64,000 nt of DNA. Source: Xanthomonas sacchari (GTDB taxonomy: Bacteria > Pseudomonadota > Gammaproteobacteria > Xanthomonadales > Xanthomonadaceae). The notes under the pieces were generated by a model. It did no database searches. It was not told the DNA's origin and worked only from the letters and a program-made list of their open reading frames with translations. Of the stretch, positions 1 through 64,000 are shown piece after piece (the first letter of the stretch is position 1; each line of letters starts with the position of its first letter). The stretch spans positions 1,302,001 through 1,366,000 of the forward strand of contig NZ_CP132343.1 in NCBI RefSeq assembly GCF_040529065.1. The letters are read 5' to 3'. Both the position numbers and the translations under genes were made by a program.

Positions 1-2
1 TG

Positions 3-2042
3 CGTGGCGAGTCGCCGGTGTACATCGAGACCCTGGCCAAGAGCGGCTACCGCCTGGTGGCGCCGGTGCAGGCCTTGCCCGATGTCGAGGCCGAGGCCGG
101 CGCGGTTTCGGCTGCGTCGCCGGACACGGACCACGCCGAGGACACGGCGGCCCCCGTCGCCCCGGACATCGCCATCGCCCCTGCGGCGCGGCGGCGTCCG
201 CCGTCATGGCTGGCCGCCGCCGCGGGCGCGGCGTCGATGCTGGTCCTGGCCCTGGCCTTCTGGTGGTGGTTTGCGCGCCCCGCGGCCGAGCCTGCCGACA
301 GCGCCGAGCAGGAGCGCGTGCTGGGCAGCCCCAGCCGGCCATATCGGCTGATCACGGCCCTGTCCGGATTCAAGCTGGAGCCGGCGCTGTCACCGGATGG
401 TGCGCAAGTGGCGTATGCCGCACGCAGCAACGGCAGCGACGGCACGCAGTTGCTCATCCAGCCGACCAGCGGCGCCACCGGCAGCACCCCCCCGCGCTCG
501 CTCGGGGTGCCGGCCCGCGGCGCGTCCGACCGCCTGCCCACCTGGTCGCCCGATGGCACGCAGATCGCCTTCGCCCGGTTGGGTGCGGACCGGCAGTGCC
601 GGGTCATGCTGGTCCAGGCCGACGGCCGTGCGCCCGCCCGCGAGGTCGCGCGCTGCGACGACAGCGAATTGCTCAGCTTCGACTGGACGCCGGACGGCCG
701 CGGCCTGATCTTCGGCAGCCTGGGCGGCCGCCAGGCCGCGCGCGGCATCCGCGTGCTGGACCTGGGCAGCGGGCGCTGGACGGCGCTGGACTACCCGGTG
801 GGCGCCGGCGATTTCGATTACGCGCCGCGCTACTCGCCGGACGGCAAATGGATCGCCTTCGTGCGCAATCCGCAGATGGGCGGGCTGTGGCGGGTGCCGG
901 CCGCCGGCGGTATCGCCGAGCCGCTGACCCATGAGTTCGCCGAGATCCGCGGCTGGGACTGGGCGCGCGACGGGGAGGGCATCGTGTTCGGGCGCCGGGT
1001 CGATGGCGAGACCCGGCTTTATCGGCTGGACACCCAGACCCAGCGCCTGCGCGACCTGGGCCTGAGCGATGCGCAGGCGCCGCGATTGGCCCGCGATGGC
1101 GGCAGCCTGGCGTTCGTGCACCGGCGTCCGCAATTCGCCGTGTACCGCATCCCGGCGCGGGCGACGGACGTGCCGCGCGAACGCCAGCGGCTGTTCGCCT
1201 CCACCGGCCGCGACGGGCAGCCGAGCATCGCGCCCGACGGGCGCCAACTCGCCTTCACCTCCGATCGCGACGGCAGCTACGCGCTGTGGTGGGGCGACGT
1301 GACCCAGCCGGCCTCGTTGCGGCTGATCGAGGGCGTGCGGCCAGAGACCCGGCAGCCGTTGGCGTGGTCGGCCGACAGCCAGGCGCTGCTGGTCAGCGGC
1401 CGCGACGCGCAGGGGCACTCGGCGATCTACGAGGTCCGGCCGCAGTCCGGCAGCGTGGCGGCCCTGCCGGTGCCGGCCGGCGAGCCGCTGCAGGCGTTGT
1501 ACACCGCCGAGCCCGGGCAATTGCTGGTGCTGCTGGGCGAGAACGGCCGCACCCGCCTGCAGCTGTACGACCGGCGTGCGGTGCCCTGGCGGCCCCTGGC
1601 CACCCTGCCGGACGTGTCGCAGATCCGCATCGATCCGGCCAACGGGCAGATCCTGTTCACCCGGCTCGCGCGCAGCGGCCTGTGGCGCGCCGATGCCAGC
1701 CTGGACCTGGCCAGCGTGCGGGCCGTGGACGACGGCCTGCCCTCGCTGTGGCGCTACCGCAGCTGGGCGGTGGGCGCCGACGGGGCCGTGCATTACCTGT
1801 TCCAGACCAGCGAATGCGCCAGCCGCATGGCGCGCATCGATGGTGGCCGCGATGCCAGCGTGTGTCTGGACCGCGATCACTTCAGTGCGATCAACGGTTT
1901 CAGCATCGACCCGCGCAGCGGCGACGCCTATGTGGCCCTGGCGGTCGAGGATGGCAGCGAGATCGGCTTCATCCGCATGCGCGAGCAGCCCGAGTGGTTC
2001 TCGACGATCTCGCACAACTGGCTGATCCGAAAGGAAAAATAG
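3..2042 (+). CDS. CadC-like transmembrane transcriptional regulator with beta-propeller sensor (5' truncated by window edge)
   Basis: The gene enters from the left edge, so its start is missing. The first codons read RGESPVYIETLAKSGYRLV, the last beta-hairpin wing of an OmpR/CadC winged-helix DNA-binding domain. An Ala/Pro-rich linker follows, then one membrane segment (WLAAAAGAASMLVLALAFWW, roughly 64-87 residues in). About 530 periplasmic residues then carry repeated SPDG/APDG motifs typical of TolB-type PD40 propeller blades; I count seven or eight. The family binds DNA from the membrane in response to a periplasmic signal. Its position upstream of an AraC regulator and a TonB receptor suggests it controls that receptor, but this is inference. 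The signal cannot be read from the sequence. Confidence 0.85.
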   Translation, partial: RGESPVYIETLAKSGYRLVAPVQALPDVEAEAGAVSAASPDTDHAEDTAAPVAPDIAIAPAARRRPPSWLAAAAGAASMLVLALAFWWWFARPAAEPADSAEQERVLGSPSRPYRLITALSGFKLEPALSPDGAQVAYAARSNGSDGTQLLIQPTSGATGSTPPRSLGVPARGASDRLPTWSPDGTQIAFARLGADRQCRVMLVQADGRAPAREVARCDDSELLSFDWTPDGRGLIFGSLGGRQAARGIRVLDLGSGRWTALDYPVGAGDFDYAPRYSPDGKWIAFVRNPQMGGLWRVPAAGGIAEPLTHEFAEIRGWDWARDGEGIVFGRRVDGETRLYRLDTQTQRLRDLGLSDAQAPRLARDGGSLAFVHRRPQFAVYRIPARATDVPRERQRLFASTGRDGQPSIAPDGRQLAFTSDRDGSYALWWGDVTQPASLRLIEGVRPETRQPLAWSADSQALLVSGRDAQGHSAIYEVRPQSGSVAALPVPAGEPLQALYTAEPGQLLVLLGENGRTRLQLYDRRAVPWRPLATLPDVSQIRIDPANGQILFTRLARSGLWRADASLDLASVRAVDDGLPSLWRYRSWAVGADGAVHYLFQTSECASRMARIDGGRDASVCLDRDHFSAINGFSIDPRSGDAYVALAVEDGSEIGFIRMREQPEWFSTISHNWLIRKEK

Positions 2043-2044
2043 GT

Positions 2045-2063
2045 TTCGTAAGTTGTTCGTAAG
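2045..2063 (+). repeat. Tandem TTCGTAAG direct repeat upstream of araC-type gene
   Basis: Two perfect copies of TTCGTAAG start 11 bp apart, one helical turn, just after the stop codon of the CadC-like gene. This spacing is typical of operator half-sites on one DNA face. It may be a regulator site for the AraC gene. There is no direct evidence of binding. Confidence 0.4.
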
Positions 2064-2162
2064 GGCATCGTGGCGATTTCGGACAACTATCGCCAAGACG
2101 TCCTGACCTGCCGCCACATTCGGCAAAGACTGCGCGCCGGTTTACGTCAAACGGGTGCTCGG

Positions 2163-3059
2163 ATGCGGCAATCTTTCCTGGTCGATCATGGACAACAACT
2201 GGTGCTGGACGCCGACGACGCGCCGGCCGGGCCGGCCTGCCTGGGCGCGGCGCGCCTGGCCAGCGTGCAGGCGTCGGCGAATGCCTTCACGGTCTGGCTG
2301 CAACTGCGCGGCAGCGCCTGGATCGAGGCCAAGGAGGGGCGCTTCGCCCTGCGCCGTGGTCAGTGGCTGGCCTTCGAGCGCGACTCGCGGCCGCTGCTGC
2401 AGACCGACCGCGACGGCCTGAGCATCGGCCTGAGCCTGGACGGCGAGGCGCTCAAGGCCCTTGGGCGGATGGCCGACGAGACCTTGTATGCAGGGCGCGG
2501 CGAATTGTCGCTGCGCGAGACGCGCACCGCTTTGCGGCTGTGGCGGCAGGCGGCGGCGCGGCCCGGCGATGCCTTGGCGATGCGGCCGGTGCTGCTGCAC
2601 CTGGCTTCCATGCAGGGCGAGTTGTCGCGCCGCGTGCAGCGCTGCCCGGGACGCTCGCGGATGCGCAAGCGCCAGGTGTTCGGGCGCATGCAGCGCGCGC
2701 GGCTGTACCTGGACGGCCATCGCGACCGCGTGGTGCGGATCAGCGAGCTGGCGGAACTGACCAACTTCTCCGGCTGGTACCTGTCCAAGACGTTCCAGAC
2801 CCTGTACGAGGAAAGCCCGCAGGCGCTGTCGGCGCGCCTGCGCCTGGAGCGTGCGGCGGACCTGCTGCGCGACACCACGATGATGATCGGCGAGGTGGCC
2901 GCCGCCAGCGGATTCGACAACTGCTGCAGCTTCGCGCGGGCGTTCCGTGCGCGTTTCGGGGTCTCGGCCTCGCAATATCGCCACGGCAATCCCGTGCCGC
3001 CAGAATCGGCAAAGTCTGCGAGCGGCAGCGGCAAAGCAGCCGCGCTCACCGGAACGTAA
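2163..3059 (+). CDS. AraC-family transcriptional regulator
   Basis: This 298-residue protein has a C-terminal double helix-turn-helix of the AraC type (first helix pair near ISELAELTNFSGWYLSKTF, second near IGEVAAASGFDNCCSFARAF). The N-terminal part looks like a beta-rich cupin-type sensor domain (GSAWIEAKEGRFALRRGQW). I chose the ATG at 2163. An in-frame GTG at 2070 with an AAGGG upstream would add 31 residues, but codons there (aga, tta, att, tat) lack the GC-rich third positions of the rest of the gene. It lies between the CadC-like regulator and a TonB receptor on the same strand and probably regulates the latter. No ligand can be inferred. Confidence 0.85.
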   Translation: MRQSFLVDHGQQLVLDADDAPAGPACLGAARLASVQASANAFTVWLQLRGSAWIEAKEGRFALRRGQWLAFERDSRPLLQTDRDGLSIGLSLDGEALKALGRMADETLYAGRGELSLRETRTALRLWRQAAARPGDALAMRPVLLHLASMQGELSRRVQRCPGRSRMRKRQVFGRMQRARLYLDGHRDRVVRISELAELTNFSGWYLSKTFQTLYEESPQALSARLRLERAADLLRDTTMMIGEVAAASGFDNCCSFARAFRARFGVSASQYRHGNPVPPESAKSASGSGKAAALTGT

Positions 3060-3095
3060 CGTGCCGAGGGCGTCTTAACACGCCCCTAACGTTAC
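3056..3095. promoter_or_regulatory. Nested inverted repeat upstream of TonB-dependent receptor
   Basis: The outer arms are GTAACG (3056-3061) and CGTTAC (3090-3095). The inner arms are GGGCGT (3068-3073) and ACGCCC (3080-3085) with the loop CTTAAC. It overlaps the stop of the AraC gene and ends 13 bp before the receptor ATG. There is no T-tract, so it looks more like an operator or leader hairpin than a terminator. Confidence 0.4.
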
Positions 3096-3108
3096 CCTGG
3101 AGAGATTG

Positions 3109-5964
3109 ATGAACCTTCGCACTCCCGCAGTGCGGCTGGGCTTGCTGCCCGCCAGCATCGCGATCGCGTTGACGCCGGCGATTGCCGGCGCGCAAGAAGC
3201 CGCCGCCTCGTCCACCACCACGCTGGACCGGATCGAAATCACCGGTTCGCGCATCCGCAGCGCCGACGTCGAAACCCAGCAGCCGATCCTGACCCTGGAC
3301 CGCCAGGCGCTGGAGCGCCAGGGCTACACCTCGGTCGCCGACGTGCTGCAGAACCTGACCTCGGCCGGCTCCCCGGCCATCTCGCGCGCCGACGCGCTGG
3401 CGTCCGGCGAAAACGTCGGCGGCTACTACGTCGACCTGCGCAACCTCGGTGCCGAGCGCACCCTGGTGCTGCTGAACGGCAAGCGCCTGGGCGCCACCAC
3501 CTCCGGCCTGCAGGACCTGAGCCAGGTGCCGATGGCGGCCATCGAGCGCATCGAAGTGCTGAAGGACGGCGCCTCGTCGATCTACGGTTCCGACGCCATC
3601 GCCGGCGTGGTCAACATCATCACCCGCAAGCGCTTCGACGGCGCCGAGGTTTCCGCCGAGTTCGGCCAGTTCGGCGAAGGCGACGGCAAGACCTCGCAGT
3701 ACTCCTTCACCATCGGCACCCAGGGCGAGCGCGGTGGCGTGGCGCTGACCGCCGAGTACTCCAAGCAGGATCCGGTGTTCGCCAAGAACCGTTGGTTCAG
3801 CCGCGACGGCAGCCGTGGCCCGAACTCCACCCCGAGCAGCTGGAGCCCGATCAGCCAGAACGGCAGCTGGTGCAACCCGCTGACCGTGGATTGCTCGGAT
3901 CCGGACGTGGCGGTGTGGCAGACCCTGAACCAGGGCGGCAACCCGAACAACCCGGCCGACTACCATCCGCTGACGGCCGCCGAGCGCGCCAACTCCAACC
4001 AGCAGATGATGGTGCAGACCGGCGTCGAGCGTAAGTCGGTGTTCGCCAACGCCAACTACGACCTGACCGACTCCATCGTCTTCAACGCCGACGTGCTCTA
4101 CAACGAGCGCACCACCGATCAGCAGATCGCCGGCTATCCGTACCAGTCCGCCGCGTTCGGCACCCCGCTGGCCGCCGACAGTGCGTTCAACCCGATCGGC
4201 CAGGACATCGACTTCCGCCGCCGCCTGTGGGAAGTGCCGCGCACCACCGAGAGCAAGCTGAAGACCACGCGCTTCGCGCCGACCATCAGCGGCTCCTTCG
4301 AGTTCGCCGACAAGACCTGGGACTGGGACGTCGGTGCGCTGTGGAACCGCAACGAGAGCACCAAGACCGGTCACGGCGACATGAGCCTGATCGCCGCGCG
4401 CCAGGCGCTGGGTTCGTCCTTCATCAACGCCAACGGCGTCGCCCAGTGCGGCACCGCCGCCGCGCCGGTGTCGCTGAGCGCCTGCCGTCCGTGGAACCCG
4501 CTGCTGCCGTACGGCGTGGCCGGCCCGGGCTCGCTGGCCGATCCGGACACCCAGGCCTTCCTGTTCCCGTACTTCACCGACACCGGCCTGACCAAGACCA
4601 CCAGCTACACCGCCAACCTGAGCGGCACCCTGGCGACGCTGCCGGCGGGCGACCTCGGCGTTGCGGTCGGCTACGAGCACCGCAAGGAAGAAGGCCGCTT
4701 CTCGCCGGACGCCTTCGCGCAGTCGGGTGAGAGCACCGGCCTGGGCGCCAAGACCACCTCCGGCAACTACGATCTGGACGAGTTCTACCTCGAGTTGAAC
4801 GTGCCGATCCTGGCCGACATGGCGTTCGCCAAGCAGCTGACCCTGAACCTGGCCAGCCGCTACTCGGACTACAGCAACTTCGGCGACACGGTGAACTCCA
4901 AGTTCGGCTTCACCTGGAAGCCAATCGACGAGCTGCTGGTCCGCGGCACCTACGCCGAGGGCTTCCGCGCGCCGACGATCAGCGATCTGTACGGCGGCCT
5001 GAGCAGCAGCTTCGAGTCGTACGTCGATCCGTGCGGCGTGGGCGCGCCGAACAGCGTCAACGGCAACGCGGCGTGTTCCGCGGCCGGCGTGCCGGTCGGC
5101 TACACCCAGCTGGGCCAGGGCTACGTGCCGTGCACCACCTATCCGTGCCAGACCCCGGACGAGTTCATCAGCGGCTCCAACCCGAACCTGAAGCCGGAAA
5201 CCTCCACCAGCAAGACCGCCGGTCTGGTGTGGAGCCCGCGCTGGGTGCAGGGCCTGGACATCTCGCTGGATTGGTACCGCTACGAGATCAAGGACATGAT
5301 CATCGCCGATAGCGTGGACCGCATCCTGCGCGACTGCTACGTGCTGGGCAATGCCGAGCGCTGCGCCGGCGTGACCCGCGCCGCCGACGGCCACATCTCG
5401 GCGATGACCTACGGCGTGGCCAACCTCGGCCAGATGGAGACCGAAGGCTACGATCTGGGCATCCGCTACCGTCTGCCGGAAATGGCGTTCGGCAAGATCA
5501 TGATCGACTGGCAGACCAGCTACGTCAGCAAGTACGACGAAGCCGGCCAGAACGCCGCGGGCGACAACATCACCATCGGCCGCGTGGGCGAGCCGGGCAT
5601 CTTCCGCGTGCGCTCCAACCTGGGCGTGAACTGGACGATGGGCGACTTCGGTGTGAACTACACCCTGCGCTACTACTCCGGCATGAAGGAAAGCTGCATC
5701 TCGCTGGCCACGGACTACTGCGATGCGCCGGACCACTTCGCCAACGGCGAATCCGATCCGCTGCGTCACACCGGTGCCAACACCTTCCACGACCTGCAGG
5801 TCAACTGGAAGGCGCCGTGGGATGCGACGATCGCCATCGGTGCGAACAACGTGTTCGACCACCGCGGTCCGCTGATGTACTCGGCCCCGGACAGCAGCTT
5901 CGCCTACTACGGCGGCTTTGACATCGGGCGCTACGTGTACATGAAGTACACCCAGCGCTTCTGA
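3109..5964 (+). CDS. TonB-dependent outer-membrane receptor
   Basis: This 951-residue outer-membrane receptor imports a scarce ligand using TonB energy. It has a Sec signal peptide (LGLLPASIAIALTPAIAGAQ), then LDRIEITGSRI, a typical TonB-box/plug start. A plug domain follows with LVLLNGKRLG and IERIEVLKDGASSIYGSDAI, and the long beta-barrel ends in the expected terminal Phe (KYTQRF). The ATG at 3109 follows GGAGAG; an in-frame TTG directly before it is less likely. It forms a unit with the two upstream regulators and is closed by a strong terminator. The substrate is unknown: the plug pattern resembles the carbohydrate/peptide-type receptors expanded in Xanthomonas rather than classical siderophore receptors, which is only an impression. 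Confidence 0.93.
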   Translation: MNLRTPAVRLGLLPASIAIALTPAIAGAQEAAASSTTTLDRIEITGSRIRSADVETQQPILTLDRQALERQGYTSVADVLQNLTSAGSPAISRADALASGENVGGYYVDLRNLGAERTLVLLNGKRLGATTSGLQDLSQVPMAAIERIEVLKDGASSIYGSDAIAGVVNIITRKRFDGAEVSAEFGQFGEGDGKTSQYSFTIGTQGERGGVALTAEYSKQDPVFAKNRWFSRDGSRGPNSTPSSWSPISQNGSWCNPLTVDCSDPDVAVWQTLNQGGNPNNPADYHPLTAAERANSNQQMMVQTGVERKSVFANANYDLTDSIVFNADVLYNERTTDQQIAGYPYQSAAFGTPLAADSAFNPIGQDIDFRRRLWEVPRTTESKLKTTRFAPTISGSFEFADKTWDWDVGALWNRNESTKTGHGDMSLIAARQALGSSFINANGVAQCGTAAAPVSLSACRPWNPLLPYGVAGPGSLADPDTQAFLFPYFTDTGLTKTTSYTANLSGTLATLPAGDLGVAVGYEHRKEEGRFSPDAFAQSGESTGLGAKTTSGNYDLDEFYLELNVPILADMAFAKQLTLNLASRYSDYSNFGDTVNSKFGFTWKPIDELLVRGTYAEGFRAPTISDLYGGLSSSFESYVDPCGVGAPNSVNGNAACSAAGVPVGYTQLGQGYVPCTTYPCQTPDEFISGSNPNLKPETSTSKTAGLVWSPRWVQGLDISLDWYRYEIKDMIIADSVDRILRDCYVLGNAERCAGVTRAADGHISAMTYGVANLGQMETEGYDLGIRYRLPEMAFGKIMIDWQTSYVSKYDEAGQNAAGDNITIGRVGEPGIFRVRSNLGVNWTMGDFGVNYTLRYYSGMKESCISLATDYCDAPDHFANGESDPLRHTGANTFHDLQVNWKAPWDATIAIGANNVFDHRGPLMYSAPDSSFAYYGGFDIGRYVYMKYTQRF

Positions 5965-5985
5965 TCGAGCTGTTCGCGTAACACG

Positions 5986-6013
5986 AAGACGGGCCGCAAG
6001 GCCCGTCTTTTTT
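5986..6013 (+). terminator. Rho-independent terminator after TonB receptor
   Basis: A perfect 10-bp stem, AAGACGGGCC / GGCCCGTCTT with a GCAA loop, is followed by a T run, 21 bp after the receptor stop codon. It closes the regulator-receptor unit. Confidence 0.92.
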
Positions 6014-6225
6014 GTGCCTGCGCGGCGCGTGTGACGTGGCGTGCCGGGCGGCGGGCAGGCGGTTGGCGAGCTGGGGCGTGGGACATGGCCGGCGCTTCCT
6101 TGCATCCGTCGCTATTGCTCCGGCGACCGGTGGCGATGCGACGCAAGGTGACTGGCGCCGTGCGCCGGCGATCGAGCGTCAGGGCCAGTCCAGGAACGCG
6201 CTGTGGCCGAATGCAATTGCCTTGC

Positions 6226-6292
6226 CGTAGGAGCGGCTTCAGCCGCGACCGGCTGCGCCGGGATGTCTGTCGCGGCTGAAGCCGCTCCTACG
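6226..6292. repeat. REP-type palindrome (GTAGGAGCGGCTTCAGCCGC family)
   Basis: The left arm GTAGGAGCGGCTTCAGCCGC is matched by its reverse complement about 20 bp further on, forming a long near-perfect hairpin. The same element occurs at 14692-14759 and 55394-55463. It resembles the REP palindromes dispersed in gamma-proteobacteria. Confidence 0.85.
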
Positions 6293-6532
6293 ACAGCGCG
6301 CTTCGCGTCGTCGTGGGGAATGCCCTGACGCGGTTACTCTTGTGGCCACTATGCGCTCGCAGGGAACGGCTCTCGCCGCGATGCGGGATGGCGCAGTCGT
6401 CGCATCGCTGCAGGGGCGCGCGCGGACCGTCGTGTGGATCGAGCGACTGGCTGGCCGCGATGTCGGCGCGAGAGGCGCCGAAAGAGGTGTGCCAACGGCA
6501 GCTAAGACGCCAGCGAAGTGCAAGCGCCATTC

Positions 6533-6561
6533 GGCGCACGCGGCAGCAAGCCGCGCGCGCC
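6533..6561 (-). terminator. Possible terminator hairpin of HDOD gene
   Basis: A 12-bp GC-rich stem with one mismatch and an AGCAA loop lies 10 bp beyond the HDOD stop codon. There is no clear U-tract, so it may only be an mRNA 3'-end hairpin. Confidence 0.4.
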
Positions 6562-6571
6562 ACGGTCGGGC

Positions 6572-7687
6572 TCAGGCCGAGGTCAGCCCCATCAGGTTTT
6601 CGGCGTGTTCGCGCCAGGTCGGCAGCTTGCTCAGCATGCCGGTCTTGGACAGGTACTCCTCGTCCACCTCCGAGCCGCTGGCCAGGGCCATCGCCACGTG
6701 TACCGCGCCGGTGACCCAGAAGCTGCGGGTGCTGGAGCGCTGCGGCTGGCGATGGAAGGCCACCGCCTCGATGATCGGCATCGGCAGGCCCCACAGGCCG
6801 AGCAGGTAGGCACCGGCCTCGGCGTGGCCCGGGCGGGCGTCGTCGGCATCGACGGGCGGCTCGCGCTCGTCGCGCACGCCCGGCAGCAACAGGCCGATGT
6901 CGGCCAGCAGCGCCGCGGTCGAGCCCAGTTCGACGCTGGACGCCGGCAGCATCTTCGCGGCCAGCTTGGACGCCAGCAGCGAGCGCTGCTGCAGCGCGTT
7001 GCGCTCGGCGTTGGACAGCGCCTGCACCGAGAACACTTCGCTGGCCAGGACCAGGTCGCGCAGGGTGGCGGTGCCCAGCCGGGTCACGGCGGTGCGCAGG
7101 TCGGAAATGGTGCGGCCGTTGGAGAAGAACGCCGAGTTGCACAGCTGCAGCACCTTGGCCGCGATCGCCGGGTCGGCCGAGACCAGCTTGGCCAGGTCGG
7201 CGGCGTTGCTGCCTTCGTCCTGCTCCAGCGCGTGCATCAGGCTCAGGTACAGATGCGGGGGCGAGGGCAGCTTCTCGATGCGGCCGATGCTGGAGCGCAG
7301 GCGCGGGTTACCCAGCAGTTCCTGCAGTTCTTCCAGACTGGTGACCGCCTCCAGCAGCATCTCCGGCGACAGCGGCAGCGGCAGGAACCGGTGCGCCACG
7401 CCGATGATCCGCGCCGGCGGCGCGCGATTGCTCTGTTCGGCCTCGATCAGCGCGATGCGGATGGTTTCCGGACTCAGTGTGCGGATCTGGCCGAGCAGGG
7501 TGGCAGTGGTCAGGTCCGGCAGCGTCGGCGCGGCGATCACCGCATCCAGGCGCACCGTGGCTGCCGCGGCGATCGCGGCATTGCCGTCGGCGACGCTCTG
7601 GACCTGCCAGTCGTCGCCCAGATCGCGAATGTATTCAGTGACTTCGGACGGAAGGCTGGCTTCGTCGCCGACGAACAGGATGCGCAA
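6572..7687 (-). CDS. HDOD-domain signalling protein with degenerate receiver-like N-terminus
   Basis: The product has 371 residues. The N-terminus RILFVGDEASLPSEV has the beta-alpha fold of a receiver domain, but the acidic pocket and phospho-Asp are not evident. The middle and C-terminus form an HDOD domain (LVSADPAIAAKVLQLCNSAFF, AVTRLGTATLRDLVLASEVF), the non-catalytic HD relative that proteobacteria use in signalling, motility and c-di-GMP networks. I start at the TTG at 7687 because GGGGGACAG lies just upstream; a longer frame to 7750 lacks a ribosome site and the extra residues fit no domain. The gene is monocistronic. The partner is unknown. Confidence 0.8.
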   Translation of the reverse strand: MRILFVGDEASLPSEVTEYIRDLGDDWQVQSVADGNAAIAAAATVRLDAVIAAPTLPDLTTATLLGQIRTLSPETIRIALIEAEQSNRAPPARIIGVAHRFLPLPLSPEMLLEAVTSLEELQELLGNPRLRSSIGRIEKLPSPPHLYLSLMHALEQDEGSNAADLAKLVSADPAIAAKVLQLCNSAFFSNGRTISDLRTAVTRLGTATLRDLVLASEVFSVQALSNAERNALQQRSLLASKLAAKMLPASSVELGSTAALLADIGLLLPGVRDEREPPVDADDARPGHAEAGAYLLGLWGLPMPIIEAVAFHRQPQRSSTRSFWVTGAVHVAMALASGSEVDEEYLSKTGMLSKLPTWREHAENLMGLTSA

Positions 7688-7812
7688 GAGACTGTCCCCC
7701 AAGAAGAGCCGGATCGCGGACGGACCGGGCTCGCTGATGCCATGACGCAATGTACCGCAAACCCCGGAGCGCGGCGCCCCGGCAACGGCAAGACGTGAAA
7801 CGGATCAGCCGT

Positions 7813-7832
7813 GGCGGGGCAGGCGCCCCGCC
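7813..7832 (-). terminator. Possible terminator hairpin of ppa
   Basis: A perfect 8-bp stem GGCGGGGC / GCCCCGCC lies 14 bp beyond the ppa stop codon, with no U-tract following. Confidence 0.4.
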
Positions 7833-7845
7833 TCGGCCGCGCGGC

Positions 7846-8379
7846 TCAGGCGCCGGCTTCGTAACGGGTCACGGACTCGCGCAGGATGCGCTTGGCCTCT
7901 TCGGCATTGCCCCAGCCGTCGAGCTTGACCCACTTGCCCTTCTCCAGATCCTTGTAGTGCTCGAAGAAGTGGCCGATGCGCTCCATCCAGTGGCCGGACA
8001 CCTGGGTGATGTCCTCGATGTGCGCGTAGCCCTGGAACACCTTGGCCACCGGCACCGCCAGGATCTTCTCGTCGCTGCCGGCCTCGTCGCTCATCTTCAG
8101 CACGCCGACCGGGCGGCAGCGCACCACGCAGCCGGGCACCAGCGGCAGCGGCAGCACCACCAGCACGTCGGCCGGGTCGCCGTCGCCGCACAGGGTATTG
8201 GGCACGTAGCCGTAGTTGCAGGGGTAGCGCATCGGGGTGGAGAGGATGCGGTCGACGAAGATCGCGCCGCTGGCCTTGTCCACTTCGTACTTGACCGGCT
8301 CGGAATCCTTGGGGATTTCGATGACGACGTTGATTTCTTCCGGCAGGTTCTTGCCGGAGGTGACCAGTTCCAGACCCAT
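7846..8379 (-). CDS. ppa: Inorganic pyrophosphatase (soluble, family I)
   Basis: This cytoplasmic enzyme hydrolyses pyrophosphate to two phosphates, pulling biosynthetic reactions forward. Its 177 residues match the usual length of bacterial family I. The signature DGDPADVLV is present, as are YEVDKASGAIFVDR and MRYPCNYGYVPNT, which hold the Mg2+ and substrate residues. The ATG at 8379 is followed by a typical N-terminus (MGLELVTSGKNLPEEINVVI). It is one of three pyrophosphate-handling genes within 6 kb (with hppA and pfp). Confidence 0.97.
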   Translation of the reverse strand: MGLELVTSGKNLPEEINVVIEIPKDSEPVKYEVDKASGAIFVDRILSTPMRYPCNYGYVPNTLCGDGDPADVLVVLPLPLVPGCVVRCRPVGVLKMSDEAGSDEKILAVPVAKVFQGYAHIEDITQVSGHWMERIGHFFEHYKDLEKGKWVKLDGWGNAEEAKRILRESVTRYEAGA

Positions 8380-8577
8380 GCGCTAGCTCCAGTGGAGTGG
8401 CTTCTAAAGAGGCAGGCATTCTAGTCGGTTGGCTGTTGCAATGCAGCGCACAGCGGTTCGGAGGATTCCTACAGCGGTTTCGGACTCCATACCGGCCCGC
8501 ATGGGGCGCATTCCGATGGTGCGGGTCCTCGGGGGCGGCGACCCTGTGGCCACTGTCCCCCATCAAGGAGCAAGACG

Positions 8578-9066
8578 ATGAACGGAATCCGGCGATCGAT
8601 GTGGCCGCTGCTGGCGGTGCTGCTCCTGGCCTGCGGCGCTGCGCAGGCGCAGCAGGCCGCGCCGAGGTATGTGGATGCGATGGACTATCCGGCGCCCGGC
8701 GAAGGCTGGGAGGCGTTCGCCGACCTGGAGCGACGGCTGGCATACGACTTCGACCAGCTGTGCGGCGACACCTTCTGCGAAGGCGACTACAGCGACTACC
8801 GGCCGCTGCGCTATCGCTGCTCGGTGCGCCAGCGCGACGGGGTGATCGGCGAGTGCCTGTGGAGCTTCGCTGCCAGCGAGGCCAGCGTCGACCCGGACAC
8901 CGGCCAGGTGGTGGTCGATGCGCGGCTGTGGCACTGCCGCACGCCGCTGCAGCCGCAGACCCGAGTGCACGCGCTGTACGCGGCGCTGTCGGGCGAGCGA
9001 CCGCTGTTCGCGCCGCTGCCGCACAGCGAGCGCAGCATCAACGACGGCCTGATCGACTGCCTGTAG
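8578..9066 (+). CDS. Conserved hypothetical exported protein, six cysteines
   Basis: This 162-residue protein has a clear Sec signal peptide (MWPLLAVLLLACGAAQAQQ, cleavage expected after AQA). The mature part has six cysteines (LCGD, FCEG, RCSV, ECLW, HCRT, DCL at the end), enough for three periplasmic disulfides. There are no membrane segments and I recognise no family. An AAGGAG-like site lies just before the ATG. It points toward hppA and the two are separated by a shared hairpin, so it is a single-gene unit. Function unknown. Confidence 0.75.
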   Translation: MNGIRRSMWPLLAVLLLACGAAQAQQAAPRYVDAMDYPAPGEGWEAFADLERRLAYDFDQLCGDTFCEGDYSDYRPLRYRCSVRQRDGVIGECLWSFAASEASVDPDTGQVVVDARLWHCRTPLQPQTRVHALYAALSGERPLFAPLPHSERSINDGLIDCL

Positions 9067-9082
9067 CCACGACGCGCATGCG

Positions 9083-9115
9083 CAGCGGGCGTCGGCATGT
9101 CGCCGGCGCCCGCTG
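9083..9115. terminator. Bidirectional hairpin between convergent genes
   Basis: A 14-bp stem (CAGCGGGCGTCGGC paired with GCCGGCGCCCGCTG, one G-U pair) lies in the 58-bp gap between the convergent exported-protein gene and hppA. It is followed by TCTCT. It probably ends transcription both ways. Confidence 0.5.
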
Positions 9116-9124
9116 TCTCTGCAG

Positions 9125-11152
<2,028 letters not shown>

Positions 11153-11409
11153 GACCCCTCCCAAGGATGTGGATGGCGCCCAAGCGTTGGACGTACCGCG
11201 GGATCACACCGTAGGAGCTGAAGCATGCAACGACTCCGCGGCCACAACGCGCGCCGCTGGTGCGTATCGCAATGTCATCTGGCCTGGACGTGGACGAGTA
11301 TGCGCCTGGCTTGGTGATGCCGCCAGCGACCCGGCAGGGCATCGCAGTTTTGGCGTCCGGTTCAGTCTGCGCATGGCAGCGTGGCGCATCGCTTCCGAGG
11401 AGCCTTCCG

Positions 11410-11949
11410 ATGCACACGACGCTTTCCCCAAGGCTGCGCGCACGCGCTTCGATCCTGGCACTCGGCCTGTGCGCGCTGGCGCCGCTGGCCGCCGTGGCCG
11501 CCGATCCCATGCCGGAACTGCAGCGCCCGGCCAGCGCGCCGCAGGCGGTGGGCGTGGTGCACACCATTCGCCAGATCCCCGAGGCCTGCGTGCGCTTCGA
11601 GGGCGAATACACCGGCGATGCGGCGCAGCCCTACCGGTTCTCCGCGGTGCGCAGCAGCCCCACCTGCCAGCCGCGCGCGAAGCTGGTCGAGTTCGACCAG
11701 GCCAAGCCCAGCGAGGCCACCGGCTGGAAGTTCAACGACCTGATCCGCGTGCCCAGCGCCGCCTGTCCCTCGCAGCAGGCGGTGGTGCGGGTGTGGCGCA
11801 AGCCGGTCGCGCTGAATACCGAGCGCGATGGTCAGGGCCAGTCGCGCATCTATCTCGAAGAGGCCAAGCAGCAGGCGGCCGCCGGCAAGGTCCCACAGGT
11901 GCCGCAGTTCACCGCGCAGATGACCATGGAGGGCAAGGCCTGCCGCTGA
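11410..11949 (+). CDS. Hypothetical exported protein
   Basis: This 179-residue protein has a Sec signal peptide (ASILALGLCALAPLAAVAAD). The mature region is mixed alpha/beta with three or four cysteines (EACVRF, PTCQPR, SAACPSQ, KACR) and no membrane segment. I chose the ATG at 11410 because GAGGAG lies about 8 bp upstream and the signal peptide begins there; the open frame extends back to 11260 without coding character. I recognise no family. It is alone on its strand between divergent hppA and a convergent DUF6434-type gene. Confidence 0.72.
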   Translation: MHTTLSPRLRARASILALGLCALAPLAAVAADPMPELQRPASAPQAVGVVHTIRQIPEACVRFEGEYTGDAAQPYRFSAVRSSPTCQPRAKLVEFDQAKPSEATGWKFNDLIRVPSAACPSQQAVVRVWRKPVALNTERDGQGQSRIYLEEAKQQAAAGKVPQVPQFTAQMTMEGKACR

Positions 11950-12123
11950 GCGTGCGGCTTGGATGACAGCCTCGCCCGTGTCGCCTGCCGCGCGGCACGG
12001 GCCGCAGGTTTGCATGACGGTGGCGGACCTGCCGTGTCACGCACGCACATGGCACATGGCACATGGGCGCCATCGGCGCCTGCGTAAACCGGTAGCCAGG
12101 GACGTGCGCGCGGCTGTCTCGCG

Positions 12124-12441
12124 CTACTTGGCCGTCGCCGACCCATCGCCTGCGGCGTGCGCGACAGGCGACGTCACATCAGGCGCAGCTGCGCCGGTAT
12201 GCTGCCGCCGCCATTCGTCGGCGACATCGACCATGGTCTTGGCGACGCCATTGCGGATCCAGGCCATGAACGCGCGATCGAAGACGAAGCGGTCGCCGCA
12301 TGCCGCAACGAGAAAACGACGCACGTTCTGCGTGTTGCGGTAGCGTCCATCCACCGGCGTCGCGCGCGTGATGGTGTCGCTGTGCCAATCGAAGTGCATA
12401 CGCTTGGACGCGCTGGTCGTATCTTCGTGCGTGTCGCGCAT
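12124..12441 (-). CDS. DUF6434-type small protein
   Basis: The product has 105 residues. The core (FDWHSDTITRATPVDGRYR, then NTQNVRRFLVAACGDRFVFD and FMAWIRNGVAKTMVDVADEW) matches my memory of the DUF6434 domain, which occurs alone or fused to SAP domains. Function unknown. I start at the ATG at 12441, since the upstream frame is Arg-rich and matches nothing. The tail after RRQH is low-complexity Ala/Thr. No partner gene is evident. Confidence 0.68.
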   Translation of the reverse strand: MRDTHEDTTSASKRMHFDWHSDTITRATPVDGRYRNTQNVRRFLVAACGDRFVFDRAFMAWIRNGVAKTMVDVADEWRRQHTGAAAPDVTSPVAHAAGDGSATAK

Positions 12442-12628
12442 CCTGGTTGTCCCGTCTTCTCGGAAGCTCCGGACACTCCGGCATCGGCGCCGGAGGCGCC
12501 GGCGCTGTGCACCCTCTTGTCGCGTCCCTCGAGCGTGACGCGCAGCGCCTGCGGACGCCGGCGCGCATGGCGTCATGCCGCGCGCGACGGCATGCGCCGA
12601 TGACGCCATGACGATCTGCGCCGCGCTG

Positions 12629-13885
12629 TCAGCCCTCCCAGGCCGGCAGCTTCTTCTTCACCGCCACGTTCTTCAGCGCCACGTACTTGGGCAGGCCGTC
12701 CGTGCCGTAGGGCAGCGGCGCCTCGCCGCGGATCAGCGGCTGCAGGTAACGGCGCGCCTTCTCGGTGATGCCGAAGCCGTCCTTGCGCAGGAACCCAGCG
12801 GGCATCTTCTTCTCGTGGTTGGCGACCTTGTGCAGTGGCGCCGCCTCGATCTTCCAGCGGTACGGCGCATCGCTGCCGCGCGCGATCGCCGGCATCACCG
12901 CGTTCATGCCCTTCAGCGCGAACTGCACCGCGGCCTTGCCGACGGCCTGCGCCTGCTCCCAGTCGGTACGGGAGGCGAGGTGGCGGGCCGAACGCTGCAG
13001 GTAGTCGGGCAGGGTCCAATGCACCTTGTAGCCGAGTTCGGCCTTGACCTTGCCGGCCAGGTAAGACGCGACGCCGCCGAGCTGGCTGTGCCCGAACGCA
13101 TCGGTGCCGCCGCCGGCATCGGCGACGAAGCGCCCGTCGGCGGTCTGGATGCCCTCGCTGGCCACCACCACGCACCAGCCGACCCTGTCCACCACCTTGC
13201 GCACCTGCGCCAGGAACGCGGCCTCGTCGTAGGCGCGTTCGGGAAACAGGATGATCTGCGGCGCGTCGTCCGGCGATTGCGCGGCCAGTCCGGCGGCGGC
13301 GGCCAGCCAGCCGGCATGGCGGCCCATGGCTTCGTAGACAAATACCTTGGTCGAGGTCTCGGCCATCGCCGCCACGTCCAGCGCCGCCTCGCGCACCGAC
13401 ACCGCGGTGTACTTGGCCGCCGAGCCGAAGCCCGGGCAGGTGTCGGTGACCGCCAGGTCGTTGTCGATGGTCTTGGGCACGCCGATGCAGTGCAGCGGGT
13501 AGCCGAACGCCTGCGCCAGCTGCGACACCTTCCACGCGGTGTCGGCCGAATCGTTGCCGCCGTTGTAGAGGAAGTAGCGCACGTCGTGCGCCTGCAGCAC
13601 CTGCAGCAGGCGCTCGTACTTCGCGCGGTCGGCCTCCAGCGACTTGAGCTTGTAGCGGCACGAGCCGAACGCGCCGCCGGGGGTGTGGGCCAGCGCGGCG
13701 ATGGCCGCCGCCGACTCCTTGGAGGTGTCGATCAGGTCCTCGCGCAGCGCGCCGAGGATGCCGTTGCGCGCGGCCAGCACCTTGACCTTGCGCGCCCGCG
13801 CTTCGCCGATGACGGCGGCGGCGCTGGCGTTGATGACGGCGGTGACGCCGCCGGACTGGGCGTACAGCAGGGTGCCTTGGGCCAT
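12629..13885 (-). CDS. pfp: Pyrophosphate-dependent 6-phosphofructokinase
   Basis: This cytoplasmic enzyme reversibly phosphorylates fructose-6-phosphate using PPi instead of ATP. It has 418 residues. The phosphoryl-donor motif is GGND (109-112), where ATP enzymes have GGDG, and PKTIDND (137-143) carries the Lys typical of PPi-dependent enzymes. This is the type reported as the only phosphofructokinase in xanthomonads, where glycolytic flux is low and the Entner-Doudoroff route dominates. The ATG at 13885 gives the expected MAQGTLLYAQSGG start. It is divergent from adk, and hppA and ppa lie nearby, so PPi produced by biosynthesis can be spent here. Confidence 0.96.
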   Translation of the reverse strand: MAQGTLLYAQSGGVTAVINASAAAVIGEARARKVKVLAARNGILGALREDLIDTSKESAAAIAALAHTPGGAFGSCRYKLKSLEADRAKYERLLQVLQAHDVRYFLYNGGNDSADTAWKVSQLAQAFGYPLHCIGVPKTIDNDLAVTDTCPGFGSAAKYTAVSVREAALDVAAMAETSTKVFVYEAMGRHAGWLAAAAGLAAQSPDDAPQIILFPERAYDEAAFLAQVRKVVDRVGWCVVVASEGIQTADGRFVADAGGGTDAFGHSQLGGVASYLAGKVKAELGYKVHWTLPDYLQRSARHLASRTDWEQAQAVGKAAVQFALKGMNAVMPAIARGSDAPYRWKIEAAPLHKVANHEKKMPAGFLRKDGFGITEKARRYLQPLIRGEAPLPYGTDGLPKYVALKNVAVKKKLPAWEG

Positions 13886-14030
13886 GGTCGGGGTTCGCTC
13901 CTGGGGTGGGGACATTGCCGGGACATTGCCTGGATGCGGTAAGCTGGGGATCTTGCGGTGCAGCGCAGGCGTGGCCCCCGAGTCTAACGCCGCCGGCCGC
14001 GCACGGTACTTTCCTCGAGGAGTCAGGTTG

Positions 14031-14594
14031 ATGCGATTGGTGCTGTTGGGACCGCCCGGATCGGGCAAGGGCACGCAGGCGGCCCGCCTGAAGGACAAGC
14101 TGCAGATTCCGCACATCTCCACCGGCGATCTGCTGCGCGCCGAAGTCGCCGCCGGCACTCCGCTGGGCGTGCAGGCCAAGGAAGTGATGGCGCGCGGCGA
14201 CCTGGTCTCCGACGACATCCTGTTGGGCATGCTCGAATCGCGCCTCGGCCGCGACGACGTGCGCAACGGTTTCATCCTCGATGGCTACCCGCGCAACCTG
14301 GCTCAGGCCGGCGCGCTGGACGAACTGCTGGCCAAGCTCGGCCAGCCGCTGGACGCGGTGGTGCAGCTGGACGTGGCCAACGAACTGCTGGTCGAGCGCA
14401 TCGCCGGCCGCGCCAAGGCCGAAGGCCGCGAGGACGACAACCCCGAGTCGGTGCGCAAGCGCCTGCAGGTCTATACCGATTCGACCGCGCCGGTGATCGG
14501 CTTCTACGACAAGCGCGGCACGCTGGCGCGAGTGGATGGCGTCGGCTCGCTGGACGAGGTGCTCGCCCGCATCCTGGCGGCGATCGGCCGCTGA
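14031..14594 (+). CDS. adk: Adenylate kinase
   Basis: It interconverts ATP + AMP and 2 ADP in the cytoplasm. The P-loop GPPGSGKGT is at residues 7-15, followed by HISTGDLLR and the AMP-site motif GFILDGYPRN. At 187 residues it is the short form: the LID between GRAKAEGRED and NPESVRKRL is much reduced relative to the 214-residue E. coli enzyme and has no zinc cysteines. The ATG at 14031 follows GAGGAGTCAGG. It is transcribed divergently from pfp, with the two promoters inside 13886-14030. Confidence 0.97.
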   Translation: MRLVLLGPPGSGKGTQAARLKDKLQIPHISTGDLLRAEVAAGTPLGVQAKEVMARGDLVSDDILLGMLESRLGRDDVRNGFILDGYPRNLAQAGALDELLAKLGQPLDAVVQLDVANELLVERIAGRAKAEGREDDNPESVRKRLQVYTDSTAPVIGFYDKRGTLARVDGVGSLDEVLARILAAIGR

Positions 14595-14608
14595 GGCGGC
14601 CCGGCACG

Positions 14609-14630
14609 CCGGCGCCCGCAGCGGGCGCCG
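14609..14630 (+). terminator. GC-rich hairpin after adk
   Basis: A near-perfect palindrome (GGCGCCCGC, single A, GCGGGCGCC) starts 15 bp after the adk stop. There is no T-tract, so termination is uncertain. Confidence 0.35.
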
Positions 14631-15129
14631 GACGTGCAGATGGCGCGGGATCCCGACGATTGCGCGTCTCCCGGTCACGACGCGCAACGCCCGTAGGAGC
14701 GGCTTCAGCCGCGACGGGCTTTACCGGGAATGCGCATCGCGGCTGAAGCCGCTCCTACGAAGGTAAGGTTGTCTCCCGCCGCGGCGCAGCGAGTGATCGG
14801 CCGTGGGCGCGCATGCCGCTTGCCATCAGGCCGGGCTTGGTAAAAGTAGGGTGCCAGCGAACGGGCTTGCTCAGGGCCCCACGACATGAGCTCCCTTGGG
14901 GATGGTCTCTTGGGGAGTAGAACCACAGGGTGTCGAGGCTGGCCCGTTCATTCTCGGCGTCGGCTCCCGACTTGCCTATCGGGGACTTTCCTCAGCGGAT
15001 GTGGGGGATTCCCTACTTGACGGCGTCGCGCCACGATTGCCCCGGATCGGCCCCGCGGCCCGTCTGCCGCGGCCAACCGCCGCGCCTGCGCCGGTTTGCG
15101 TGCGTCGGGGGATCGGCGACAATCGGACC
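14631..15129. other. Intergenic region with REP palindrome; remainder unassigned
   Basis: About 500 bp lie between adk and mpl. They hold a REP-type palindrome (14692-14759) and then about 370 bp without a supported gene. A possible mpl -10 (GACAAT, 15117-15122) lies close to the mpl ATG. Open frames here have no ribosome site and match no family I know. Confidence 0.5.
14692..14759. repeat. REP-type palindrome (GTAGGAGCGGCTTCAGCCGC family)
   Basis: The arms are identical to those at 6226-6292, with a different centre (GGGCTTTACCGGGAATGC). It lies about 100 bp after adk. Confidence 0.85.
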
Positions 15130-16569
15130 ATGAGCAAGATCCATATTCTCGGCATCGCCGGTACGTTCATGGGCGGTGTCGCCGCGCTGGCGCGCGAACT
15201 CGGCCATGCGGTCGAGGGCAGCGACCAGGCGATCTACCCGCCGATGTCCACGCAGTTGGAACACCTGGGCATCGCGCTGAAGCAGGGCTACCTGCCCGAG
15301 CACATCGCCGCGGACTGCGACCAGGTGATCGTCGGCAACGCGCTGTCGCGCGGCAACGCCGCGGTGGAGGCGGTGCTCGACGCCGGGCGCGCCTACACCT
15401 CCGGCGCGCAATGGCTGAGCGAGCAGGTGCTGCCGGGGCGCGACACCCTGGCGGTGGCCGGCACCCACGGCAAGACCACCACCACCAGCATCCTGACCTG
15501 GCTGCTGCAGGCGGCCGGGCGCGAGCCGGGCTTTCTGATCGGCGGCGTGGCCGAGGACTTCGGCGTGTCCGCGCGGCTGGGGCGTGCAACTACCGAACCC
15601 TCATCCGGCGCTGCGCGCCACCTTCTCCCGGGGGGAGAAGGGCATCAGGGGCCGGCCCTGGCGGACCGGCCGCTGTTCGTCGTGGAGGCCGACGAGTACG
15701 ACACCGCGTTCTTCGACAAGCGCAGCAAGTTCGTGCACTACCGGCCGCTGGTGGCGATCCTCAACAATCTCGAATACGACCACGCCGACATCTTTCCCGA
15801 CGTCGCCGCGATCCAGCGCCAATTCCACCATCTGGTGCGGACCGTGCCGCGCCGCGGGCGGCTGATCGTCAATGGCGAGGACGCGCACCTGCGCGAGGTG
15901 CTGGCGATGGGCTGCTGGACCGCGGTGGAGCGCTTCGGCTTCGATCCGGCGTTCGAGTGGAGCGCTCGCTTGATCGCCGCCGATGGCAGCCGCTTCGCGG
16001 TGCTGCACCAAGGCCGCGAACTGGGCGAGGTGGATTGGCCGCTGCTCGGCCGCCACAACGTGATGAACGCGCTGGCCGCGCTGGCCGCCGCCCATGCGGT
16101 GGGCGTGGCGCCGGCGCAGGTGATGCCGGCGCTGGCGCGCTTCCGCAGCGTCAAGCGGCGCCTGGAAGTGCTCGGCCAGGCGCAGGGCATCACCGTGTAC
16201 GACGACTTCGCCCATCATCCCACCGCCATCCGCACCACCCTGGAAGGCCTGCGCGCCAAGGTCGGCGCCGCGCGCATCGTGGTGGCGATGGAGCCGCGCA
16301 GCAATTCGATGCGGCTGGGCGCGCATGCCGACGCGCTGGCGCCGGCGCTGGACGCCGCCGACGCGGTGGTGTTCCTGCAGCGGCCGGAGTTGGCCTGGGA
16401 TGCGGGCAAGGTGATCGCCGCGGTGCGCGGCGAGGCCTGCGCGGCGGCCGACGTGGACGGCTTGCTGGCCGCGCTGCAGGCGCAGGCGCGCGCCGGCGAC
16501 CACGTGGTGTTCATGTCCAACGGCGGCTTCGACGGCGCGCCGCGCCGCTTCCTGGCCGCGCTGCAATGA
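15130..16569 (+). CDS. mpl: UDP-N-acetylmuramate:L-Ala-gamma-D-Glu-meso-DAP ligase with repeat-derived insertion
   Basis: This Mur-ligase-family enzyme of peptidoglycan recycling joins recovered tripeptide to UDP-MurNAc. It has 479 residues, about 20 more than E. coli Mpl. The Rossmann-like start MSKIHILGIAGTFM, ATP loop GTHGKTTT (111-118), VVEADEYDTAFFDKRSKFVHY and DDFAHHPTAI are all intact. The odd part is residues about 153-180, between GVSARLG and PLFVVEADEYD, where E. coli has almost nothing. Its DNA (15598-15642) matches the CCCTCATCCG...CTTCTCCCGGG...GAGAAGGG repeat found at 42.7 kb. The reading frame is kept, so the enzyme is probably still made, with an extra surface loop. Confidence 0.95.
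   Translation: MSKIHILGIAGTFMGGVAALARELGHAVEGSDQAIYPPMSTQLEHLGIALKQGYLPEHIAADCDQVIVGNALSRGNAAVEAVLDAGRAYTSGAQWLSEQVLPGRDTLAVAGTHGKTTTTSILTWLLQAAGREPGFLIGGVAEDFGVSARLGRATTEPSSGAARHLLPGGEGHQGPALADRPLFVVEADEYDTAFFDKRSKFVHYRPLVAILNNLEYDHADIFPDVAAIQRQFHHLVRTVPRRGRLIVNGEDAHLREVLAMGCWTAVERFGFDPAFEWSARLIAADGSRFAVLHQGRELGEVDWPLLGRHNVMNALAALAAAHAVGVAPAQVMPALARFRSVKRRLEVLGQAQGITVYDDFAHHPTAIRTTLEGLRAKVGAARIVVAMEPRSNSMRLGAHADALAPALDAADAVVFLQRPELAWDAGKVIAAVRGEACAAADVDGLLAALQAQARAGDHVVFMSNGGFDGAPRRFLAALQ
15598..15642 (+). repeat. CCCTCATCCG/CTTCTCCC repeat half inserted in mpl coding sequence
   Basis: The sequence CCCTCATCCGGCGCTGCGCG, followed by CCACCTTCTCCCGGGGGGAG and AAGGG, matches the left half of the 42.7-kb tandem repeat with few differences. 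It encodes residues about 157-171 of Mpl in frame. Confidence 0.85.
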
Positions 16570-16597
16570 GCGCGGCCGGGCACGGCGGAGCCGGCGC

Positions 16598-17179
16598 GTG
16601 AGCCCGCAGCGGACCACGCTGCCGCTGTTCCCGCTGCACGCGGTGCTGCTGCCCGGCGCCTCGATCAAGCTGCGGGTGTTCGAGCGCCGCTATCTGGACC
16701 TGGTCCGCGAGTGCGGGCGCACCGATAGCGGCTTCGGCGTGTGCCTGATCCTGGACGGCAGCGAGACCGGCGCCCCGGCGGTGCCGGCGGCGTTCGGCAC
16801 CGAGGCGCGCATCGTCGATTTCGATGTCGGCGCCGATGGCGTGCTGGTGCTGAGCCTGCGTGGCGCGCGGCGCTTCCACGTGCTGCGCAGCCGGGTTCGC
16901 GACAACGGCCTGGTGGTCGGCGACGTGGAATGGCGCGAGGCCGATGGCGACGACGAACTGCGTCCGCAGCACGCGCTGTTGGCGACGGTACTCGACAGCA
17001 TCCTCGACCAGGCTGCCGCGGTGTATCCGCTGGCCGGTCCGCGCCAGCTCGATCAGGCCGCCTGGGTCGGCTGGCGCATGGCCGAACTGCTGCCGCTGGA
17101 CGAACGCCAGCGCCTGTCGCTGCTGCAGGAAGACGACCCGCACGCGCGGCTGGATCAATTGCTGGCCTGGATTCCCTGA
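16598..17179 (+). CDS. LON-domain (ATP-protease substrate-binding-like) protein
   Basis: This 193-residue protein consists of the N-terminal substrate-binding domain of Lon protease only. It begins TLPLFPLHAVLLPGASIKLRVFERRYLDLV, the hallmark of the family, and has no ATPase or peptidase domain. Such stand-alone proteins are common and their role is unclear; recruitment of unfolded proteins is a guess. The GTG start at 16598 lies 28 bp after the mpl stop, so the two are probably co-transcribed. Confidence 0.88.
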   Translation: MSPQRTTLPLFPLHAVLLPGASIKLRVFERRYLDLVRECGRTDSGFGVCLILDGSETGAPAVPAAFGTEARIVDFDVGADGVLVLSLRGARRFHVLRSRVRDNGLVVGDVEWREADGDDELRPQHALLATVLDSILDQAAAVYPLAGPRQLDQAAWVGWRMAELLPLDERQRLSLLQEDDPHARLDQLLAWIP

Positions 17180-17454
17180 GCGAGGCAGGCGAGGGCGGCT
17201 GCGCCGTCCCGGTCGGCATGCGGAACGCGGCGGCCGGCATCGGCGCGGCCGAGTGCCGCCAGCAACCACGATCGCCGCGCGCTGCACTCGCGCGGCGGCC
17301 AGGGCGCCGACCCGCGCCCTGCATATGGCATTCAGCGCGCCGCTAGCAGGCGCAGGCCACGCTTGGCAGCGATCGGCGGCCGCGCCCGGCTGCCGGCAAC
17401 GGCATCCCGCCCTGGCGGCCTGACGTCCTGTCCACGCACGATCGAGGACTTCGT

Positions 17455-17931
17455 ATGAAGCGTTCCTTCCTGCTGTTGTTGCTGTCCGCCGGCGGCGGCC
17501 TGAGCCTGCCCGCCATCGCCGCCGAGACTTCCCCCGCGCCCGTTGCTGCAGCCGGCCAGGCCGACTGTCCGCGCGGCGCCATCGCCCTGGTCACCGGCAA
17601 TGCCGATCAGGTGTCGCCGAAGACCTGCCTGACGCCCTCGATGAAGCCATTCGCGCTGCAGCGCGGGCAACTGTTCGCCATCACCCTCACCGAGAACGGC
17701 TCGACCGGCAGCGCCTGGGCCTTGCGCAGCCTGCCCGCGCCGCTGTCGCTGCTCGACGTCGAGCATGCACCGGGCACGGCCTGCGCCACGGGCCGCATGG
17801 GCTGCCCCAGCACTGTCACCTACACCTTCAAGGCCACCGATCACGGCAGCGGCACGATCGATCTCATCTACTCCCGCCACTGGGAAGATCGCGCCACCGA
17901 CTCGCGTTCGATCCGGGTCGAGGTGAAGTAG
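17455..17931 (+). CDS. Chagasin-like (I42 family) cysteine-protease inhibitor, exported
   Basis: This 158-residue protein has a Sec signal peptide (FLLLLLSAGGGLSLPAIAAE). The mature domain has the chagasin layout: TENGSTGSAW corresponds to the NxTTGY loop, GSGTIDLIYSRHWED to the RPW loop, and the spacing between them fits. The family blocks papain-like C1 proteases by inserting these loops into the active site. In a bacterium it may protect against the cell's own secreted protease or a host protease; no C1 protease is seen nearby. The extra N-terminal Cys-containing stretch (ADCPRGAIAL...KTCL) is unusual. It is alone, convergent with the following gene. Confidence 0.75.
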   Translation: MKRSFLLLLLSAGGGLSLPAIAAETSPAPVAAAGQADCPRGAIALVTGNADQVSPKTCLTPSMKPFALQRGQLFAITLTENGSTGSAWALRSLPAPLSLLDVEHAPGTACATGRMGCPSTVTYTFKATDHGSGTIDLIYSRHWEDRATDSRSIRVEVK

Positions 17932-17940
17932 CCGCCACCA

Positions 17941-17960
17941 CTGCCTGCAGTCGCAGGCAG
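17941..17960. terminator. Hairpin between convergent genes
   Basis: CTGCCTGC / GCAGGCAG with loop AGTC lies between the chagasin-like gene and the DedA fusion gene. There is no T-tract. Confidence 0.35.
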
Positions 17961-18003
17961 GACGGCGCTGATCGTTCAGAAGCGCGAAGCCCGTCGCCGC
18001 CGC

Positions 18004-20016
18004 TCAGGGCGACGGCGGCGCCTCGCCGTCGCTGCGCACCAGCAGCACCGGGATCTGGCTGCGACGGTGCATGTCCTTGCGGGTGGGCAGCGCTTGCAGC
18101 GCCTCGGTCACCGCATTGAGCGCCGGATCGGCGCCGCGCAGCGGGCGCCACAGGCCGATCAGGTTGAAGTGGCGCTCGTAGCGCAGGCTCTGCGCGCTGC
18201 CCAGCCACAGCGGCACGTTGCCCGGCTGCAGGCGCGCCGGCGCCGGCCACAGGCGCAGCGCATACAGCTCGTCCGGATTCGGGCCGGGGCGCAGCATCAG
18301 CAGCGACTCGACGCGCGTGTCCAGCGTCGCCGGCAGCACCGGCACCTGTGCCGGCGTGGCCTTGTAGTCGAGCAACTGCAGCGCCTGCTGCCAGCCGGCT
18401 TGCGGCTGCACCCGCCAGCCGGCCGCTTCGAGCTGGCGCTGCAGCGGCGCCAGCGGTCCGGCCACCTGGATGTCCAGCGGCCAGCGCTGGTCGTCGTCGA
18501 ACTCGTTGCGCCGCGACGGCAATTGCCGCCAGTCGCGCTGCCACCAGGCCGCATCCGCCAGTTGCGTGACCTGCGGCGGCGGCGGTTCGAACTTGGCCAG
18601 CTTGCGTTCCAGCTGGCGCGGCGCGTACCACAGCGCGGCGATCGCGAAGCCGCCATAGAACAGCCAGGCCAGCGGCTTCATCCAGAACCCGCGGTTGAAA
18701 CGGCGGCGGTAGGCGATGCCCAGCACCAGCAGCCAGAAGATGCCGAACAGCATGCCGCCGACCACGTCGCTGAGCCAGTGCGCGCCCAGGTACAGGCGGG
18801 CGAAGCCGATCAGGGTCACCACCGCACCCGACAACAGGTACGGCCACACCCGCGAGCGCCCCGGCAGTTCGCGCGCGATCAGCACCGCGAAGAAACCGAA
18901 GCTGATCGTGGCCATGGTCACCGCCACCGACGGGAAACCGAAACCGCTGCTGGCCGCCGGCGGCCGCACCACGTGCACCGTGGTGCCGAGCAGCTTGGTC
19001 AGGGCCAGGCCGAACGCCAGCGCCGCCAGCCAGTGCGCCGCGGCCATCCAGCGCCGGCGCCAGGCCAGATAAAGCAGGCCCAATGCGGTCGGCGGCAGCA
19101 GCACCTGCCAGTCGCCCAGCGAGGCCAGCGCGGTCATCGGGTAGTCGGCCAGCGGGTTGCGCAGGGCCAGCATCAGGTCGTGCACCGCCAGGTCCAGGCG
19201 CAACGGCTCGCCGTGCGCCACCACCACCATCAGCAGCGCGAACCAGCCCCAGCCCAGTGCCAGCAGCATCACCGCCAGCATTGCCAGCGGCACCGACTCG
19301 CGCCGCTGCGGGTCGAACACCGCGATCGAGTAGCGGCCCAGCACCGGATGCCGGCGCGACCAGTCCAGGCCGCGCGCCAGCAGTGCGTCCATGTGCCCAG
19401 CCGACCAGCGGTAGCCATACAGCACGATCGCCCACACCAGGCCCAGCGCCAGCGCCAGCAGGCCCACCACCAGGAACAGACGGCCGGCGACCGCGGCCAC
19501 CGCGTCGTAGGCCTGGCCCAACAGCCAGCCCGGCCCGAGGAACAGCAGCGCCCAGGTCACCGCGGCCACGCTGCTGGGCAGCAGGTAGCGCCGCAGCGGC
19601 ATCTTCATCATGCCCGCCACCGCCGGCACGAACGGCCGGATGGCGCCGACGTAGCGCGCCACCAGGATGCTCTTGAAGGCGTTGCGGCGGAACATCGCCT
19701 CGCCGCGGTCAAGCAGCTGCGGGTAGCGCTTGAACGGCCAGTAGTTGCGCAACTGATGGCCCCAGCGGTAGCCGACCCAGTAGCTGACCGCATCGCCGAT
19801 CAGTGCGCCGAGCGCGGCGCTGATCACCGCATACGGGCCGGAGATCTGGCCCAGGCCGATCAGCACGCCGATCGCGAACAGCAGCGGCAGCGCCGGCACC
19901 AGCGTGCCGAGGATGATGACCGCATCGCAGAACGCGATGGCGAAGATGACCGCGCCGGCCAGGATGGGGTGTGCTGCGATCCACTCCAGCGTGGCATCGG
20001 TCCATGAGGCATTCAT
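18004..20016 (-). CDS. DedA - PAP2 phosphatase - LssY C-terminal fusion membrane protein
   Basis: This 670-residue three-part inner-membrane protein starts with a DedA domain of about 200 residues (GDAVSYWVGYRWG, ILVARYVGAIRPFVPAVAG), the family now linked to lipid scrambling. A PAP2 lipid-phosphatase domain follows, then a soluble LssY-type C-terminal domain (residues about 460-670). PAP2 motifs 1 and 3 are present (KLLGTTVHVVRPP; FARLYLGAHWLSDVVGG). Motif 2, normally PSGH, reads PSVAV, so its catalytic His is missing. Phosphatase activity may therefore be lost. The ATG at 20016 gives a conventional DedA start. Related fusions in Legionella are linked to type II secretion loci; that link is not visible here. 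Confidence 0.88.
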   Translation of the reverse strand: MNASWTDATLEWIAAHPILAGAVIFAIAFCDAVIILGTLVPALPLLFAIGVLIGLGQISGPYAVISAALGALIGDAVSYWVGYRWGHQLRNYWPFKRYPQLLDRGEAMFRRNAFKSILVARYVGAIRPFVPAVAGMMKMPLRRYLLPSSVAAVTWALLFLGPGWLLGQAYDAVAAVAGRLFLVVGLLALALGLVWAIVLYGYRWSAGHMDALLARGLDWSRRHPVLGRYSIAVFDPQRRESVPLAMLAVMLLALGWGWFALLMVVVAHGEPLRLDLAVHDLMLALRNPLADYPMTALASLGDWQVLLPPTALGLLYLAWRRRWMAAAHWLAALAFGLALTKLLGTTVHVVRPPAASSGFGFPSVAVTMATISFGFFAVLIARELPGRSRVWPYLLSGAVVTLIGFARLYLGAHWLSDVVGGMLFGIFWLLVLGIAYRRRFNRGFWMKPLAWLFYGGFAIAALWYAPRQLERKLAKFEPPPPQVTQLADAAWWQRDWRQLPSRRNEFDDDQRWPLDIQVAGPLAPLQRQLEAAGWRVQPQAGWQQALQLLDYKATPAQVPVLPATLDTRVESLLMLRPGPNPDELYALRLWPAPARLQPGNVPLWLGSAQSLRYERHFNLIGLWRPLRGADPALNAVTEALQALPTRKDMHRRSQIPVLLVRSDGEAPPSP

Positions 20017-20348
20017 CGGGCAAGTATAGAGGGAGCGTGATGACGGTCCGTTAGCGCTGGCGATGCCGAGTCGGGCGAGCGCCCTTGCAGCACCGGGCTG
20101 CCCGGCGCCTGGTTTGCTGCGGGCGCATTGTGGGCGCGATCCCGGACTGCGCCGGTCCAATCCGCGCCGCGGAGCGCGGGGCCGTGCGTGGATCCGCCGC
20201 AGTCCGGCGCGACGCACCGAACCGGCGGTGCGGCCTGCCGTGGCGTGGGGCGCGACGCGCAGCTGACCAGCGCCGGAGCAGGCGCCTGCCTGGCGGGGGC
20301 GGTGTGTGCGGACCGGTCAAACCGCGTCGCACGCTCTACACTGACTGG
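20017..20348. other. Intergenic region, nothing recognised
   Basis: About 330 bp of GC-rich sequence separate the divergent DedA fusion and kinase-like genes. It must hold both promoters. I see no clear -10 element, repeat or small gene. Confidence 0.4.
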
Positions 20349-21011
20349 ATGCCTGCCCCCGCTCCCCGCACCGTCCAGATCCTCAAGGCCGACAGCTTCG
20401 GTCGCATCCTGCTGCTGGGCGAGGGCGACGCGCGCTTCGTCCGCCGCGACCTCACCGCCTCGCCGTGGTGGCTGCGGCTGCCGGCGTGGTGGCTGGCGCG
20501 GCGCGAGGCGCTCGCCCTGCGCCAGTTGGACGGCATGGCGGCGACGCCGCACCTGCGCGGCTGGGACGGCACCTTCCTGGATCGCAGCTACCTGGACGGC
20601 GCGGCGATGTACCAGCGGCCGCCGCGCGGCGACCTGGCGTATTTCCGCGCCGCGCGGCGCCTGCTGCAGCAGGTGCACCGGCGCGGCGTGGCGCACAACG
20701 ACCTGGCCAAGGAAGCGAACTGGCTGGTGCTGGCGGACGGCAGCCCGGCGCTGATCGACTTCCAGCTCGCCGTGCGCGGCGCACCCCGCTCGCGCTGGAT
20801 GCGCCTGCTGGCGCGCGAGGACCTGCGCCACCTGCTCAAGCACAAGCGCATGTACTGCGCGCATGCGCTCACCCCGATCGAGCGGCGCCTGCTCAAGCGC
20901 CATTCCTGGGTGCGCGAACTGTGGTTCGCCAGCGGCAAGCCGGTCTATCGCTTCGTCACCCGGCGCCTGCTCAAGTGGGAAGACAACGAGGGGCAGGGGC
21001 CGAAGCCCTGA
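20349..21011 (+). CDS. Small protein-kinase-like (RIO/Kdo-kinase-like) phosphotransferase
   Basis: This 220-residue protein contains the catalytic signature HNDLAKEANWL (HxDxxxxN) and a metal site written IDFQLA instead of DFG. The N-lobe is very short, as in RIO and lipopolysaccharide-kinase relatives. It is cytoplasmic, with a basic tail rich in Arg/Lys (LLKHKRMYCA, IERRLLKRHSWVRELWF). The substrate may be a protein, lipid or sugar; nothing nearby decides it. The start is the ATG at 20349. Confidence 0.7.
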   Translation: MPAPAPRTVQILKADSFGRILLLGEGDARFVRRDLTASPWWLRLPAWWLARREALALRQLDGMAATPHLRGWDGTFLDRSYLDGAAMYQRPPRGDLAYFRAARRLLQQVHRRGVAHNDLAKEANWLVLADGSPALIDFQLAVRGAPRSRWMRLLAREDLRHLLKHKRMYCAHALTPIERRLLKRHSWVRELWFASGKPVYRFVTRRLLKWEDNEGQGPKP

Positions 21012-21017
21012 AAGGCC

Positions 21018-21137
21018 GGGATTGGGGATTCGGGATTGGGGATTGGCAACGGCGCATGGCGGCGCCTGACCCTCCCCTGGTGGGGACAGCAAGGCGCTAA
21101 GCTTTGGCGAATCTCCAATCCCGAATCCCTAATCCCG
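21018..21137. repeat. Paired G-rich/C-rich repeat arms between kinase-like gene and SDR gene
   Basis: The left arm GGGATTGGGGATTCGGGATT continues GGGGATTGG (21018-21046). The right arm is its C-rich complement (21108-21137) ending directly on the GTG start of the SDR gene. The arms can pair across 61 bp, and the G arm has four G-runs able to form a quadruplex. Confidence 0.85.
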
Positions 21138-21952
21138 TGACCTTACAAGGTAAAACCCTCTTAATCACCGGCGCCTCGCGCGGTATCGGGCTGGCGATCG
21201 CGCTGCGGGCCGCGCGCGATGGCGCCAATGTGGCGATCGCGGCGAAGTCGGCGGTGCCCAATCCGAAGCTGCCCGGCACCATCCACAGCGCGGCGGCGGC
21301 GGTGGAGGCGGCCGGTGGGCGTGCGCTGGCGCTGAAGTGCGACATCCGCGAAGAGGCGCAGGTACGTGCGGCGGTGGCGGCGACGGTGGAGGCGTTTGGC
21401 GGCATCGACATCCTGGTCAACAACGCCAGCGCGATCTGGCTCCGCGGGGCGCTGGACACGCCGATGAAGCGCTTCGACCTGATGCAGCAGGTCAATGCGC
21501 GCGGCAGCTTCCTGTGCGCGCAGGCCTGCCTGCCGCATCTGCTGCGCAGCGCCAACCCGCACATCCTGACCCTGGCGCCGCCGCCGTCGCTGGACCCCAA
21601 GTGGTGGGCGCCGCATACCGGCTACACCCTGGCGAAGATGGGCATGAGCTTCGTCACCCTGGGCCTGGCCGGCGAGTTCGGCCCGCAGGGCGTTGCGGTC
21701 AATGCGCTGTGGCCACGCACGCTGATCGCCACCGAGGCGCTGAACATGATCCCGGGCGTCGAGGCCGGCAACGGCCGCCGCCCGGAGATCATGGCCGACG
21801 CCGCGCATGCCGTGCTGACCCGGCCAGCGGCCGGCTTCTACGGCCAGTTCCTGATCGACGACGCGGTGCTGGCCGAGTCCGGGGTGCACGACCTGTCCGG
21901 CTATGCCTTGGATCCCTCGCAGCCGCTGCTGCCGGATCTGTTCCTGGACTGA
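21137..21952 (+). CDS. Short-chain dehydrogenase/reductase (HSDL2-like)
   Basis: This 271-residue NAD(P)-dependent SDR has TGASRGIG (about 10-17) as the nucleotide loop, then DILVNNAS and the catalytic YTLAK. The stretch ILTLAPPPSLDPKWWAPHTG and the C-terminal FLIDDAVLAESGV resemble the hydroxysteroid-dehydrogenase-like-2 group, which acts on fatty-acyl or related substrates. The real substrate is unknown. The start is placed at the GTG at 21137, directly after the C-rich repeat arm. No Shine-Dalgarno sequence is visible there, so the start is uncertain. Confidence 0.88.
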   Translation: MTLQGKTLLITGASRGIGLAIALRAARDGANVAIAAKSAVPNPKLPGTIHSAAAAVEAAGGRALALKCDIREEAQVRAAVAATVEAFGGIDILVNNASAIWLRGALDTPMKRFDLMQQVNARGSFLCAQACLPHLLRSANPHILTLAPPPSLDPKWWAPHTGYTLAKMGMSFVTLGLAGEFGPQGVAVNALWPRTLIATEALNMIPGVEAGNGRRPEIMADAAHAVLTRPAAGFYGQFLIDDAVLAESGVHDLSGYALDPSQPLLPDLFLD

Positions 21953-22123
21953 GACCCCAGGCGCCGGCGCACCGGAGGCGATGCGGCGCCGCGATTTGGG
22001 CGGCAGGGGCCGCGACCGCAAACGCACCGTGTGCGGGCGGCGGCGCGCTGCGCAAACGCTCTGTTCCATCCGAGCGCGGCCGGTGCCGCAACGACCCGGC
22101 GCGGCTATGCTGCCGGGGTCTTG

Positions 22124-23299
22124 ATGCCACCGCCGCCCATGCCCGCTCCAGTCGCCGTCGCCCTGCCGCGCCTTCCCGAGTCCCGCCACGCCATCCATGC
22201 CGATCTCAGCGACAACGAGCGGCACATGCTCGACCGCCTGCGTTTGGCCGGCACCGCCACCCGCGCCGATCTCAGCCGCAGCACCGGGCTGACTGTGCAG
22301 TCGGCGGTGCGCCTGGTCGATGCGCTCGCCGAGCGCGGCCTGGTCGCGATCGGCGCCTCGCTGGCGCATGCCGGCCGCGGCAAGCCGGGCGCGGGCATCG
22401 CGCTCAATCCCGGTTACGGCCATACCGTCGGCTACGCCATCGCCACCGATGCGCTGTCGCTGGCGCTGCTGGATTTCAGCGGGCAGATCCGCGCCACTGC
22501 CGAACATGCGCTGCGCTCGACCGAGCCGGCCGCGCTGCTGGCGCAACTGCGCGAGGCCGATGCGGCGCTGACCGCGGCTGCTGGTGCCGGGCTCGGCCCG
22601 CGCCTCGGCGCGGGGGTGGCGATGACCGGCTTCTTCGTCGAGGACGGCGTGCACATGAATCCGCCCGAGCCGCTGCGCGCGCTGGGCGAGCTGTCGATCG
22701 GCGACTGGCTGGCCGAGGCGCTGGGCCTGCCGGTGTGGGTGGACAACGACGGCACGGTGGCGGCGGCGGGCGAGAGCCTGCTCGGCATCGGCCGCCAGTA
22801 CCGCGATTTCGCCTATCTGCATTTCAACTACGGCCTGGGCGGCGGCGTGGTGATCGACGGCACCTGCCTGCGCGGCGCGCACGGCAATGCCGGCGAGTTC
22901 GCCGGCATGCTGCCGCAACAAGGTCTGGAGCGCGGTACGCTGGAGCTGTTGCGGCAGTTGCTGGCCGAGGACGGCATCGCGCTGCCCGACATCCGCGCGC
23001 TGCTGGCGGCCTACGATCCGGCGTGGCCGGCGATCGAGCGCTGGATCGCGCGGGTGGCGCCGGGCCTGTCGCTGATCGTCTCGGCGATCGTGGCGATCTT
23101 CGATCCGCAGGCGGTGGTGTTCGGCGGGCGCATGCCGCGCGAACTGGCCACGCGGCTGATTCCGCACGTGCGCATCGACAACCAGCCACGCCGCGGCCAG
23201 GCGCGGCCGTTGCCGCTGTTGCTGCCGGCCGCCGCCACCGCCGACGCCAGTGCGGTGGGCGCGGCGGCGCTGCCGCTGAAGGCCTGCTATTTCCGTTGA
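22124..23299 (+). CDS. ROK-family transcriptional regulator
   Basis: The 391-residue protein has an N-terminal winged helix ([39 protein letters not shown]) fused to a ROK/hexokinase-fold domain ([31 protein letters not shown]). This is the NagC/XylR arrangement: the ROK part binds a sugar and changes DNA affinity. The usual ROK zinc motif CxCGxxGC is absent and the catalytic Asp region reads [12 protein letters not shown], so kinase activity is doubtful. ATG at 22124 or 22139 are both possible. There are no sugar genes beside it, so its target is elsewhere. Confidence 0.87.
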
Positions 23300-23414
23300 A
23301 CCCATTCCTCCGCGGCGTCGCCATGCCTGCACGCCGCCGGCGCTACCCTATGCGCCGTTTCCGCGCGCCATCGCGGTACGGCGCGTCCCATCCCCCACCC
23401 TCGGAGCTGTCACG

Positions 23415-23837
23415 ATGAAATACCTGCACGCCATGATCCGCGTCCACGACCTGGAGAAGACCAGCAAGTTCTTCACCGAAGGCCTGGGCCTGCACGAAAC
23501 CCGCCGCATCGAGAACGAAGCCGGCAAGTTCACCCTGGTGTACTTCGGCGCGCCGGAGAACCCGGAGGCCGAGGTCGAGCTGACCTACAACTGGGGCTCG
23601 GACGAGGATTACGGCAGCGCCCGCAACTTCGGCCATCTGGCCTTCGAGGTCGACGACATCTACGCCCTGTGCGCGCACCTGCAGTCGCTCGGCGTGACCA
23701 TCAACCGTCCGCCGCGCGACGGGCGCATGGCCTTCGTGCGCACGCCCGACCTGATCTCGATCGAACTGCTGCAGAAGGGTGATGCGCTGGCCCCGGCCGA
23801 GCCGTGGGCGTCGATGCCCAATACCGGCGTGTGGTGA
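23415..23837 (+). CDS. gloA: Lactoylglutathione lyase (glyoxalase I)
   Basis: It converts the hemithioacetal of methylglyoxal and glutathione to S-lactoylglutathione, the first step of methylglyoxal detoxification. It has 140 residues and two beta-alpha-beta-beta-beta halves. The four metal ligands fit: His in [10 protein letters not shown], Glu in EVELTYNW, His in NFGHLAFEV, Glu in LISIELLQ. The pattern suits a Ni2+-type bacterial enzyme. It converges with the ion channel gene across only 4 bp. Confidence 0.95.
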
Positions 23838-23841
23838 GGGC

Positions 23842-24711
23842 TCAGGGCGCGGTCTCGGGCAACGCCTGGCCGCAGCCCCGGCAATAGCCGGCGTTGCGGT
23901 CGTGGCCGTGCAGGCCGCAGCGTGCGCAGGTGCGTCGATCCGGCGCGCGAAGGCGGTCGGCGTCGCGCAGGCTGTTGGCCAGTTCGGCGGTGTAGATGCC
24001 GGTGGGCACGGCGATGATGCTGTAGCCGATCAGGATCAGCACCGAGGTGATGGCGCGGCCCAGCGGGGTGAGCGGGGCGATGTCGCCGAAGCCGACCGTG
24101 GCCATCGTCACCACCGCCCAGTACATCGCGGTGGGGATGCTGGTGAAGCCGTTGGCCGGGCCTTCGACCACGTACATCAGCGCGCCGAAGATCACCACCA
24201 GGGTGATCACCGTGAACAGGAACACGAACACCTTGCGCCGGCTGCGCCACAACGCATCGACCAGCAGGCTGCTTTCCTCGACGTAGCGGGTCAGCTTGAG
24301 GATGCGGAACAGCCGCAGCACCCGCAGCACGCGCACCACCAGCAGCGTCTGCGCGCCGGGCAGCAGAAACGAGATGTAGGTGGGCAGGATCGACAACAGG
24401 TCGATCACGCCCCAAAAGCTCAGCGCGTAGCGCAGCGGCCGCTGCACCGTGGCCAGGCGCAAGACGTACTCGGCGGTGAACAGCACGGTGAAGCCCCACT
24501 CCAGCACGTACAGGGCGCCGGCGTAACGGCTGTGCAGCGCCGGCACGCTGTCGACCAGGATCACCGCGACGCTGGCCACGATCGCCGCCACCAGCAGCAG
24601 GTCGAAGTTGCGCGACGGCGTGGTGTCGTGCCGGTAGATGATGTCGAACCAGCGGCGCCGCCAGCCGTGTTCGGTCGCCGGGGCGAGCGGGGAATCGAGG
24701 AAAAATCGCAT
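23842..24711 (-). CDS. Voltage-gated-type potassium channel with C-terminal zinc ribbon
   Basis: This 289-residue inner-membrane protein of the six-segment ion-transporter family has an S4-like helix with regularly spaced arginines (VVRVLRVLRLFRILKLTRY). The pore has selectivity filter TVGFGD, potassium-type with Phe for Tyr. After the last segment comes a short soluble tail with two CxxC knuckles (CARCGLHGHDRNAGYCRGCG), a zinc ribbon not present in classical KvAP/Kch proteins. I start at the ATG at 24711 (MRFFLD), with GGGG upstream; an ATG at 24720 adds three residues. Confidence 0.9.
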   Translation of the reverse strand: MRFFLDSPLAPATEHGWRRRWFDIIYRHDTTPSRNFDLLLVAAIVASVAVILVDSVPALHSRYAGALYVLEWGFTVLFTAEYVLRLATVQRPLRYALSFWGVIDLLSILPTYISFLLPGAQTLLVVRVLRVLRLFRILKLTRYVEESSLLVDALWRSRRKVFVFLFTVITLVVIFGALMYVVEGPANGFTSIPTAMYWAVVTMATVGFGDIAPLTPLGRAITSVLILIGYSIIAVPTGIYTAELANSLRDADRLRAPDRRTCARCGLHGHDRNAGYCRGCGQALPETAP

Positions 24712-24830
24712 GCGCCCCATGCTACCCGAGCGGCAGTGCCGCCCGGCGCGCGCTGCCGCAGCGGACGGCGTGCCAGCCCATGGTGCCAGGCGCCCGCCCG
24801 CGGTCCCGGGCACGCGCTGCCGGTGGTCTC

Positions 24831-24836
24831 TATAAT
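24831..24836 (+). promoter_or_regulatory. Candidate -10 element for argD
   Basis: A perfect TATAAT lies 28 bp before the argD ATG. No good -35 hexamer is seen 16-18 bp upstream. Confidence 0.5.
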
Positions 24837-24863
24837 CGGCGCTTTCCCCGCAGGACTGCCTCG

Positions 24864-26096
24864 ATGACCGCTTCTTCCGCCGCGGAGCTGATCGCCCTCG
24901 GTCAACGCTACAGCCTGCCGATCTACCGCCCGCGCCAGCTGGTGCTGGAGCGCGGCCAGGGCGCCCGGGTCTGGGACAGCGAGGGGCGCGACTACATCGA
25001 CCTGTCGGCCGGCATCGCCGTGTGCGGGCTCGGCCACAACGATCCGGACCTGCAGGCGGCGCTGCTCGAACAGGCCGGCAAGCTGTGGCACACCAGCAAC
25101 GTGTTCTACAGCGAGCCGCCGCTGCGGCTGGTCGAGGAACTGGTGCTGGCCTCGCGCTTCGCGGAGAAGGCCTACCTGTGCAATTCCGGCGCCGAGGCCA
25201 ACGAGGCGGCGATCAAGCTGGTGCGCAAGTGGGCCACCGCCCAGGGCCGTCCGCCGCAGCGGCGGGTGATCGTCACCTTCCGCGGCAGCTTCCACGGCCG
25301 CACCCTGGCCGCGGTGACCGCCACCGCGCAGCCCAAGTACCAGGAAGGCTACGAGCCGCTGCCCGGCGGCTTCCGCTACGTCGACTTCAACGACATCGTG
25401 CAGCTGGAAACGGCGATGGCCGCCGGCGACGTGGCCGCGGTGATGCTGGAGCCGGTGCAGGGCGAGGGCGGGGTGATGCCGGCGGCGCCGGGCTTCCTGG
25501 CGCAGGTGCGGGCGCTGTGCGACCACCACGGCGCGCTGCTGGTGCTGGACGAGATCCAGTGCGGCATGGGCCGCACCGGCACCCTGTTCGCGCACTGGCA
25601 GGACCAGATCGTCCCCGACATCGTGACCCTGGCCAAGGCGCTGGGCGGCGGCTTTCCGATCGGCGCGCTGCTGGCCGGGCCGAAGGTGGCCGAGACCATG
25701 CAGTTCGGTGCGCACGGCACCACCTTCGGCGGCAACCCGCTGGCCGCGGCGGTGGCGCGGGTGGCGCTGCGCAAGCTGGCCTCGACGGCGATCGCCGCCA
25801 ACGTGTCGCGGCAGTCGGCGGCGCTGCGCAAGGGCCTGACGGCGCTCGACGAGGAATTCAGGCTGTTCTCGCAGGTGCGCGGACGCGGCTTGATGCTCGG
25901 TGCGGTGTTGAACCCGGCGCATGCCGGGCAGGCCGGGACGATCCTCGATCACGCCGCCGCACACGGGGTGCTGACCTTGCAGGCCGGGCCGGACGTGTTG
26001 CGCTTCGTGCCTGCGCTGAACATCACTGATCAGGAACTGGCCGAGGGCCTGCAGCGGTTGCGCACGGCGCTGCGGGAGTACGTCGGCACGCGTTGA
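24864..26096 (+). CDS. argD: Acetylornithine / succinyl-DAP aminotransferase (class III)
   Basis: This PLP enzyme of arginine synthesis transfers the amino group from glutamate to N-acetylglutamate semialdehyde; many members also serve lysine synthesis as DapC. It has 410 residues. Motifs are CNSGAEANEAAIK, FHGRTLAA, EPVQGEGGVMP, LVLDEIQCGMGRTG and the PLP-lysine region TLAKALGGGFPIGALL. The ATG at 24864 follows AGGA. No other arginine genes lie next to it, and xanthomonads are known for a scattered, partly N-acetylcitrulline-based pathway. Separation from AstC-type catabolic enzymes cannot be made by eye. Confidence 0.88.
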   Translation: MTASSAAELIALGQRYSLPIYRPRQLVLERGQGARVWDSEGRDYIDLSAGIAVCGLGHNDPDLQAALLEQAGKLWHTSNVFYSEPPLRLVEELVLASRFAEKAYLCNSGAEANEAAIKLVRKWATAQGRPPQRRVIVTFRGSFHGRTLAAVTATAQPKYQEGYEPLPGGFRYVDFNDIVQLETAMAAGDVAAVMLEPVQGEGGVMPAAPGFLAQVRALCDHHGALLVLDEIQCGMGRTGTLFAHWQDQIVPDIVTLAKALGGGFPIGALLAGPKVAETMQFGAHGTTFGGNPLAAAVARVALRKLASTAIAANVSRQSAALRKGLTALDEEFRLFSQVRGRGLMLGAVLNPAHAGQAGTILDHAAAHGVLTLQAGPDVLRFVPALNITDQELAEGLQRLRTALREYVGTR

Positions 26097-26115
26097 CAGT
26101 TGCCCCGATAGGTAG

Positions 26116-26550
26116 GCATCGCGCCGGCGGACGTCACGTGCAGGCAAGCGCCTGTGGGAGGGACTTCAGTCCCGACGCGATGACCGATGACTGCCGCACT
26201 GCGGGGGCGATGGCCTCTGGGGCCCGCGAGGCCATCGCATCGCGCGTCGCGGCTTAAGCCGCTCCCACAGGTGGGCATCGCGCCAGCGGACCGGTCACGT
26301 GCAGGCGATCACCTGTGGGAGGGACTTCAGTCCCGACGCGATGATCGGTGACTGCCGCACTGCGGGTGGCGATGGCCTCTGGGGCCTACGAGGCCATCGC
26401 ATCGCGCCAGCGGACTCGTCACCTGCAGGCAAGCGCCTGTGGGAGGGACTTCAGTCCCGACGCGATGACCGGTGGCTGCCGCATACGGGGGCGATGGCCT
26501 CTGGGGTCCGCGAGGCCATCGCATCGCGCGTCGCGGCTGAAGCCGCTTTA
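26116..26550. repeat. Three-unit tandem array of REP-like elements
   Basis: A unit of about 125-160 bp occurs three times: GCATCGCGCC[AG]GCGGAC, a CACGTGCAGG-type core, CCTGTGGGAGGGACTTCAGT continuing CCCGACGCGATGA, CTGCCGCACTGCGGG-type, then GGCGATGGCCTCTGGGG and GAGGCCATCGCATCGCG. Palindromes inside each unit are GGGACTTCAGTCCC and GATGGCCTC...GAGGCCATC. After units 1 and 3 the related arm GTCGCGGCTTAAGCCGCTCC or GTCGCGGCTGAAGCCGCTT follows. The whole gap between argD and the HAD gene (26097-26604) is occupied by it. Confidence 0.88.
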
Positions 26551-26604
26551 CTCCATCCTTGTCGCTGCGGCAGGGCACTTCTGCCGCGTGCGTAGGCGCG
26601 ATGC

Positions 26605-27231
26605 CTACGCCAGGCCGTGCCGCGCCAGCGCGCGGCGCACCGCACGCGCGCCGCTGGCGGTTTCCGCGCGCATGCCGATGGCACGGGCGCCGCGCACGTT
26701 GACGAACAGGTCGTCGAGAAACAGGGCGTGCCGCGGGGCGACGCCGAAGTGGTCGAGCGCACGCCGATAGACCTCGGCCTGCGGCTTGCGCCCGCCCAGC
26801 GTGCCGCTGCACAGCACGCGGCCCTGCAGCAACGGAAACAGCGCCGGCACGATCTGCGCGATCGCCTGGGCCATCAGCGCGCCGTTGTTGGTCAGCACGC
26901 CGATGTCGACGCGGTCGGCCAGTGCCAGCACCCGCGCGACCACGCCGGGATCGCCGCGGCTGGCGGCGACGCGCGCGGCGATCCAGTCGGCTTCGCGCAC
27001 CGGCTTGCCCAGGCCCGCACCCAGCCGCGCCAGGTAGTCGGCGGTGGCGAGCTCGCCGCCGTCGTAGGCGGTCTCCAGGCCGGACGCGAACAGCACCTGC
27101 CGCACCCGCGCCGGATCGCAGCCGCACTGCGCGGCCAGGACTGCGATGCGCACTGCGCGGGTGTAGCCGGCCAGCACGCCGTCGAAATCGAGCAGCAGCA
27201 GACGCGGGCGCGGCTGGGTCAGTACGGCCAT
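26605..27231 (-). CDS. HAD-superfamily hydrolase (subfamily IA)
   Basis: This 208-residue cytoplasmic phosphatase-like protein has motif I LLLDFDGVLAGYTR (nucleophile and acid Asp), motif II VLTNNG, the Lys of GGRKPQAEVYRR and motif IV ALFLDDLFVNV, all intact and in family order. The cap lies after motif I, giving subfamily IA, as in epoxide hydrolase N-terminal-like and GPH-type phosphatases. The substrate is not predictable. It is divergent from the receptor gene at 27510 and shares the gap 27232-27509 with that gene's promoter. Confidence 0.88.
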   Translation of the reverse strand: MAVLTQPRPRLLLLDFDGVLAGYTRAVRIAVLAAQCGCDPARVRQVLFASGLETAYDGGELATADYLARLGAGLGKPVREADWIAARVAASRGDPGVVARVLALADRVDIGVLTNNGALMAQAIAQIVPALFPLLQGRVLCSGTLGGRKPQAEVYRRALDHFGVAPRHALFLDDLFVNVRGARAIGMRAETASGARAVRRALARHGLA

Positions 27232-27361
27232 GGCGCGGGCGAAGGCAGGCGAGGGCGGGGCTGGGACATGCGAGGAGGCCGGGGTGGGGCGCCCGAGCGT
27301 AACCCAGGTCCCCGGCAGCGACGAACGCCGCTACCCGCGCGGCGCTGCCGGTGGTCCCCCG

Positions 27362-27426
27362 CCCACCCGCCCGCGGCCCACCTACCCGCCGCGTGCGGCC
27401 GCTCGCCGCAGCGCGCTGGCTATGGT
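27362..27426 (+). promoter_or_regulatory. Shared-architecture promoter upstream of TonB receptor 1
   Basis: Boxes CCCACCC (27362) and CCTACCC (27381) start 19 bp apart, with the -10 hexamer TATGGT (27421) exactly 40 bp after the second box start. There is no -35 consensus, which suggests activator dependence. The same spacing recurs at 30299-30363 and 39322-39386. The receptor ATG is at 27510, giving a leader of roughly 77 nt. Confidence 0.7.
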
Positions 27427-27509
27427 TCCTCCGCGCCGCGTCACGGCGCCGCCGGTAGGGGATCGGTGCGTTTCCACGCGACATCCACGTCATCCAGGGG
27501 GTCTTGGGC

Positions 27510-30206
27510 ATGAGCAAACGATTGAAGACGCAGCGTCTGGCGGAATCGGTGCGCAGGGGACTGGAGCGCGCGGGCCATCGCCATGGGCCGGCCACGCTGG
27601 CGCTGTTGCTGGCTGCCGCGCAGGCGCTGCCGGCGCTGGCCGAGGACGCCGACGGCGAGGCCAAGACGCTGGACGCGATCACGGTCATCTCGACCGGCAC
27701 GCGCAAGGCCAACATGGCGGTGACCGACAGCCCCGCGCCGATTCAACTGGTCAGCGCGGAGATGCTCAAGCAGTCGGCCGCGCCGGACCTGATCAACGCC
27801 ATCGCCAACCAGGTGCCGTCCTACAACGCCAACCAGACCGGCAACGATATGGCCAGCCAGACCCTCACCGCCAGTCTGCGCAACCTCTCGCCCAACCACA
27901 CGCTGGTGCTGGTCAACGGCAAGCGCCGCCACATCACCTCCAACGTCAACACCACCACCGGCGCGGCGTCGGCGGATCTGTCGTTCATCCCCGCCGCGGC
28001 GATCGACCACGTCGAAGTGCTCACCGACGGTGCCGCGGCGCTGTACGGCTCGGACGCGATTGCCGGCGTCATCAACATCATCCTGAAGAAGAACCACGAC
28101 GGCGGCGAGGTGGATGCCGGTTACGCCGGCTACAAGGACGGGGGCGGCGGCACCGATTCCTGGGGCGCCAACATCGGCTTCGGCAGCGACGCGGCGTACT
28201 TCAGCCTCAGCGCCGAGGTGGAGAACCGCAAGACCGTGTACCGGCTCGGCTCCTACAGCTACGCCGACTGCGTGGCCAACTACGCCGACTGCGCGGCGGT
28301 CAATCCGAGCATGGCCGACTTCCTCGCCGACGACGTGCGCGGCATGACCCTCAACCCGCGCTTTCCCAACGTCAACGCCTGGCTCAATCCGCCGGAAGTG
28401 CACCGCAAGGCGCTGTTCTTCAACTCCGGCGTGGTGCTCGGCGACGCGTTGGAGTTCTACGCGTTCGGCAGCTTCGGCAAGAAGACCGCGCAGTCGGAGG
28501 AGAACTACCGGCGTCCCAGCCAGGATGGCGGCTATGTCGATCCGACGACCGGCGCGGTCAGCCACAAGTATCCGCTGGGCTTCAATCCGTCCGAGGCGTC
28601 CGATGAGGTCGACTACGAACTCACCGCCGGCCTGAAAGGGGTACTCGCCGACTGGTCCTGGGATGTCTCCAGCAGCTACGGCAAGAACACGATGGACGTG
28701 TACACGCTGAACTCGATGAACTTCAGCCTGTGGCAGGAGGACGGCTATTCGCCCGAGGATTTCTACGACGGCAGCTTCTGGGCCAGCCAGTGGACCACCA
28801 ACCTCAATGCCACCCACGATTTCGACGTCGGCCTGTCGCAGCCGCTGACCTTCAATGCCGGCATCGAGTACCGCCGCGACCGCTACGGCATCGACGCGGG
28901 CGACCCCGCTTCGTACTACGGCGCCGGTGCGTCGTCCTTCCCCGGCTACAACCCGCTGTTCAACACCGGTGCCTACAGCCGCCATAGCTATGCCGCCTAC
29001 GCCGACGCGGTGTTCAACCCGACCGAGAAATGGCTGCTGGACGTGGCCGGGCGCTACGAGAACTACAGCGACTTCGGCAGCAAGGTGGTCGGCAAGCTGA
29101 CCACCCGCTTCGACCTCAGCGACACGTTCGCGGTGCGCGCCACCGCCAGCACCGGCTTCCGTGCGCCGACGCTGCAGGAAGGCTACTACTCGGCGGTGCA
29201 GGTCGGCCCGACCAGCGCCACGCCGACGCTGCAGCCCAACAGCGCCGCCGCCGCCGCGCTGGGCTTCGGCAGCCTGAAACCGGAGACCAGCACCAACTAC
29301 AGCCTGGGCTTCGTGTTCCGGCCGATGTCCAACCTCGACAGCACGCTGGATTTCTACCGCATCACCATCTCCGACCGCATCGGCGTCGGGACCTTCGAAT
29401 ACTCCCGCGCCGGCGAGCCGGGCGACACCAACGGCGACGGCGTCCCCGACGCGACCTACAATGCCGCGCTCGGCCAGGCCCTGGTCGATTTCGGCTACCT
29501 GGGCGGCATCGACCCGTCCGCGCCGGGCGGCTCGCTCGACGCCACCGCACGCCAGAACATTTCCGTGGCGATCTTCAACAACGCGCTCAAGACCCGCAGC
29601 AGCGGCGTGGACTGGGTGACCAACTACATCAGCGCGTTCGACTGGGGCTCGATCGACTGGATCCTGGCGGCCAACTACAACAAGACCGAGGTGCTCGACG
29701 CCAAGCCGGCGCCGCAGGTGCTCGGCGGCGCCACCATGTACAGCGCGGCGACCCTGATCAACCTGGAGAACAACGCGCCCAAGTACCGGGTCAACCTGGG
29801 CGCCACCCTCAACATCGGCAAGTTCAGCCTGCGCGTGACCGAGGCGATCTACGGGTCGCAATACCAGTTGGTCACGCCGTACGACGACTGGAACGGCGAG
29901 ATCTTCCCCGCCAGCGTACTGAGCAAGCTCGACGTGGTCGACGTCAACGGCGCGCCGTACTACAAGCAGGAGATCGGCACGCTGGCGCTGACCAACGTCG
30001 AACTGACCTACCGGCCCACCGAACGGCTCACGGTCAGCGTCGGCGGCGACAACGTGTTCAACACGTATCCGGACAAGATCCCGGCGGCGGCCTACGACTA
30101 CCTCGAGAAGAACTACCTGAGCTACTACAACTCGCCGTACCTGACCGGCAGCCCGATCGGCTACTTCGGCGCGCGCTACTACGCCAAGCTCACCTACCGC
30201 TTCTGA
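27510..30206 (+). CDS. TonB-dependent outer-membrane receptor (amine-oxidase locus, receptor 1)
   Basis: This 898-residue receptor has an extended N-terminus of about 30 basic residues before the signal-peptide core (PATLALLLAAAQALPALAED), then LDAITVISTGTRKANM as TonB-box/plug start. The plug motifs are LRNLSPNHTLVLVNGKRRH and IDHVEVLTDGAAALYGSDAI, and the barrel ends in AKLTYRF. I start at the ATG at 27510, which follows AGGGGG; an in-frame TTG at 27504 is unlikely. It lies directly upstream of the exported amine-oxidase operon and shares its promoter type, so it probably brings in the oxidase substrate or a peptide or conjugate of it. The ligand is unknown. Confidence 0.93.
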   Translation: MSKRLKTQRLAESVRRGLERAGHRHGPATLALLLAAAQALPALAEDADGEAKTLDAITVISTGTRKANMAVTDSPAPIQLVSAEMLKQSAAPDLINAIANQVPSYNANQTGNDMASQTLTASLRNLSPNHTLVLVNGKRRHITSNVNTTTGAASADLSFIPAAAIDHVEVLTDGAAALYGSDAIAGVINIILKKNHDGGEVDAGYAGYKDGGGGTDSWGANIGFGSDAAYFSLSAEVENRKTVYRLGSYSYADCVANYADCAAVNPSMADFLADDVRGMTLNPRFPNVNAWLNPPEVHRKALFFNSGVVLGDALEFYAFGSFGKKTAQSEENYRRPSQDGGYVDPTTGAVSHKYPLGFNPSEASDEVDYELTAGLKGVLADWSWDVSSSYGKNTMDVYTLNSMNFSLWQEDGYSPEDFYDGSFWASQWTTNLNATHDFDVGLSQPLTFNAGIEYRRDRYGIDAGDPASYYGAGASSFPGYNPLFNTGAYSRHSYAAYADAVFNPTEKWLLDVAGRYENYSDFGSKVVGKLTTRFDLSDTFAVRATASTGFRAPTLQEGYYSAVQVGPTSATPTLQPNSAAAAALGFGSLKPETSTNYSLGFVFRPMSNLDSTLDFYRITISDRIGVGTFEYSRAGEPGDTNGDGVPDATYNAALGQALVDFGYLGGIDPSAPGGSLDATARQNISVAIFNNALKTRSSGVDWVTNYISAFDWGSIDWILAANYNKTEVLDAKPAPQVLGGATMYSAATLINLENNAPKYRVNLGATLNIGKFSLRVTEAIYGSQYQLVTPYDDWNGEIFPASVLSKLDVVDVNGAPYYKQEIGTLALTNVELTYRPTERLTVSVGGDNVFNTYPDKIPAAAYDYLEKNYLSYYNSPYLTGSPIGYFGARYYAKLTYRF

Positions 30207-30218
30207 GCGCCGGCGCTG

Positions 30219-30257
30219 AAGCCCCTCTCCCCCCGGGAGAGGGGTTGGGGTGAGGGT
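30219..30257 (+). repeat. Half copy of the 42.7-kb repeat family
   Basis: CCCCTCTCCCCCCGGGAGAG continuing GGGTTGGGGTGAGGGT matches the right half of the 42.7-kb tandem unit. It starts 13 bp after the receptor stop and can form a CCTCTCCC/GGGAGAGG hairpin, so it may act as the receptor mRNA end. Confidence 0.8.
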
Positions 30258-30298
30258 AAGGCGGCCGCAATCCCCGCCAAGCACCCACACCCACCCCA

Positions 30299-30363
30299 CC
30301 TACCCACCCCATCGCGGCCTACCCGCCGCATCCGGCCTGCGCCGTCGCCGCGACGGCTATGGT
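30299..30363 (+). promoter_or_regulatory. Shared-architecture promoter of the exported amine-oxidase operon
   Basis: Boxes CCTACCC (30299) and CCTACCC (30318) start 19 bp apart, with TATGGT (30358) 40 bp after the second box start. Predicted transcription begins near 30370, just before the oxidase gene. Confidence 0.72.
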
Positions 30364-30417
30364 CGACCCGCCATCCGCGAGGCGATGTCCACGATGCACG
30401 CAGCCCCCAAGGGAGCC

Positions 30418-31992
30418 ATGACCCGCCGCCAGTTGCTCGCCAGGATCGGCCTGGCCGGCGGCGGCGCGATGATGTACCAGGCGATGCACAGCCTGGGACT
30501 GGCCGCCGAATCGCGCTTCACCGGCGTGCCGCGGCTGGACGGCGACGCCCGCGGCGCCTCGGTGCTGGTGCTCGGTGCCGGCCTGGCCGGCCTGACCGCG
30601 GCGTTCGAACTGCGCAAGGCCGGCTACCGCGTGCAGGTGCTCGAGTACAACGCACGCCCGGGCGGCCGCAACTGGACGCTGCGCGGCGGCGACCGCTACA
30701 CCGAACTGGGGGGCTTCACCCAGCAGTGCGGGTTCGACGAAGGCATGTACCTCAATCCCGGGCCGTGGCGCATCCCGCACCACCACAAGGCGGTGCTGTC
30801 CTACTGCAAGCAGTTCGGGGTGGCGCTGGAGCCGTTCGTGCAGGTCAACTTCAACGCGCTGCTGCACAGCCGCACCGGTTTCGGCGGCAGGCCGCAGCGC
30901 TTCCGCGACATCGACGCCGACTACAAGGGGCACGTGGCCGAACTGCTGGCCAAGAGCACCAGGCAGGGCGCGCTGGATGCGCAACTGCAGCGCGAGGACC
31001 AGGATATCCTGCTCGAGTCGCTGCGCAACTGGGGCGCGCTGGACAAGGACTTCGGCTACGTCGAGGGCCGCGAGAGCAGCGAGCGCCGCGGCTTCGCCAA
31101 GTATCCCGGCGGCGGCCTGTCCGGCAAGCCGCAGTTCTCCGCACCGTTCACCGCCCAGGACATCCTGCGCTCGCGGCTGTGGACCACGCTGGCGGCAGGC
31201 AACAACTACGAGATGCAGACCGCGATGTTCCAGCCGGTCGGCGGCATGGACCAGATCGGCAAGGCCTTCGCGCGCCAGTTGGGCGATGCGATCCGCTACA
31301 ACGCGCGGGTGACCCGCATCGACCAGGACGCGCACGGGGTCAGCGTCGCTTACCAGGAAGCGGACGGCAGCGAACAGCTGGCCAAGGCCGATTGGTGCGT
31401 GTGCACGATCCCGCTGTCGATCCTCAGCCGCATCCCGATCGCGGTGGGCGAGAAGATGGCCGCGGCGATCGGCCAGGTGCCGTACGCGGCCTCGGTCAAG
31501 GTCGGGCTGCAGTTCAAGCGCCGCTTCTGGGAAGAGGACGAGGCGATCTATGGCGGCATCAGCTACACCGACCTGCCGATCACCCTGATCAGCTATCCGA
31601 GCACCGGCTTCCAGAGCGCCGGCAAGGGCGTGTTGCTGGGCGCCTACGTGTGGGGGCTGGAGGCATTCGAGTTCACCTCGATGACGCCGCCGCAGCGCGT
31701 GGCCAAGGCGGTGGAGTACGGCACGCAGCTGCATCCGCAATACCCGCGCGAATTCGACAACGGCATCGCCGTGGGCTGGCACCGGGTACCGTTCACCCAC
31801 GGCTGCTTCGGCGTGTGGAGCGATGCCGCGCGCGCCGAGCACTACGAGAACCTGTGCCAGATCGACGGCCGCATCGCCCTCGCCGGCGAGCACGCCTCCT
31901 ACATCCCGGCCTGGCAGGAAGGCGCCATCACCTCGGCGCTGGACGCGATCGAGCGCCTGCATCGGCGCGTCGTCAACGGAGCCCGCGCATGA
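30418..31992 (+). CDS. Flavin monoamine / L-amino-acid oxidase, Tat-exported
   Basis: This 524-residue FAD enzyme of the amine-oxidase family oxidises an amine or amino acid to an imine. The N-terminus MTRRQLLARIGLAGGG is a Tat-type twin-arginine signal, so it works folded in the periplasm. The FAD-binding motif is VLGAGLAGLTAAFELRKAGY (about 51-70), followed by the GGR loop in NARPGGRNW. The C-terminal flavin motif is ALAGEHASYIPAWQEGAI. I choose the ATG at 30418 after AAGGGAG; ATGs at 30385 and 30394 are possible. The stop overlaps the cytochrome start (ATGA), so the pair is translationally coupled. This suggests a dehydrogenase that passes electrons to cytochrome c rather than only to oxygen. 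Substrate unknown. Confidence 0.88.
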   Translation: MTRRQLLARIGLAGGGAMMYQAMHSLGLAAESRFTGVPRLDGDARGASVLVLGAGLAGLTAAFELRKAGYRVQVLEYNARPGGRNWTLRGGDRYTELGGFTQQCGFDEGMYLNPGPWRIPHHHKAVLSYCKQFGVALEPFVQVNFNALLHSRTGFGGRPQRFRDIDADYKGHVAELLAKSTRQGALDAQLQREDQDILLESLRNWGALDKDFGYVEGRESSERRGFAKYPGGGLSGKPQFSAPFTAQDILRSRLWTTLAAGNNYEMQTAMFQPVGGMDQIGKAFARQLGDAIRYNARVTRIDQDAHGVSVAYQEADGSEQLAKADWCVCTIPLSILSRIPIAVGEKMAAAIGQVPYAASVKVGLQFKRRFWEEDEAIYGGISYTDLPITLISYPSTGFQSAGKGVLLGAYVWGLEAFEFTSMTPPQRVAKAVEYGTQLHPQYPREFDNGIAVGWHRVPFTHGCFGVWSDAARAEHYENLCQIDGRIALAGEHASYIPAWQEGAITSALDAIERLHRRVVNGARA

Positions 31993-32417
31993 AACCGGAT
32001 CGTTCCTGGATGCTCGCCGCGGCGATCGCCGTCGCGCTCGTCGCGCTGATGCTGCCGCCGGGGATCGGCCCGGCCGTGGCGCAGAGTTCCGATGCCACCC
32101 CGCTGTACCCGCAGGCCGAGTTCACCACCACCTCGGGCGCCACCGTGTACGCGGCGATCTGCCAGAGCTGCCACATGCCGGGCGGGCAGGGCGCGCGCGG
32201 TGGCGGCGAGTATCCGGCGCTGGCCGGCAATCCCAAGGTGGCCGCCGCGCCCTACGTGGCGATGATGGTGCTCGACGGCCGCGGCGGCATGCCCGGCTTC
32301 GCCGACACGCTCAACGACCGGCAGGTCGCCGAGGTAGTGCACTACGTGCGCAGCCAGTTCGGCAACGACTATCCCGGCCGCCTCAGCGCCGAGGACGTGC
32401 ACGCGCTGCGGCACTGA
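31989..32417 (+). CDS. Periplasmic c-type cytochrome (class I, single heme)
   Basis: This 142-residue protein has a Sec signal (WMLAAAIAVALVALMLPPGI...AVAQ), a single heme-attachment site CQSCH (58-62) and the likely axial Met in RGGMPGFAD (101). A short helix-rich C-terminus (DRQVAEVVHYVRSQFG) completes a mono-heme cytochrome fold like those partnered with alcohol or sugar dehydrogenases. It overlaps the oxidase gene by 4 bp, which strongly suggests it is the electron acceptor for that flavoenzyme. Confidence 0.92.
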   Translation: MKPDRSWMLAAAIAVALVALMLPPGIGPAVAQSSDATPLYPQAEFTTTSGATVYAAICQSCHMPGGQGARGGGEYPALAGNPKVAAAPYVAMMVLDGRGGMPGFADTLNDRQVAEVVHYVRSQFGNDYPGRLSAEDVHALRH

Positions 32418-32465
32418 GCCGCCTCGCTTCCCTTTCCGTTCCGTTCCGATCGCAAGGAGTTCCGC

Positions 32466-32975
32466 ATGCGCCATCGTGTCGTTTCCCGTTCGCTCCGTGC
32501 CGGCCTGTGCGCCGCGCTGTGGCTGCCCACGCTGGCCGGCGCCGCCGAGGTCGTGCGGCACAAGATTCCCAACAGCGATTTCCCGATCTCCGCGGCGGTG
32601 GAGATCCCGGCCGGCAAGACCACGGTCTATCTCAGCGGCGCGGTGCCGCGGCCGATCGCTCCGGACGCGCCCAAGGACACGCCCGCCACCTATGGCGACA
32701 CCAAGGCGCAGACGGTCAGCGTGCTGTCGCAGATCAAGGCGCAGCTGGAAGGCATGGGCCTGGGCATGCGCGACGTGGTCAAGATGCAGGCGTTCCTGGT
32801 CGGCGACCCGGCATTGGGCGGGAAGATGGATTTCGCCGGTTTCATGGAGGGCTACCGGCAGTTCTTCGGCACCCCCGAGCAGCCCAACCTGCCGGCGCGC
32901 TCGGCGTTCCAGATCGCCGCGCTGGGCAATCCGCTGTATCGCATCGAGATCGAAGTGGTCGCGGTGCGTCCGTAG
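32466..32975 (+). CDS. Exported RidA-family imine/enamine deaminase
   Basis: This 169-residue RidA/YjgF-type protein carries a Sec signal peptide (RAGLCAALWLPTLAGAAEV), unlike the usual cytoplasmic RidA. The catalytic Arg is conserved (PARSAFQIAAL, R145), as is the acidic pair near the end (YRIEIEVVAVRP). The family hydrolyses reactive imines and enamines made by PLP or flavin enzymes. Placed directly after an amine oxidase and before an aminotransferase, it most likely hydrolyses the imine product in the periplasm to carbonyl plus ammonia. There is a 48-bp gap after the cytochrome gene with AAGGAGT before the ATG. Confidence 0.88.
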   Translation: MRHRVVSRSLRAGLCAALWLPTLAGAAEVVRHKIPNSDFPISAAVEIPAGKTTVYLSGAVPRPIAPDAPKDTPATYGDTKAQTVSVLSQIKAQLEGMGLGMRDVVKMQAFLVGDPALGGKMDFAGFMEGYRQFFGTPEQPNLPARSAFQIAALGNPLYRIEIEVVAVRP

Positions 32976-33007
32976 TGCCTTCGCCACCTTCCTGCTAGGA
33001 GTTCCTC

Positions 33008-34195
33008 ATGCAGCAGTCGTCGCCCTCGCGCCGCAGGTTCCTCCAGCAATCGGCGCTGGTCGCCGCGGCCGGTCTCGGCACGCCGTGGCTGGCGCAGGCC
33101 GCGCCCGCCGCGGCGCTGGCGGCCGGCACCGAGCTGGCGCCGGTACTGATCAACGCCAACGAGTACCCCGGCGGTCCCTCGCCGGCAGCGCAGCGCGCGA
33201 TCGCCGCGATCGCGTCCAGCGGCGGCCGCTACCTGGGCGAACTGCAACTGGAGTTGCTGCAGACCCTCGCCACCCAGCTCGGGGTGGGGATGGACCACCT
33301 GATGGCCTACGCCGGTTCCACCGAGCCGCTGGACTACGCCATGCTGGCGTTCACCTCGCCCGGCGCGTCGCTGGTCACCGCCGATCCCACCTACGAATCC
33401 GGCTGGCGCGCCGCCGCACGCAACGGCGCCAAGGTGATCAAGGTGCCGCTGCGCAAGGACGATGCGCACGACGTGCAGGCGATGTGCGCCGCCGACGCCC
33501 ATGCCGGGGTGATCTACCTCTGCAATCCCAACAATCCCACCGGCTCGGTCACCCCACGCAAGGATCTGGACTACGCGCTGGCGCACAAGCCCAAGGGCAG
33601 CGTGCTGGTGGTCGACGAGGCGTACCTGCATTTCTCCGACAGCGCCAGCAGCATGGTCGACCGCGTCGCCGCCGGCGACGATGTGATCGTGCTGCGGACC
33701 TTCTCCAAGCTCTATGGCATGGCCGGCATCCGCCTGGGCTATGCGGTGGCGCGCCCGGAACTGCTGGCCAGGCTCAAGTTCTACAGCGTCAACAGCCTGC
33801 CGGTGACCGCGGTCGCCGCCGGCCTGGCCAGCCTGCGCGATCCGGCGCTGGTGCCGCAGCGGCGCGCGCTCAACAGCGCCATCCGCGGCGACGTGGTGCG
33901 CTGGCTCGACGCGCAGGGCTACGCCTGCACCGCCTCGGAAAGCAACTGCTTCATGGTCGACGTGAAGCGCCCGGCGAAAGAGTTCATGGACGCGATGGCG
34001 ACCTATGGCGTCTTCGTCGGACGCAGTTGGACGCTGTGGCCGGAGCGCTCGCGCATCACCGTCGGCACCGTCGCGGAGATGGCGCGGTTCAAGCAGGCGT
34101 TCGCGCAGGTGGCCGCGGGCAAGCGCGGACCGCTGCCGGTGCCGCCGCCGCTGGCGGCGCACGATCCGTTGCATGGATTCTTCCGCAACGCCTAG
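33008..34195 (+). CDS. Tat-exported PLP aminotransferase (class I/II, HisC-like)
   Basis: This 395-residue protein has a textbook twin-arginine signal (SPSRRRFLQQSALVAAAG). The enzyme part is a fold-type I aminotransferase related to histidinol-phosphate aminotransferase: LINANEYPGGPS, CNPNNPTGSVTP, VLVVDEAYLHF and the PLP-lysine motif RTFSKLYGMAGIRLGY are all intact. Tat export lets it carry PLP out already folded. It starts 32 bp after ridA and is clearly in the operon. It could regenerate or remove the oxo-acid product, or act on an amino donor; the substrate is unknown. PLP aminotransferases in the periplasm are uncommon. Confidence 0.87.
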   Translation: MQQSSPSRRRFLQQSALVAAAGLGTPWLAQAAPAAALAAGTELAPVLINANEYPGGPSPAAQRAIAAIASSGGRYLGELQLELLQTLATQLGVGMDHLMAYAGSTEPLDYAMLAFTSPGASLVTADPTYESGWRAAARNGAKVIKVPLRKDDAHDVQAMCAADAHAGVIYLCNPNNPTGSVTPRKDLDYALAHKPKGSVLVVDEAYLHFSDSASSMVDRVAAGDDVIVLRTFSKLYGMAGIRLGYAVARPELLARLKFYSVNSLPVTAVAAGLASLRDPALVPQRRALNSAIRGDVVRWLDAQGYACTASESNCFMVDVKRPAKEFMDAMATYGVFVGRSWTLWPERSRITVGTVAEMARFKQAFAQVAAGKRGPLPVPPPLAAHDPLHGFFRNA

Positions 34196-34346
34196 CGTTG
34201 CTTGCGCCGGATGTTGCAGTGCACGAGGGCTTGTCGTTGACAACCATTTGCGCAAAGGCAGACAGTCGTGGCGGCGCCGCCGCGCGCGCAGCGCATGCTG
34301 GCGACGTGCGTGCGCTGGTGCCGTTCCCATTGCCAAGGAGTCCGTC

Positions 34347-34802
34347 TTGAAAGCGAAACCGTTGTCTCTCTTGCTGGTCCTCGCCACGCTCGCGTTCGCG
34401 CCGGCGGCCTGGGCCAAGACCTGCGCGGTGACCATCACCGGCACCGACCAGATGTCCTTCGACCAGCAGCAGATCAAGGTGGCCGCCGACTGCACCGAAG
34501 TGGCGGTGACGCTCAAGCACAGCGGCAAGCTCGCCGCCGCGGTGATGGGCCACAACTGGGTGCTGACCAAGACCGCGGACTTCCAGGCGGTGGCCAATGC
34601 CGGCACCAGTTCCAGCCTGGCCGACAATTACCTGCCGAAGAACGATCCGCGGATCATCGCCCACACCAAGGTGATCGGCGCGGGGCAGTCGGATACGGTG
34701 AAGTTCTCCACCGCCAAGCTCAGCAAGGGCGGCGATTACACCTTCTTCTGTTCGTTCCCGGGGCACTGGGCGGTGATGAAGGGCAAGTTCGTGTTCGGCT
34801 GA
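34347..34802 (+). CDS. azu: Azurin (blue copper electron carrier)
   Basis: This 151-residue periplasmic type-1 copper protein has a Sec signal (PLSLLLVLATLAFAPAAWAK). Copper ligands are all present: His69 in GHNWV, Cys135, His140 and Met144 in FFCSFPGHWAVM. The mature protein begins KTCAVTITGTDQMSF with the conserved disulfide partner near AADCTEV. The start is a TTG at 34347, with a strong AAGGAG 6 bp upstream; no ATG fits. It follows the aminotransferase by 151 bp on the same strand and could carry electrons from the cytochrome or oxidase. A TTGACA (34237-34242) in the gap may give it its own promoter. Confidence 0.95.
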   Translation: MKAKPLSLLLVLATLAFAPAAWAKTCAVTITGTDQMSFDQQQIKVAADCTEVAVTLKHSGKLAAAVMGHNWVLTKTADFQAVANAGTSSSLADNYLPKNDPRIIAHTKVIGAGQSDTVKFSTAKLSKGGDYTFFCSFPGHWAVMKGKFVFG

Positions 34803-34863
34803 GCGGCGCCGCGCGTCGGTCTGCGCCCAGCGATCCCGCTGCGGCGTCGTGCCGGCATGCGGG

Positions 34864-34887
34864 TTCCGCAGGCGGCGGCCTGCGGAA
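34864..34887. terminator. Hairpin between convergent azurin and LuxR genes
   Basis: A perfect 10-bp stem TTCCGCAGGC / GCCTGCGGAA with loop GGCG, about 60 bp after azurin. There is no U-tract; it is probably a shared mRNA end. Confidence 0.45.
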
Positions 34888-34938
34888 GCGCCGACGGCAT
34901 CCACGAAGACGCCGACGGTGCGGATCGCACCGCGGCAG

Positions 34939-37710
34939 TCACTCCGATACGGCATCCGGCGTCATGCGCTGCAGCAGGCCGCGTTGCAGCGCGCTGGCCA
35001 GCGCGGCTTCGCGGGTGCCGGCGTCCAGTTTGCGGTACAGGTTCTTCAGGTGGAACTTGACTGTGTTCTCCGATAGCGCCAGGCGCCGCGCGATCTGCTT
35101 GTTCGCGGCGCCCTGCGCGAGCAGCGCCAGCACCTCCAGTTCGCGCTCGCTGAACAGTTCGGCGCCGTTGTCCTGGTCGTGCCGCAGTTTGTCGAGCAAG
35201 GCCTGGATGGTCATCGCCAGCGTGGTGTTGGGCGCTGCCTGCGGGTCCTGCTGGCGCGCCATGCGCAGCAGCGCCTTGCCCGGCACGCCCAGCTCCAGCA
35301 GGCACTGCCAGGCCTGGGTGCTGGCCACGTGCTGCAGCGCGTGGCGCAGGTAGGGCAGGGCGGCGTCGGACTCGCCGCGGTCGTGCAGCACCAGTGCGAT
35401 GCGTGCGCGGGCGCGGGCCAGGTGCGTCTGATTGTCGGCGGCCACGCAGCGCGCTTCGACGCCCTGCAGCACCGCCAGCGCGGCGCGGGTGCGGCCGCCC
35501 AGGCGATGCCAGCGGGCCAGGGCGAATCCCAGCGCGGTCAGGAAGCGCCAATCCTGCGGCTGAGCCAGCGCGTGCGTGAAGCGCGCCTCGCCGCTGGCGC
35601 GCGCGATCAGCAGGTCGAGCGCCGGCGACGGCGGCTGGTCGAGCAGCACGTGCAGCCGCCAGGCCAGCGCCAGGTCGGCGAGCCGGCCCAGGTGCCGGGC
35701 GTGCGCGATCCGGTCGACGTGGTCGAGCAGGTCCAGTGCGGCGCGGCCGCTGCGGTCGTGCTGCCGCGCCAGCACCAGCGCGGTCTCGTAGCCGGCGGCG
35801 TACACGTCCAGCCAGCCGTCGTGCTGCTCGAGGAACTCCAGCGCCGGCTGCAGGCAGTCGGCAGCCGCATCGTAGCGGCCGTGTTCGCATTGCAACTGCG
35901 CCAGCAGGCACTGGCCGACCGCCTGCAGGGTCGGATCGAACTGCTGCTGGCGCTGGGCGATGGCCAGCGCCTGGCGGCAGGTGGCCTCGGCTCGGTCCAG
36001 TTGGCCGCGGTAGAAGTGGCTTTGCGCCAGGTGGGTCAGCGCGTAGCTGACGCCGACCTCGCTGCCGCTGGCGTGCATCGCCGTGCCGGCCAACTGCGCA
36101 TAGCGTTCGGCGCCGGCGAAATCGGCGCGGCCCAGCGCGGTGGTGGCGCAGATGCACCACAGGGTGCCGCGGCCCAGGCTGTCGTCCTCGTCCAGCGCGG
36201 CGGCCTGTGCGGCGATCTGCGCCAATCCGCGCCGGTTGGCGCAGACCTGGTCGAGCAGGTCGCGCAGCAACGCCACCACCACCGTGTAGTCGCGCTCGAA
36301 CGGCGCGCGCGCCTGCTCGGGGAAATCGCGGAACCGTTCCAGCAGGGTCTGCGCATGCGCGAACTCGCCCAGCTTCATGTGCAGGTAGGCCTGGGTCAGG
36401 GCCAGCGCCGGTCGCTCACCGATGCACTGGCGCGGGAAGCGGCGCAGCAGCGCGCGCACTGGTGCGGTGCCGTGGCGCAGCAGCAACTGCCAGGTGCCGG
36501 CGCGGGCGATGCAGTCGGCGGCGCTGTCGATCGCGCCGCCGCGCACGGCGTGGCGCACCGCCTCGGGCAACTGCCCGTGCGCGTCGAACCACTGCGCGGC
36601 GCGCCGGTGCAGCTGCGGCGCCAGCCCGGGCGTCTCGCGCTCCAGCTGCTGGGACAGGTAGTCGGCGAACAGCGGATGGAAGCGGAACCATTCGTGCTCG
36701 CCGTCCAGCGCCACCAGTAGGCCCTGGAAGTGCGCCAGCCGTTCCAGCAGGCGGCCGCTGTCGTCGCGCTCGCGCACCGCGTCGGCGAGCGCGGCATTGA
36801 ACCGTTCCAGCGGCGAGAGCTGCAGCAACAGCGCGCGCAATGCCGGATCCAGGTCGTTGAGCACCTGCTCGGCCAGGTACGCCGCCAGCTCGGCGGTGCG
36901 TCCGGAGAAACGGCCCAGGTCGTCGCGGCGGCGCTCGTCGCCGCCCAGCCATAGCCCGGCCAGCTGCAGCGCAACCGCCCAGCCCTCGGTCTGGCGGCGC
37001 AACTGGCAGGCCATCGTCATCGGCACCTGCGGCCCCAGCAGCGCCGCCGTCTCCGCCTCGTCCAGGGCCAGCTCGCGCGCGCCGATGCGTTCCAACTGCC
37101 CTTGCAGCGCCCAGCGCGCCAGCGGCAGCGCCGGCGCGCGCCGCGTCGCCAGCAGCAGGTGCAACTGGCCGCCGGCATGTTCGACCAGTCGCGTCACCAC
37201 CTCGTCGAGCGCGCCGGCCTGGCTGCGGTCGTAGTCGTCGAGGATGACCCGCAGGCGCCGCGGCGCGGCGCGGATCGCACGGATCAGGCCCGGCACGGTG
37301 GCGGCCACGTCCAGGTCCTGGCCCTGCTGCTGCAGCGCGGCCTGCAGCGGCGCGCCGAGTTCGATCCCGGCCTCGCGCGCGGCCAACGCCAGGTAGGCGA
37401 GGAAGCGCCCCGGGTCGGCATCGTCCTCGTCCAGCGACAGCCACGCCACCGCGGCATCGCCGCGCTCGCGCAGGCGTTGGTGCCATTGCCCGAGCAGGGT
37501 GGTCTTGCCGAATCCGGGCGGCGCCAGCAACACGGTCAGCGGCAGTTCGGCGGCGCGGTCCAGGTGCTGCAGCAAGGCCTCGCGCGGCACCGTGGCCACG
37601 CGTGCGCGCGGTGGCGCGAGCTTGTCGGCCAGCACCCAGTCGGGCACGGCAGCGCCGTCGTGCGAGGACGCGGGAGGGCGCGGGTTCAACAGCGTCACGG
37701 GCTTGAGCAT
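34939..37710 (-). CDS. MalT-like LuxR-family ATP-dependent transcriptional activator
   Basis: This 923-residue regulator has an N-terminal STAND ATPase with Walker A APPGFGKTT (63-71) and VILDDYD as Walker B. A long TPR-like helical sensor region follows, and at the end a LuxR helix-turn-helix (LFSERELEVLALLAQGAANK, ENTVKFHLKNLYRKLDAGTR). MalT-type activators bind an inducer and ATP, oligomerise and occupy paired direct-repeat boxes upstream of weak promoters. That is the architecture seen at the three promoters in this region, so I infer it is their activator. The ATG at 37710 gives MLKPVTLLNPR. It is convergent with the oxidase operon and closely followed upstream by hemL on the same strand. 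Confidence 0.9.
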   Translation of the reverse strand: MLKPVTLLNPRPPASSHDGAAVPDWVLADKLAPPRARVATVPREALLQHLDRAAELPLTVLLAPPGFGKTTLLGQWHQRLRERGDAAVAWLSLDEDDADPGRFLAYLALAAREAGIELGAPLQAALQQQGQDLDVAATVPGLIRAIRAAPRRLRVILDDYDRSQAGALDEVVTRLVEHAGGQLHLLLATRRAPALPLARWALQGQLERIGARELALDEAETAALLGPQVPMTMACQLRRQTEGWAVALQLAGLWLGGDERRRDDLGRFSGRTAELAAYLAEQVLNDLDPALRALLLQLSPLERFNAALADAVRERDDSGRLLERLAHFQGLLVALDGEHEWFRFHPLFADYLSQQLERETPGLAPQLHRRAAQWFDAHGQLPEAVRHAVRGGAIDSAADCIARAGTWQLLLRHGTAPVRALLRRFPRQCIGERPALALTQAYLHMKLGEFAHAQTLLERFRDFPEQARAPFERDYTVVVALLRDLLDQVCANRRGLAQIAAQAAALDEDDSLGRGTLWCICATTALGRADFAGAERYAQLAGTAMHASGSEVGVSYALTHLAQSHFYRGQLDRAEATCRQALAIAQRQQQFDPTLQAVGQCLLAQLQCEHGRYDAAADCLQPALEFLEQHDGWLDVYAAGYETALVLARQHDRSGRAALDLLDHVDRIAHARHLGRLADLALAWRLHVLLDQPPSPALDLLIARASGEARFTHALAQPQDWRFLTALGFALARWHRLGGRTRAALAVLQGVEARCVAADNQTHLARARARIALVLHDRGESDAALPYLRHALQHVASTQAWQCLLELGVPGKALLRMARQQDPQAAPNTTLAMTIQALLDKLRHDQDNGAELFSERELEVLALLAQGAANKQIARRLALSENTVKFHLKNLYRKLDAGTREAALASALQRGLLQRMTPDAVSE

Positions 37711-37898
37711 GTCGCCAGTGGTGTCGTCTGCAGCGGTCGCCCTTGCGCCCTCCGGCGGTTCGGTCGACGGGACGGAACCGCACGCGCGCCACCGTGCCGC
37801 GCGGAGCGCGGAACGGTCTTCGCCGCGTAGGTTCCACGGGTCCCCACCCTGGCGCCGTCCGCTGGCGTTGTCTGGTGAACTTATGCCAGCGACGCCAC

Positions 37899-37927
37899 AA
37901 AAGCAAAGCCGCGCACCGCGGCGCGGC
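37899..37927 (-). terminator. Rho-independent terminator of hemL
   Basis: On the minus strand the 7-bp stem GCCGCGC / GCGCGGC (loop CGCGGT) is followed by TTTGCTTTT, 7 bp beyond the hemL stop codon. Confidence 0.7.
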
Positions 37928-37933
37928 GTGCGT

Positions 37934-39226
37934 TCAGCCGGCGGCGACCACCGCGAACGCCTCCCGCGCCGCGGCCAGGGTGGCCTCCAGCACGGCATCG
38001 TCGTGGGCGCTGGACACGAAACCGGCCTCGTACGCCGAGGGCGCCAGGAACACGCCGCGCTCCAGCATCGCGTGGAAGAAGCGGTTGAACGCGGCGGTGT
38101 CGCAGGCGGTGGCCTGCGCATAGGTCTCCACCTTCTCGGTGGTGAAGAACAGCCCGAACATCGCCCCGACCTGGTTGGTGGTGACCGCCACGCCGGCCGC
38201 CGCCGCAGCGGCTTCCAGGCCGGCGCACAGCTGCGCGGTGGCCGCGTCCAGGCGCTGGTGGAAGCCCGGTGCCTGGATCAGCTCCAGCATCGCCAGCCCC
38301 GCGGCCATCGCCACCGGATTGCCGCTGAGCGTGCCGGCCTGGTAGATCGGCCCGGACGGCGCCACCTGCCGCATCAGCTCGGCGCGCCCGCCATAGGCGC
38401 CCACCGGCATGCCGCCGCCGATGATCTTGCCGAAGGTGGTCAGGTCGGGCGTCACCCCGTAGTGCGCCTGCGCGCCGCCCAGGGCGACGCGGAAGCCGGT
38501 CATCACCTCGTCGAAGATCAGCAGCGCACCGTGCTGCGTGCACAGGTCGCGCAGGTGCTGCAGATAGCCCGGGCGCGGCGGAATGCAGTTGGCGTTGCCG
38601 ACCACCGGCTCGATGATGACCGCGGCGATCTCGTGGCCGATCTCCTCGAACAGCGCAGTGGCGCCCTCGGCATCGTTGTAGGCCAGGGTGGCGGTGAGTT
38701 CGCTCAGGCCTGCCGGTACGCCCGGCGAGGTCGGCACGCCCAGGGTCAGCATGCCGCTCCCGGCCTTGACCAGGAACGAATCGCCGTGGCCGTGGTAGCA
38801 GCCCTCGAACTTGACGATGCGGTTGCGCCCGGTGGCGCCGCGCGCCAGCCGCACCGCCGACAGCGTGGCCTCGGTGCCGGAGTTGACCATGCGCACCATC
38901 TCGCAGGACGGCACCAGCCGGGTGATGGTCTGCGCCATCGTGACCTCGGCCGGGCAGGGCGCGCCGAAGGACAGCCCATCGCCGATCGCGCGCTGCACCG
39001 CCTCGCGCACCGCCGGGTGGTTGTGCCCGGCGATCATCGGCCCCCACGAGCCGACGTAGTCGATGTAGCGGTTGCCGTCGACGTCGTACAGGTACGGGCC
39101 ATCGGCGCGCTGCACGAAGAACGGCTCGCCGCCGACCGACTTGAAGGCGCGCACCGGCGAATTGACGCCACCGGGAATCAGCGATTGCGCTTGGGCGAAC
39201 AGGGCGTGCGAGCGGGAATGGGTCAT
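37934..39226 (-). CDS. hemL: Glutamate-1-semialdehyde 2,1-aminomutase
   Basis: This PLP enzyme of heme synthesis converts glutamate-1-semialdehyde to 5-aminolevulinate. It has 430 residues with the class III signature ([18 protein letters not shown]) and PLP-lysine motif [18 protein letters not shown], plus [16 protein letters not shown]. The ATG at 39226 is preceded by AAGGAT. It lies between the LuxR regulator and receptor 2 but belongs to core metabolism; I see no functional tie to the amine-oxidase locus apart from heme supply for the cytochrome, which would be speculative. Confidence 0.96.
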
Positions 39227-39321
39227 GAGCGGAAATCCTTGGCGATGCTGGCCGGGCCGACCGGCCGGGCGCGGAGCGAGGCCGTCTATTGTCGCGGCTG
39301 CCGCCGGCCTGCGCCATGTCG

Positions 39322-39386
39322 CCTACCCGGCCAGGCGCCACCTACCCGTCGCGGCCGGCGCCGCGCTGCGATCCGCTGCCTAGGAT
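39322..39386 (+). promoter_or_regulatory. Shared-architecture promoter upstream of TonB receptor 2
   Basis: Boxes CCTACCC (39322) and CCTACCC (39341) start 19 bp apart, and TAGGAT (39381) begins 40 bp after the second box start. The layout is identical to the promoters at 27362 and 30299. The leader to the ATG at 39536 would be about 145 nt. Confidence 0.7.
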
Positions 39387-39535
39387 CGGAACGTCCAGGG
39401 GCGCATGACCCGATTGCCGATGGGCATCGGGGCATGCAATGGGCGGAGTGTCCAGCGCAGGCGTGGGGATCGCCATCCGGCGGTGCGTCTGCAGTGGCGT
39501 TGGCGTGCCAACGCTGTTCGTCTTCGGGAGAGAGC

Positions 39536-42500
39536 ATGCATCGTACGATCCGCAGGAGCGCCTTGGCGCTCGCGCTGGCGCTTGCCGGCGGCCATGTCCA
39601 AGCGCAGTCCACCACCGGCAGCATCGTCGGCAGCGTGCCGCCGGGGCCGGGCGAGAGCAGCGTGTTGATCACCAACACCAGCGGCTTCAGCCGCGAGGTG
39701 AAGGTGGACGAACGCGGCCGCTACGCGCAGGGCAACCTGCCGCTGGGCACCTACACGGTCTCGCTCAAGCGCGACGGCAAGGTGGTGGAGACGCGCGAGA
39801 ACATCAGCCTGGTGGTCGGCGCCGGCACCGAGGTCGGCTTCGGCGGCCCGGCGCAGACGCTGGACGCGGTCAACGTGGTGGCCGGCAACGTGGCCCGGAT
39901 CGACGTGGCCAGCGTCGACAGCCGCACCGTGATCACCGCCGAGCAGCTGGCGGTGCTGCCGCTGGGCCGCAGCGCCGAGGCCATCGCCTTGCTGGCGCCG
40001 GGCGTGGTCAACAACAGCGGCGGCTACGACAACGGCCCCCTCGGCGGTTCGCTGGCCAGCTTCGGCGGCTCGGCGGCCAGCGAGAACGCCTATTACCTCA
40101 ACGGCTTCAACACCACCGACCCGGCCAGCAGCCTCGGCGGGCTGACCCTGCCGTACGGCGCGATCGACCAGCAGGAAATCTTCACCGGCGGCTATGGCGC
40201 GCAGTACGGCCGCTCCAACGGCGGCGTGATCAGCCAGGTCGGCAAGCGCGGCAGCAACGACTGGCACTTCGGCGCGGCGGTGATCTGGCAGCCGGACAGC
40301 CTCAGCGCCAGGCAGCGCGACCTGTACTTCCGCAAGGACAGCGTCTACTGGGATCCGCGCAACGCCAAGTACACCGCCGGCAACTACCAGCCGCTGAGCG
40401 AGACCAGCGCCGACCAGACCACCTACAGCGCCTATCTCGGCGGCCCGCTGGTCCGCGATCGCCTGTTCTTCTTCCTGGCCCTGGAGCAGGTCGATTCCAG
40501 CGGCACCCGCGTCGCCGACGCGCGGGTCACCTCCGGCGGCATCTCCGGTTCGCCGTGGACCCGCTACGACTACAAGCAGACCCGTGCCTACGCCAAGATC
40601 GACTGGCAGATCAGCGACAACCACCTGCTGGAATTCACCGGCGCGGAGGACAAGGCGCGCACCAACGGCAGCATCTACCGCTACGACTACGTCGATCGCG
40701 AGGTGGGCAGCTACAAGGGCCGCGAAGCCAAGAACACTTTCGGCCCGACCCTGTTGCTGGGCAAGTACACCGGCTACTTCGGCGACAACGTCACCCTGAC
40801 CGCGCTGTACGGCAAGGAGCGCCTGCCCAACAAGCTCACCGCCATCGGCTACGACGCCGGCAACGGCCCGTTCCTCAACAGCGTCTCCAACCAGAATCCG
40901 GCCTACACCGGCGGCACTCCGATCGGCAACGCGCAGACGGTCAGCTCGATCACCGATCCGGGCCGCGAATACAAGAAGGACAACCTGCGCCTGAACATCA
41001 ACTGGCGCCTCGGCGAACACAGCGTCGACGTCGGCATCGACAACCAGAAGAGCGAGGCGATCAACATCGGCTCGTACAGTTCCGGCCCCGGCTATGCCTG
41101 GACCTACGGCTACACCCCGGATCCGTTCGGGCGCAACAGCGGCGGCCTGGTCAGCGGCTCGGTCGCCGAGGACGGCAGCATCGGCGTACCCAGCCCCGGC
41201 CTGGCCGATCCCACCTACGGCAGCACCGGCTACTACGTCACCAAGGACATCGCCACCAACCTGTATTCCTACGACGCCAAGCAGACCGCCTACTACATCG
41301 AAGACCACTGGCAGGCGACCGACACGCTCTTGCTCTCGCTGGGCGTGCGCAACGACAGCTTCACCAACTACACCCCATTCGGCCAGGCCTACATCGCGCT
41401 GAAGAACCAGTGGGCGCCGCGGCTGGGCTTCAGCTGGGACGTCAACGGCGATTCCAGCCTCAAGGTCTACGGCAACCTCGGCCGCTACTACCTCGGCCTG
41501 CCGCTGTCGCCGGCCGGCCTGTTCACCCCGGCGGTGTCCACCAGCACCTACTACACCTACAGCGGTATCAATGCCGACGGCACGCCGATCCTGGCCCGGC
41601 AACTGGCCCCGCCGGTCTCGGCCAACTCGCGTTTTGGCCGGCTCGCCGACGTGCGCACGGCGGTCGTCGAGGACATCAAGGGCGAGAACCAGGACGAACT
41701 CATCCTCGGCTTCAGCAAGCTGCTGCCCCACGACTGGGTGCTCGGCGTGCGCGGTGTGCATCGCCGGCTCAACGACGGCATCGACGACACCAACCTCGAC
41801 AACTCCAATGCCGGCCTGCTGGCCGCGGCCGCGGCGGCGGGCGTGGACATCGACTGGACCAAGAACGCCAGCGCGGCGCTGGTCAACCCGGGCAAGACCA
41901 ACACCTACCGGGTGATCGGCACGGACGGCCAGATCCACGCCCTGACCGTGACCCGCGAGCAGGGCGGCTATCCCGAGTTCAAGCGCCGCTATTCGGCGCT
42001 GGAGTTCAACCTGGAACGTCCGTTCGACGGCCGCTGGTATACCAAGATGAGCTACGTGTGGTCGCACAGCTATGGCACCACCGAGGGCCAGCTGCGCTCG
42101 GACCTGTGGCGGACCGGCGGCGCGCTGGGCAGCTACCAGGGCCAGGCGGCGACCTCGACCACGCAGAGCTGGGACCATGCGGCGCTGATGGAGCACTTCA
42201 ACGGCAACCAGTCCAACGACCGCCGCCACCAGTTGAAGGCCTATGGGTTCTACCAGCTGACCGAGGAGTGGGGCACCTCGGCCAACCTGAGCCTGATTTC
42301 CGGCGCGCCGCGCCCCTGCCTGGGCTATTACTACGGCGACAACTACGACGCCGGCGACCGCGATCCGGCCGGCTACGCCAATCCCAGCGTCACCGGCGGC
42401 CCCTACCACTTCTGCTACAACCCCAGCACCGGCACCGGCGAGCCGTCGCCGCCGGGCTCGCACGGCACCCTGGGCTGGGTGGCGCAACTCGACCTGGGCG

Positions 42501-42697
42501 TGAGCTACAAACCGAAGTTCGCCGCCGGCAGGCTGGCGCTGAGCCTGGACGTGTTCAACGTCACCAACCGGCAGACGGCGGTCAACGTCTATCCGTTCTC
42601 CGAGTTGAACCCAGGCGAAGTCAACCCGCTATGGAACCAGGCGGTGGCGTACCAGGCGCCGCGCTCGGCACGGGTGACGCTGAGCTACGACTTCTGA
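39536..42697 (+). CDS. Oar-type TonB-dependent receptor with carboxypeptidase-regulatory-like domain (receptor 2)
   Basis: This 1053-residue outer-membrane receptor has a Sec signal (SALALALALAGGHVQAQ), then a beta-sandwich carboxypeptidase-regulatory-like domain (TTGSIVGSVPPGPGESSVL to GTYTVSLKRDGK). The plug follows (LPLGRSAEAIALLAPGVVNN, FGGSAASENAYYLNGFNTTD), then a large barrel ending VTLSYDF. This is the Oar architecture, often linked to large or proteinaceous ligands. The ATG at 39536 follows GGGAGAG. It shares the two-box promoter with receptor 1 and the oxidase operon, so it is probably the second uptake gene of that regulon although hemL and the regulator lie between. Confidence 0.93.
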   Translation: MHRTIRRSALALALALAGGHVQAQSTTGSIVGSVPPGPGESSVLITNTSGFSREVKVDERGRYAQGNLPLGTYTVSLKRDGKVVETRENISLVVGAGTEVGFGGPAQTLDAVNVVAGNVARIDVASVDSRTVITAEQLAVLPLGRSAEAIALLAPGVVNNSGGYDNGPLGGSLASFGGSAASENAYYLNGFNTTDPASSLGGLTLPYGAIDQQEIFTGGYGAQYGRSNGGVISQVGKRGSNDWHFGAAVIWQPDSLSARQRDLYFRKDSVYWDPRNAKYTAGNYQPLSETSADQTTYSAYLGGPLVRDRLFFFLALEQVDSSGTRVADARVTSGGISGSPWTRYDYKQTRAYAKIDWQISDNHLLEFTGAEDKARTNGSIYRYDYVDREVGSYKGREAKNTFGPTLLLGKYTGYFGDNVTLTALYGKERLPNKLTAIGYDAGNGPFLNSVSNQNPAYTGGTPIGNAQTVSSITDPGREYKKDNLRLNINWRLGEHSVDVGIDNQKSEAINIGSYSSGPGYAWTYGYTPDPFGRNSGGLVSGSVAEDGSIGVPSPGLADPTYGSTGYYVTKDIATNLYSYDAKQTAYYIEDHWQATDTLLLSLGVRNDSFTNYTPFGQAYIALKNQWAPRLGFSWDVNGDSSLKVYGNLGRYYLGLPLSPAGLFTPAVSTSTYYTYSGINADGTPILARQLAPPVSANSRFGRLADVRTAVVEDIKGENQDELILGFSKLLPHDWVLGVRGVHRRLNDGIDDTNLDNSNAGLLAAAAAAGVDIDWTKNASAALVNPGKTNTYRVIGTDGQIHALTVTREQGGYPEFKRRYSALEFNLERPFDGRWYTKMSYVWSHSYGTTEGQLRSDLWRTGGALGSYQGQAATSTTQSWDHAALMEHFNGNQSNDRRHQLKAYGFYQLTEEWGTSANLSLISGAPRPCLGYYYGDNYDAGDRDPAGYANPSVTGGPYHFCYNPSTGTGEPSPPGSHGTLGWVAQLDLGVSYKPKFAAGRLALSLDVFNVTNRQTAVNVYPFSELNPGEVNPLWNQAVAYQAPRSARVTLSYDF

Positions 42698-42719
42698 GCG
42701 GGGTGCACGCGGTTGCGCC

Positions 42720-43060
42720 GTACCCTCATCCGCCCCTGCGGGGCACCTTCTCCCGGTGGGAGAAGGGAAGGCGCTGAGCCCCTCTCCCACCGGGAGAGGG
42801 GTTGGGGTGAGGGTCCGGCGCGCAGCGACGCGCGGTGTTTGGGTGCACGAGGCTGCGCCCGTACCCTCATCCGCCCCTGCGGGGCACCTTCTCCCGAGGG
42901 GAGAAGGGAAGCGCTGAGCCCCTCTCCCACCGGGAGAGGGGTTGGGGTGAGGGTCCGGCGCGCAGCGACGCGCGGTGTTTGGGTGCACGAGGCTGCGCCC
43001 GGACTCTCATCCGCCCCTACGGAGCGCCTTCCCCCGAGAAGGGGGCCATGGTCCCGCAGG
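42720..43060 (+). repeat. Tandem array of a ~140-bp repeat (about 2.5 units)
   Basis: Each unit reads CCCTCATCCGCCCCTGCGGG, GCACCTTCTCCC...GGGAGAAGGGAA, GCGCTGAGCCCCTCTCCC, ACCGGGAGAGGGGTTGGGG, TGAGGGTCCGGCGCGCAGCG and a link through GTTTGGGTGCACGAGGCTGC. Units begin near 42720, 42862 and 43005; the third is diverged and cut short. Each half is itself a palindrome (CTTCTCCC/GGGAGAAG; CCTCTCCC/GGGAGAGG). It fills the gap between receptor 2 and thiE. Confidence 0.9.
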
Positions 43061-43084
43061 GAGAAGGAAAGGCGCTATCGCCTT
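43060..43084 (-). terminator. Possible terminator of thiE
   Basis: A short stem AAGGCG / CGCCTT overlaps the thiE stop codon and is followed on the minus strand by a pyrimidine-rich TTTCCTTCT tract. Confidence 0.4.
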
Positions 43085-43706
43085 AGTCGAAACAGGCACG
43101 GTACGCAGCCAGCGCCTCGCGTGGATCGGGCGCATCGAACACGCCGCTGATCACCGCCAGCAGGTCGGCGCCGGCCGCGACCAGCGGTCGCGCGTTGTCC
43201 GGGGTGAGGCCGCCGATCGCCACGCGCGGCAGGCCCAGCGCTGCAGCCTTTTGCAACAGGTCGGGCGCGGCGCGGCGCGTGGTGACCTTGCTGCGGGTGG
43301 GGAAGAACGCGCCGAAGGCGACGTAGCTGGCGCCGGCCGCCGCGGCGCTGCGGGCTAGGGCCAGGTCGTCGTAACAGGAGGCGCCGATCAGCGCCTGCGG
43401 TCCGAGCATGGCGCGCGCGGCAGCGAGGTCGCCGTCGTCCTCGCCCAGATGCACGCCGGCGGCGCCCACCGCCTGCGCCAGGGCCACGTCGTCGTTGACG
43501 ATCAGCGGCACGCCGGCCTGGGCGCACAGCGTCTGCAGCGCCACGGCCTGGTCGCGCCGCTGCGCCGCGTCGGCGCGCTTGTTGCGGTACTGCAGCCAGG
43601 TCACGCCCTGGTCCAGCAGCGGCGCCACCCGCGCCAGCAGACGCGCGCCGTCGGCGTCGTCGGGAGTGATCAGGTACACGCCGCGCGGCGCCGGGGATGC
43701 GTTCAT
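43083..43706 (-). CDS. thiE: Thiamine phosphate synthase
   Basis: This TIM-barrel enzyme joins the thiazole and pyrimidine halves of thiamine. It has 207 residues. Motifs are [34 protein letters not shown] (substrate pyrophosphate site), ASCYDDLA, and [12 protein letters not shown] with [21 protein letters not shown] (phosphate site). The ATG at 43706 is chosen over a TTG two codons upstream. No TPP riboswitch fits in the 72-bp gap to the divergent rubredoxin gene. Confidence 0.95.
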
Positions 43707-43778
43707 GGCCAAGCCTTCCGATGCGTCGACGGCGATGGGACAATGCCGTTCCGTCCGACTGTGACCTGCGATTATCCA

Positions 43779-43970
43779 ATGAGCGACGCCACCGCCACCA
43801 CTTATCGCACCTGGATGTGCGTCGTCTGCGGGTTCATCTACAACGAGGCCGACGGCCTGCCGGAAGAAGGCATCGCCCCCGGCACCCGCTGGAACGACGT
43901 GCCCGACACCTGGACCTGCCCGGACTGCGGCGTGACCAAGGACGATTTCGAGATGGTGGAGATGGATTGA
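43779..43970 (+). CDS. Rubredoxin
   Basis: This 63-residue iron protein has two knuckles, CVVCG and CPDCG, that hold one Fe(Cys)4 centre, with the conserved [26 protein letters not shown] core. It is an electron carrier, for example to alkane hydroxylase or for oxygen-stress enzymes; no such partner is nearby, and the common thiE-rubredoxin pairing here is divergent. It is preceded by a short AT-richer segment (GATTATCC) that may hold its -10. The gene is followed at once by a G-rich repeat. Confidence 0.95.
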
Positions 43971-43973
43971 GCG

Positions 43974-44234
43974 CTGGGAATGGGAAGTGGGGAATCGGGA
44001 ATGGGACAGAGACTCCCGTGCCTTGCAGGCTTCACGCGGCGGCCAGTTTCAGGGCTGGCAGGCAGACATCGCGAGGCCGGGCGGTCGCATCGCAAGGCCA
44101 ATACTCGGGAGAGCCTGTCCGCCGACGTTCGATGATCAACCCGGTCGGTTATCTAGGACGGCTTGATCAGATCAGCAACCTCTGAGCCTCAGGGTGCGCT
44201 TTCCCCATTCCCGATTCCCCTCTCCCCATTCCCA
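43974..44234. repeat. Paired G-rich/C-rich repeat arms between rubredoxin and SirB1-like gene
   Basis: The left arm (43974-44007) holds GGGAATGGGAAGTGGGGAAT and continues CGGGAATGGGA. The right arm (44201-44234) is its C-rich complement. The 190 bp between show nothing recognisable. The right arm ends 4 bp from the stop codon of the minus-strand gene. Confidence 0.8.
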
Positions 44235-44237
44235 GCT

Positions 44238-45083
44238 TCAATGCATCCGCTGCGCGCGCGCGCTCAGTTCCACCAGGCGTTCGCGGATCGGCAGGGCGTC
44301 GGTGGCCTCGGGGTTCAGTTGCAGGTAGCGGCCCAGGTCGCGGCGCGCGCCGGGCACGTAATCCATCTGCAGATAGGCCATGCCGCGGTCGCGCAGGGCT
44401 TCGGGCTGGTCCGGCATCAGCTTGAGGACGCGGTCGGCGCTGCGTGCGGCGCGGTCCCACTCGTCGCGTTCGGCATACAGGCCGTGCAGGTTGCGCAGGA
44501 CCCGGGCGAGGATCGCGCGGTGCGGCGCCGGGTCCAGGATCTGCAGCAGGGCGCGGTCGTCCGGGCTTTCGCCGCCCATGTGCGGCCGCGCGCGCTCGCG
44601 CAGTTCCTCCACCGCCAGCGGGCGACCGCCGTTGAACGGGTCCATCACCAGCAGGCCGTCGTCCACCGGCAGGCGCACCAGGAAATGCCCGGGGAAGGAC
44701 ACGCCGTCGAGCGGGATGTCCAGGCGCCGCGCCACTTCCATCTGCACCAGCGCCAGCGAGATCGGGTTGCCCAGGCGCCGCTCGAACACCTGGTTCATGT
44801 AGCTGTTGCGCGGGTCGTAATACTCGTCGTGGTTGCCGGTATAGCCCAGCTCTTCGAACAGGTGGCGATTGATCGCCGCCATCTTCAGCGGCCACTGCTC
44901 GATCGTCGCCACCTCGTGCCGCAGGTGGTCGGCGTGGCTCTGCGCCAGGGTGTCGTAATGGGCGGCATCCAGCTCCGGATACTCGTCGCGGGCGATCAGC
45001 AGTGCGGTCGCCAGCAGCGGCAGGGCATCGTCATCCAGAGCGGCCAGGGTATTCCAGCTCGGCAATGTCAATGGGGCGGCCAT
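44238..45083 (-). CDS. SirB1/transglutaminase-like protein with TPR
   Basis: This 281-residue cytoplasmic protein has a transglutaminase-like core 2 domain (RNSYMNQVFERRLGNPISLA, VSFPGHFLVRLP, LLVMDPFNGG) with catalytic-type Cys replaced, as is usual in SirB1 proteins. A C-terminal tetratricopeptide stretch follows (NLHGLYAERDEWDRAARSAD, PEALRDRGMAYLQMDYVPGA). The biochemical role is unsettled. The ATG at 45083 is used; extension upstream to 45191 has no coding features. It is the last gene of a loose minus-strand series from zapA. Confidence 0.87.
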   Translation of the reverse strand: MAAPLTLPSWNTLAALDDDALPLLATALLIARDEYPELDAAHYDTLAQSHADHLRHEVATIEQWPLKMAAINRHLFEELGYTGNHDEYYDPRNSYMNQVFERRLGNPISLALVQMEVARRLDIPLDGVSFPGHFLVRLPVDDGLLVMDPFNGGRPLAVEELRERARPHMGGESPDDRALLQILDPAPHRAILARVLRNLHGLYAERDEWDRAARSADRVLKLMPDQPEALRDRGMAYLQMDYVPGARRDLGRYLQLNPEATDALPIRERLVELSARAQRMH

Positions 45084-45201
45084 GGCCCAAGACTGGCGGC
45101 AAAGCCGGGCCCGATCAAGTCCGGCCGTTCCCGACAGCGGTGTCGGGTTCAGCGCCGTGGTCGCGGGACCTTTTCCCGACGCCGCCGGCACCGTTGACGG
45201 G

Positions 45202-45654
45202 TCAGTGGCCCTGCGGAATTCCCGGGCCGAAACGCAGTTCGGTGCCGTCCTGCAGCTTCAACTGCTCGGCCTGGCCGGCGTTGAGTTCGAGCACGTAGCG
45301 CGCCGGCGCGTTGCTCGGGTAGGGCGGGCAAGCATCGCCGGCCGAGCACGGCGGCACGTCGCGCTGCTGCGCCACCAGCTTGCGCTGGTTGTCGAAGTAC
45401 AGGATGTCCAGCGGGATCTTGGTGTTCTTCATCCAGTACGCCTGCGGTTCCTCGCGGTCGTGGATGAACAGCATGCCGTGGTCGGTTTCCATCTGGTCGC
45501 GGAACATCAGCCCGCGCGCGCGCGTCGCATCGTTCTGCGCCAGTTCCACTTCGTAGCGATGTCCGCCCAATTCCACCCAATGGTCGCCGCCGGCGCTGGC
45601 GCAACCGCTGAGGGCAAGCAGGAGAAGGACGCCAAGCGCGCGGAAGAGGGACAT
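45202..45654 (-). CDS. DUF192 lipoprotein
   Basis: This 150-residue protein has a lipoprotein signal with lipobox LSGC (LLLLALSGCASAGG), so it is predicted to be anchored in the periplasm. The DUF192 core is clear: VELAQNDATRARGLMFRDQM, MLFIHDREEPQAYWMKNTKI, PLDILYFDNQRKLVAQQ and a final ARYVLELNAG. Function unknown. A small insertion with two Cys (VPPCSAGDACPPYP) lies before the last strand. It is separated from rpiA by a G-rich repeat. Confidence 0.9.
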   Translation of the reverse strand: MSLFRALGVLLLLALSGCASAGGDHWVELGGHRYEVELAQNDATRARGLMFRDQMETDHGMLFIHDREEPQAYWMKNTKIPLDILYFDNQRKLVAQQRDVPPCSAGDACPPYPSNAPARYVLELNAGQAEQLKLQDGTELRFGPGIPQGH

Positions 45655-45720
45655 GGGCGGGGCCAGGGCAAGAGGAGGACAGCGCGCACCTTGTTGCATG
45701 GTGCGTGTGGCGTCAAGAGC

Positions 45721-45804
45721 GGGGATTGGGGATTCAGGATTGGGGATTCGCAAAGGCAAGGATCTCGGCTTTCACGAATCCCCAATCCCGAATCCCCAAT
45801 CCCG
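45721..45804. repeat. Paired G-rich/C-rich repeat arms between DUF192 gene and rpiA
   Basis: GGGGATTGGGGATTCAGGAT followed by TGGGGATTCG (45721-45750) faces its C-rich complement (45775-45804) across only 24 bp, so a stem of about 28 bp is possible. It ends 18 bp from the rpiA stop. Confidence 0.87.
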
Positions 45805-45822
45805 CGCGCGTGCCAGCGCGCG

Positions 45823-46470
45823 TCAAAAGACGCGCGGCGGCTCGCCACCGACGATCACCACGTCGGCGGGGCGGCGGGCGAACAGGCCGACGCAGACCAC
45901 GCCGGGGATCTGGTTCAGTTCGCGCTCCAGTGCCACCGGGTCGGTGATCGACAGGTGGTGCACGTCCAGTACCACGTTGCCGTTGTCGGTGACCACGCCG
46001 TCGCGCCACACCGGCTGGCCGCCGGTGCGCGCCAGGATCTCGCGGGCGACCAGGCTGCGCGCCATCGGGATCACCTCGATCGGCAGCGGGAACTTGCCCA
46101 GGGTCTGCACCTGCTTGCTCGGGTCGACGATGCAGATGAAGCGCTCGCTGGCCTCGGCGATGATCTTCTCGCGGGTCAGCGCGGCGCCGCCGCCCTTGAT
46201 CAGGCACTTGTTCGGATCGCACTCGTCGGCGCCGTCCACGTACAGCGACAGGTTGCCGGTGTGGTTCAGGTCCAGCACCTCGATGCCGTGCTGGCGCAGG
46301 CGCGCGGTGCTCTGCTCGGAACTGGACACCGCGCCCTTGATACGGTGGCCGATACGGCCCAGCGCGTCGATGAAATAGGCGACGGTGGAACCGGTGCCGA
46401 CGCCGACGATCATCCCGTCCTGGACGTAGTCGATGGCTTTCTCGGCGGCAAGGCGTTTGGCTTCTGACAT
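45823..46470 (-). CDS. rpiA: Ribose-5-phosphate isomerase A
   Basis: It interconverts ribose-5-phosphate and ribulose-5-phosphate in the pentose phosphate pathway. It has 215 residues. The conserved [47 protein letters not shown] and catalytic-site [11 protein letters not shown] are intact. The ATG at 46470 sits 13 bp from a G-rich repeat whose C-rich strand forms the mRNA leader, and no Shine-Dalgarno sequence is visible there. Confidence 0.96.
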
Positions 46471-46483
46471 TGGAAGAGCTCGG

Positions 46484-46561
46484 GAGTGGGGATTCGGGAT
46501 TGGGGATTCGTGAAAGCGGTTCGGCGGATGGGACCGGGCGAATCCCCAATCCCGAATCCCG
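46484..46561. repeat. Paired G-rich/C-rich repeat arms between rpiA and EVE-domain gene
   Basis: The arms at 46484-46510 and 46540-46561 can pair across 29 bp. They fill nearly the whole gap: 13 bp from the rpiA ATG and 1 bp from the EVE stop codon. Confidence 0.85.
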
Positions 46562-46562
46562 G

Positions 46563-47029
<467 letters not shown>

Positions 47030-47033
<4 letters not shown>

Positions 47034-47623
47034 GCGGGCAGATCGGGCGCGGTCGACAGAGTGAGGGATTCGGTGCAGACCGCGTCCAGCGCCACGTCCC
47101 AGGCCGCCAGCGGCAAGGCCGCGACCTGTTGCGCGTCGAAGGCGGCCCCGACCAGCCAGGGCGGCGGAGCCTGCCGCTGGCGGAAAGCGAAGCTGCGATC
47201 ATACCAGCCGCCTCCCATGCCCAGGCGGCCGCCGGCGGTGTCGAAGCCGACCAGCGGCGTCACCACCAGCGCCATCTGCGCCGGCGCCAGGGTCGTGGCC
47301 GGGTCGACGTCGGGCTCGGGGATGCCGTAGCGGTTGGCGCGCAGCGGCTGCCCGGGGCGCCACGGCGCAAAGCGCAGGGTATCGCCGCTGAGCACCGGCA
47401 GGCAGTACTGCACCGCCTCCGGCAGCGACAGTTGCCAGCGGTGCAGGGCGATCTCCCCGTCCATCGCCCAGTAGCCGCCGACATGGCCGTGCTGCGGCGC
47501 GAACGGCAGGTCCAGCAGTCGCTGCGCCAAGGCATCGGCGGCGGCCAGGCGTACGGGCGCGGTGAGCGCGCGGCGGCGCGCGCGCAGGTCCTGGCGCAGG
47601 GAGTCGCGGTCGTCGGCGGCCAT
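47030..47623 (-). CDS. fau: 5-formyltetrahydrofolate cyclo-ligase
   Basis: It converts 5-formyl-THF to methenyl-THF with ATP. It has 197 residues. The family motif [22 protein letters not shown] is intact, and the start [20 protein letters not shown] fits the usual helical N-terminus. In E. coli this gene (ygfA) is co-transcribed with 6S RNA; here a thioesterase gene lies between them but the order and strand are kept. Confidence 0.93.
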
Positions 47624-47696
47624 CGGGCGGGCGTGGCGAGGGAGGGCGCTATTGTCGGTGCCGGCGCGCGCACTGACCAGGGCGCCGCCGCGCCGA

Positions 47697-48476
47697 TCAC
47701 GCGTAGAGCGCCACCGTCTGCCGGCCCCACAGCACCAGGCGCCCGGCGCTGTCCCAGATCTGCATGTCCTGCAGCGAGTAGCCGTCCTCGGCATGCAGGC
47801 TGGCCGAGCGCAGCAGGAACCAGTCGCCGGCGCTGGCCGGCTGCGGGAAGTCCAGGGTCCAGGTCATCGAACTGACCGGTGCGGGTGCGGTGAAGCAGGT
47901 CATCGCGGCTGGCGGCAGGCAGTCGCCCAGTGCCACCAGGGCCACGCCCGGGTCCACGCCGGCGGCGTCGCGATGGCGCGCCCAGACCAGCAACTCCGGG
48001 GTGGCGGCGCCGGAGATCGGCAGCGCGCCGCCGGCCAGGCGCATGTCGAAATTGGCGACGAAGGCCGGCGTCACCGGGCTGTCGGCGATCGGCGTCGCGT
48101 CATCGGGGCCGACCACCGCCGGCCGTGCCGGCAGGAAGTCGTGGGCGATGCGGCTGGCGCGCGGCTGTGCGAACAGCAAGGCCGCACGCAGGGCGACCTG
48201 CCCGTCGGCCAGGCAATCGACGCCCACGGAGGTGGCGGACTTGCCCTGGCGCAACACCTGCGCATCGAAGCGCAAGCGGCCGTCGGCCGGGCCGACGAAG
48301 CCGATGTGCGCCGACTTCAACGGCGGCAACGCGGACGGTGCGGTGCGCAGCGCGGCCTGCAGGGCGAGCGCCGCGGACAGGCCGCCGAAGGCGGTGCGGC
48401 CTTGTCGCCAGCTGGCGGGGACATCGAATCCCGCGGCGGGGTCGAAGCGGTCGAGGATCTGGGCGAGCGTCGGCAA
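47697..48476 (-). CDS. TesB-like acyl-CoA thioesterase family protein
   Basis: This 259-residue double hot-dog protein has TAFGGLSAALALQAAL, SAHIGFVGPADGRLRFDAQV and SMTWTLDFPQP, with conserved GDWFLLRS and DSAGRLVLWGRQTVALYA at the end. It resembles TesB/YciA-like acyl-CoA hydrolases; the substrate is unknown. I start at a TTG at 48476 with GGAG 9 bp upstream; a longer frame would run into the 6S RNA terminator. It lies between 6S RNA and fau on the same strand. Confidence 0.82.
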   Translation of the reverse strand: MPTLAQILDRFDPAAGFDVPASWRQGRTAFGGLSAALALQAALRTAPSALPPLKSAHIGFVGPADGRLRFDAQVLRQGKSATSVGVDCLADGQVALRAALLFAQPRASRIAHDFLPARPAVVGPDDATPIADSPVTPAFVANFDMRLAGGALPISGAATPELLVWARHRDAAGVDPGVALVALGDCLPPAAMTCFTAPAPVSSMTWTLDFPQPASAGDWFLLRSASLHAEDGYSLQDMQIWDSAGRLVLWGRQTVALYA

Positions 48477-48593
48477 TCCGGGATCTCCGTGGTGGGGGCA
48501 CCAGTATCCCGGGTTTCGGTCGGCGCGAAAACGCGTCGCACATGCGCTGCAGCGGCGACGACGACGTGGTGGACGCGCAGGTTGCGGACGCAC

Positions 48594-48626
48594 AAAAAGG
48601 AAACGGCGCCTTGCGGCGCCGCTTCC
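48594..48626 (-). terminator. Rho-independent terminator after 6S RNA
   Basis: On the minus strand GGAAGCGGCGCC / GGCGCCGTTTCC (loop GCAA, one mismatch) is followed by TTTTT. It starts about 10 nt after the 6S RNA 3' end. Confidence 0.85.
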
Positions 48627-48635
48627 TGGAAGAAT

Positions 48636-48823
48636 TGCATTCTCCGCCGTGACGATGCGTGCGAAACGACCTTGAACCCGGGGTTCAAGTGGGATGGCTG
48701 GAGAATCATCGGGCTTCCCGCTACGAGGCGGACCTGCACTCCCGATTCCGTCGCCACCCCGTGGTCGTCATTAAGGGACAAGGCGAATGTTTGCACACGC
48801 TGTCGTTCACAGCAGAGAACGCA
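48636..48823 (-). ncRNA. ssrS: 6S RNA
   Basis: This RNA of about 188 nt, on the minus strand directly after zapA, regulates RNA polymerase-sigma70. Its 5' end GCGTTCTCTGCTGTG can pair with the 3' end CACGGCGGAGAATGC to form the closing stem. The internal hairpin ACTTGAACCCCGGGTTCAAG matches the E. coli 6S hairpin CCTTGAACCAAGGGTTCAAG almost letter for letter and is in the right place near the 3' side. A TATACT -10 element lies at 48829-48834, and a terminator follows. Gene order zapA - ssrS - (tesB) - fau agrees with other gamma-proteobacteria. Exact ends are estimates. Confidence 0.9.
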
Positions 48824-48828
48824 AGTGG

Positions 48829-48834
48829 AGTATA
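48829..48834 (-). promoter_or_regulatory. -10 element of 6S RNA
   Basis: TATACT on the minus strand is placed about 6 nt before the predicted 6S 5' end. Confidence 0.65.
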
Positions 48835-48919
48835 GCGCCGTCGTCGCGCTTGGCTAGTCCGTTCGTCGGTGCTTCGGTGCGTTGCAATTCACGTTGATGA
48901 TCGCCGCGCCACGAGCGGA

Positions 48920-49213
48920 TCAGCGCGTCGTATCGACCACGCTGTCCAGGCGGCGATTGAGATCGGCGAGTGTGCGCGCCATCTCGCGCTCGCGCTGCGC
49001 CTGTTCGTCGCGCAGTTGCTGCAGTTCGTGCGCCAGGTTCAATGCCGCGAGCACGGCGACGCGATCCACCGCGGCCATGCGGTTGCTGCCGCGCACTTCG
49101 CGCATCTTCGCATCGAGCAGGCGCGCGGCGGCGAGCAGGCCGTCGCGCTCCTCGGCCTCGACGCCGACGGTGTACTCGCGGTCGAGGATGCGGACGCTGA
49201 CCGGCTCGCTCAC
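48920..49213 (-). CDS. zapA: Cell division protein ZapA
   Basis: This 97-residue FtsZ-associated protein stabilises the Z-ring. The start VSVRILDREYTVGVEAEERD and the long C-terminal coiled coil (AALNLAHELQQLRDEQAQRE) are typical. The start codon is GTG at 49213, overlapping the stop of the upstream gene (GTGA), so translation is coupled. 6S RNA follows directly. Confidence 0.93.
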   Translation of the reverse strand: MSEPVSVRILDREYTVGVEAEERDGLLAAARLLDAKMREVRGSNRMAAVDRVAVLAALNLAHELQQLRDEQAQREREMARTLADLNRRLDSVVDTTR

Positions 49214-49431
49214 GTGTGCTGCTCCATGGACTTCAGTCGGGCGATCATCGCTTCCACGCGCGAACGCGCCTGTTCGTTCTTGGTCAGCAACTGCGAGCGC
49301 TCGCCGATCAGGTGTTCCTGCTGCTGGCGCAGGCTGCGGTTCTCGTCGGACAGGCGCTGGCAGCGCTCGACCAGCGTTTCCACGCGTGCGGCAAGGGCGC
49401 GAAGCTCGGCGAGGGCGTCAAGGCTGTCCAT
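49210..49431 (-). CDS. Small coiled-coil protein (TIGR02449 family)
   Basis: This 73-residue protein is almost entirely coiled coil (LAARVETLVERCQRLSDENR, then SLRQQQEHLIGERSQLLTKN). Members are found directly upstream of zapA in many gamma-proteobacteria, which suggests a cell-division role (ZapB-like), but this is inference from position. The ATG at 49431 fits; its stop overlaps the zapA GTG. Confidence 0.85.
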   Translation of the reverse strand: MDSLDALAELRALAARVETLVERCQRLSDENRSLRQQQEHLIGERSQLLTKNEQARSRVEAMIARLKSMEQHT

Positions 49432-49498
49432 GGCGCTCACGATAGGCATGCGCCGGAGGGGCGGTCAAGACGCCGCGCGGCGGCACCATGGCCGGCGC

Positions 49499-51733
49499 TC
49501 AGGCAGGCAGCCGCAGCGGTTGCTGCAACAGGCGCAGGCAGGCGTCCGGTTCCAGCGCCGGCGCTACCAGATGGCCCTGGATCTCGTCGCAGCCGTGCGC
49601 GCGCAGGAACGCCAGTTGCCCGGCGTCCTCGACCCCCTCGGCCACCACCTTCAGCGCCAGCGAGTGGCCCATCGCGATGATGGTGCTGGTGATCGCTTCG
49701 TCGTCCGGGTCGCGGGTGAGATCGCCGATGAATTCCTGGTCGATCTTCAGGGTGTTGATCGGCAGCCGCTTCAGGTAGGCCAGCGACGAATAGCCGGTGC
49801 CGAAATCGTCGATGGCCAGGGTCAGCCCCAGCTCGCGGCAGGCGCGCAGCAGCGCGGCGTTCTTGCCGACCTGCGACATCACCACGCTCTCGGTCAGTTC
49901 CAGTTCGATGTTGGCCGCCGGCACGCCGGTTTCGGCGAGGATCCCGGCCATCAGCTCCGGCAGGTTGCCGCGCTCGAGCTGGATCGCCGAGACGTTCACC
50001 GACATGCACAGATCGGTCAGCCCCATCCGCCGCCAGTCGCGCAACGCACTGCAGGCCTGGCGCAGCACCCACTCGCCGATCTCCAGGATCAGCCCGGTCT
50101 CCTCGGCCAGCGGGATGAACTGGCTGGGCGAGACCGGGCCGAAGTCGGCGCTGTGCCAGCGCAGTAGCGCTTCCACGCCCACCACCCGCTGCGTGCGCAG
50201 CGAGTAGCGCGGCTGGTAGACCAGCTTCAGTTCCTGGTCCAGCGGGATCTTGCGCAGCGTGCTGGCCAGGGTGGCGCGGTGGCGGGTGGCCTCGTCCATG
50301 CGCGCCGAGTACACCTGGGCGTTGCGGCGCCCGGCGGCCTTGGCCTGGTACATCGCGGTGTCGGCGTGCTTGAGCAGTTCGCTCGGCAGCAGCGCGTGCT
50401 GCGGGAACAGGGAGATGCCGATGGAGGTGGACACCGCGACCTCGCGGCGTTCGTCCAGCCGCAGCGGCGCCTCGAACGCGGCCAGCACGCGGGCGGCCAC
50501 CGCCTCGGCCTCGCCCTGGCTGACGATGTCCTCGACCACCACGGTGAATTCGTCGCCGGCCAGGCGCGCCACCGTGTGCTGCGGCCCCACCGCCTGCTGC
50601 AGGCGTTCGGCGACCGCGCGCAGCACGCGGTCGCCGACGGCGTGGCCGAGCGAGTCGTTGATGTCCTTGAAGCGGTCCAGGTCCAGGAACAGCACCGCGA
50701 CCGAGCCGGCCTGGCGCCGCGCCCGCACGATCGCCCGCGCCAGGCGCTCGGACAGCAGCGCACGGTTGGGCAGGCTGGTCAGCGTGTCGTAGTTGGCCAG
50801 GTAGCGCAGTTCCTGCTCGGCGCGCTTCTGTTCGGTGATGTCTTCCAGCACCACCACCTGGAAGCTCTGGCGGCCGTCGGCGTCGACCACGGTGTTGCGG
50901 CGCAGGTGGCAGAGGATCTCCTGGCCGTCCTTGCGCCGCTTCCAGGCTTCGCCGCGCCAGTGCCGGCCGTGGTCGGCCGCCGGCGCGGCCGGCGTTTCCG
51001 GGGTGTGGTCGATCAGCGCCATCGGCTGGCCCAGCACCTCGCGCTCGCTGTAGCCGGTGATGCGGGTGAAGGCCGGGTTGACCGAGATGAAGCGGCGGTC
51101 CTCGTCGAGCACGGCGACCGCTTCGCCCATGCTGCGCAGCACTTCGGCGGCGATGCGCCGTTCCAGGTCGGCCTGGCGGTGCGAGGTGATGTCGCGGGCG
51201 GTGCCGGCGAGCCGGCGCGGTGCGCCGCTGGCGTCGTAGTCCACCACGCGGCCGCGCACCCGCGCCCAGTGCCAGATCCCATCGCCGGTCAGGTCCACGC
51301 GGTATTCGGCGGTGTAGATCGCGGTGAGGCCCTGCAGGTGTTCCTGCAGCACCTGCCGCGCCTGCGCCATGTCGTCGGGATGGATGCGCAGCGGCTCGTT
51401 CTCGCGGATCACCAGGCCGATGTCCTGCGCGTGCGGCGTGGCCTCGTCGGCGCGCATCAGCCGCAGCGTGCGCGCTTGCAGGTCGTAATCCCAGAAGTGT
51501 TCGCCCGAGGCCCACAGCGCCAGCTTCAGGTGCTGGTCGCGCTGCTGCAGCTGCGCATGCCGTTGCAACTGCTCGCGCAGGCGCCGACGCGAGCGCAGCG
51601 CGAACAGCGCCGCCAGCCCGCCGGCGGCCAGCGCCGCGAGCGCCACCAGCGGCCACGCGGCCAGCAGGGTCTGGCCGAACAAGGCCAGGCCGGTCCTTTC
51701 CGCAGCTCCTGCAGCGACGTGCTCCAATGGCAT
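49499..51733 (-). CDS. PAS-GGDEF-EAL c-di-GMP signalling protein, membrane-anchored
   Basis: The 744-residue protein has one membrane helix (LLAAWPLVALAALAAGGLAAL, about 23-44). Two PAS domains follow (first around ASGEHFWDYD, second around VLDEDRRFISVNPAFTRITG), each with a PAC-like tail (ARDITSHRQ; LEDITEQKRAE). Next are GGDEF and EAL domains. The GGDEF signature reads AGDEF, which is sometimes still active. The EAL domain is intact: VEALLRW, ELTESV, IDDFGTGYSSLAYLKRLP, KIDQEFI. Phosphodiesterase activity on c-di-GMP is therefore likely, with possible cyclase activity. It stands alone between the zapA unit and the divergent ygfB-type gene. Confidence 0.93.
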   Translation of the reverse strand: MPLEHVAAGAAERTGLALFGQTLLAAWPLVALAALAAGGLAALFALRSRRRLREQLQRHAQLQQRDQHLKLALWASGEHFWDYDLQARTLRLMRADEATPHAQDIGLVIRENEPLRIHPDDMAQARQVLQEHLQGLTAIYTAEYRVDLTGDGIWHWARVRGRVVDYDASGAPRRLAGTARDITSHRQADLERRIAAEVLRSMGEAVAVLDEDRRFISVNPAFTRITGYSEREVLGQPMALIDHTPETPAAPAADHGRHWRGEAWKRRKDGQEILCHLRRNTVVDADGRQSFQVVVLEDITEQKRAEQELRYLANYDTLTSLPNRALLSERLARAIVRARRQAGSVAVLFLDLDRFKDINDSLGHAVGDRVLRAVAERLQQAVGPQHTVARLAGDEFTVVVEDIVSQGEAEAVAARVLAAFEAPLRLDERREVAVSTSIGISLFPQHALLPSELLKHADTAMYQAKAAGRRNAQVYSARMDEATRHRATLASTLRKIPLDQELKLVYQPRYSLRTQRVVGVEALLRWHSADFGPVSPSQFIPLAEETGLILEIGEWVLRQACSALRDWRRMGLTDLCMSVNVSAIQLERGNLPELMAGILAETGVPAANIELELTESVVMSQVGKNAALLRACRELGLTLAIDDFGTGYSSLAYLKRLPINTLKIDQEFIGDLTRDPDDEAITSTIIAMGHSLALKVVAEGVEDAGQLAFLRAHGCDEIQGHLVAPALEPDACLRLLQQPLRLPA

Positions 51734-51892
51734 GGCGGAAAGTGACTTCTGTCAAAGAACGGGTGGTGGAGTGTAGGCGCGTGCCGGAAGCCACCACAAG
51801 CGGCGGCGCACACGCGATTGCTACACTGCGCAGTCCCGATTCCGCCGCAGGCCGCCACAGGCCCGTGGCCAGCGCCCGACAGGCTTCGCTCC

Positions 51893-52438
51893 ATGACCGA
51901 ACTTCCCACTGCCGACCAGATCGCCGATGCCAGCCGGACGCTTGGCCTGGCTGCGTCGGCGGCCGAATTGCACGGCGCCCTGTGCGGCTGGCTGGCCGGC
52001 GGCGGCGCCGATCTGCCGGCCTGGCCGGCCGCGGTGCTGGCCGACGCCAGCATCGCCGCGCCGCGCAGCGGCGACGCCCTGGACCGCCTGCGCGAGGCCA
52101 CCGCTGCGCAACTGAACGACCGCGATTTCGGTTTTGACCTGGTGCTGGCCGATGCCGGCGCGTCGCTGCCCGAGCGCGCCGACGCGCTGTTCGACTGGTG
52201 CCGCGGCTTCCTTGGCGGCTTCGGCCTGGCTGCGGGCGCCGCACCGCCGCTTTCCGAGGAAGGGCAGGAGGCGCTGCAGGACCTGGCGCGGCTGGCCCAG
52301 GCCAGCGCCGACGATTTCGACAGTGGCGACGAGGACGAGGACGCGCTGGCCGAGATCGAGGAGTTCGTGCGCGTGGCGGTGCTGCTGCTGCACAGCGACT
52401 GCGTGCTCGGCCCGCGCCACCGGCAGCGCCTGAACTGA
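51893..52438 (+). CDS. UPF0149 (YgfB/YecA-like) family protein
   Basis: This 181-residue helical protein has ELHGALCGWLAGGG, FDWCRGFLGGFGLA and the acidic C-terminal EIEEFVRVAVLLLHSD, the UPF0149 pattern. E. coli YgfB lies next to pepP and zapA, as here; a Pseudomonas homologue affects resistance gene expression. Biochemical function is unsettled. The stop codon overlaps the pepP start (TGATG), so translation is coupled. Confidence 0.9.
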   Translation: MTELPTADQIADASRTLGLAASAAELHGALCGWLAGGGADLPAWPAAVLADASIAAPRSGDALDRLREATAAQLNDRDFGFDLVLADAGASLPERADALFDWCRGFLGGFGLAAGAAPPLSEEGQEALQDLARLAQASADDFDSGDEDEDALAEIEEFVRVAVLLLHSDCVLGPRHRQRLN

Positions 52439-53820
52439 TGAAGCGGCTCACCGGGATCTCCTCCGGCGAGTACGCGCGCCGCCGTCGACAACTGATGGAC
52501 ATGGCCGGCGAGCAGGCCATCCTGGTGCTGCCCAGCGCGCCGGAGCGGGTGCGCAGCCACGACACCCATTACCCATACCGGCAGGATTCGGATTTCTGGT
52601 ACCTGTGCGGCTTTCCCGAGCCGGACGCGGTGCTGGTGCTGGTGCCCGGGCGCCGCCACGGCGAAGCGCTGCTGTTCTGCCGCGAACGCGACCCCGAACG
52701 CGAAGCGTGGGATGGTCCGCGGGCGGGCCAGGAAGGCGCGGTCGAACGCTACGGCATGGACGATGCCTATCCGATCGACGACCTCGACGAGATCCTGCCC
52801 GGGCTGCTGGAAGGCCGCTCGCGGGTGTACTACCACTTCGGCCGCGACGTCGATTTCGACCTGAAGCTGATCGGCTGGGTCAAGCGCGTGCGCGAGCAGG
52901 TGCGGCACGGCGCGCAGCCGCCGCACGAGTTCCTGGAGCTCGGGCATCTGCTGCACGAGCAGCGCCTGTTCAAGTCGCGCGACGAGATCGCGCTGATGCA
53001 GGTCGCTGCCGACCTGAGCGTGGCCGGGCACCGCGCGGCGATGCGGCTGGCGAAGCCCGGCGTGCACGAGTACCAGGTGCAGGCCGAGATCGAGCGCGAA
53101 TTCCGCGCCGGCGACGCCTGGCCGGCCTACGGCAGCATCGTCGGCAGCGGCCACAACGCCTGCGTGCTGCACTACCGTGCCAATGCCGCGCGCCTGCGCG
53201 ACGGCGACCTGGTGCTGGTCGATGCCGGCGCGGAGTACCGCGGCTATGCCGCCGACATCACCCGCACGTTTCCGGTCAGCGGCCGCTTCAGCGCCGAACA
53301 GCGCGCGCTGCACGACCTGGTCGGCGCCGCGCATGCCGCCGCGCTGGCGCAGGCGCGCCCGGGCGTGGCCTACGAGGCCGGACACCTGGCCGCGGTGCAG
53401 ACCCTGACCGAAGGCCTGCTGCGGCTGGGGCTGCTCAAGGGCAGCGTCGAGCAGAACCTGGCCAGCGGCGACTACCGACGTTTCTATCGCCACAAGACCG
53501 GGCACTGGCTGGGCCTGGACGTGCACGACGTCGGCGACTACCGGCTGGCCGGCGAATCGCGCCTGCTCGAGCCGGGCATGGTGTTCACCATCGAACCCGG
53601 CCTGTACGTGTCGCCGGACGACAAGGACGTGGACCCGAAGTGGCGCGGCATCGGCATCCGCACCGAGGACGACGTGCTGATCACCGACGACGGCCACCGC
53701 GTGCTCACCGATGCCTTGGCGCGCAGCGCCGAGGAGATCGAGGGGTTTATGGCTGGGAATGGGGAATGGGGAATAGGGAAACGGGAATGGGAAAGCGGTG
53801 ACCGTGCGCGGAAAGGTTAG
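52438..53820 (+). CDS. pepP: Xaa-Pro aminopeptidase with repeat-derived C-terminal tail
   Basis: This dinuclear-metal M24 peptidase removes N-terminal residues preceding proline. It has 460 residues: a creatinase N-domain (YPYRQDSDFWYLCGFPEPDA) and a pita-bread domain whose ligands fit (VLVDAGAEYRGYAADITRTF, HKTGHWLGLDVHD, FTIEPGLYV, GIRTEDDVLIT). The last 22 or so residues (MAGNGEWGIGKREWESGDRA...) are encoded by the G-rich GGGAATGGGGAAT repeat arm. The ancestral protein probably ended near EEIEGF, so this tail is new. The tail is not expected to affect catalysis, but that is inference. Confidence 0.95.
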   Translation: MKRLTGISSGEYARRRRQLMDMAGEQAILVLPSAPERVRSHDTHYPYRQDSDFWYLCGFPEPDAVLVLVPGRRHGEALLFCRERDPEREAWDGPRAGQEGAVERYGMDDAYPIDDLDEILPGLLEGRSRVYYHFGRDVDFDLKLIGWVKRVREQVRHGAQPPHEFLELGHLLHEQRLFKSRDEIALMQVAADLSVAGHRAAMRLAKPGVHEYQVQAEIEREFRAGDAWPAYGSIVGSGHNACVLHYRANAARLRDGDLVLVDAGAEYRGYAADITRTFPVSGRFSAEQRALHDLVGAAHAAALAQARPGVAYEAGHLAAVQTLTEGLLRLGLLKGSVEQNLASGDYRRFYRHKTGHWLGLDVHDVGDYRLAGESRLLEPGMVFTIEPGLYVSPDDKDVDPKWRGIGIRTEDDVLITDDGHRVLTDALARSAEEIEGFMAGNGEWGIGKREWESGDRARKG

Positions 53821-53878
53821 TTAGCGGCCTTTGTGCTTTTGCTGTTGCGATTCCCCATTCCCGATTCTCCATTCCCGG
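53751..53878. repeat. Paired G-rich/C-rich repeat arms between pepP and pepQ
   Basis: The left arm (53751-53793) lies inside the pepP reading frame and has four or more G-runs (GGGAATGGGGAATGGGGAAT...). The right arm (53849-53878) is C-rich and ends 9 bp from the pepQ stop codon. The pair could form the shared mRNA end of the convergent genes. Confidence 0.85.
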
Positions 53879-53887
53879 CGGCGGCCA

Positions 53888-55210
53888 TCAGGCCGCCGCA
53901 AACACCGGCCGCGTCAGGTTCTCGGGCGCGTCCGCGGTGCACACCACTTCGTCCTCGATGCGGATGCCGCCGTAGGGCTTGAACTGCGCCACCCGCGCCC
54001 AGTCGACGCTATCGCCGTGGCCGGCCTGCTTGAGGTCGTCGAGCAGCATGTCGATGAAGTACAGGCCCGGCTCGATCGTCATCACCATGCCCGGCTCCAG
54101 GGTGCGGGTCATGCGCAGGTAGGGGTGGCCGTCGGGGCGTTCGATGCGGCCGCCGCGGTCGCTGGCGGCGAAGCCGGCGACGTCGTGCACCTGCAGGCCG
54201 ATCGGATGGCCCAGGCCATGCGGGAAGAACGCGGCGCTGACGCCGGTGGCCACCGCGGTTTCCGGCGACACCTTCAGCACCCCGGCATCCCGGAGTACGC
54301 CCATCAGCGCCAGATGCGCATCCAGGTGCAGTTGCCGGTAGTCGACGCCGGCGCGCACGTGCTGGCCCATGCGCTGCTGCGCGGCGTCCACCGCGTCGAT
54401 CAGCGCCTGGAAGTCGCTGCCGCGATCGGCGGCGTAGGTGCGGGTGATGTCGCTGGCATAGCCGTGCGCGGAGGCGCCGGCGTCGATCAGGAAGCTGCGC
54501 AGCGGCGTCGGCGCCTGCCGCTGCAGTTCGGTGTAGTGCAGCACGGCGCCGTGTTCGTTCAACGCCACGATGTTGCCGTACGGCAGTTCGTTCGCGTCCT
54601 GGCCGACCGCGGCGCAGTAGGCCATGTGGATCTCGAACTCGCTGCGGCCGTCGCGGAACGCTGCCTCGGCGGCACGATGGCCGCGCACTGCCGCCTGCTG
54701 CGCCTGGCGCATCAGCGCCAGCTCGTAGGGCGTCTTGTAGGCGCGGTGGTATTCCAGGTAGTGCAGCACCTCCGCCGGGTTGTTCGGCACGTAGGCGCCC
54801 AGCGCGCTCTGCGGCTCGCCGAGGATCGCGCTGCGCGCGGCATCCGGCAGCAGCGCCAGCGCCTCGTCCGGGGTGCGGATCAGGTGGATGTCGCAGTGCT
54901 CCACCCACCAGCCACTGGGCGCGTCCGGCACCACGTGCCAGTAGTCGCGCGGCTGGTGGAAGATCACCTGCGGGCGGCGCCCGGGCGTGTACACCAGCCA
55001 GCTGTTCGGCACTCGCGTCAGCGGCAGCCAGGCCTTGAACTGCGGATTCACCGCGAACGGATAGTCGCGATCGTCGAACACCTGGTAGTGCAGGGTGCCG
55101 CTGGGGACCACCAGGTGGTCGAAGCCGCCGCGCGCCAGCGCCTCGTCGGCGCGTTGGGTCAGCGTGCGCAGGTGGTCGGGATACAGGGCGCTTGGGTCGT
55201 GCTGGGGCAT
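53888..55210 (-). CDS. pepQ: Xaa-Pro dipeptidase (prolidase type, M24)
   Basis: The 440-residue enzyme cleaves dipeptides with C-terminal proline. The N-domain has HYQVFDDRDYPFAVNPQFKA, as in PepQ. Metal ligands are in FLIDAGASAHGYASDITRTY, FFPHGLGHPIGLQVHDVAGF, MVMTIEPGLYFIDM and GGIRIEDEVV. It is a paralogue of the convergent pepP (under 30 percent by eye). The ATG at 55210 fits. Both handle proline peptides, though nothing shows co-regulation. Confidence 0.93.
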   Translation of the reverse strand: MPQHDPSALYPDHLRTLTQRADEALARGGFDHLVVPSGTLHYQVFDDRDYPFAVNPQFKAWLPLTRVPNSWLVYTPGRRPQVIFHQPRDYWHVVPDAPSGWWVEHCDIHLIRTPDEALALLPDAARSAILGEPQSALGAYVPNNPAEVLHYLEYHRAYKTPYELALMRQAQQAAVRGHRAAEAAFRDGRSEFEIHMAYCAAVGQDANELPYGNIVALNEHGAVLHYTELQRQAPTPLRSFLIDAGASAHGYASDITRTYAADRGSDFQALIDAVDAAQQRMGQHVRAGVDYRQLHLDAHLALMGVLRDAGVLKVSPETAVATGVSAAFFPHGLGHPIGLQVHDVAGFAASDRGGRIERPDGHPYLRMTRTLEPGMVMTIEPGLYFIDMLLDDLKQAGHGDSVDWARVAQFKPYGGIRIEDEVVCTADAPENLTRPVFAAA

Positions 55211-55393
55211 GGCGGCGGACTCGTTCGGCGATGCGGAAACAGGGGCGCCAGTGTGCCGGAAACGTTGCAGGCGTGCGGACGTGGGTGGACGGCGTGCGCA
55301 TGGCGTGCGTTGCCGAAGCTGCGCCGCGACGCGGGGCGTTGTCGATCCGCCGGATCTTCTTTGCGTCGAAGCGAACCGGACCCGGATGGCCGT

Positions 55394-55463
55394 CGTAGGA
55401 GCGGCTTCAGCCGTGAACGAGGCGTTCCCTGGAAGGCCGGTCTCGGCTGAAGCCGCTCCTACG
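55394..55463. repeat. REP-type palindrome (GTAGGAGCGGCTTCAGCC family)
   Basis: This is the third copy of the family, slightly diverged (GCCGTGAACG, and CTCGGCTGAAGCCGCTCCTA on the right arm). It ends 12 bp from the PilZ gene stop codon and may serve as its mRNA end. Confidence 0.83.
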
Positions 55464-55474
55464 GGTTGGTAACG

Positions 55475-55816
55475 CTAGCCGCCGGGGGCCGAGTTGATCC
55501 ACTGCCGCAGCAGGTCGCGGTGCGCGGGGGAAATGGTCAGAAAACGGAAGCCGGCCCAGGCCTGGCCCGGTGCGTGCGAGGGTTCGCTCCACAACAAATG
55601 CGCGCCGACGTCGATCTGCGCGTCGCGGTCGGCCTGCGGCATCGCGAAGCGCAATTGGTACAGCGCGTCCTCGTACAGCGGCGCCGAGGCCAGCAGCAGC
55701 ATGCCGTGTTCGGAGACGTTGCCGAGGCGGCCGACCACGGCGTCTTCCATCAGGTCCAGCACCGGCACCATGTCCGGGACCTGGCGACGTGGCGAACGGC
55801 GGGCGTCGCTGCTCAT
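55475..55816 (-). CDS. PilZ-domain protein
   Basis: This 113-residue protein has the PilZ signature in short form: RRSPRRQVPDMVPVLDLMED for the Arg box and VGRLGNVSEHGMLLLASAPL for the DxSxxG-like box (here NVSEHG), then strands to FRFLTI. The Asp-to-Asn change makes c-di-GMP binding uncertain. It overlaps the upstream DUF1631 gene by 4 bp (ATGA), so they act together. Confidence 0.85.
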   Translation of the reverse strand: MSSDARRSPRRQVPDMVPVLDLMEDAVVGRLGNVSEHGMLLLASAPLYEDALYQLRFAMPQADRDAQIDVGAHLLWSEPSHAPGQAWAGFRFLTISPAHRDLLRQWINSAPGG

Positions 55817-58197
55817 GCACCCTCCAAGGCGTCGTCGGCGGCGGGAACGCCGGCCAGGGTGCGCAACGCGCGCACCGCGGCCTGCCAGGCGCGGTCGATC
55901 AGGCGTGCGCGGTCTTCGCTGACGATGCGGGCCTGGCCCTGCGCCAGCAGCCGCGCCAATCCGTCGAGCGTGTGTTCGGCGGTCTTCTGCCCGCGCTGGT
56001 TCACGAACAGCGCGCGTTCGGTGATCGGGCTGTACCAGGACAGGCGTTGCCGCTTCAGGTCGCCTTGCTGGTTGACCACGAATTCGAACCAGGTGCCGAA
56101 CGGCAGCGTGCGCAGCCGCGCATACGCCGCCTGTTCGGCCTCGTTGCGCGGCGGCAGCGACGGGCGCTCGCCGTCCTCGCCCTGCTCGCCCAGACGGGTG
56201 CGTGCCTTCAGCCGCACGCTGAGCTCGGTGCGCGAGGTGGTGGCGTCGGTGCCGCCGGGCGTGGACAGGCGGCGGGCGATGGCCTCGGCCTCCTGCTGGT
56301 GGTAGCCCACCTGCAGCAACGCCTGGCCCACGCGTTCGGCCAGGCCGGCATCGGAGGCGCCCTCGCTGCGGCAGGTGACCTCGGCGATGCGCTCGGCCAG
56401 GCCGATGCGCTCGCGCCAAATCTCCGAATCCTCGCCCTGGCGCAGCAGGGTCAGCACCAGCACGTCGGACCAAGCCTGCTGCAACAGGGTCTGCACGAAA
56501 CCGGGCGGTTGCCGGGCGTTGCACAGCGCTTCCAGGGTGGCGGTGGCGGTCTGCTTGGCCAGTTCCAGCCGTTCCTTGCCGCGCGCGGCCTCCACGTGCC
56601 GGCGTTCGGCGATCTCCGCCTTGTGCGCCAGGCTGCGCTGCTGCGCCTGGATGTCCTGGTGGGCCTGCTCGAAGACGGTTTCGTCGCCTTCGTATTCCTC
56701 GACCACGCGGTCCACGGCCTGGTTGAGCTTGAGCAGCAGGGTCGGATCGCTGTCGTCTTCGCCCAGCCAGGTCGCGCCCGATTCGGCGACGGCGTTGAGC
56801 AGTTCCCGCGCCGGGTGGCGGCTGCGCGCGAAGAACGCCGGGTCCTGCAGCGCGGCGCGCACCAGCGGCACCTGCAGGCGTTCCAGCAGCGCCGCGGCCG
56901 GCGCGTCGGCGCGCACCTCGCGCTCGATCTCGCCGTACAGCAGGCCGAGCAGGTCGAAGGTGTCGGCCTGTTGCGGTGCAAGGGTCGCCTGCGCGCCGTG
57001 GCTGGCGCGCAGCGCCTGCAGCAGGGCGGTCTGCACGTCGCGCAGGTGGCGGCGTCCGCGCAGCCCGCCCAGGGTGCTGTGGGCCGGCGGTTGCGCCTGC
57101 AGTTCGCCCAGGGCCTGCAGCAGGCTGGCGGTCGGGACCGGGATCGCACCGGTGGCGCTCGCCGGCCGCGCCGGGAGCGTGGCGGCACCGGCGGTCGCGG
57201 TCGTGGGCGCCGTCGCGGCCGGTGCGGCCTTGGCGCGCGCTGCGGTCAACAACTGGCGCAGGGTGGCCAGGTCGGGGCCGCTGGCGGCCGGTTCCGCGGC
57301 GGCCGCCGCTACACCCGCTGGTGGCAGCGGAGTGGTGGCGGCAGGCCCCGGCGGCATGCCCATGGCGGGTGCGGCCTGGACGGGGGCAGCGCCGCCGCCG
57401 CGGGTGGCGCTGTCGGCAGGAGCCGGCGCGGTGCCCGCGGCCATGCGCGCGGTGCGGCGCGCGCCCGGCTCCACGTTGGTGCTGCGCGCCACGTAGGGTA
57501 GGTAGATCAGGCCCGGGAGTACCCCGGCGTGGGTCAGCAGCACATTGGCCCGTTCCACGATCTCGCCATAGCGCGCCAGCGCCTGGCGTTCGAAGGCGCG
57601 GTACAGCGACAACTGCGTGTCCAGCCCCAGGCCCAGCGTTTCGCCGGCGGCGCGCAGCAGCCGGCACAGCGCGTGCGGCCCCAGCGGCAACTGCTCGATC
57701 TCGAAGGCGGGCCGCGCCGCCAGCACGCCGAAGCGCTGGCCGAGCAACTGCAGCGGGATGTTGCAGCGGGTCGCCTCGCGGCGGGCGATCTCGTGCAGCA
57801 CGATGTCGCGGTCGATATCCACGTCGTCGACCAGGGTCAGCATCTGCGCCGCCGCGACCGGCCTGGCCGTGCGCGGCGTGGCGGCCGCGGCGGCCGGGCT
57901 GCGGATGCCGGCCAGCCCGGCTTCCAGGTGCGCCTGGTAGTGCGGCGCAAAGCGCCCGCGCTGCGCGCGCAGGCGCTGCGCTTCCTGGAACAGGTCCTGC
58001 TGCACCTGGCCGTTGCGGGCGCGCCCGGCCTGCTCGAGCAGGTCCTGCTCAAGTTCGTCCAGGGTCGCCTGCAGCGGCATGTCCAGGGCCTGCCACAGCA
58101 GGCTGTTCAGGGTCTGCAGGATGTCGCGCACGCGCGCCGGCAGGGCGGCGCTGGCAAGCGTCGCCGTCGGGGCCTGGAGGGTCGCAGACACGGGCAT
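55813..58197 (-). CDS. DUF1631 family protein
   Basis: The 794-residue protein has the N-terminal DUF1631 region (ILQTLNSLLWQALDMPLQAT...) and an Ala/Pro-rich low-complexity linker (about 260-350). A large helical domain with a coiled coil (ELAKQTATATLEAL, QQEAEAIARRLS) follows. The end (PFGTWFEFVVNQQGDLKRQR, RALFVNQRG) resembles a PilZ-like barrel. The family is found with PilZ proteins and c-di-GMP signalling; its role is unknown. The ATG at 58197 gives MPVSATLQ. It is followed in overlap by the PilZ gene. Confidence 0.85.
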   Translation of the reverse strand: MPVSATLQAPTATLASAALPARVRDILQTLNSLLWQALDMPLQATLDELEQDLLEQAGRARNGQVQQDLFQEAQRLRAQRGRFAPHYQAHLEAGLAGIRSPAAAAATPRTARPVAAAQMLTLVDDVDIDRDIVLHEIARREATRCNIPLQLLGQRFGVLAARPAFEIEQLPLGPHALCRLLRAAGETLGLGLDTQLSLYRAFERQALARYGEIVERANVLLTHAGVLPGLIYLPYVARSTNVEPGARRTARMAAGTAPAPADSATRGGGAAPVQAAPAMGMPPGPAATTPLPPAGVAAAAAEPAASGPDLATLRQLLTAARAKAAPAATAPTTATAGAATLPARPASATGAIPVPTASLLQALGELQAQPPAHSTLGGLRGRRHLRDVQTALLQALRASHGAQATLAPQQADTFDLLGLLYGEIEREVRADAPAAALLERLQVPLVRAALQDPAFFARSRHPARELLNAVAESGATWLGEDDSDPTLLLKLNQAVDRVVEEYEGDETVFEQAHQDIQAQQRSLAHKAEIAERRHVEAARGKERLELAKQTATATLEALCNARQPPGFVQTLLQQAWSDVLVLTLLRQGEDSEIWRERIGLAERIAEVTCRSEGASDAGLAERVGQALLQVGYHQQEAEAIARRLSTPGGTDATTSRTELSVRLKARTRLGEQGEDGERPSLPPRNEAEQAAYARLRTLPFGTWFEFVVNQQGDLKRQRLSWYSPITERALFVNQRGQKTAEHTLDGLARLLAQGQARIVSEDRARLIDRAWQAAVRALRTLAGVPAADDALEGA

Positions 58198-58272
58198 CCT
58201 GTGATCGCCGTTGTACTTTTCTGCGCGGTATGTAGCACGATCCGCCGCCGCAACCAAGGCGGACGGCGCGGC

Positions 58273-59502
58273 TCAGGGCAGGAACAGGGCGATGACGTCG
58301 TTGGTGAAACGCCGTCCCAGCTCGGTCGGGACGGCGTGCCCGGCGTCCACCCGCAGCCAGTCGCGGGCCTGCGCGGTGGCCAGGGCCGGGGCGATCGCCT
58401 GCAGCGGCAGGCCGGTGCGGGCGCTGAAGTCGCGCAGCGCGAAGCCGTCGTTGAGGCGCAGGGCGTTGAGCATGTACTCGAACGGGCGCCGCTCCGGCGC
58501 GATCCACTCGTCGCCGCCGATCGCCGCCGGCGTTCCCGCCGCGTCCAGGAACGCCTGCGGATGCTTGTGCTTCCAGCGCCGCAGGATGTTCTGCTCGGCG
58601 CCGGAGCTGATCTTGCCGTGCGCGCCGGCACCGATGCCGAGATAGTCGCCAAAGGTCCAGTAGTTGAGGTTGTGCGCGCAGCGGTAGCCGGCGCGCGCGT
58701 AGGCGCTGACCTCGTACTGCGCGTAGCCGGCCTCGGCCAGCAGCGCCTGGCAGCGCTCCTGCATGTCCCAGGCGTCGTCGTCCTCGGGGATGCCCTGCGG
58801 CGGCCGCGCGGCGAACACGGTGTTCGGCTCCAGGGTGAGCTGGTAGTGGCTGAGGTGGGTCGGCTGCAGCGCCAGCGCCTGCGCGATGTCGCGCTCGGCC
58901 TCGGCCAGGGTCTGCTGCGGCAGCGCGTACATCAGGTCCAGGTTGAAATTGGCGTAGCCGGCGTCCTGCGCCAGCTTCACCGCGCGCTCGGCCTCGGCGC
59001 CGTCGTGGATGCGGCCCAGCCGCTGCAGGGCCGCGTCGTCGAAGCTCTGGATGCCGAAGCTGAGGCGATTCACCCCGGCCGCCAGGTAGCGGTCGAAGCG
59101 GCCGTGCTCGGCCGTGCCGGGATTGGTCTCCAGGGTGATCTCCAGGCCTGGCGCGAAGCGCAGCCGGGCGCTGGCGGCCTGCAGGAAGCGGTCGATCGCC
59201 TCGGGCGGGAACAGGCTGGGCGTGCCGCCGCCGAAGAACACGCTGTTGACCACCCGGCCCCAGACCAGCGGCAGGTCCTGGTCCAGGTCGCGGATCAGCG
59301 CATCCACGTAGGCGTCGAACGGCAGCGCGCCCTTGGCCGCGTGCGAGTTGAAGTCGCAGTACGGGCATTTGCGCACGCACCAGGGCAGGTGCACGTAGAG
59401 CGACAGCGGCGGCGGTACCAGCGACGGGCTGTCGGCGTGCGCGGACGGGTCCGGGCAGGCGGTGCCGGGCGGGTGCTGGCAATGGTCGTGGGCGTGCGGC
59501 AT
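58273..59502 (-). CDS. hemW: HemW-type radical SAM heme chaperone
   Basis: This 409-residue radical SAM protein has an Fe-S motif in LYVHLPWCVRKCPYCDFNSH (CxxxCxxC). GGGTPS, ETNPGT and LSFGIQSFDDAALQRLGRIH follow, and a winged-helix-like C-terminus ends NDVIALFLP. HemW loads heme into respiratory proteins and was long misnamed coproporphyrinogen oxidase. The extended N-terminus (MPHAHDHCQHPPGTACPDPS) is His/Cys-rich and unusual; the true start may lie further in, near the conserved LSLYVHLPWC. It lies downstream of rdgB in an rph-VOC-rdgB-hemW series. Confidence 0.93.
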   Translation of the reverse strand: MPHAHDHCQHPPGTACPDPSAHADSPSLVPPPLSLYVHLPWCVRKCPYCDFNSHAAKGALPFDAYVDALIRDLDQDLPLVWGRVVNSVFFGGGTPSLFPPEAIDRFLQAASARLRFAPGLEITLETNPGTAEHGRFDRYLAAGVNRLSFGIQSFDDAALQRLGRIHDGAEAERAVKLAQDAGYANFNLDLMYALPQQTLAEAERDIAQALALQPTHLSHYQLTLEPNTVFAARPPQGIPEDDDAWDMQERCQALLAEAGYAQYEVSAYARAGYRCAHNLNYWTFGDYLGIGAGAHGKISSGAEQNILRRWKHKHPQAFLDAAGTPAAIGGDEWIAPERRPFEYMLNALRLNDGFALRDFSARTGLPLQAIAPALATAQARDWLRVDAGHAVPTELGRRFTNDVIALFLP

Positions 59503-59634
59503 GGCGGGCAGGAATCTGGAAACGGAGATGCGGGCGGTGCGGGCGCCGGAGGGCTCAGGGCTTGGCGCAGGGCCGCAACGCAGTCTGCGCGCGCCGCGGT
59601 GCCTGGACTGGCCAGGCACCTGCGCGCAGCGCGT

Positions 59635-60246
59635 TCATTCGGCGGGTTGCGCCGCCAGCAGGTCGGCCAGGCGTTGCTTGAGCTGCTGCAGGGCGAGGGC
59701 GCGATGGCTGATGCGGTTCTTCAGCGCCAGCGGCATCTCGGCCGCGGTCTGGCCGTGGTCCGGGTCCAGGAATACCGGGTCGTAACCATGCCCGCCCGTG
59801 CCGGCACGCGCCTGCGCGATGCGGCCGCGCCAGCGGCCTTCCACCAGCAGCGGTTGCGGATCCTCGGCATGCCGCAGCAGCACCAGCACGCAGTAGAAAT
59901 GCGCGCCGCGCTGCGCATCGGGAACATCGCGCAGCGCGTCCAGCAGCTTGTCGATGTTGGCCTGCGCATTGCCGTGTTCGCCGGCGTAGCGCGCCGAGTA
60001 CAACCCCGGCGCACCGTGCAGCGCGTCCACGCAGATGCCGGAGTCGTCGGCCAGCGCCGGCAGGCCGGTGACGCGGGCGGCGTGGCGCGCCTTGAGCAGC
60101 GCGTTCTCGACGAAGGTCAGGCCGGTTTCGTCGGCATCGCTGACGCCGAGCGTGGATTGCGCGATCAGTTCGACCCCGACGTCGTCGAGCAGGGCATGCA
60201 GTTCTTCGAGTTTGCCGGCGTTGCTGCTGGCCAGGACCAGTTTCAT
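59635..60246 (-). CDS. rdgB: XTP/dITP diphosphatase (nucleotide house-cleaning)
   Basis: This Ham1/RdgB-family enzyme removes non-canonical purine nucleotides. It has 203 residues. The start [79 protein letters not shown] and [10 protein letters not shown] are all as expected. Its ATG overlaps the VOC gene stop codon (ATGA). In E. coli it lies before hemW, as here. Confidence 0.96.
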
Positions 60247-60628
60247 GCGGTGGGCTCCAGCAGATCCCAGGTGTTGCCGTACAGATCGCGGAACACCGCG
60301 ACCGTGGCGTAGGGTTCGTGACGCGGGGCTTCCAGGAATTCCACGCCGGCGGCGAGCATCGCCGCATGGTCGCGCTGGAAGTCGTCGGTGTGCAGGAAGA
60401 AGCCGACGCGGCCGCCGGTCTGATTACCGATGCGGCTGCGCTGCGCGTCGTTGCTGGCGCGCGCCAGCAGCAGCGCCGCGCCGCGCGCATCGCCAGGCCC
60501 GACCACGACCCAGCGTTTGTGGCCCTGGTCCACGTCTTCCAGCAACTGGAATCCCAGCTTGCCGGTGTACCAGGTGATGGCCTCGTCGTAGTCGGCCACC
60601 ACCAGGGTGACCAGGGCCAGGTGCTGCT

Positions 60629-60632
<4 letters not shown>
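60243..60632 (-). CDS. VOC-family protein (glyoxalase/bleomycin-resistance fold)
   Basis: This 129-residue protein has two beta-alpha-beta-beta-beta modules: [20 protein letters not shown] and [20 protein letters not shown]. Potential metal ligands are the His in KQHLALV, His in FFLHTDD and Glu in DLLEPTA. It resembles small isomerase/dioxygenase-like VOC enzymes of unknown substrate. It is inserted between rph and rdgB, overlapping both by 4 bp. Confidence 0.9.
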
Positions 60633-61354
<722 letters not shown>

Positions 61355-61461
61355 GCAGGATTCCGGGAAGGGCGGGGCCGTGCGCGGCATGTGACCGCGT
61401 TCGGCAAGGCAGGGAAGGGCGCTAGGTTAACATCCGCCCCTTGCCCGCATTGGAACACCGC

Positions 61462-62322
61462 ATGATCCGCAGCATGACCGCCTACGCCGGCGCCGAGCGC
61501 ATCACTCCCTGGGGCACGCTGGGGTGCGAGCTGCGCTCGGTGAACCACCGTTTCCTGGAAGTGGGCGTGCGCCTGCCGGAGGAACTGCGCGCGCTGGAGC
61601 CGCAACTGCGCGAACGCGTGGCCGCGCGGATCAGCCGCGGCAAGCTCGACCTGATGCTGCGCCTGCGCGCGCCGGAAGCGGCGCAGACGCTGGCGGTGAA
61701 CGAGGCGCTGGTCGAACAGTTGGGCGTGCTCGCGCAGCGGCTGGGGGTGCGTTTCCCGCAGATGCAGGTGCAGTTCGTCGACCTGCTGCAGTTGCCGGGC
61801 GTGCTGCAGGGGCAGGCCGCCGATCCGGCGGCGCTGCAGGCGCAGGCGCTGGAACTGCTGGATGAGGTGCTGGCCGAGTTCGTCGCCGCGCGCGAGCGCG
61901 AGGGCGGCAAGCTGGCCGCGGCCATCGTCGAGCGGGTCGATGCGGTGGAACGTATCGCCGGCGAGGTGCGCACGCTGATCCCGGCCATCCGCGACGGCCA
62001 GCGCGCCAAGCTGGCGGCACGCCTGGCCGACCTGCCGCATCCGGTCGACCCCGGCCGCGCCGAGCAGGAACTGGTGCTGTGGCTGCAGAAGCTGGACGTG
62101 GACGAGGAACTGGACCGGCTCGGCAGCCACATCAAGGAACTGCGCCGGGTGCTGCGCCAGCCGGAACCGGCAGGCCGGCGCCTGGACTTCCTGCTGCAGG
62201 AGTTCAACCGCGAGGCCAATACGCTGGGCTCGAAGTCGGTGGACAGCCGCACCTCCAACGCCGCGGTGGAACTGAAGGTGCTGATCGACCAGATCCGCGA
62301 GCAGGTGCAGAACCTCGAATAG
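61462..62322 (+). CDS. yicC: YicC-family endoribonuclease
   Basis: The 286-residue protein has the YicC N-terminal domain (MIRSMTAYAGAERI, SVNHRFLEVGVRLPEELRAL, RISRGKLDLMLRL) and C-terminal DUF1732 part (LDVDEELDRLGSHIKELRRV, RRLDFLLQEFNREANTLGSK). E. coli YicC is now regarded as an RNase linked to small-RNA decay. The ATG at 61462 is chosen. The gap 61355-61461 holds the rph and yicC promoters; TAGGTT (61423-61428) may be a -10. Confidence 0.95.
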   Translation: MIRSMTAYAGAERITPWGTLGCELRSVNHRFLEVGVRLPEELRALEPQLRERVAARISRGKLDLMLRLRAPEAAQTLAVNEALVEQLGVLAQRLGVRFPQMQVQFVDLLQLPGVLQGQAADPAALQAQALELLDEVLAEFVAAREREGGKLAAAIVERVDAVERIAGEVRTLIPAIRDGQRAKLAARLADLPHPVDPGRAEQELVLWLQKLDVDEELDRLGSHIKELRRVLRQPEPAGRRLDFLLQEFNREANTLGSKSVDSRTSNAAVELKVLIDQIREQVQNLE

Positions 62323-62428
62323 CCGGGAATGGGCGATCGGGAATGGGGAATCGTCAAAGCGGGTACGATGCACCCCCAGCCCGGCTCGGCGCTGTTCCCA
62401 TTCCCCATTCCCGACTCCCCATTCCCAA
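62323..62428. repeat. Paired G-rich/C-rich repeat arms between yicC and gmk
   Basis: Arms at 62323-62352 (GGGAATGGGCGATCGGGAAT...) and 62395-62428 (C-rich) face each other across 42 bp. The left arm starts at the yicC stop, and the right arm ends 4 bp before the gmk ATG. Confidence 0.87.
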
Positions 62429-62432
62429 GAAC

Positions 62433-63059
62433 ATGCGCGGCACTCTCTACATCGTGGCGGCCCCCTCCGGCGCCGGCAAGAGCAGCATCGTCAACGCGAC
62501 CCTGGCGCGCGACCCGCAGATCGCGCTGTCGATCTCGTTCACCTCGCGCGCGCCGCGGCCAGGCGAACGCCACGCCGAGCACTACCATTTCGTCTCCGCC
62601 GACGAGTTCCAGCGGATGATCGATGCCGGCGATTTCTTCGAGTACGCCCGCGTGCACGGCGACTGGAAGGGCACCGCGCGGCAGTCGGTGGAGCCGCAGC
62701 TGGCCGCCGGCCACGACGTGCTGCTGGAGATCGACTGGCAGGGCGCGCGTCAGGTCCGGGCCAAGGTGCCGGACGCGGTCAGCGTGTTCATCCTGCCGCC
62801 GTCGCGCGAGGCGCTGGAGCAGCGCATGCGCAAGCGCGGCCAGGACAGCGAGGCGGTGATCGCGCAGCGGCTGGCCGCCGCGCGCGAGGAGATGTCGCAC
62901 TACGCCGACTTCGACTACGTGATCGTCAACGAGCATTTCGACACCGCGGTGGACGAGATGTGCGCGATCTTCGTCGCCAGCCGCCTGCGCCGGCTGCCGC
63001 AGCAGCAGCGCCACGCCGGGCTGATCGCCACCCTCCTGCAGGAACAGCCAACTGGCTGA
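62433..63059 (+). CDS. gmk: Guanylate kinase
   Basis: It phosphorylates GMP to GDP. It has 208 residues. P-loop APSGAGKSSIV (9-19), SFTSRAPRPGERHAEHYHFV with the GMP-binding Ser/Arg, then EYARVHGDWKGT and LLEIDWQGARQV. The ATG at 62433 lies just after a C-rich repeat arm, with only a weak AAGA upstream. It precedes rpoZ and spoT as in many gamma-proteobacteria, tying GMP supply to (p)ppGpp control. Confidence 0.97.
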   Translation: MRGTLYIVAAPSGAGKSSIVNATLARDPQIALSISFTSRAPRPGERHAEHYHFVSADEFQRMIDAGDFFEYARVHGDWKGTARQSVEPQLAAGHDVLLEIDWQGARQVRAKVPDAVSVFILPPSREALEQRMRKRGQDSEAVIAQRLAAAREEMSHYADFDYVIVNEHFDTAVDEMCAIFVASRLRRLPQQQRHAGLIATLLQEQPTG

Positions 63060-63086
63060 TTCCAAAGGGAACGGAATGGGGTGGGG

Positions 63087-63115
63087 TTGATCTTGGGCGG
63101 CTGTCGCCCTACAAT
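63087..63115 (+). promoter_or_regulatory. Sigma70-type promoter of rpoZ
   Basis: TTGATC (63087-63092) and TACAAT (63110-63115) are separated by 17 bp, close to consensus, in the gap between gmk and rpoZ. Confidence 0.75.
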
Positions 63116-63171
63116 CCCCGCCCTTTCCCTCATTCGAACGCGTGGCCGCCGCCGGCCCGCCGGGAGCCCGC

Positions 63172-63471
63172 ATGGCCCGCATCACCGTAGAAGATTGCCT
63201 GGAAGTCGTTAACAACCGTTTCGAACTGGTCATGATGGCGTCCAAGCGCGCCCGCCAGCTCGCCAACGGCGTGCAGGCCACCCTCGACAACACCGAGTCC
63301 GCCGACAAGCCGACCGTGCTGGCGCTGCGCGAGATCGCCGCGCGCAAGATCGACAACGCGCTGATCGACGAGGTCGAGAAGGCCGAGCGCGAGCGCGCCG
63401 AGCGCGAAGCCCTGGAGTGGGCCGCGGCCGAAGTGGTGGCCGACGAGGACATGTCCAAGAACGACGACTGA
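63172..63471 (+). CDS. rpoZ: RNA polymerase omega subunit
   Basis: This 99-residue protein supports assembly of RNA polymerase and forms part of a (p)ppGpp site. The start [20 protein letters not shown] and [18 protein letters not shown] are typical. The acidic C-terminus ([18 protein letters not shown]) is longer than in E. coli but usual for xanthomonads. The ATG at 63172 follows GGGAG. Confidence 0.97.
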
Positions 63472-63499
63472 TCGCGTCCCGCGTCGCGATCGTCCTGCG

Positions 63500-63530
63500 A
63501 ACAGCCCGCATCCGCGGGCTGTTTCGTTTT
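63500..63530 (+). terminator. Rho-independent terminator after rpoZ
   Basis: A perfect 10-bp stem AACAGCCCGC / GCGGGCTGTT with loop ATCC is followed by TCGTTTT, 28 bp after the rpoZ stop codon. It would separate rpoZ from spoT, which is not the case in E. coli. Confidence 0.88.
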
Positions 63531-63571
63531 GCGGGTTTGCCGTCCACGCGCCGCTGGCATAGTCTTTCCGC

Positions 63572-64000
63572 ATGAACCCAGGCCCTTCTGCCCAGGTCGC
63601 CCACGCCGTGCCGTCGTCGGCCGACGAGGCGGTCCCCGACTACGTCCTGCAGCTCGAACGCAGCGCCAGCTATCTGCCGCCCGAGCAGATCCCGCTGCTG
63701 CGGCGCGCGTGGGAGGTCGGTGCGGCCGCGCATGCGGGGCAGACCCGCAAGTCCGGCGAGCCCTACATCACCCACCCGGTGGCGGTGGCCGGCGTGCTGG
63801 CCGAGCTCGGCCTGGACGTAGAGGCGCTGATCGCGGCGATCCTGCACGACACCATCGAGGACACCCCGCTGACCCGTGCCGAACTGGCCGCCGAGTTCGG
63901 CGAGGCGGTGGCCGAACTGGTCGACGGCGTCACCAAGCTGGACAAGCTCAAGTTCCGCGACCGTCAGGAAGCGGCCGCCGAGAGCTTCCGCAAGATGCTG
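63572..64000 (+). CDS. spoT: (p)ppGpp synthetase/hydrolase SpoT (3' truncated by window edge)
   Basis: The first 143 residues are visible. After a 25-residue lead, the HD hydrolase domain begins: YLPPEQIPLLRRAWEVGAAA, HAGQTRKSGEPYITHPVAVA, and the metal-binding HD in AAILHDTIEDTPLT, then LVDGVTKLDKLKF. All are conserved and match a functional (p)ppGpp hydrolase. The gmk-rpoZ-spoT order supports SpoT over RelA. TTGCCG-17-TAGTCT (63537-63565) may be its promoter, needed because of the terminator before it. Confidence 0.95.
   Translation, partial: MNPGPSAQVAHAVPSSADEAVPDYVLQLERSASYLPPEQIPLLRRAWEVGAAAHAGQTRKSGEPYITHPVAVAGVLAELGLDVEALIAAILHDTIEDTPLTRAELAAEFGEAVAELVDGVTKLDKLKFRDRQEAAAESFRKML

Follow-up and report, generated by a model that had tools for sequence, protein, structure and literature searches.

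Three promoters within the 64,000-nucleotide stretch of the Xanthomonas sacchari genome that we analyzed (the window) carry the same pair of C-rich boxes, and a gene for a MalT-like protein lies among them. This raises the question of whether the transcription units behind these promoters, two TonB-dependent receptors and an oxidase operon, form a single regulon under that protein, as an earlier note on this DNA had proposed. Our analysis upholds the proposal on the grounds of co-inheritance, off-locus boxes at co-functional genes, box absence where the regulator is missing, and a common recognition helix. Because boxes and regulator gene go together in relatives, the three box pairs are very probably switches of the neighboring regulator, serving the uptake across the outer membrane and the oxidation of amino-acid-like compounds. 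More specifically, we consider it highly likely that the MalT-like protein activates the two receptors and the oxidase operon via paired CCTACCCGYCG boxes.

All three sites lie on the forward strand and have the same geometry, with two heptamers separated by 12 bp and a -10 hexamer 33 bp after the second. At receptor 1 the pair (27362-27387) consists of CCCACCC at 27362-27368 and CCTACCC at 27381-27387, a pair kept in relatives, and is followed by TATGGT at 27421-27426. The oxidase operon has CCTACCC at both 30299 and 30318 (pair 30299-30324) and TATGGT at 30358-30363, and receptor 2 has CCTACCC at 39322 and 39341 (pair 39322-39347) and TAGGAT at 39381-39386. The nine coordinates given earlier for these elements, and their equal spacing, proved exact in the sequence, as did the claimed lack of a -35 consensus: in each promoter, TTGACA was matched at 2/6 at best over spacings of 15 to 19. 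Five of the seven CCTACCC copies in the window belong to these sites. We considered whether CCTACCC might itself be read as a -35 and rejected this, since a gap of 33 bp separates it from the -10. We also searched the three promoters of the window for an inverted third box and found none (best 4 to 6 mismatches).

The gene coordinates place each pair where the earlier note had put it, ahead of receptor 1, the oxidase operon, and receptor 2. Receptor 1 (27510-30206, +; 898 aa; frame checked) matches PF07715 and PF00593. The operon, likewise on the forward strand, opens with a 524-aa FAD amine oxidase resembling L-amino acid oxidases (30418-31992), followed by a small c-type cytochrome with a CQSCH motif (31989-32417; 142 aa; PF13442), a RidA-family protein with a leader-like N-terminus (32466-32975; PF01042), a PRK09105/PtaA-like PLP aminotransferase (33008-34195), and an azurin domain (34422-34802 for the domain; TIGR02695, 184 bits, above cut-off). 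The aminotransferase, which is part of the oxidase operon, scored 549 bits against NF006580, above its cut-off, and scored under the PtaA cut-off; it and the oxidase each appear by eye to have a TAT-type leader. On the reverse strand are the proposed regulator (34939-37710) and hemL (37934-39226; TIGR00713, above cut-off), the glutamate-1-semialdehyde aminomutase gene, which is the class III aminotransferase that separates the regulator from receptor 2 and which we treat as a neighbor outside the counted regulon. Receptor 2 (39536-42697, +; 1053 aa) has an OMP_b-brl_4 barrel and a plug.

The oxidase is alike across residues 42-520 (E 1e-97), and hence over its full length, to the solved L-amino acid oxidase 2jae, which we take to be that of Rhodococcus opacus, and differs from it in its TAT-type leader and in an operon with cytochrome c, RidA, aminotransferase, and azurin. 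Given these additions, our enzyme may be a dehydrogenase and not an oxidase that uses oxygen.

The proposed regulator combines three regions. Its NTPase matches 8bob (E 2e-41, residues 30-444) and NF003420 (E 7e-89), identifying it as a MalT-related STAND NTPase; its TPR region scores above the cut-offs of PF00515 and PF07719 and, with 36 bits, under the cut-off of 45 of the MalT TPR model PF17874; and its C-terminus is a LuxR/GerE helix-turn-helix (HTH) (PF00196, E 4e-18). Homology among relatives begins at the M of MLKPV, and a start there gives 923 aa. The recognition helix, LSENTVKFHLKN, is common to all 12 box-associated regulators that we compared and differs in all 13 other LALs, which represent 13 of 19 genomes that had other LAL matches and include one from a genome (G284) with a single exact pair.

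We surveyed 297 genomes of the family Xanthomonadaceae, counting as regulator orthologues the matches at E <= 1e-70 to a 257-residue piece. The pattern tracks the regulator: an exact pair is present in 28 of the 29 regulator-positive genomes and in 5 of the 268 others, counts to be read knowing that the genomes are related and that regulator and target genes are linked. In the 29th positive genome (G175), receptor 2 is preceded by a 1-mismatch pair. Two of the five box-bearing genomes without an orthologue have a broken or lost regulator, and in G190, G251, and G284 the lone exact pair has no -10 and is taken as chance. Boxes occur in 11 of 18 members of the window's genus, and box pairs are conserved across genera.

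Since the genomes are related and the regulator is linked to its targets, much of this correlation may stem from linkage, and a Fisher test on these counts does not yield a true probability. It is therefore worth weighing a different reading, in which another transcription factor encoded elsewhere binds the boxes and the MalT-like gene is a linked passenger. Such a reading would fit the inflation of co-inheritance by linkage, the lack of any box before the regulator gene itself, and the pairs that stand beside interrupted regulators: G261 has three exact pairs and a regulator whose aligned frame is interrupted by a stop at residue 80, G192 retains a pair beside a regulator gene in fragments, and G092 combines an internal deletion in the regulator with a CCTACCC/CCCACCC pair and TATGGT before a receptor-oxidase unit. 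Other genomes speak against it. G207 and G231 keep regulator and box and have no oxidase match (E <= 1e-40); in Stenotrophomonas tumulicola (L036), the regulator gene directly adjoins receptor 2 in divergent orientation, and the pair occupies the region between the two; and three genomes with no regulator orthologue have receptor 2 relatives, 65-67% identical, that show no pair at <=3 mismatches within 600 bp. In addition, recognition helix and box sequence stay paired down to the distant regulator of G018 (41% identity), which retains the helix, and the genes running from receptor 1 through to receptor 2 include no other regulator that we recognized. We therefore regard a passenger role as unlikely and retain the MalT-like protein as the factor that would bind the boxes.

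Genomes lacking the regulator, and sites outside the main locus, add to this picture. G265 has lost the regulator and keeps an orphaned box relic. The oxidases of G041 and G042, two regulator-less genomes, have nothing closer than 4 mismatches within 420 bp, in a scan that left out G288, whose oxidase sits at the end of a contig; transcription of the two may come from a promoter farther upstream. G042 also has one CCTACCC pair with 17-bp spacing (L092) before an ORF. Regulator-positive genomes hold nine exact sites off the main locus, and the eight that we examined each precede co-oriented genes: four TonB receptors, two PtaA-like aminotransferases, one PvdQ/penicillin-amidase-type acylase, and one permease followed by EutB. 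G017 also has a distal pair (L011). The aminotransferase beside box L060 in G053 is 64% identical to the G001 paralogue and 52% to the window's, so it may not correspond to the one that the main locus of G053 lacks. A second oxidase in G001 has a 1-mismatch pair, and at the receptor-oxidase unit of G018 two CCTACCC copies with 17-bp spacing precede TAAGGT by 32 bp.

We compared promoter architecture across 84 distinct sites, in the finding of which the TAnnnT hexamer played no part. TAnnnT stands at N33 in 68 of them, at N32 in three and N34 in one, and at none of the eight other offsets scanned. The 12 sites without it in the scanned range comprise three chance-like sites (L079-L081), the G265 relic, five distal sites (L053, L054, L055, L057, and L077), one overlapping register (L045), and two main-locus sites, L037 at receptor 2 and L038 (Pseudoxanthomonas composti) at the oxidase. 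At the distance expected of a -35, L054 and L055 carry TTGACC. One other genus has a third, inverted box nearer the -10 than box 2. These data bear on whether the same regulator might use the pair to repress. The direction of control is not readable from sequence, and an LAL-type negative regulator, SCO6993, is reported for Streptomyces (PMC9628970). Repression is nevertheless improbable, more so than a passenger role, given that a fixed gap of 33 bp separates the pair from the -10 downstream of it, that the best -35 is <=3/6 in 78 of the 84 sites, and that a regulator-less relative of receptor 2, still beside hemL in G174, has TTGACA-N18-TAAGGT.

The window's three exact pairs had no counterpart in dinucleotide shuffles (n=500). 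At <=2 mismatches the window holds six matches against 0.70 expected, a number reached in 0 of 100 shuffles; the six are the three named sites, two that overlap the oxidase site, and one more. The three sites are the only matches at <=1 mismatch in the whole genome (4,957,212 bases), and our search for a larger regulon there by exact or 1-mismatch pairs found none. The reversed pattern gave 3 + 3 matches at <=1 mismatch and 0 exact in the same genome, so with one mismatch allowed the number of matches by itself does not exceed the control. Chance or composition, which could draw on GC-rich regions, CACCC runs before the oxidase operon, and this equal frequency of the reversed pattern, has a negligible probability and is refuted by the shuffles, by the clustering of three exact sites within 12 kb of a 4.96-Mb genome, by conservation across genera, and by only 20 exact matches of the reversed pattern across 297 genomes.

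Returning to activation by the MalT-like protein, we envisage that its TPR sensor meets an inducer and that, by analogy with MalT, the protein then multimerizes. Its LuxR-type HTHs would bind side by side on the two CCTACCCGYCG boxes, a direct repeat 19 bp apart at about -49 and -68, and recruit RNA polymerase to promoters with a -10 and no -35, switching on receptor 1, the periplasmic oxidase operon, and receptor 2. An amino-acid- or amine-like nutrient would enter via the TonB receptors and be oxidized in the periplasm, with electrons passing to cytochrome c and azurin.

Such a circuit would assign three transcription units, two TonB receptors included, to one control, and would provide one class of large, ATP-dependent regulators with a sharply defined DNA code that can be tested. 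The regulator losses (the G265 relic, the interrupted genes of G092, G192, and G261, and the consensus -35 of G174) make up a ready evolutionary experiment. More tentatively, we suggest an undescribed Xanthomonadaceae STAND/LAL regulon that couples TonB uptake to a periplasmic amino-acid-oxidizing electron chain, whose promoters evolve by box gain, loss, re-spacing (17 versus 19 bp), and inversion, and whose acylase and ethanolamine reach marks scavenging of N-acylated or amine-bearing compounds; the whole of this is possible, if somewhat less than an even bet. If true, genomes would offer a natural series in which activator arrays, and box-for--35 replacement, can be followed.

The regulator belongs to a known class (LAL/MalT-type STAND), and the regulon proposed for it is new. 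Among the matches listed, no title or abstract opening describes it, the nearest being a LuxR solo and TonB receptor in Lysobacter (PMC4886534). In Streptomyces SARP-LAL regulators, as in ours, heptameric direct repeats serve a regulator with an LAL part (PMC5930380); the Streptomyces protein has an extra SARP domain, which probably does the binding there (PMC5930380 and PMC3367932). The NarL/NarP heptamer is TACYYMT (PMC4886647), and our box core TACCC is compatible with it, just as our HTH aligns with that of NarL over 51 residues, TVK-x-H-x-K included; NarL, however, is a two-component response regulator, whereas ours is a STAND NTPase protein. MalT sites stand in direct repeat (work cited in PMC8265627), and MalT multimerizes and binds several sites cooperatively (PMC10427625 and PMC4381067). 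Our protein shares with Escherichia coli MalT (8bob) the STAND NTPase, TPR region, and LuxR HTH, and falls under the NCBI equivalog cut-off for MalT proper (299 versus 537 bits). MalT has its own box sequence, and its proximal site abuts or overlaps the -35. The MalT analogy of the earlier note thus holds for architecture, two direct-repeat boxes upstream of a promoter without a good -35, but not for box sequence or position, our proximal box lying near -49 (33 bp separate the end of box 2 from the -10), nor for the pathway, since the boxes here precede TonB receptor genes and an operon for an amino acid oxidase rather than maltose/maltodextrin genes.

The earlier note had placed receptor 1, the oxidase operon and receptor 2 behind three promoters with paired boxes, with a MalT-like gene among them, and the gene content of the window agrees. 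The sequence likewise bears out CC[CT]ACCC, 12 bases, CCTACCC, 33 bases and a hexamer (TATGGT, TATGGT and TAGGAT, in order) at 27362, 30299 and 39322, together with the reported absence of a -35 consensus: in each promoter the closest match to TTGACA at normal -35 spacing scores 2/6. We found three exact pairs in the window versus none in 500 dinucleotide shuffles, and with up to one mismatch allowed these sites were the only matches in the 4.957-Mb genome, on one strand and within 12 kb. Since the reversed pattern, our control for chance matches, was equally frequent at up to one mismatch in the same genome (3 + 3 matches), exactness and clustering carry weight here, not the count.

Receptor 1 (27510-30206) belongs to the TonB-dependent receptors. 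The middle promoter heads an operon for a TAT-leader flavoprotein (nearest match, L-amino acid oxidase 2jae), a small cytochrome c, a RidA-family protein, a PtaA-like aminotransferase and azurin, after which come the MalT-like regulator (34939-37710, minus strand), hemL and then receptor 2 (39536-42697), which reads away from hemL. No CCTACCC lies upstream of the regulator gene in the window. A C-rich CACCC run (30280-30298) sits directly upstream of the oxidase operon boxes, and one relative (G134, L045:5118) has a further direct box, CCCACCC, at the matching place.

Across 297 genomes of the family, the exact pair occurred in 33, a regulator orthologue (a match at E <= 1e-70, judged on a 257-residue piece) in 29, and both in 28. 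In the remaining genome with an orthologue, G175, the pair upstream of receptor 2 has one mismatch. Five genomes have an exact pair and no orthologue at that threshold: G192 has regulator fragments, the G265 pair is a relic without a -10 adjoining hemL, and those of G190, G251 and G284 look like chance matches; the reversed pattern gave 20 exact matches by hand count in the same 297 genomes. Named homologues (92% in X. bonasiae) point to Xanthomonas as the genus of the window. Within this genus, boxes were present in 11 of 18 genomes and the orthologue in the identical 11, one of which (G261) has its regulator frame interrupted by a stop at residue 80. G250 retains remnants of the regulator and lacks boxes. 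Loci with an interrupted, decaying or lost regulator were seen at L050 (G261), L066 (G192), L090 (G092), L072 (G265) and L086 (G250), and four of these five retain pairs or relics. Since these are related genomes with linked genes, a Fisher value for this co-inheritance overstates the case.

Some relatives break this linkage. Regulator and box are kept in G207 and G231, where no oxidase matched at E <= 1e-40, and in Stenotrophomonas tumulicola (L036) the pair lies between back-to-back regulator and receptor 2 genes. The nearest receptor 2 relatives in G016, G091 and G174, 65-67% identical along almost their full length, come from genomes with no regulator match at E <= 1e-10, and the 600 bp before their first aligned residue held no pair (up to 3 mismatches, spacings 17-20). 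That of G174 (L108:5352), still beside hemL, has TTGACA-N18-TAAGGT in place of boxes; hemL was not seen in the 12.5 kb covered for the other two. No pair under 4 mismatches lies within 420 bp of the G041 and G042 oxidases.

Regulator-positive genomes hold nine exact sites beyond the main locus, and the eight examined precede four TonB receptors, two PtaA-like aminotransferases, an acylase of the PvdQ/penicillin-amidase type and a permease followed by EutB. Of these, the permease/EutB gene pair is at L057 (G043 C22) and the PvdQ-like acylase at L061 (G053 C7); at L060 (G053 C5) a nucleoside hydrolase gene comes after the aminotransferase. TAnnnT at N29-N39 is absent from five of the eight (L053, L054, L055, L057 and L077), so some may be chance matches or of another build. 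In G001 a one-mismatch pair precedes a second oxidase, with no -10 at N33.

Promoter spacing was compared over 84 distinct sites (loci L033 on, minus L040 and L041, plus the window), those of close species not being independent; TAnnnT played no part in finding them. Its offset from box 2 was N33 in 68 sites, N32 in three and N34 in one, with none at the eight remaining offsets scanned and 12 sites lacking it. Hand-made sets of 28 receptor 2, 15 oxidase and 25 receptor 1 (or replacement) sites gave 1.23, 1.59 and 1.77 bits per base at the -10. The corresponding ranges were 0.43-0.47 for the 60 bases upstream, but 0.87-1.20 for the 33-base gap and 0.44-1.06 downstream; as the pattern was the criterion by which the boxes were chosen, their own information content is no evidence. 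Box 2 extends to CCTACCCGYCG. Taking the -10 as -12 to -7, box 1 is centred near -68 and box 2 near -49. A third, inverted box, exactly 19 bp past box 2 and covering the -35 place, occurs in one other genus (g17) at each of the 14 receptor 2 sites that have an exact pair (L062-L071, L073-L076) and at the G265 relic (11 GGGTAGG, three GGGTGGG, one GGGCAGG). G018, whose regulator is 41% identical, has CCTACCC twice at 17-bp spacing, with TAAGGT 32 bp further; G042, without the regulator, has one 17-bp CCTACCC pair, upstream of an ORF.

Each of the 12 box-associated regulators compared, including the distant one of G018, has LSENTVKFHLKN in its HTH; different helices occur in 13 other MalT-type regulators, which represent 13 of the 19 family genomes with other MalT-type matches. 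Box/regulator co-inheritance, the distal boxes, the boxless relatives lacking the regulator and this common helix support the earlier proposal of one regulon. The oxidase, RidA protein, aminotransferase and electron carriers point to periplasmic oxidation of an amino-acid-like compound, and the acylase and ethanolamine genes of relatives may widen the substrates to N-acyl or amine compounds. The class of regulator is already known; the literature matches listed, from a search outside which most subscription journals fell, included no description of the regulon or boxes.

MalT multimerises on inducer binding, which is followed by cooperative binding to its sites and recruitment of RNA polymerase (PMC10427625, PMC4381067). 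The window regulator most likely works similarly: an inducer would drive multimerisation, and the multimer would bind the boxes cooperatively and recruit RNA polymerase. Its HTH aligns with that of NarL, the two having TVK-x-H-x-K in common, and the lysines of this motif touch DNA in NarL. The TACCC within the box also fits the NarL heptamer, TACYYMT (PMC4886647).
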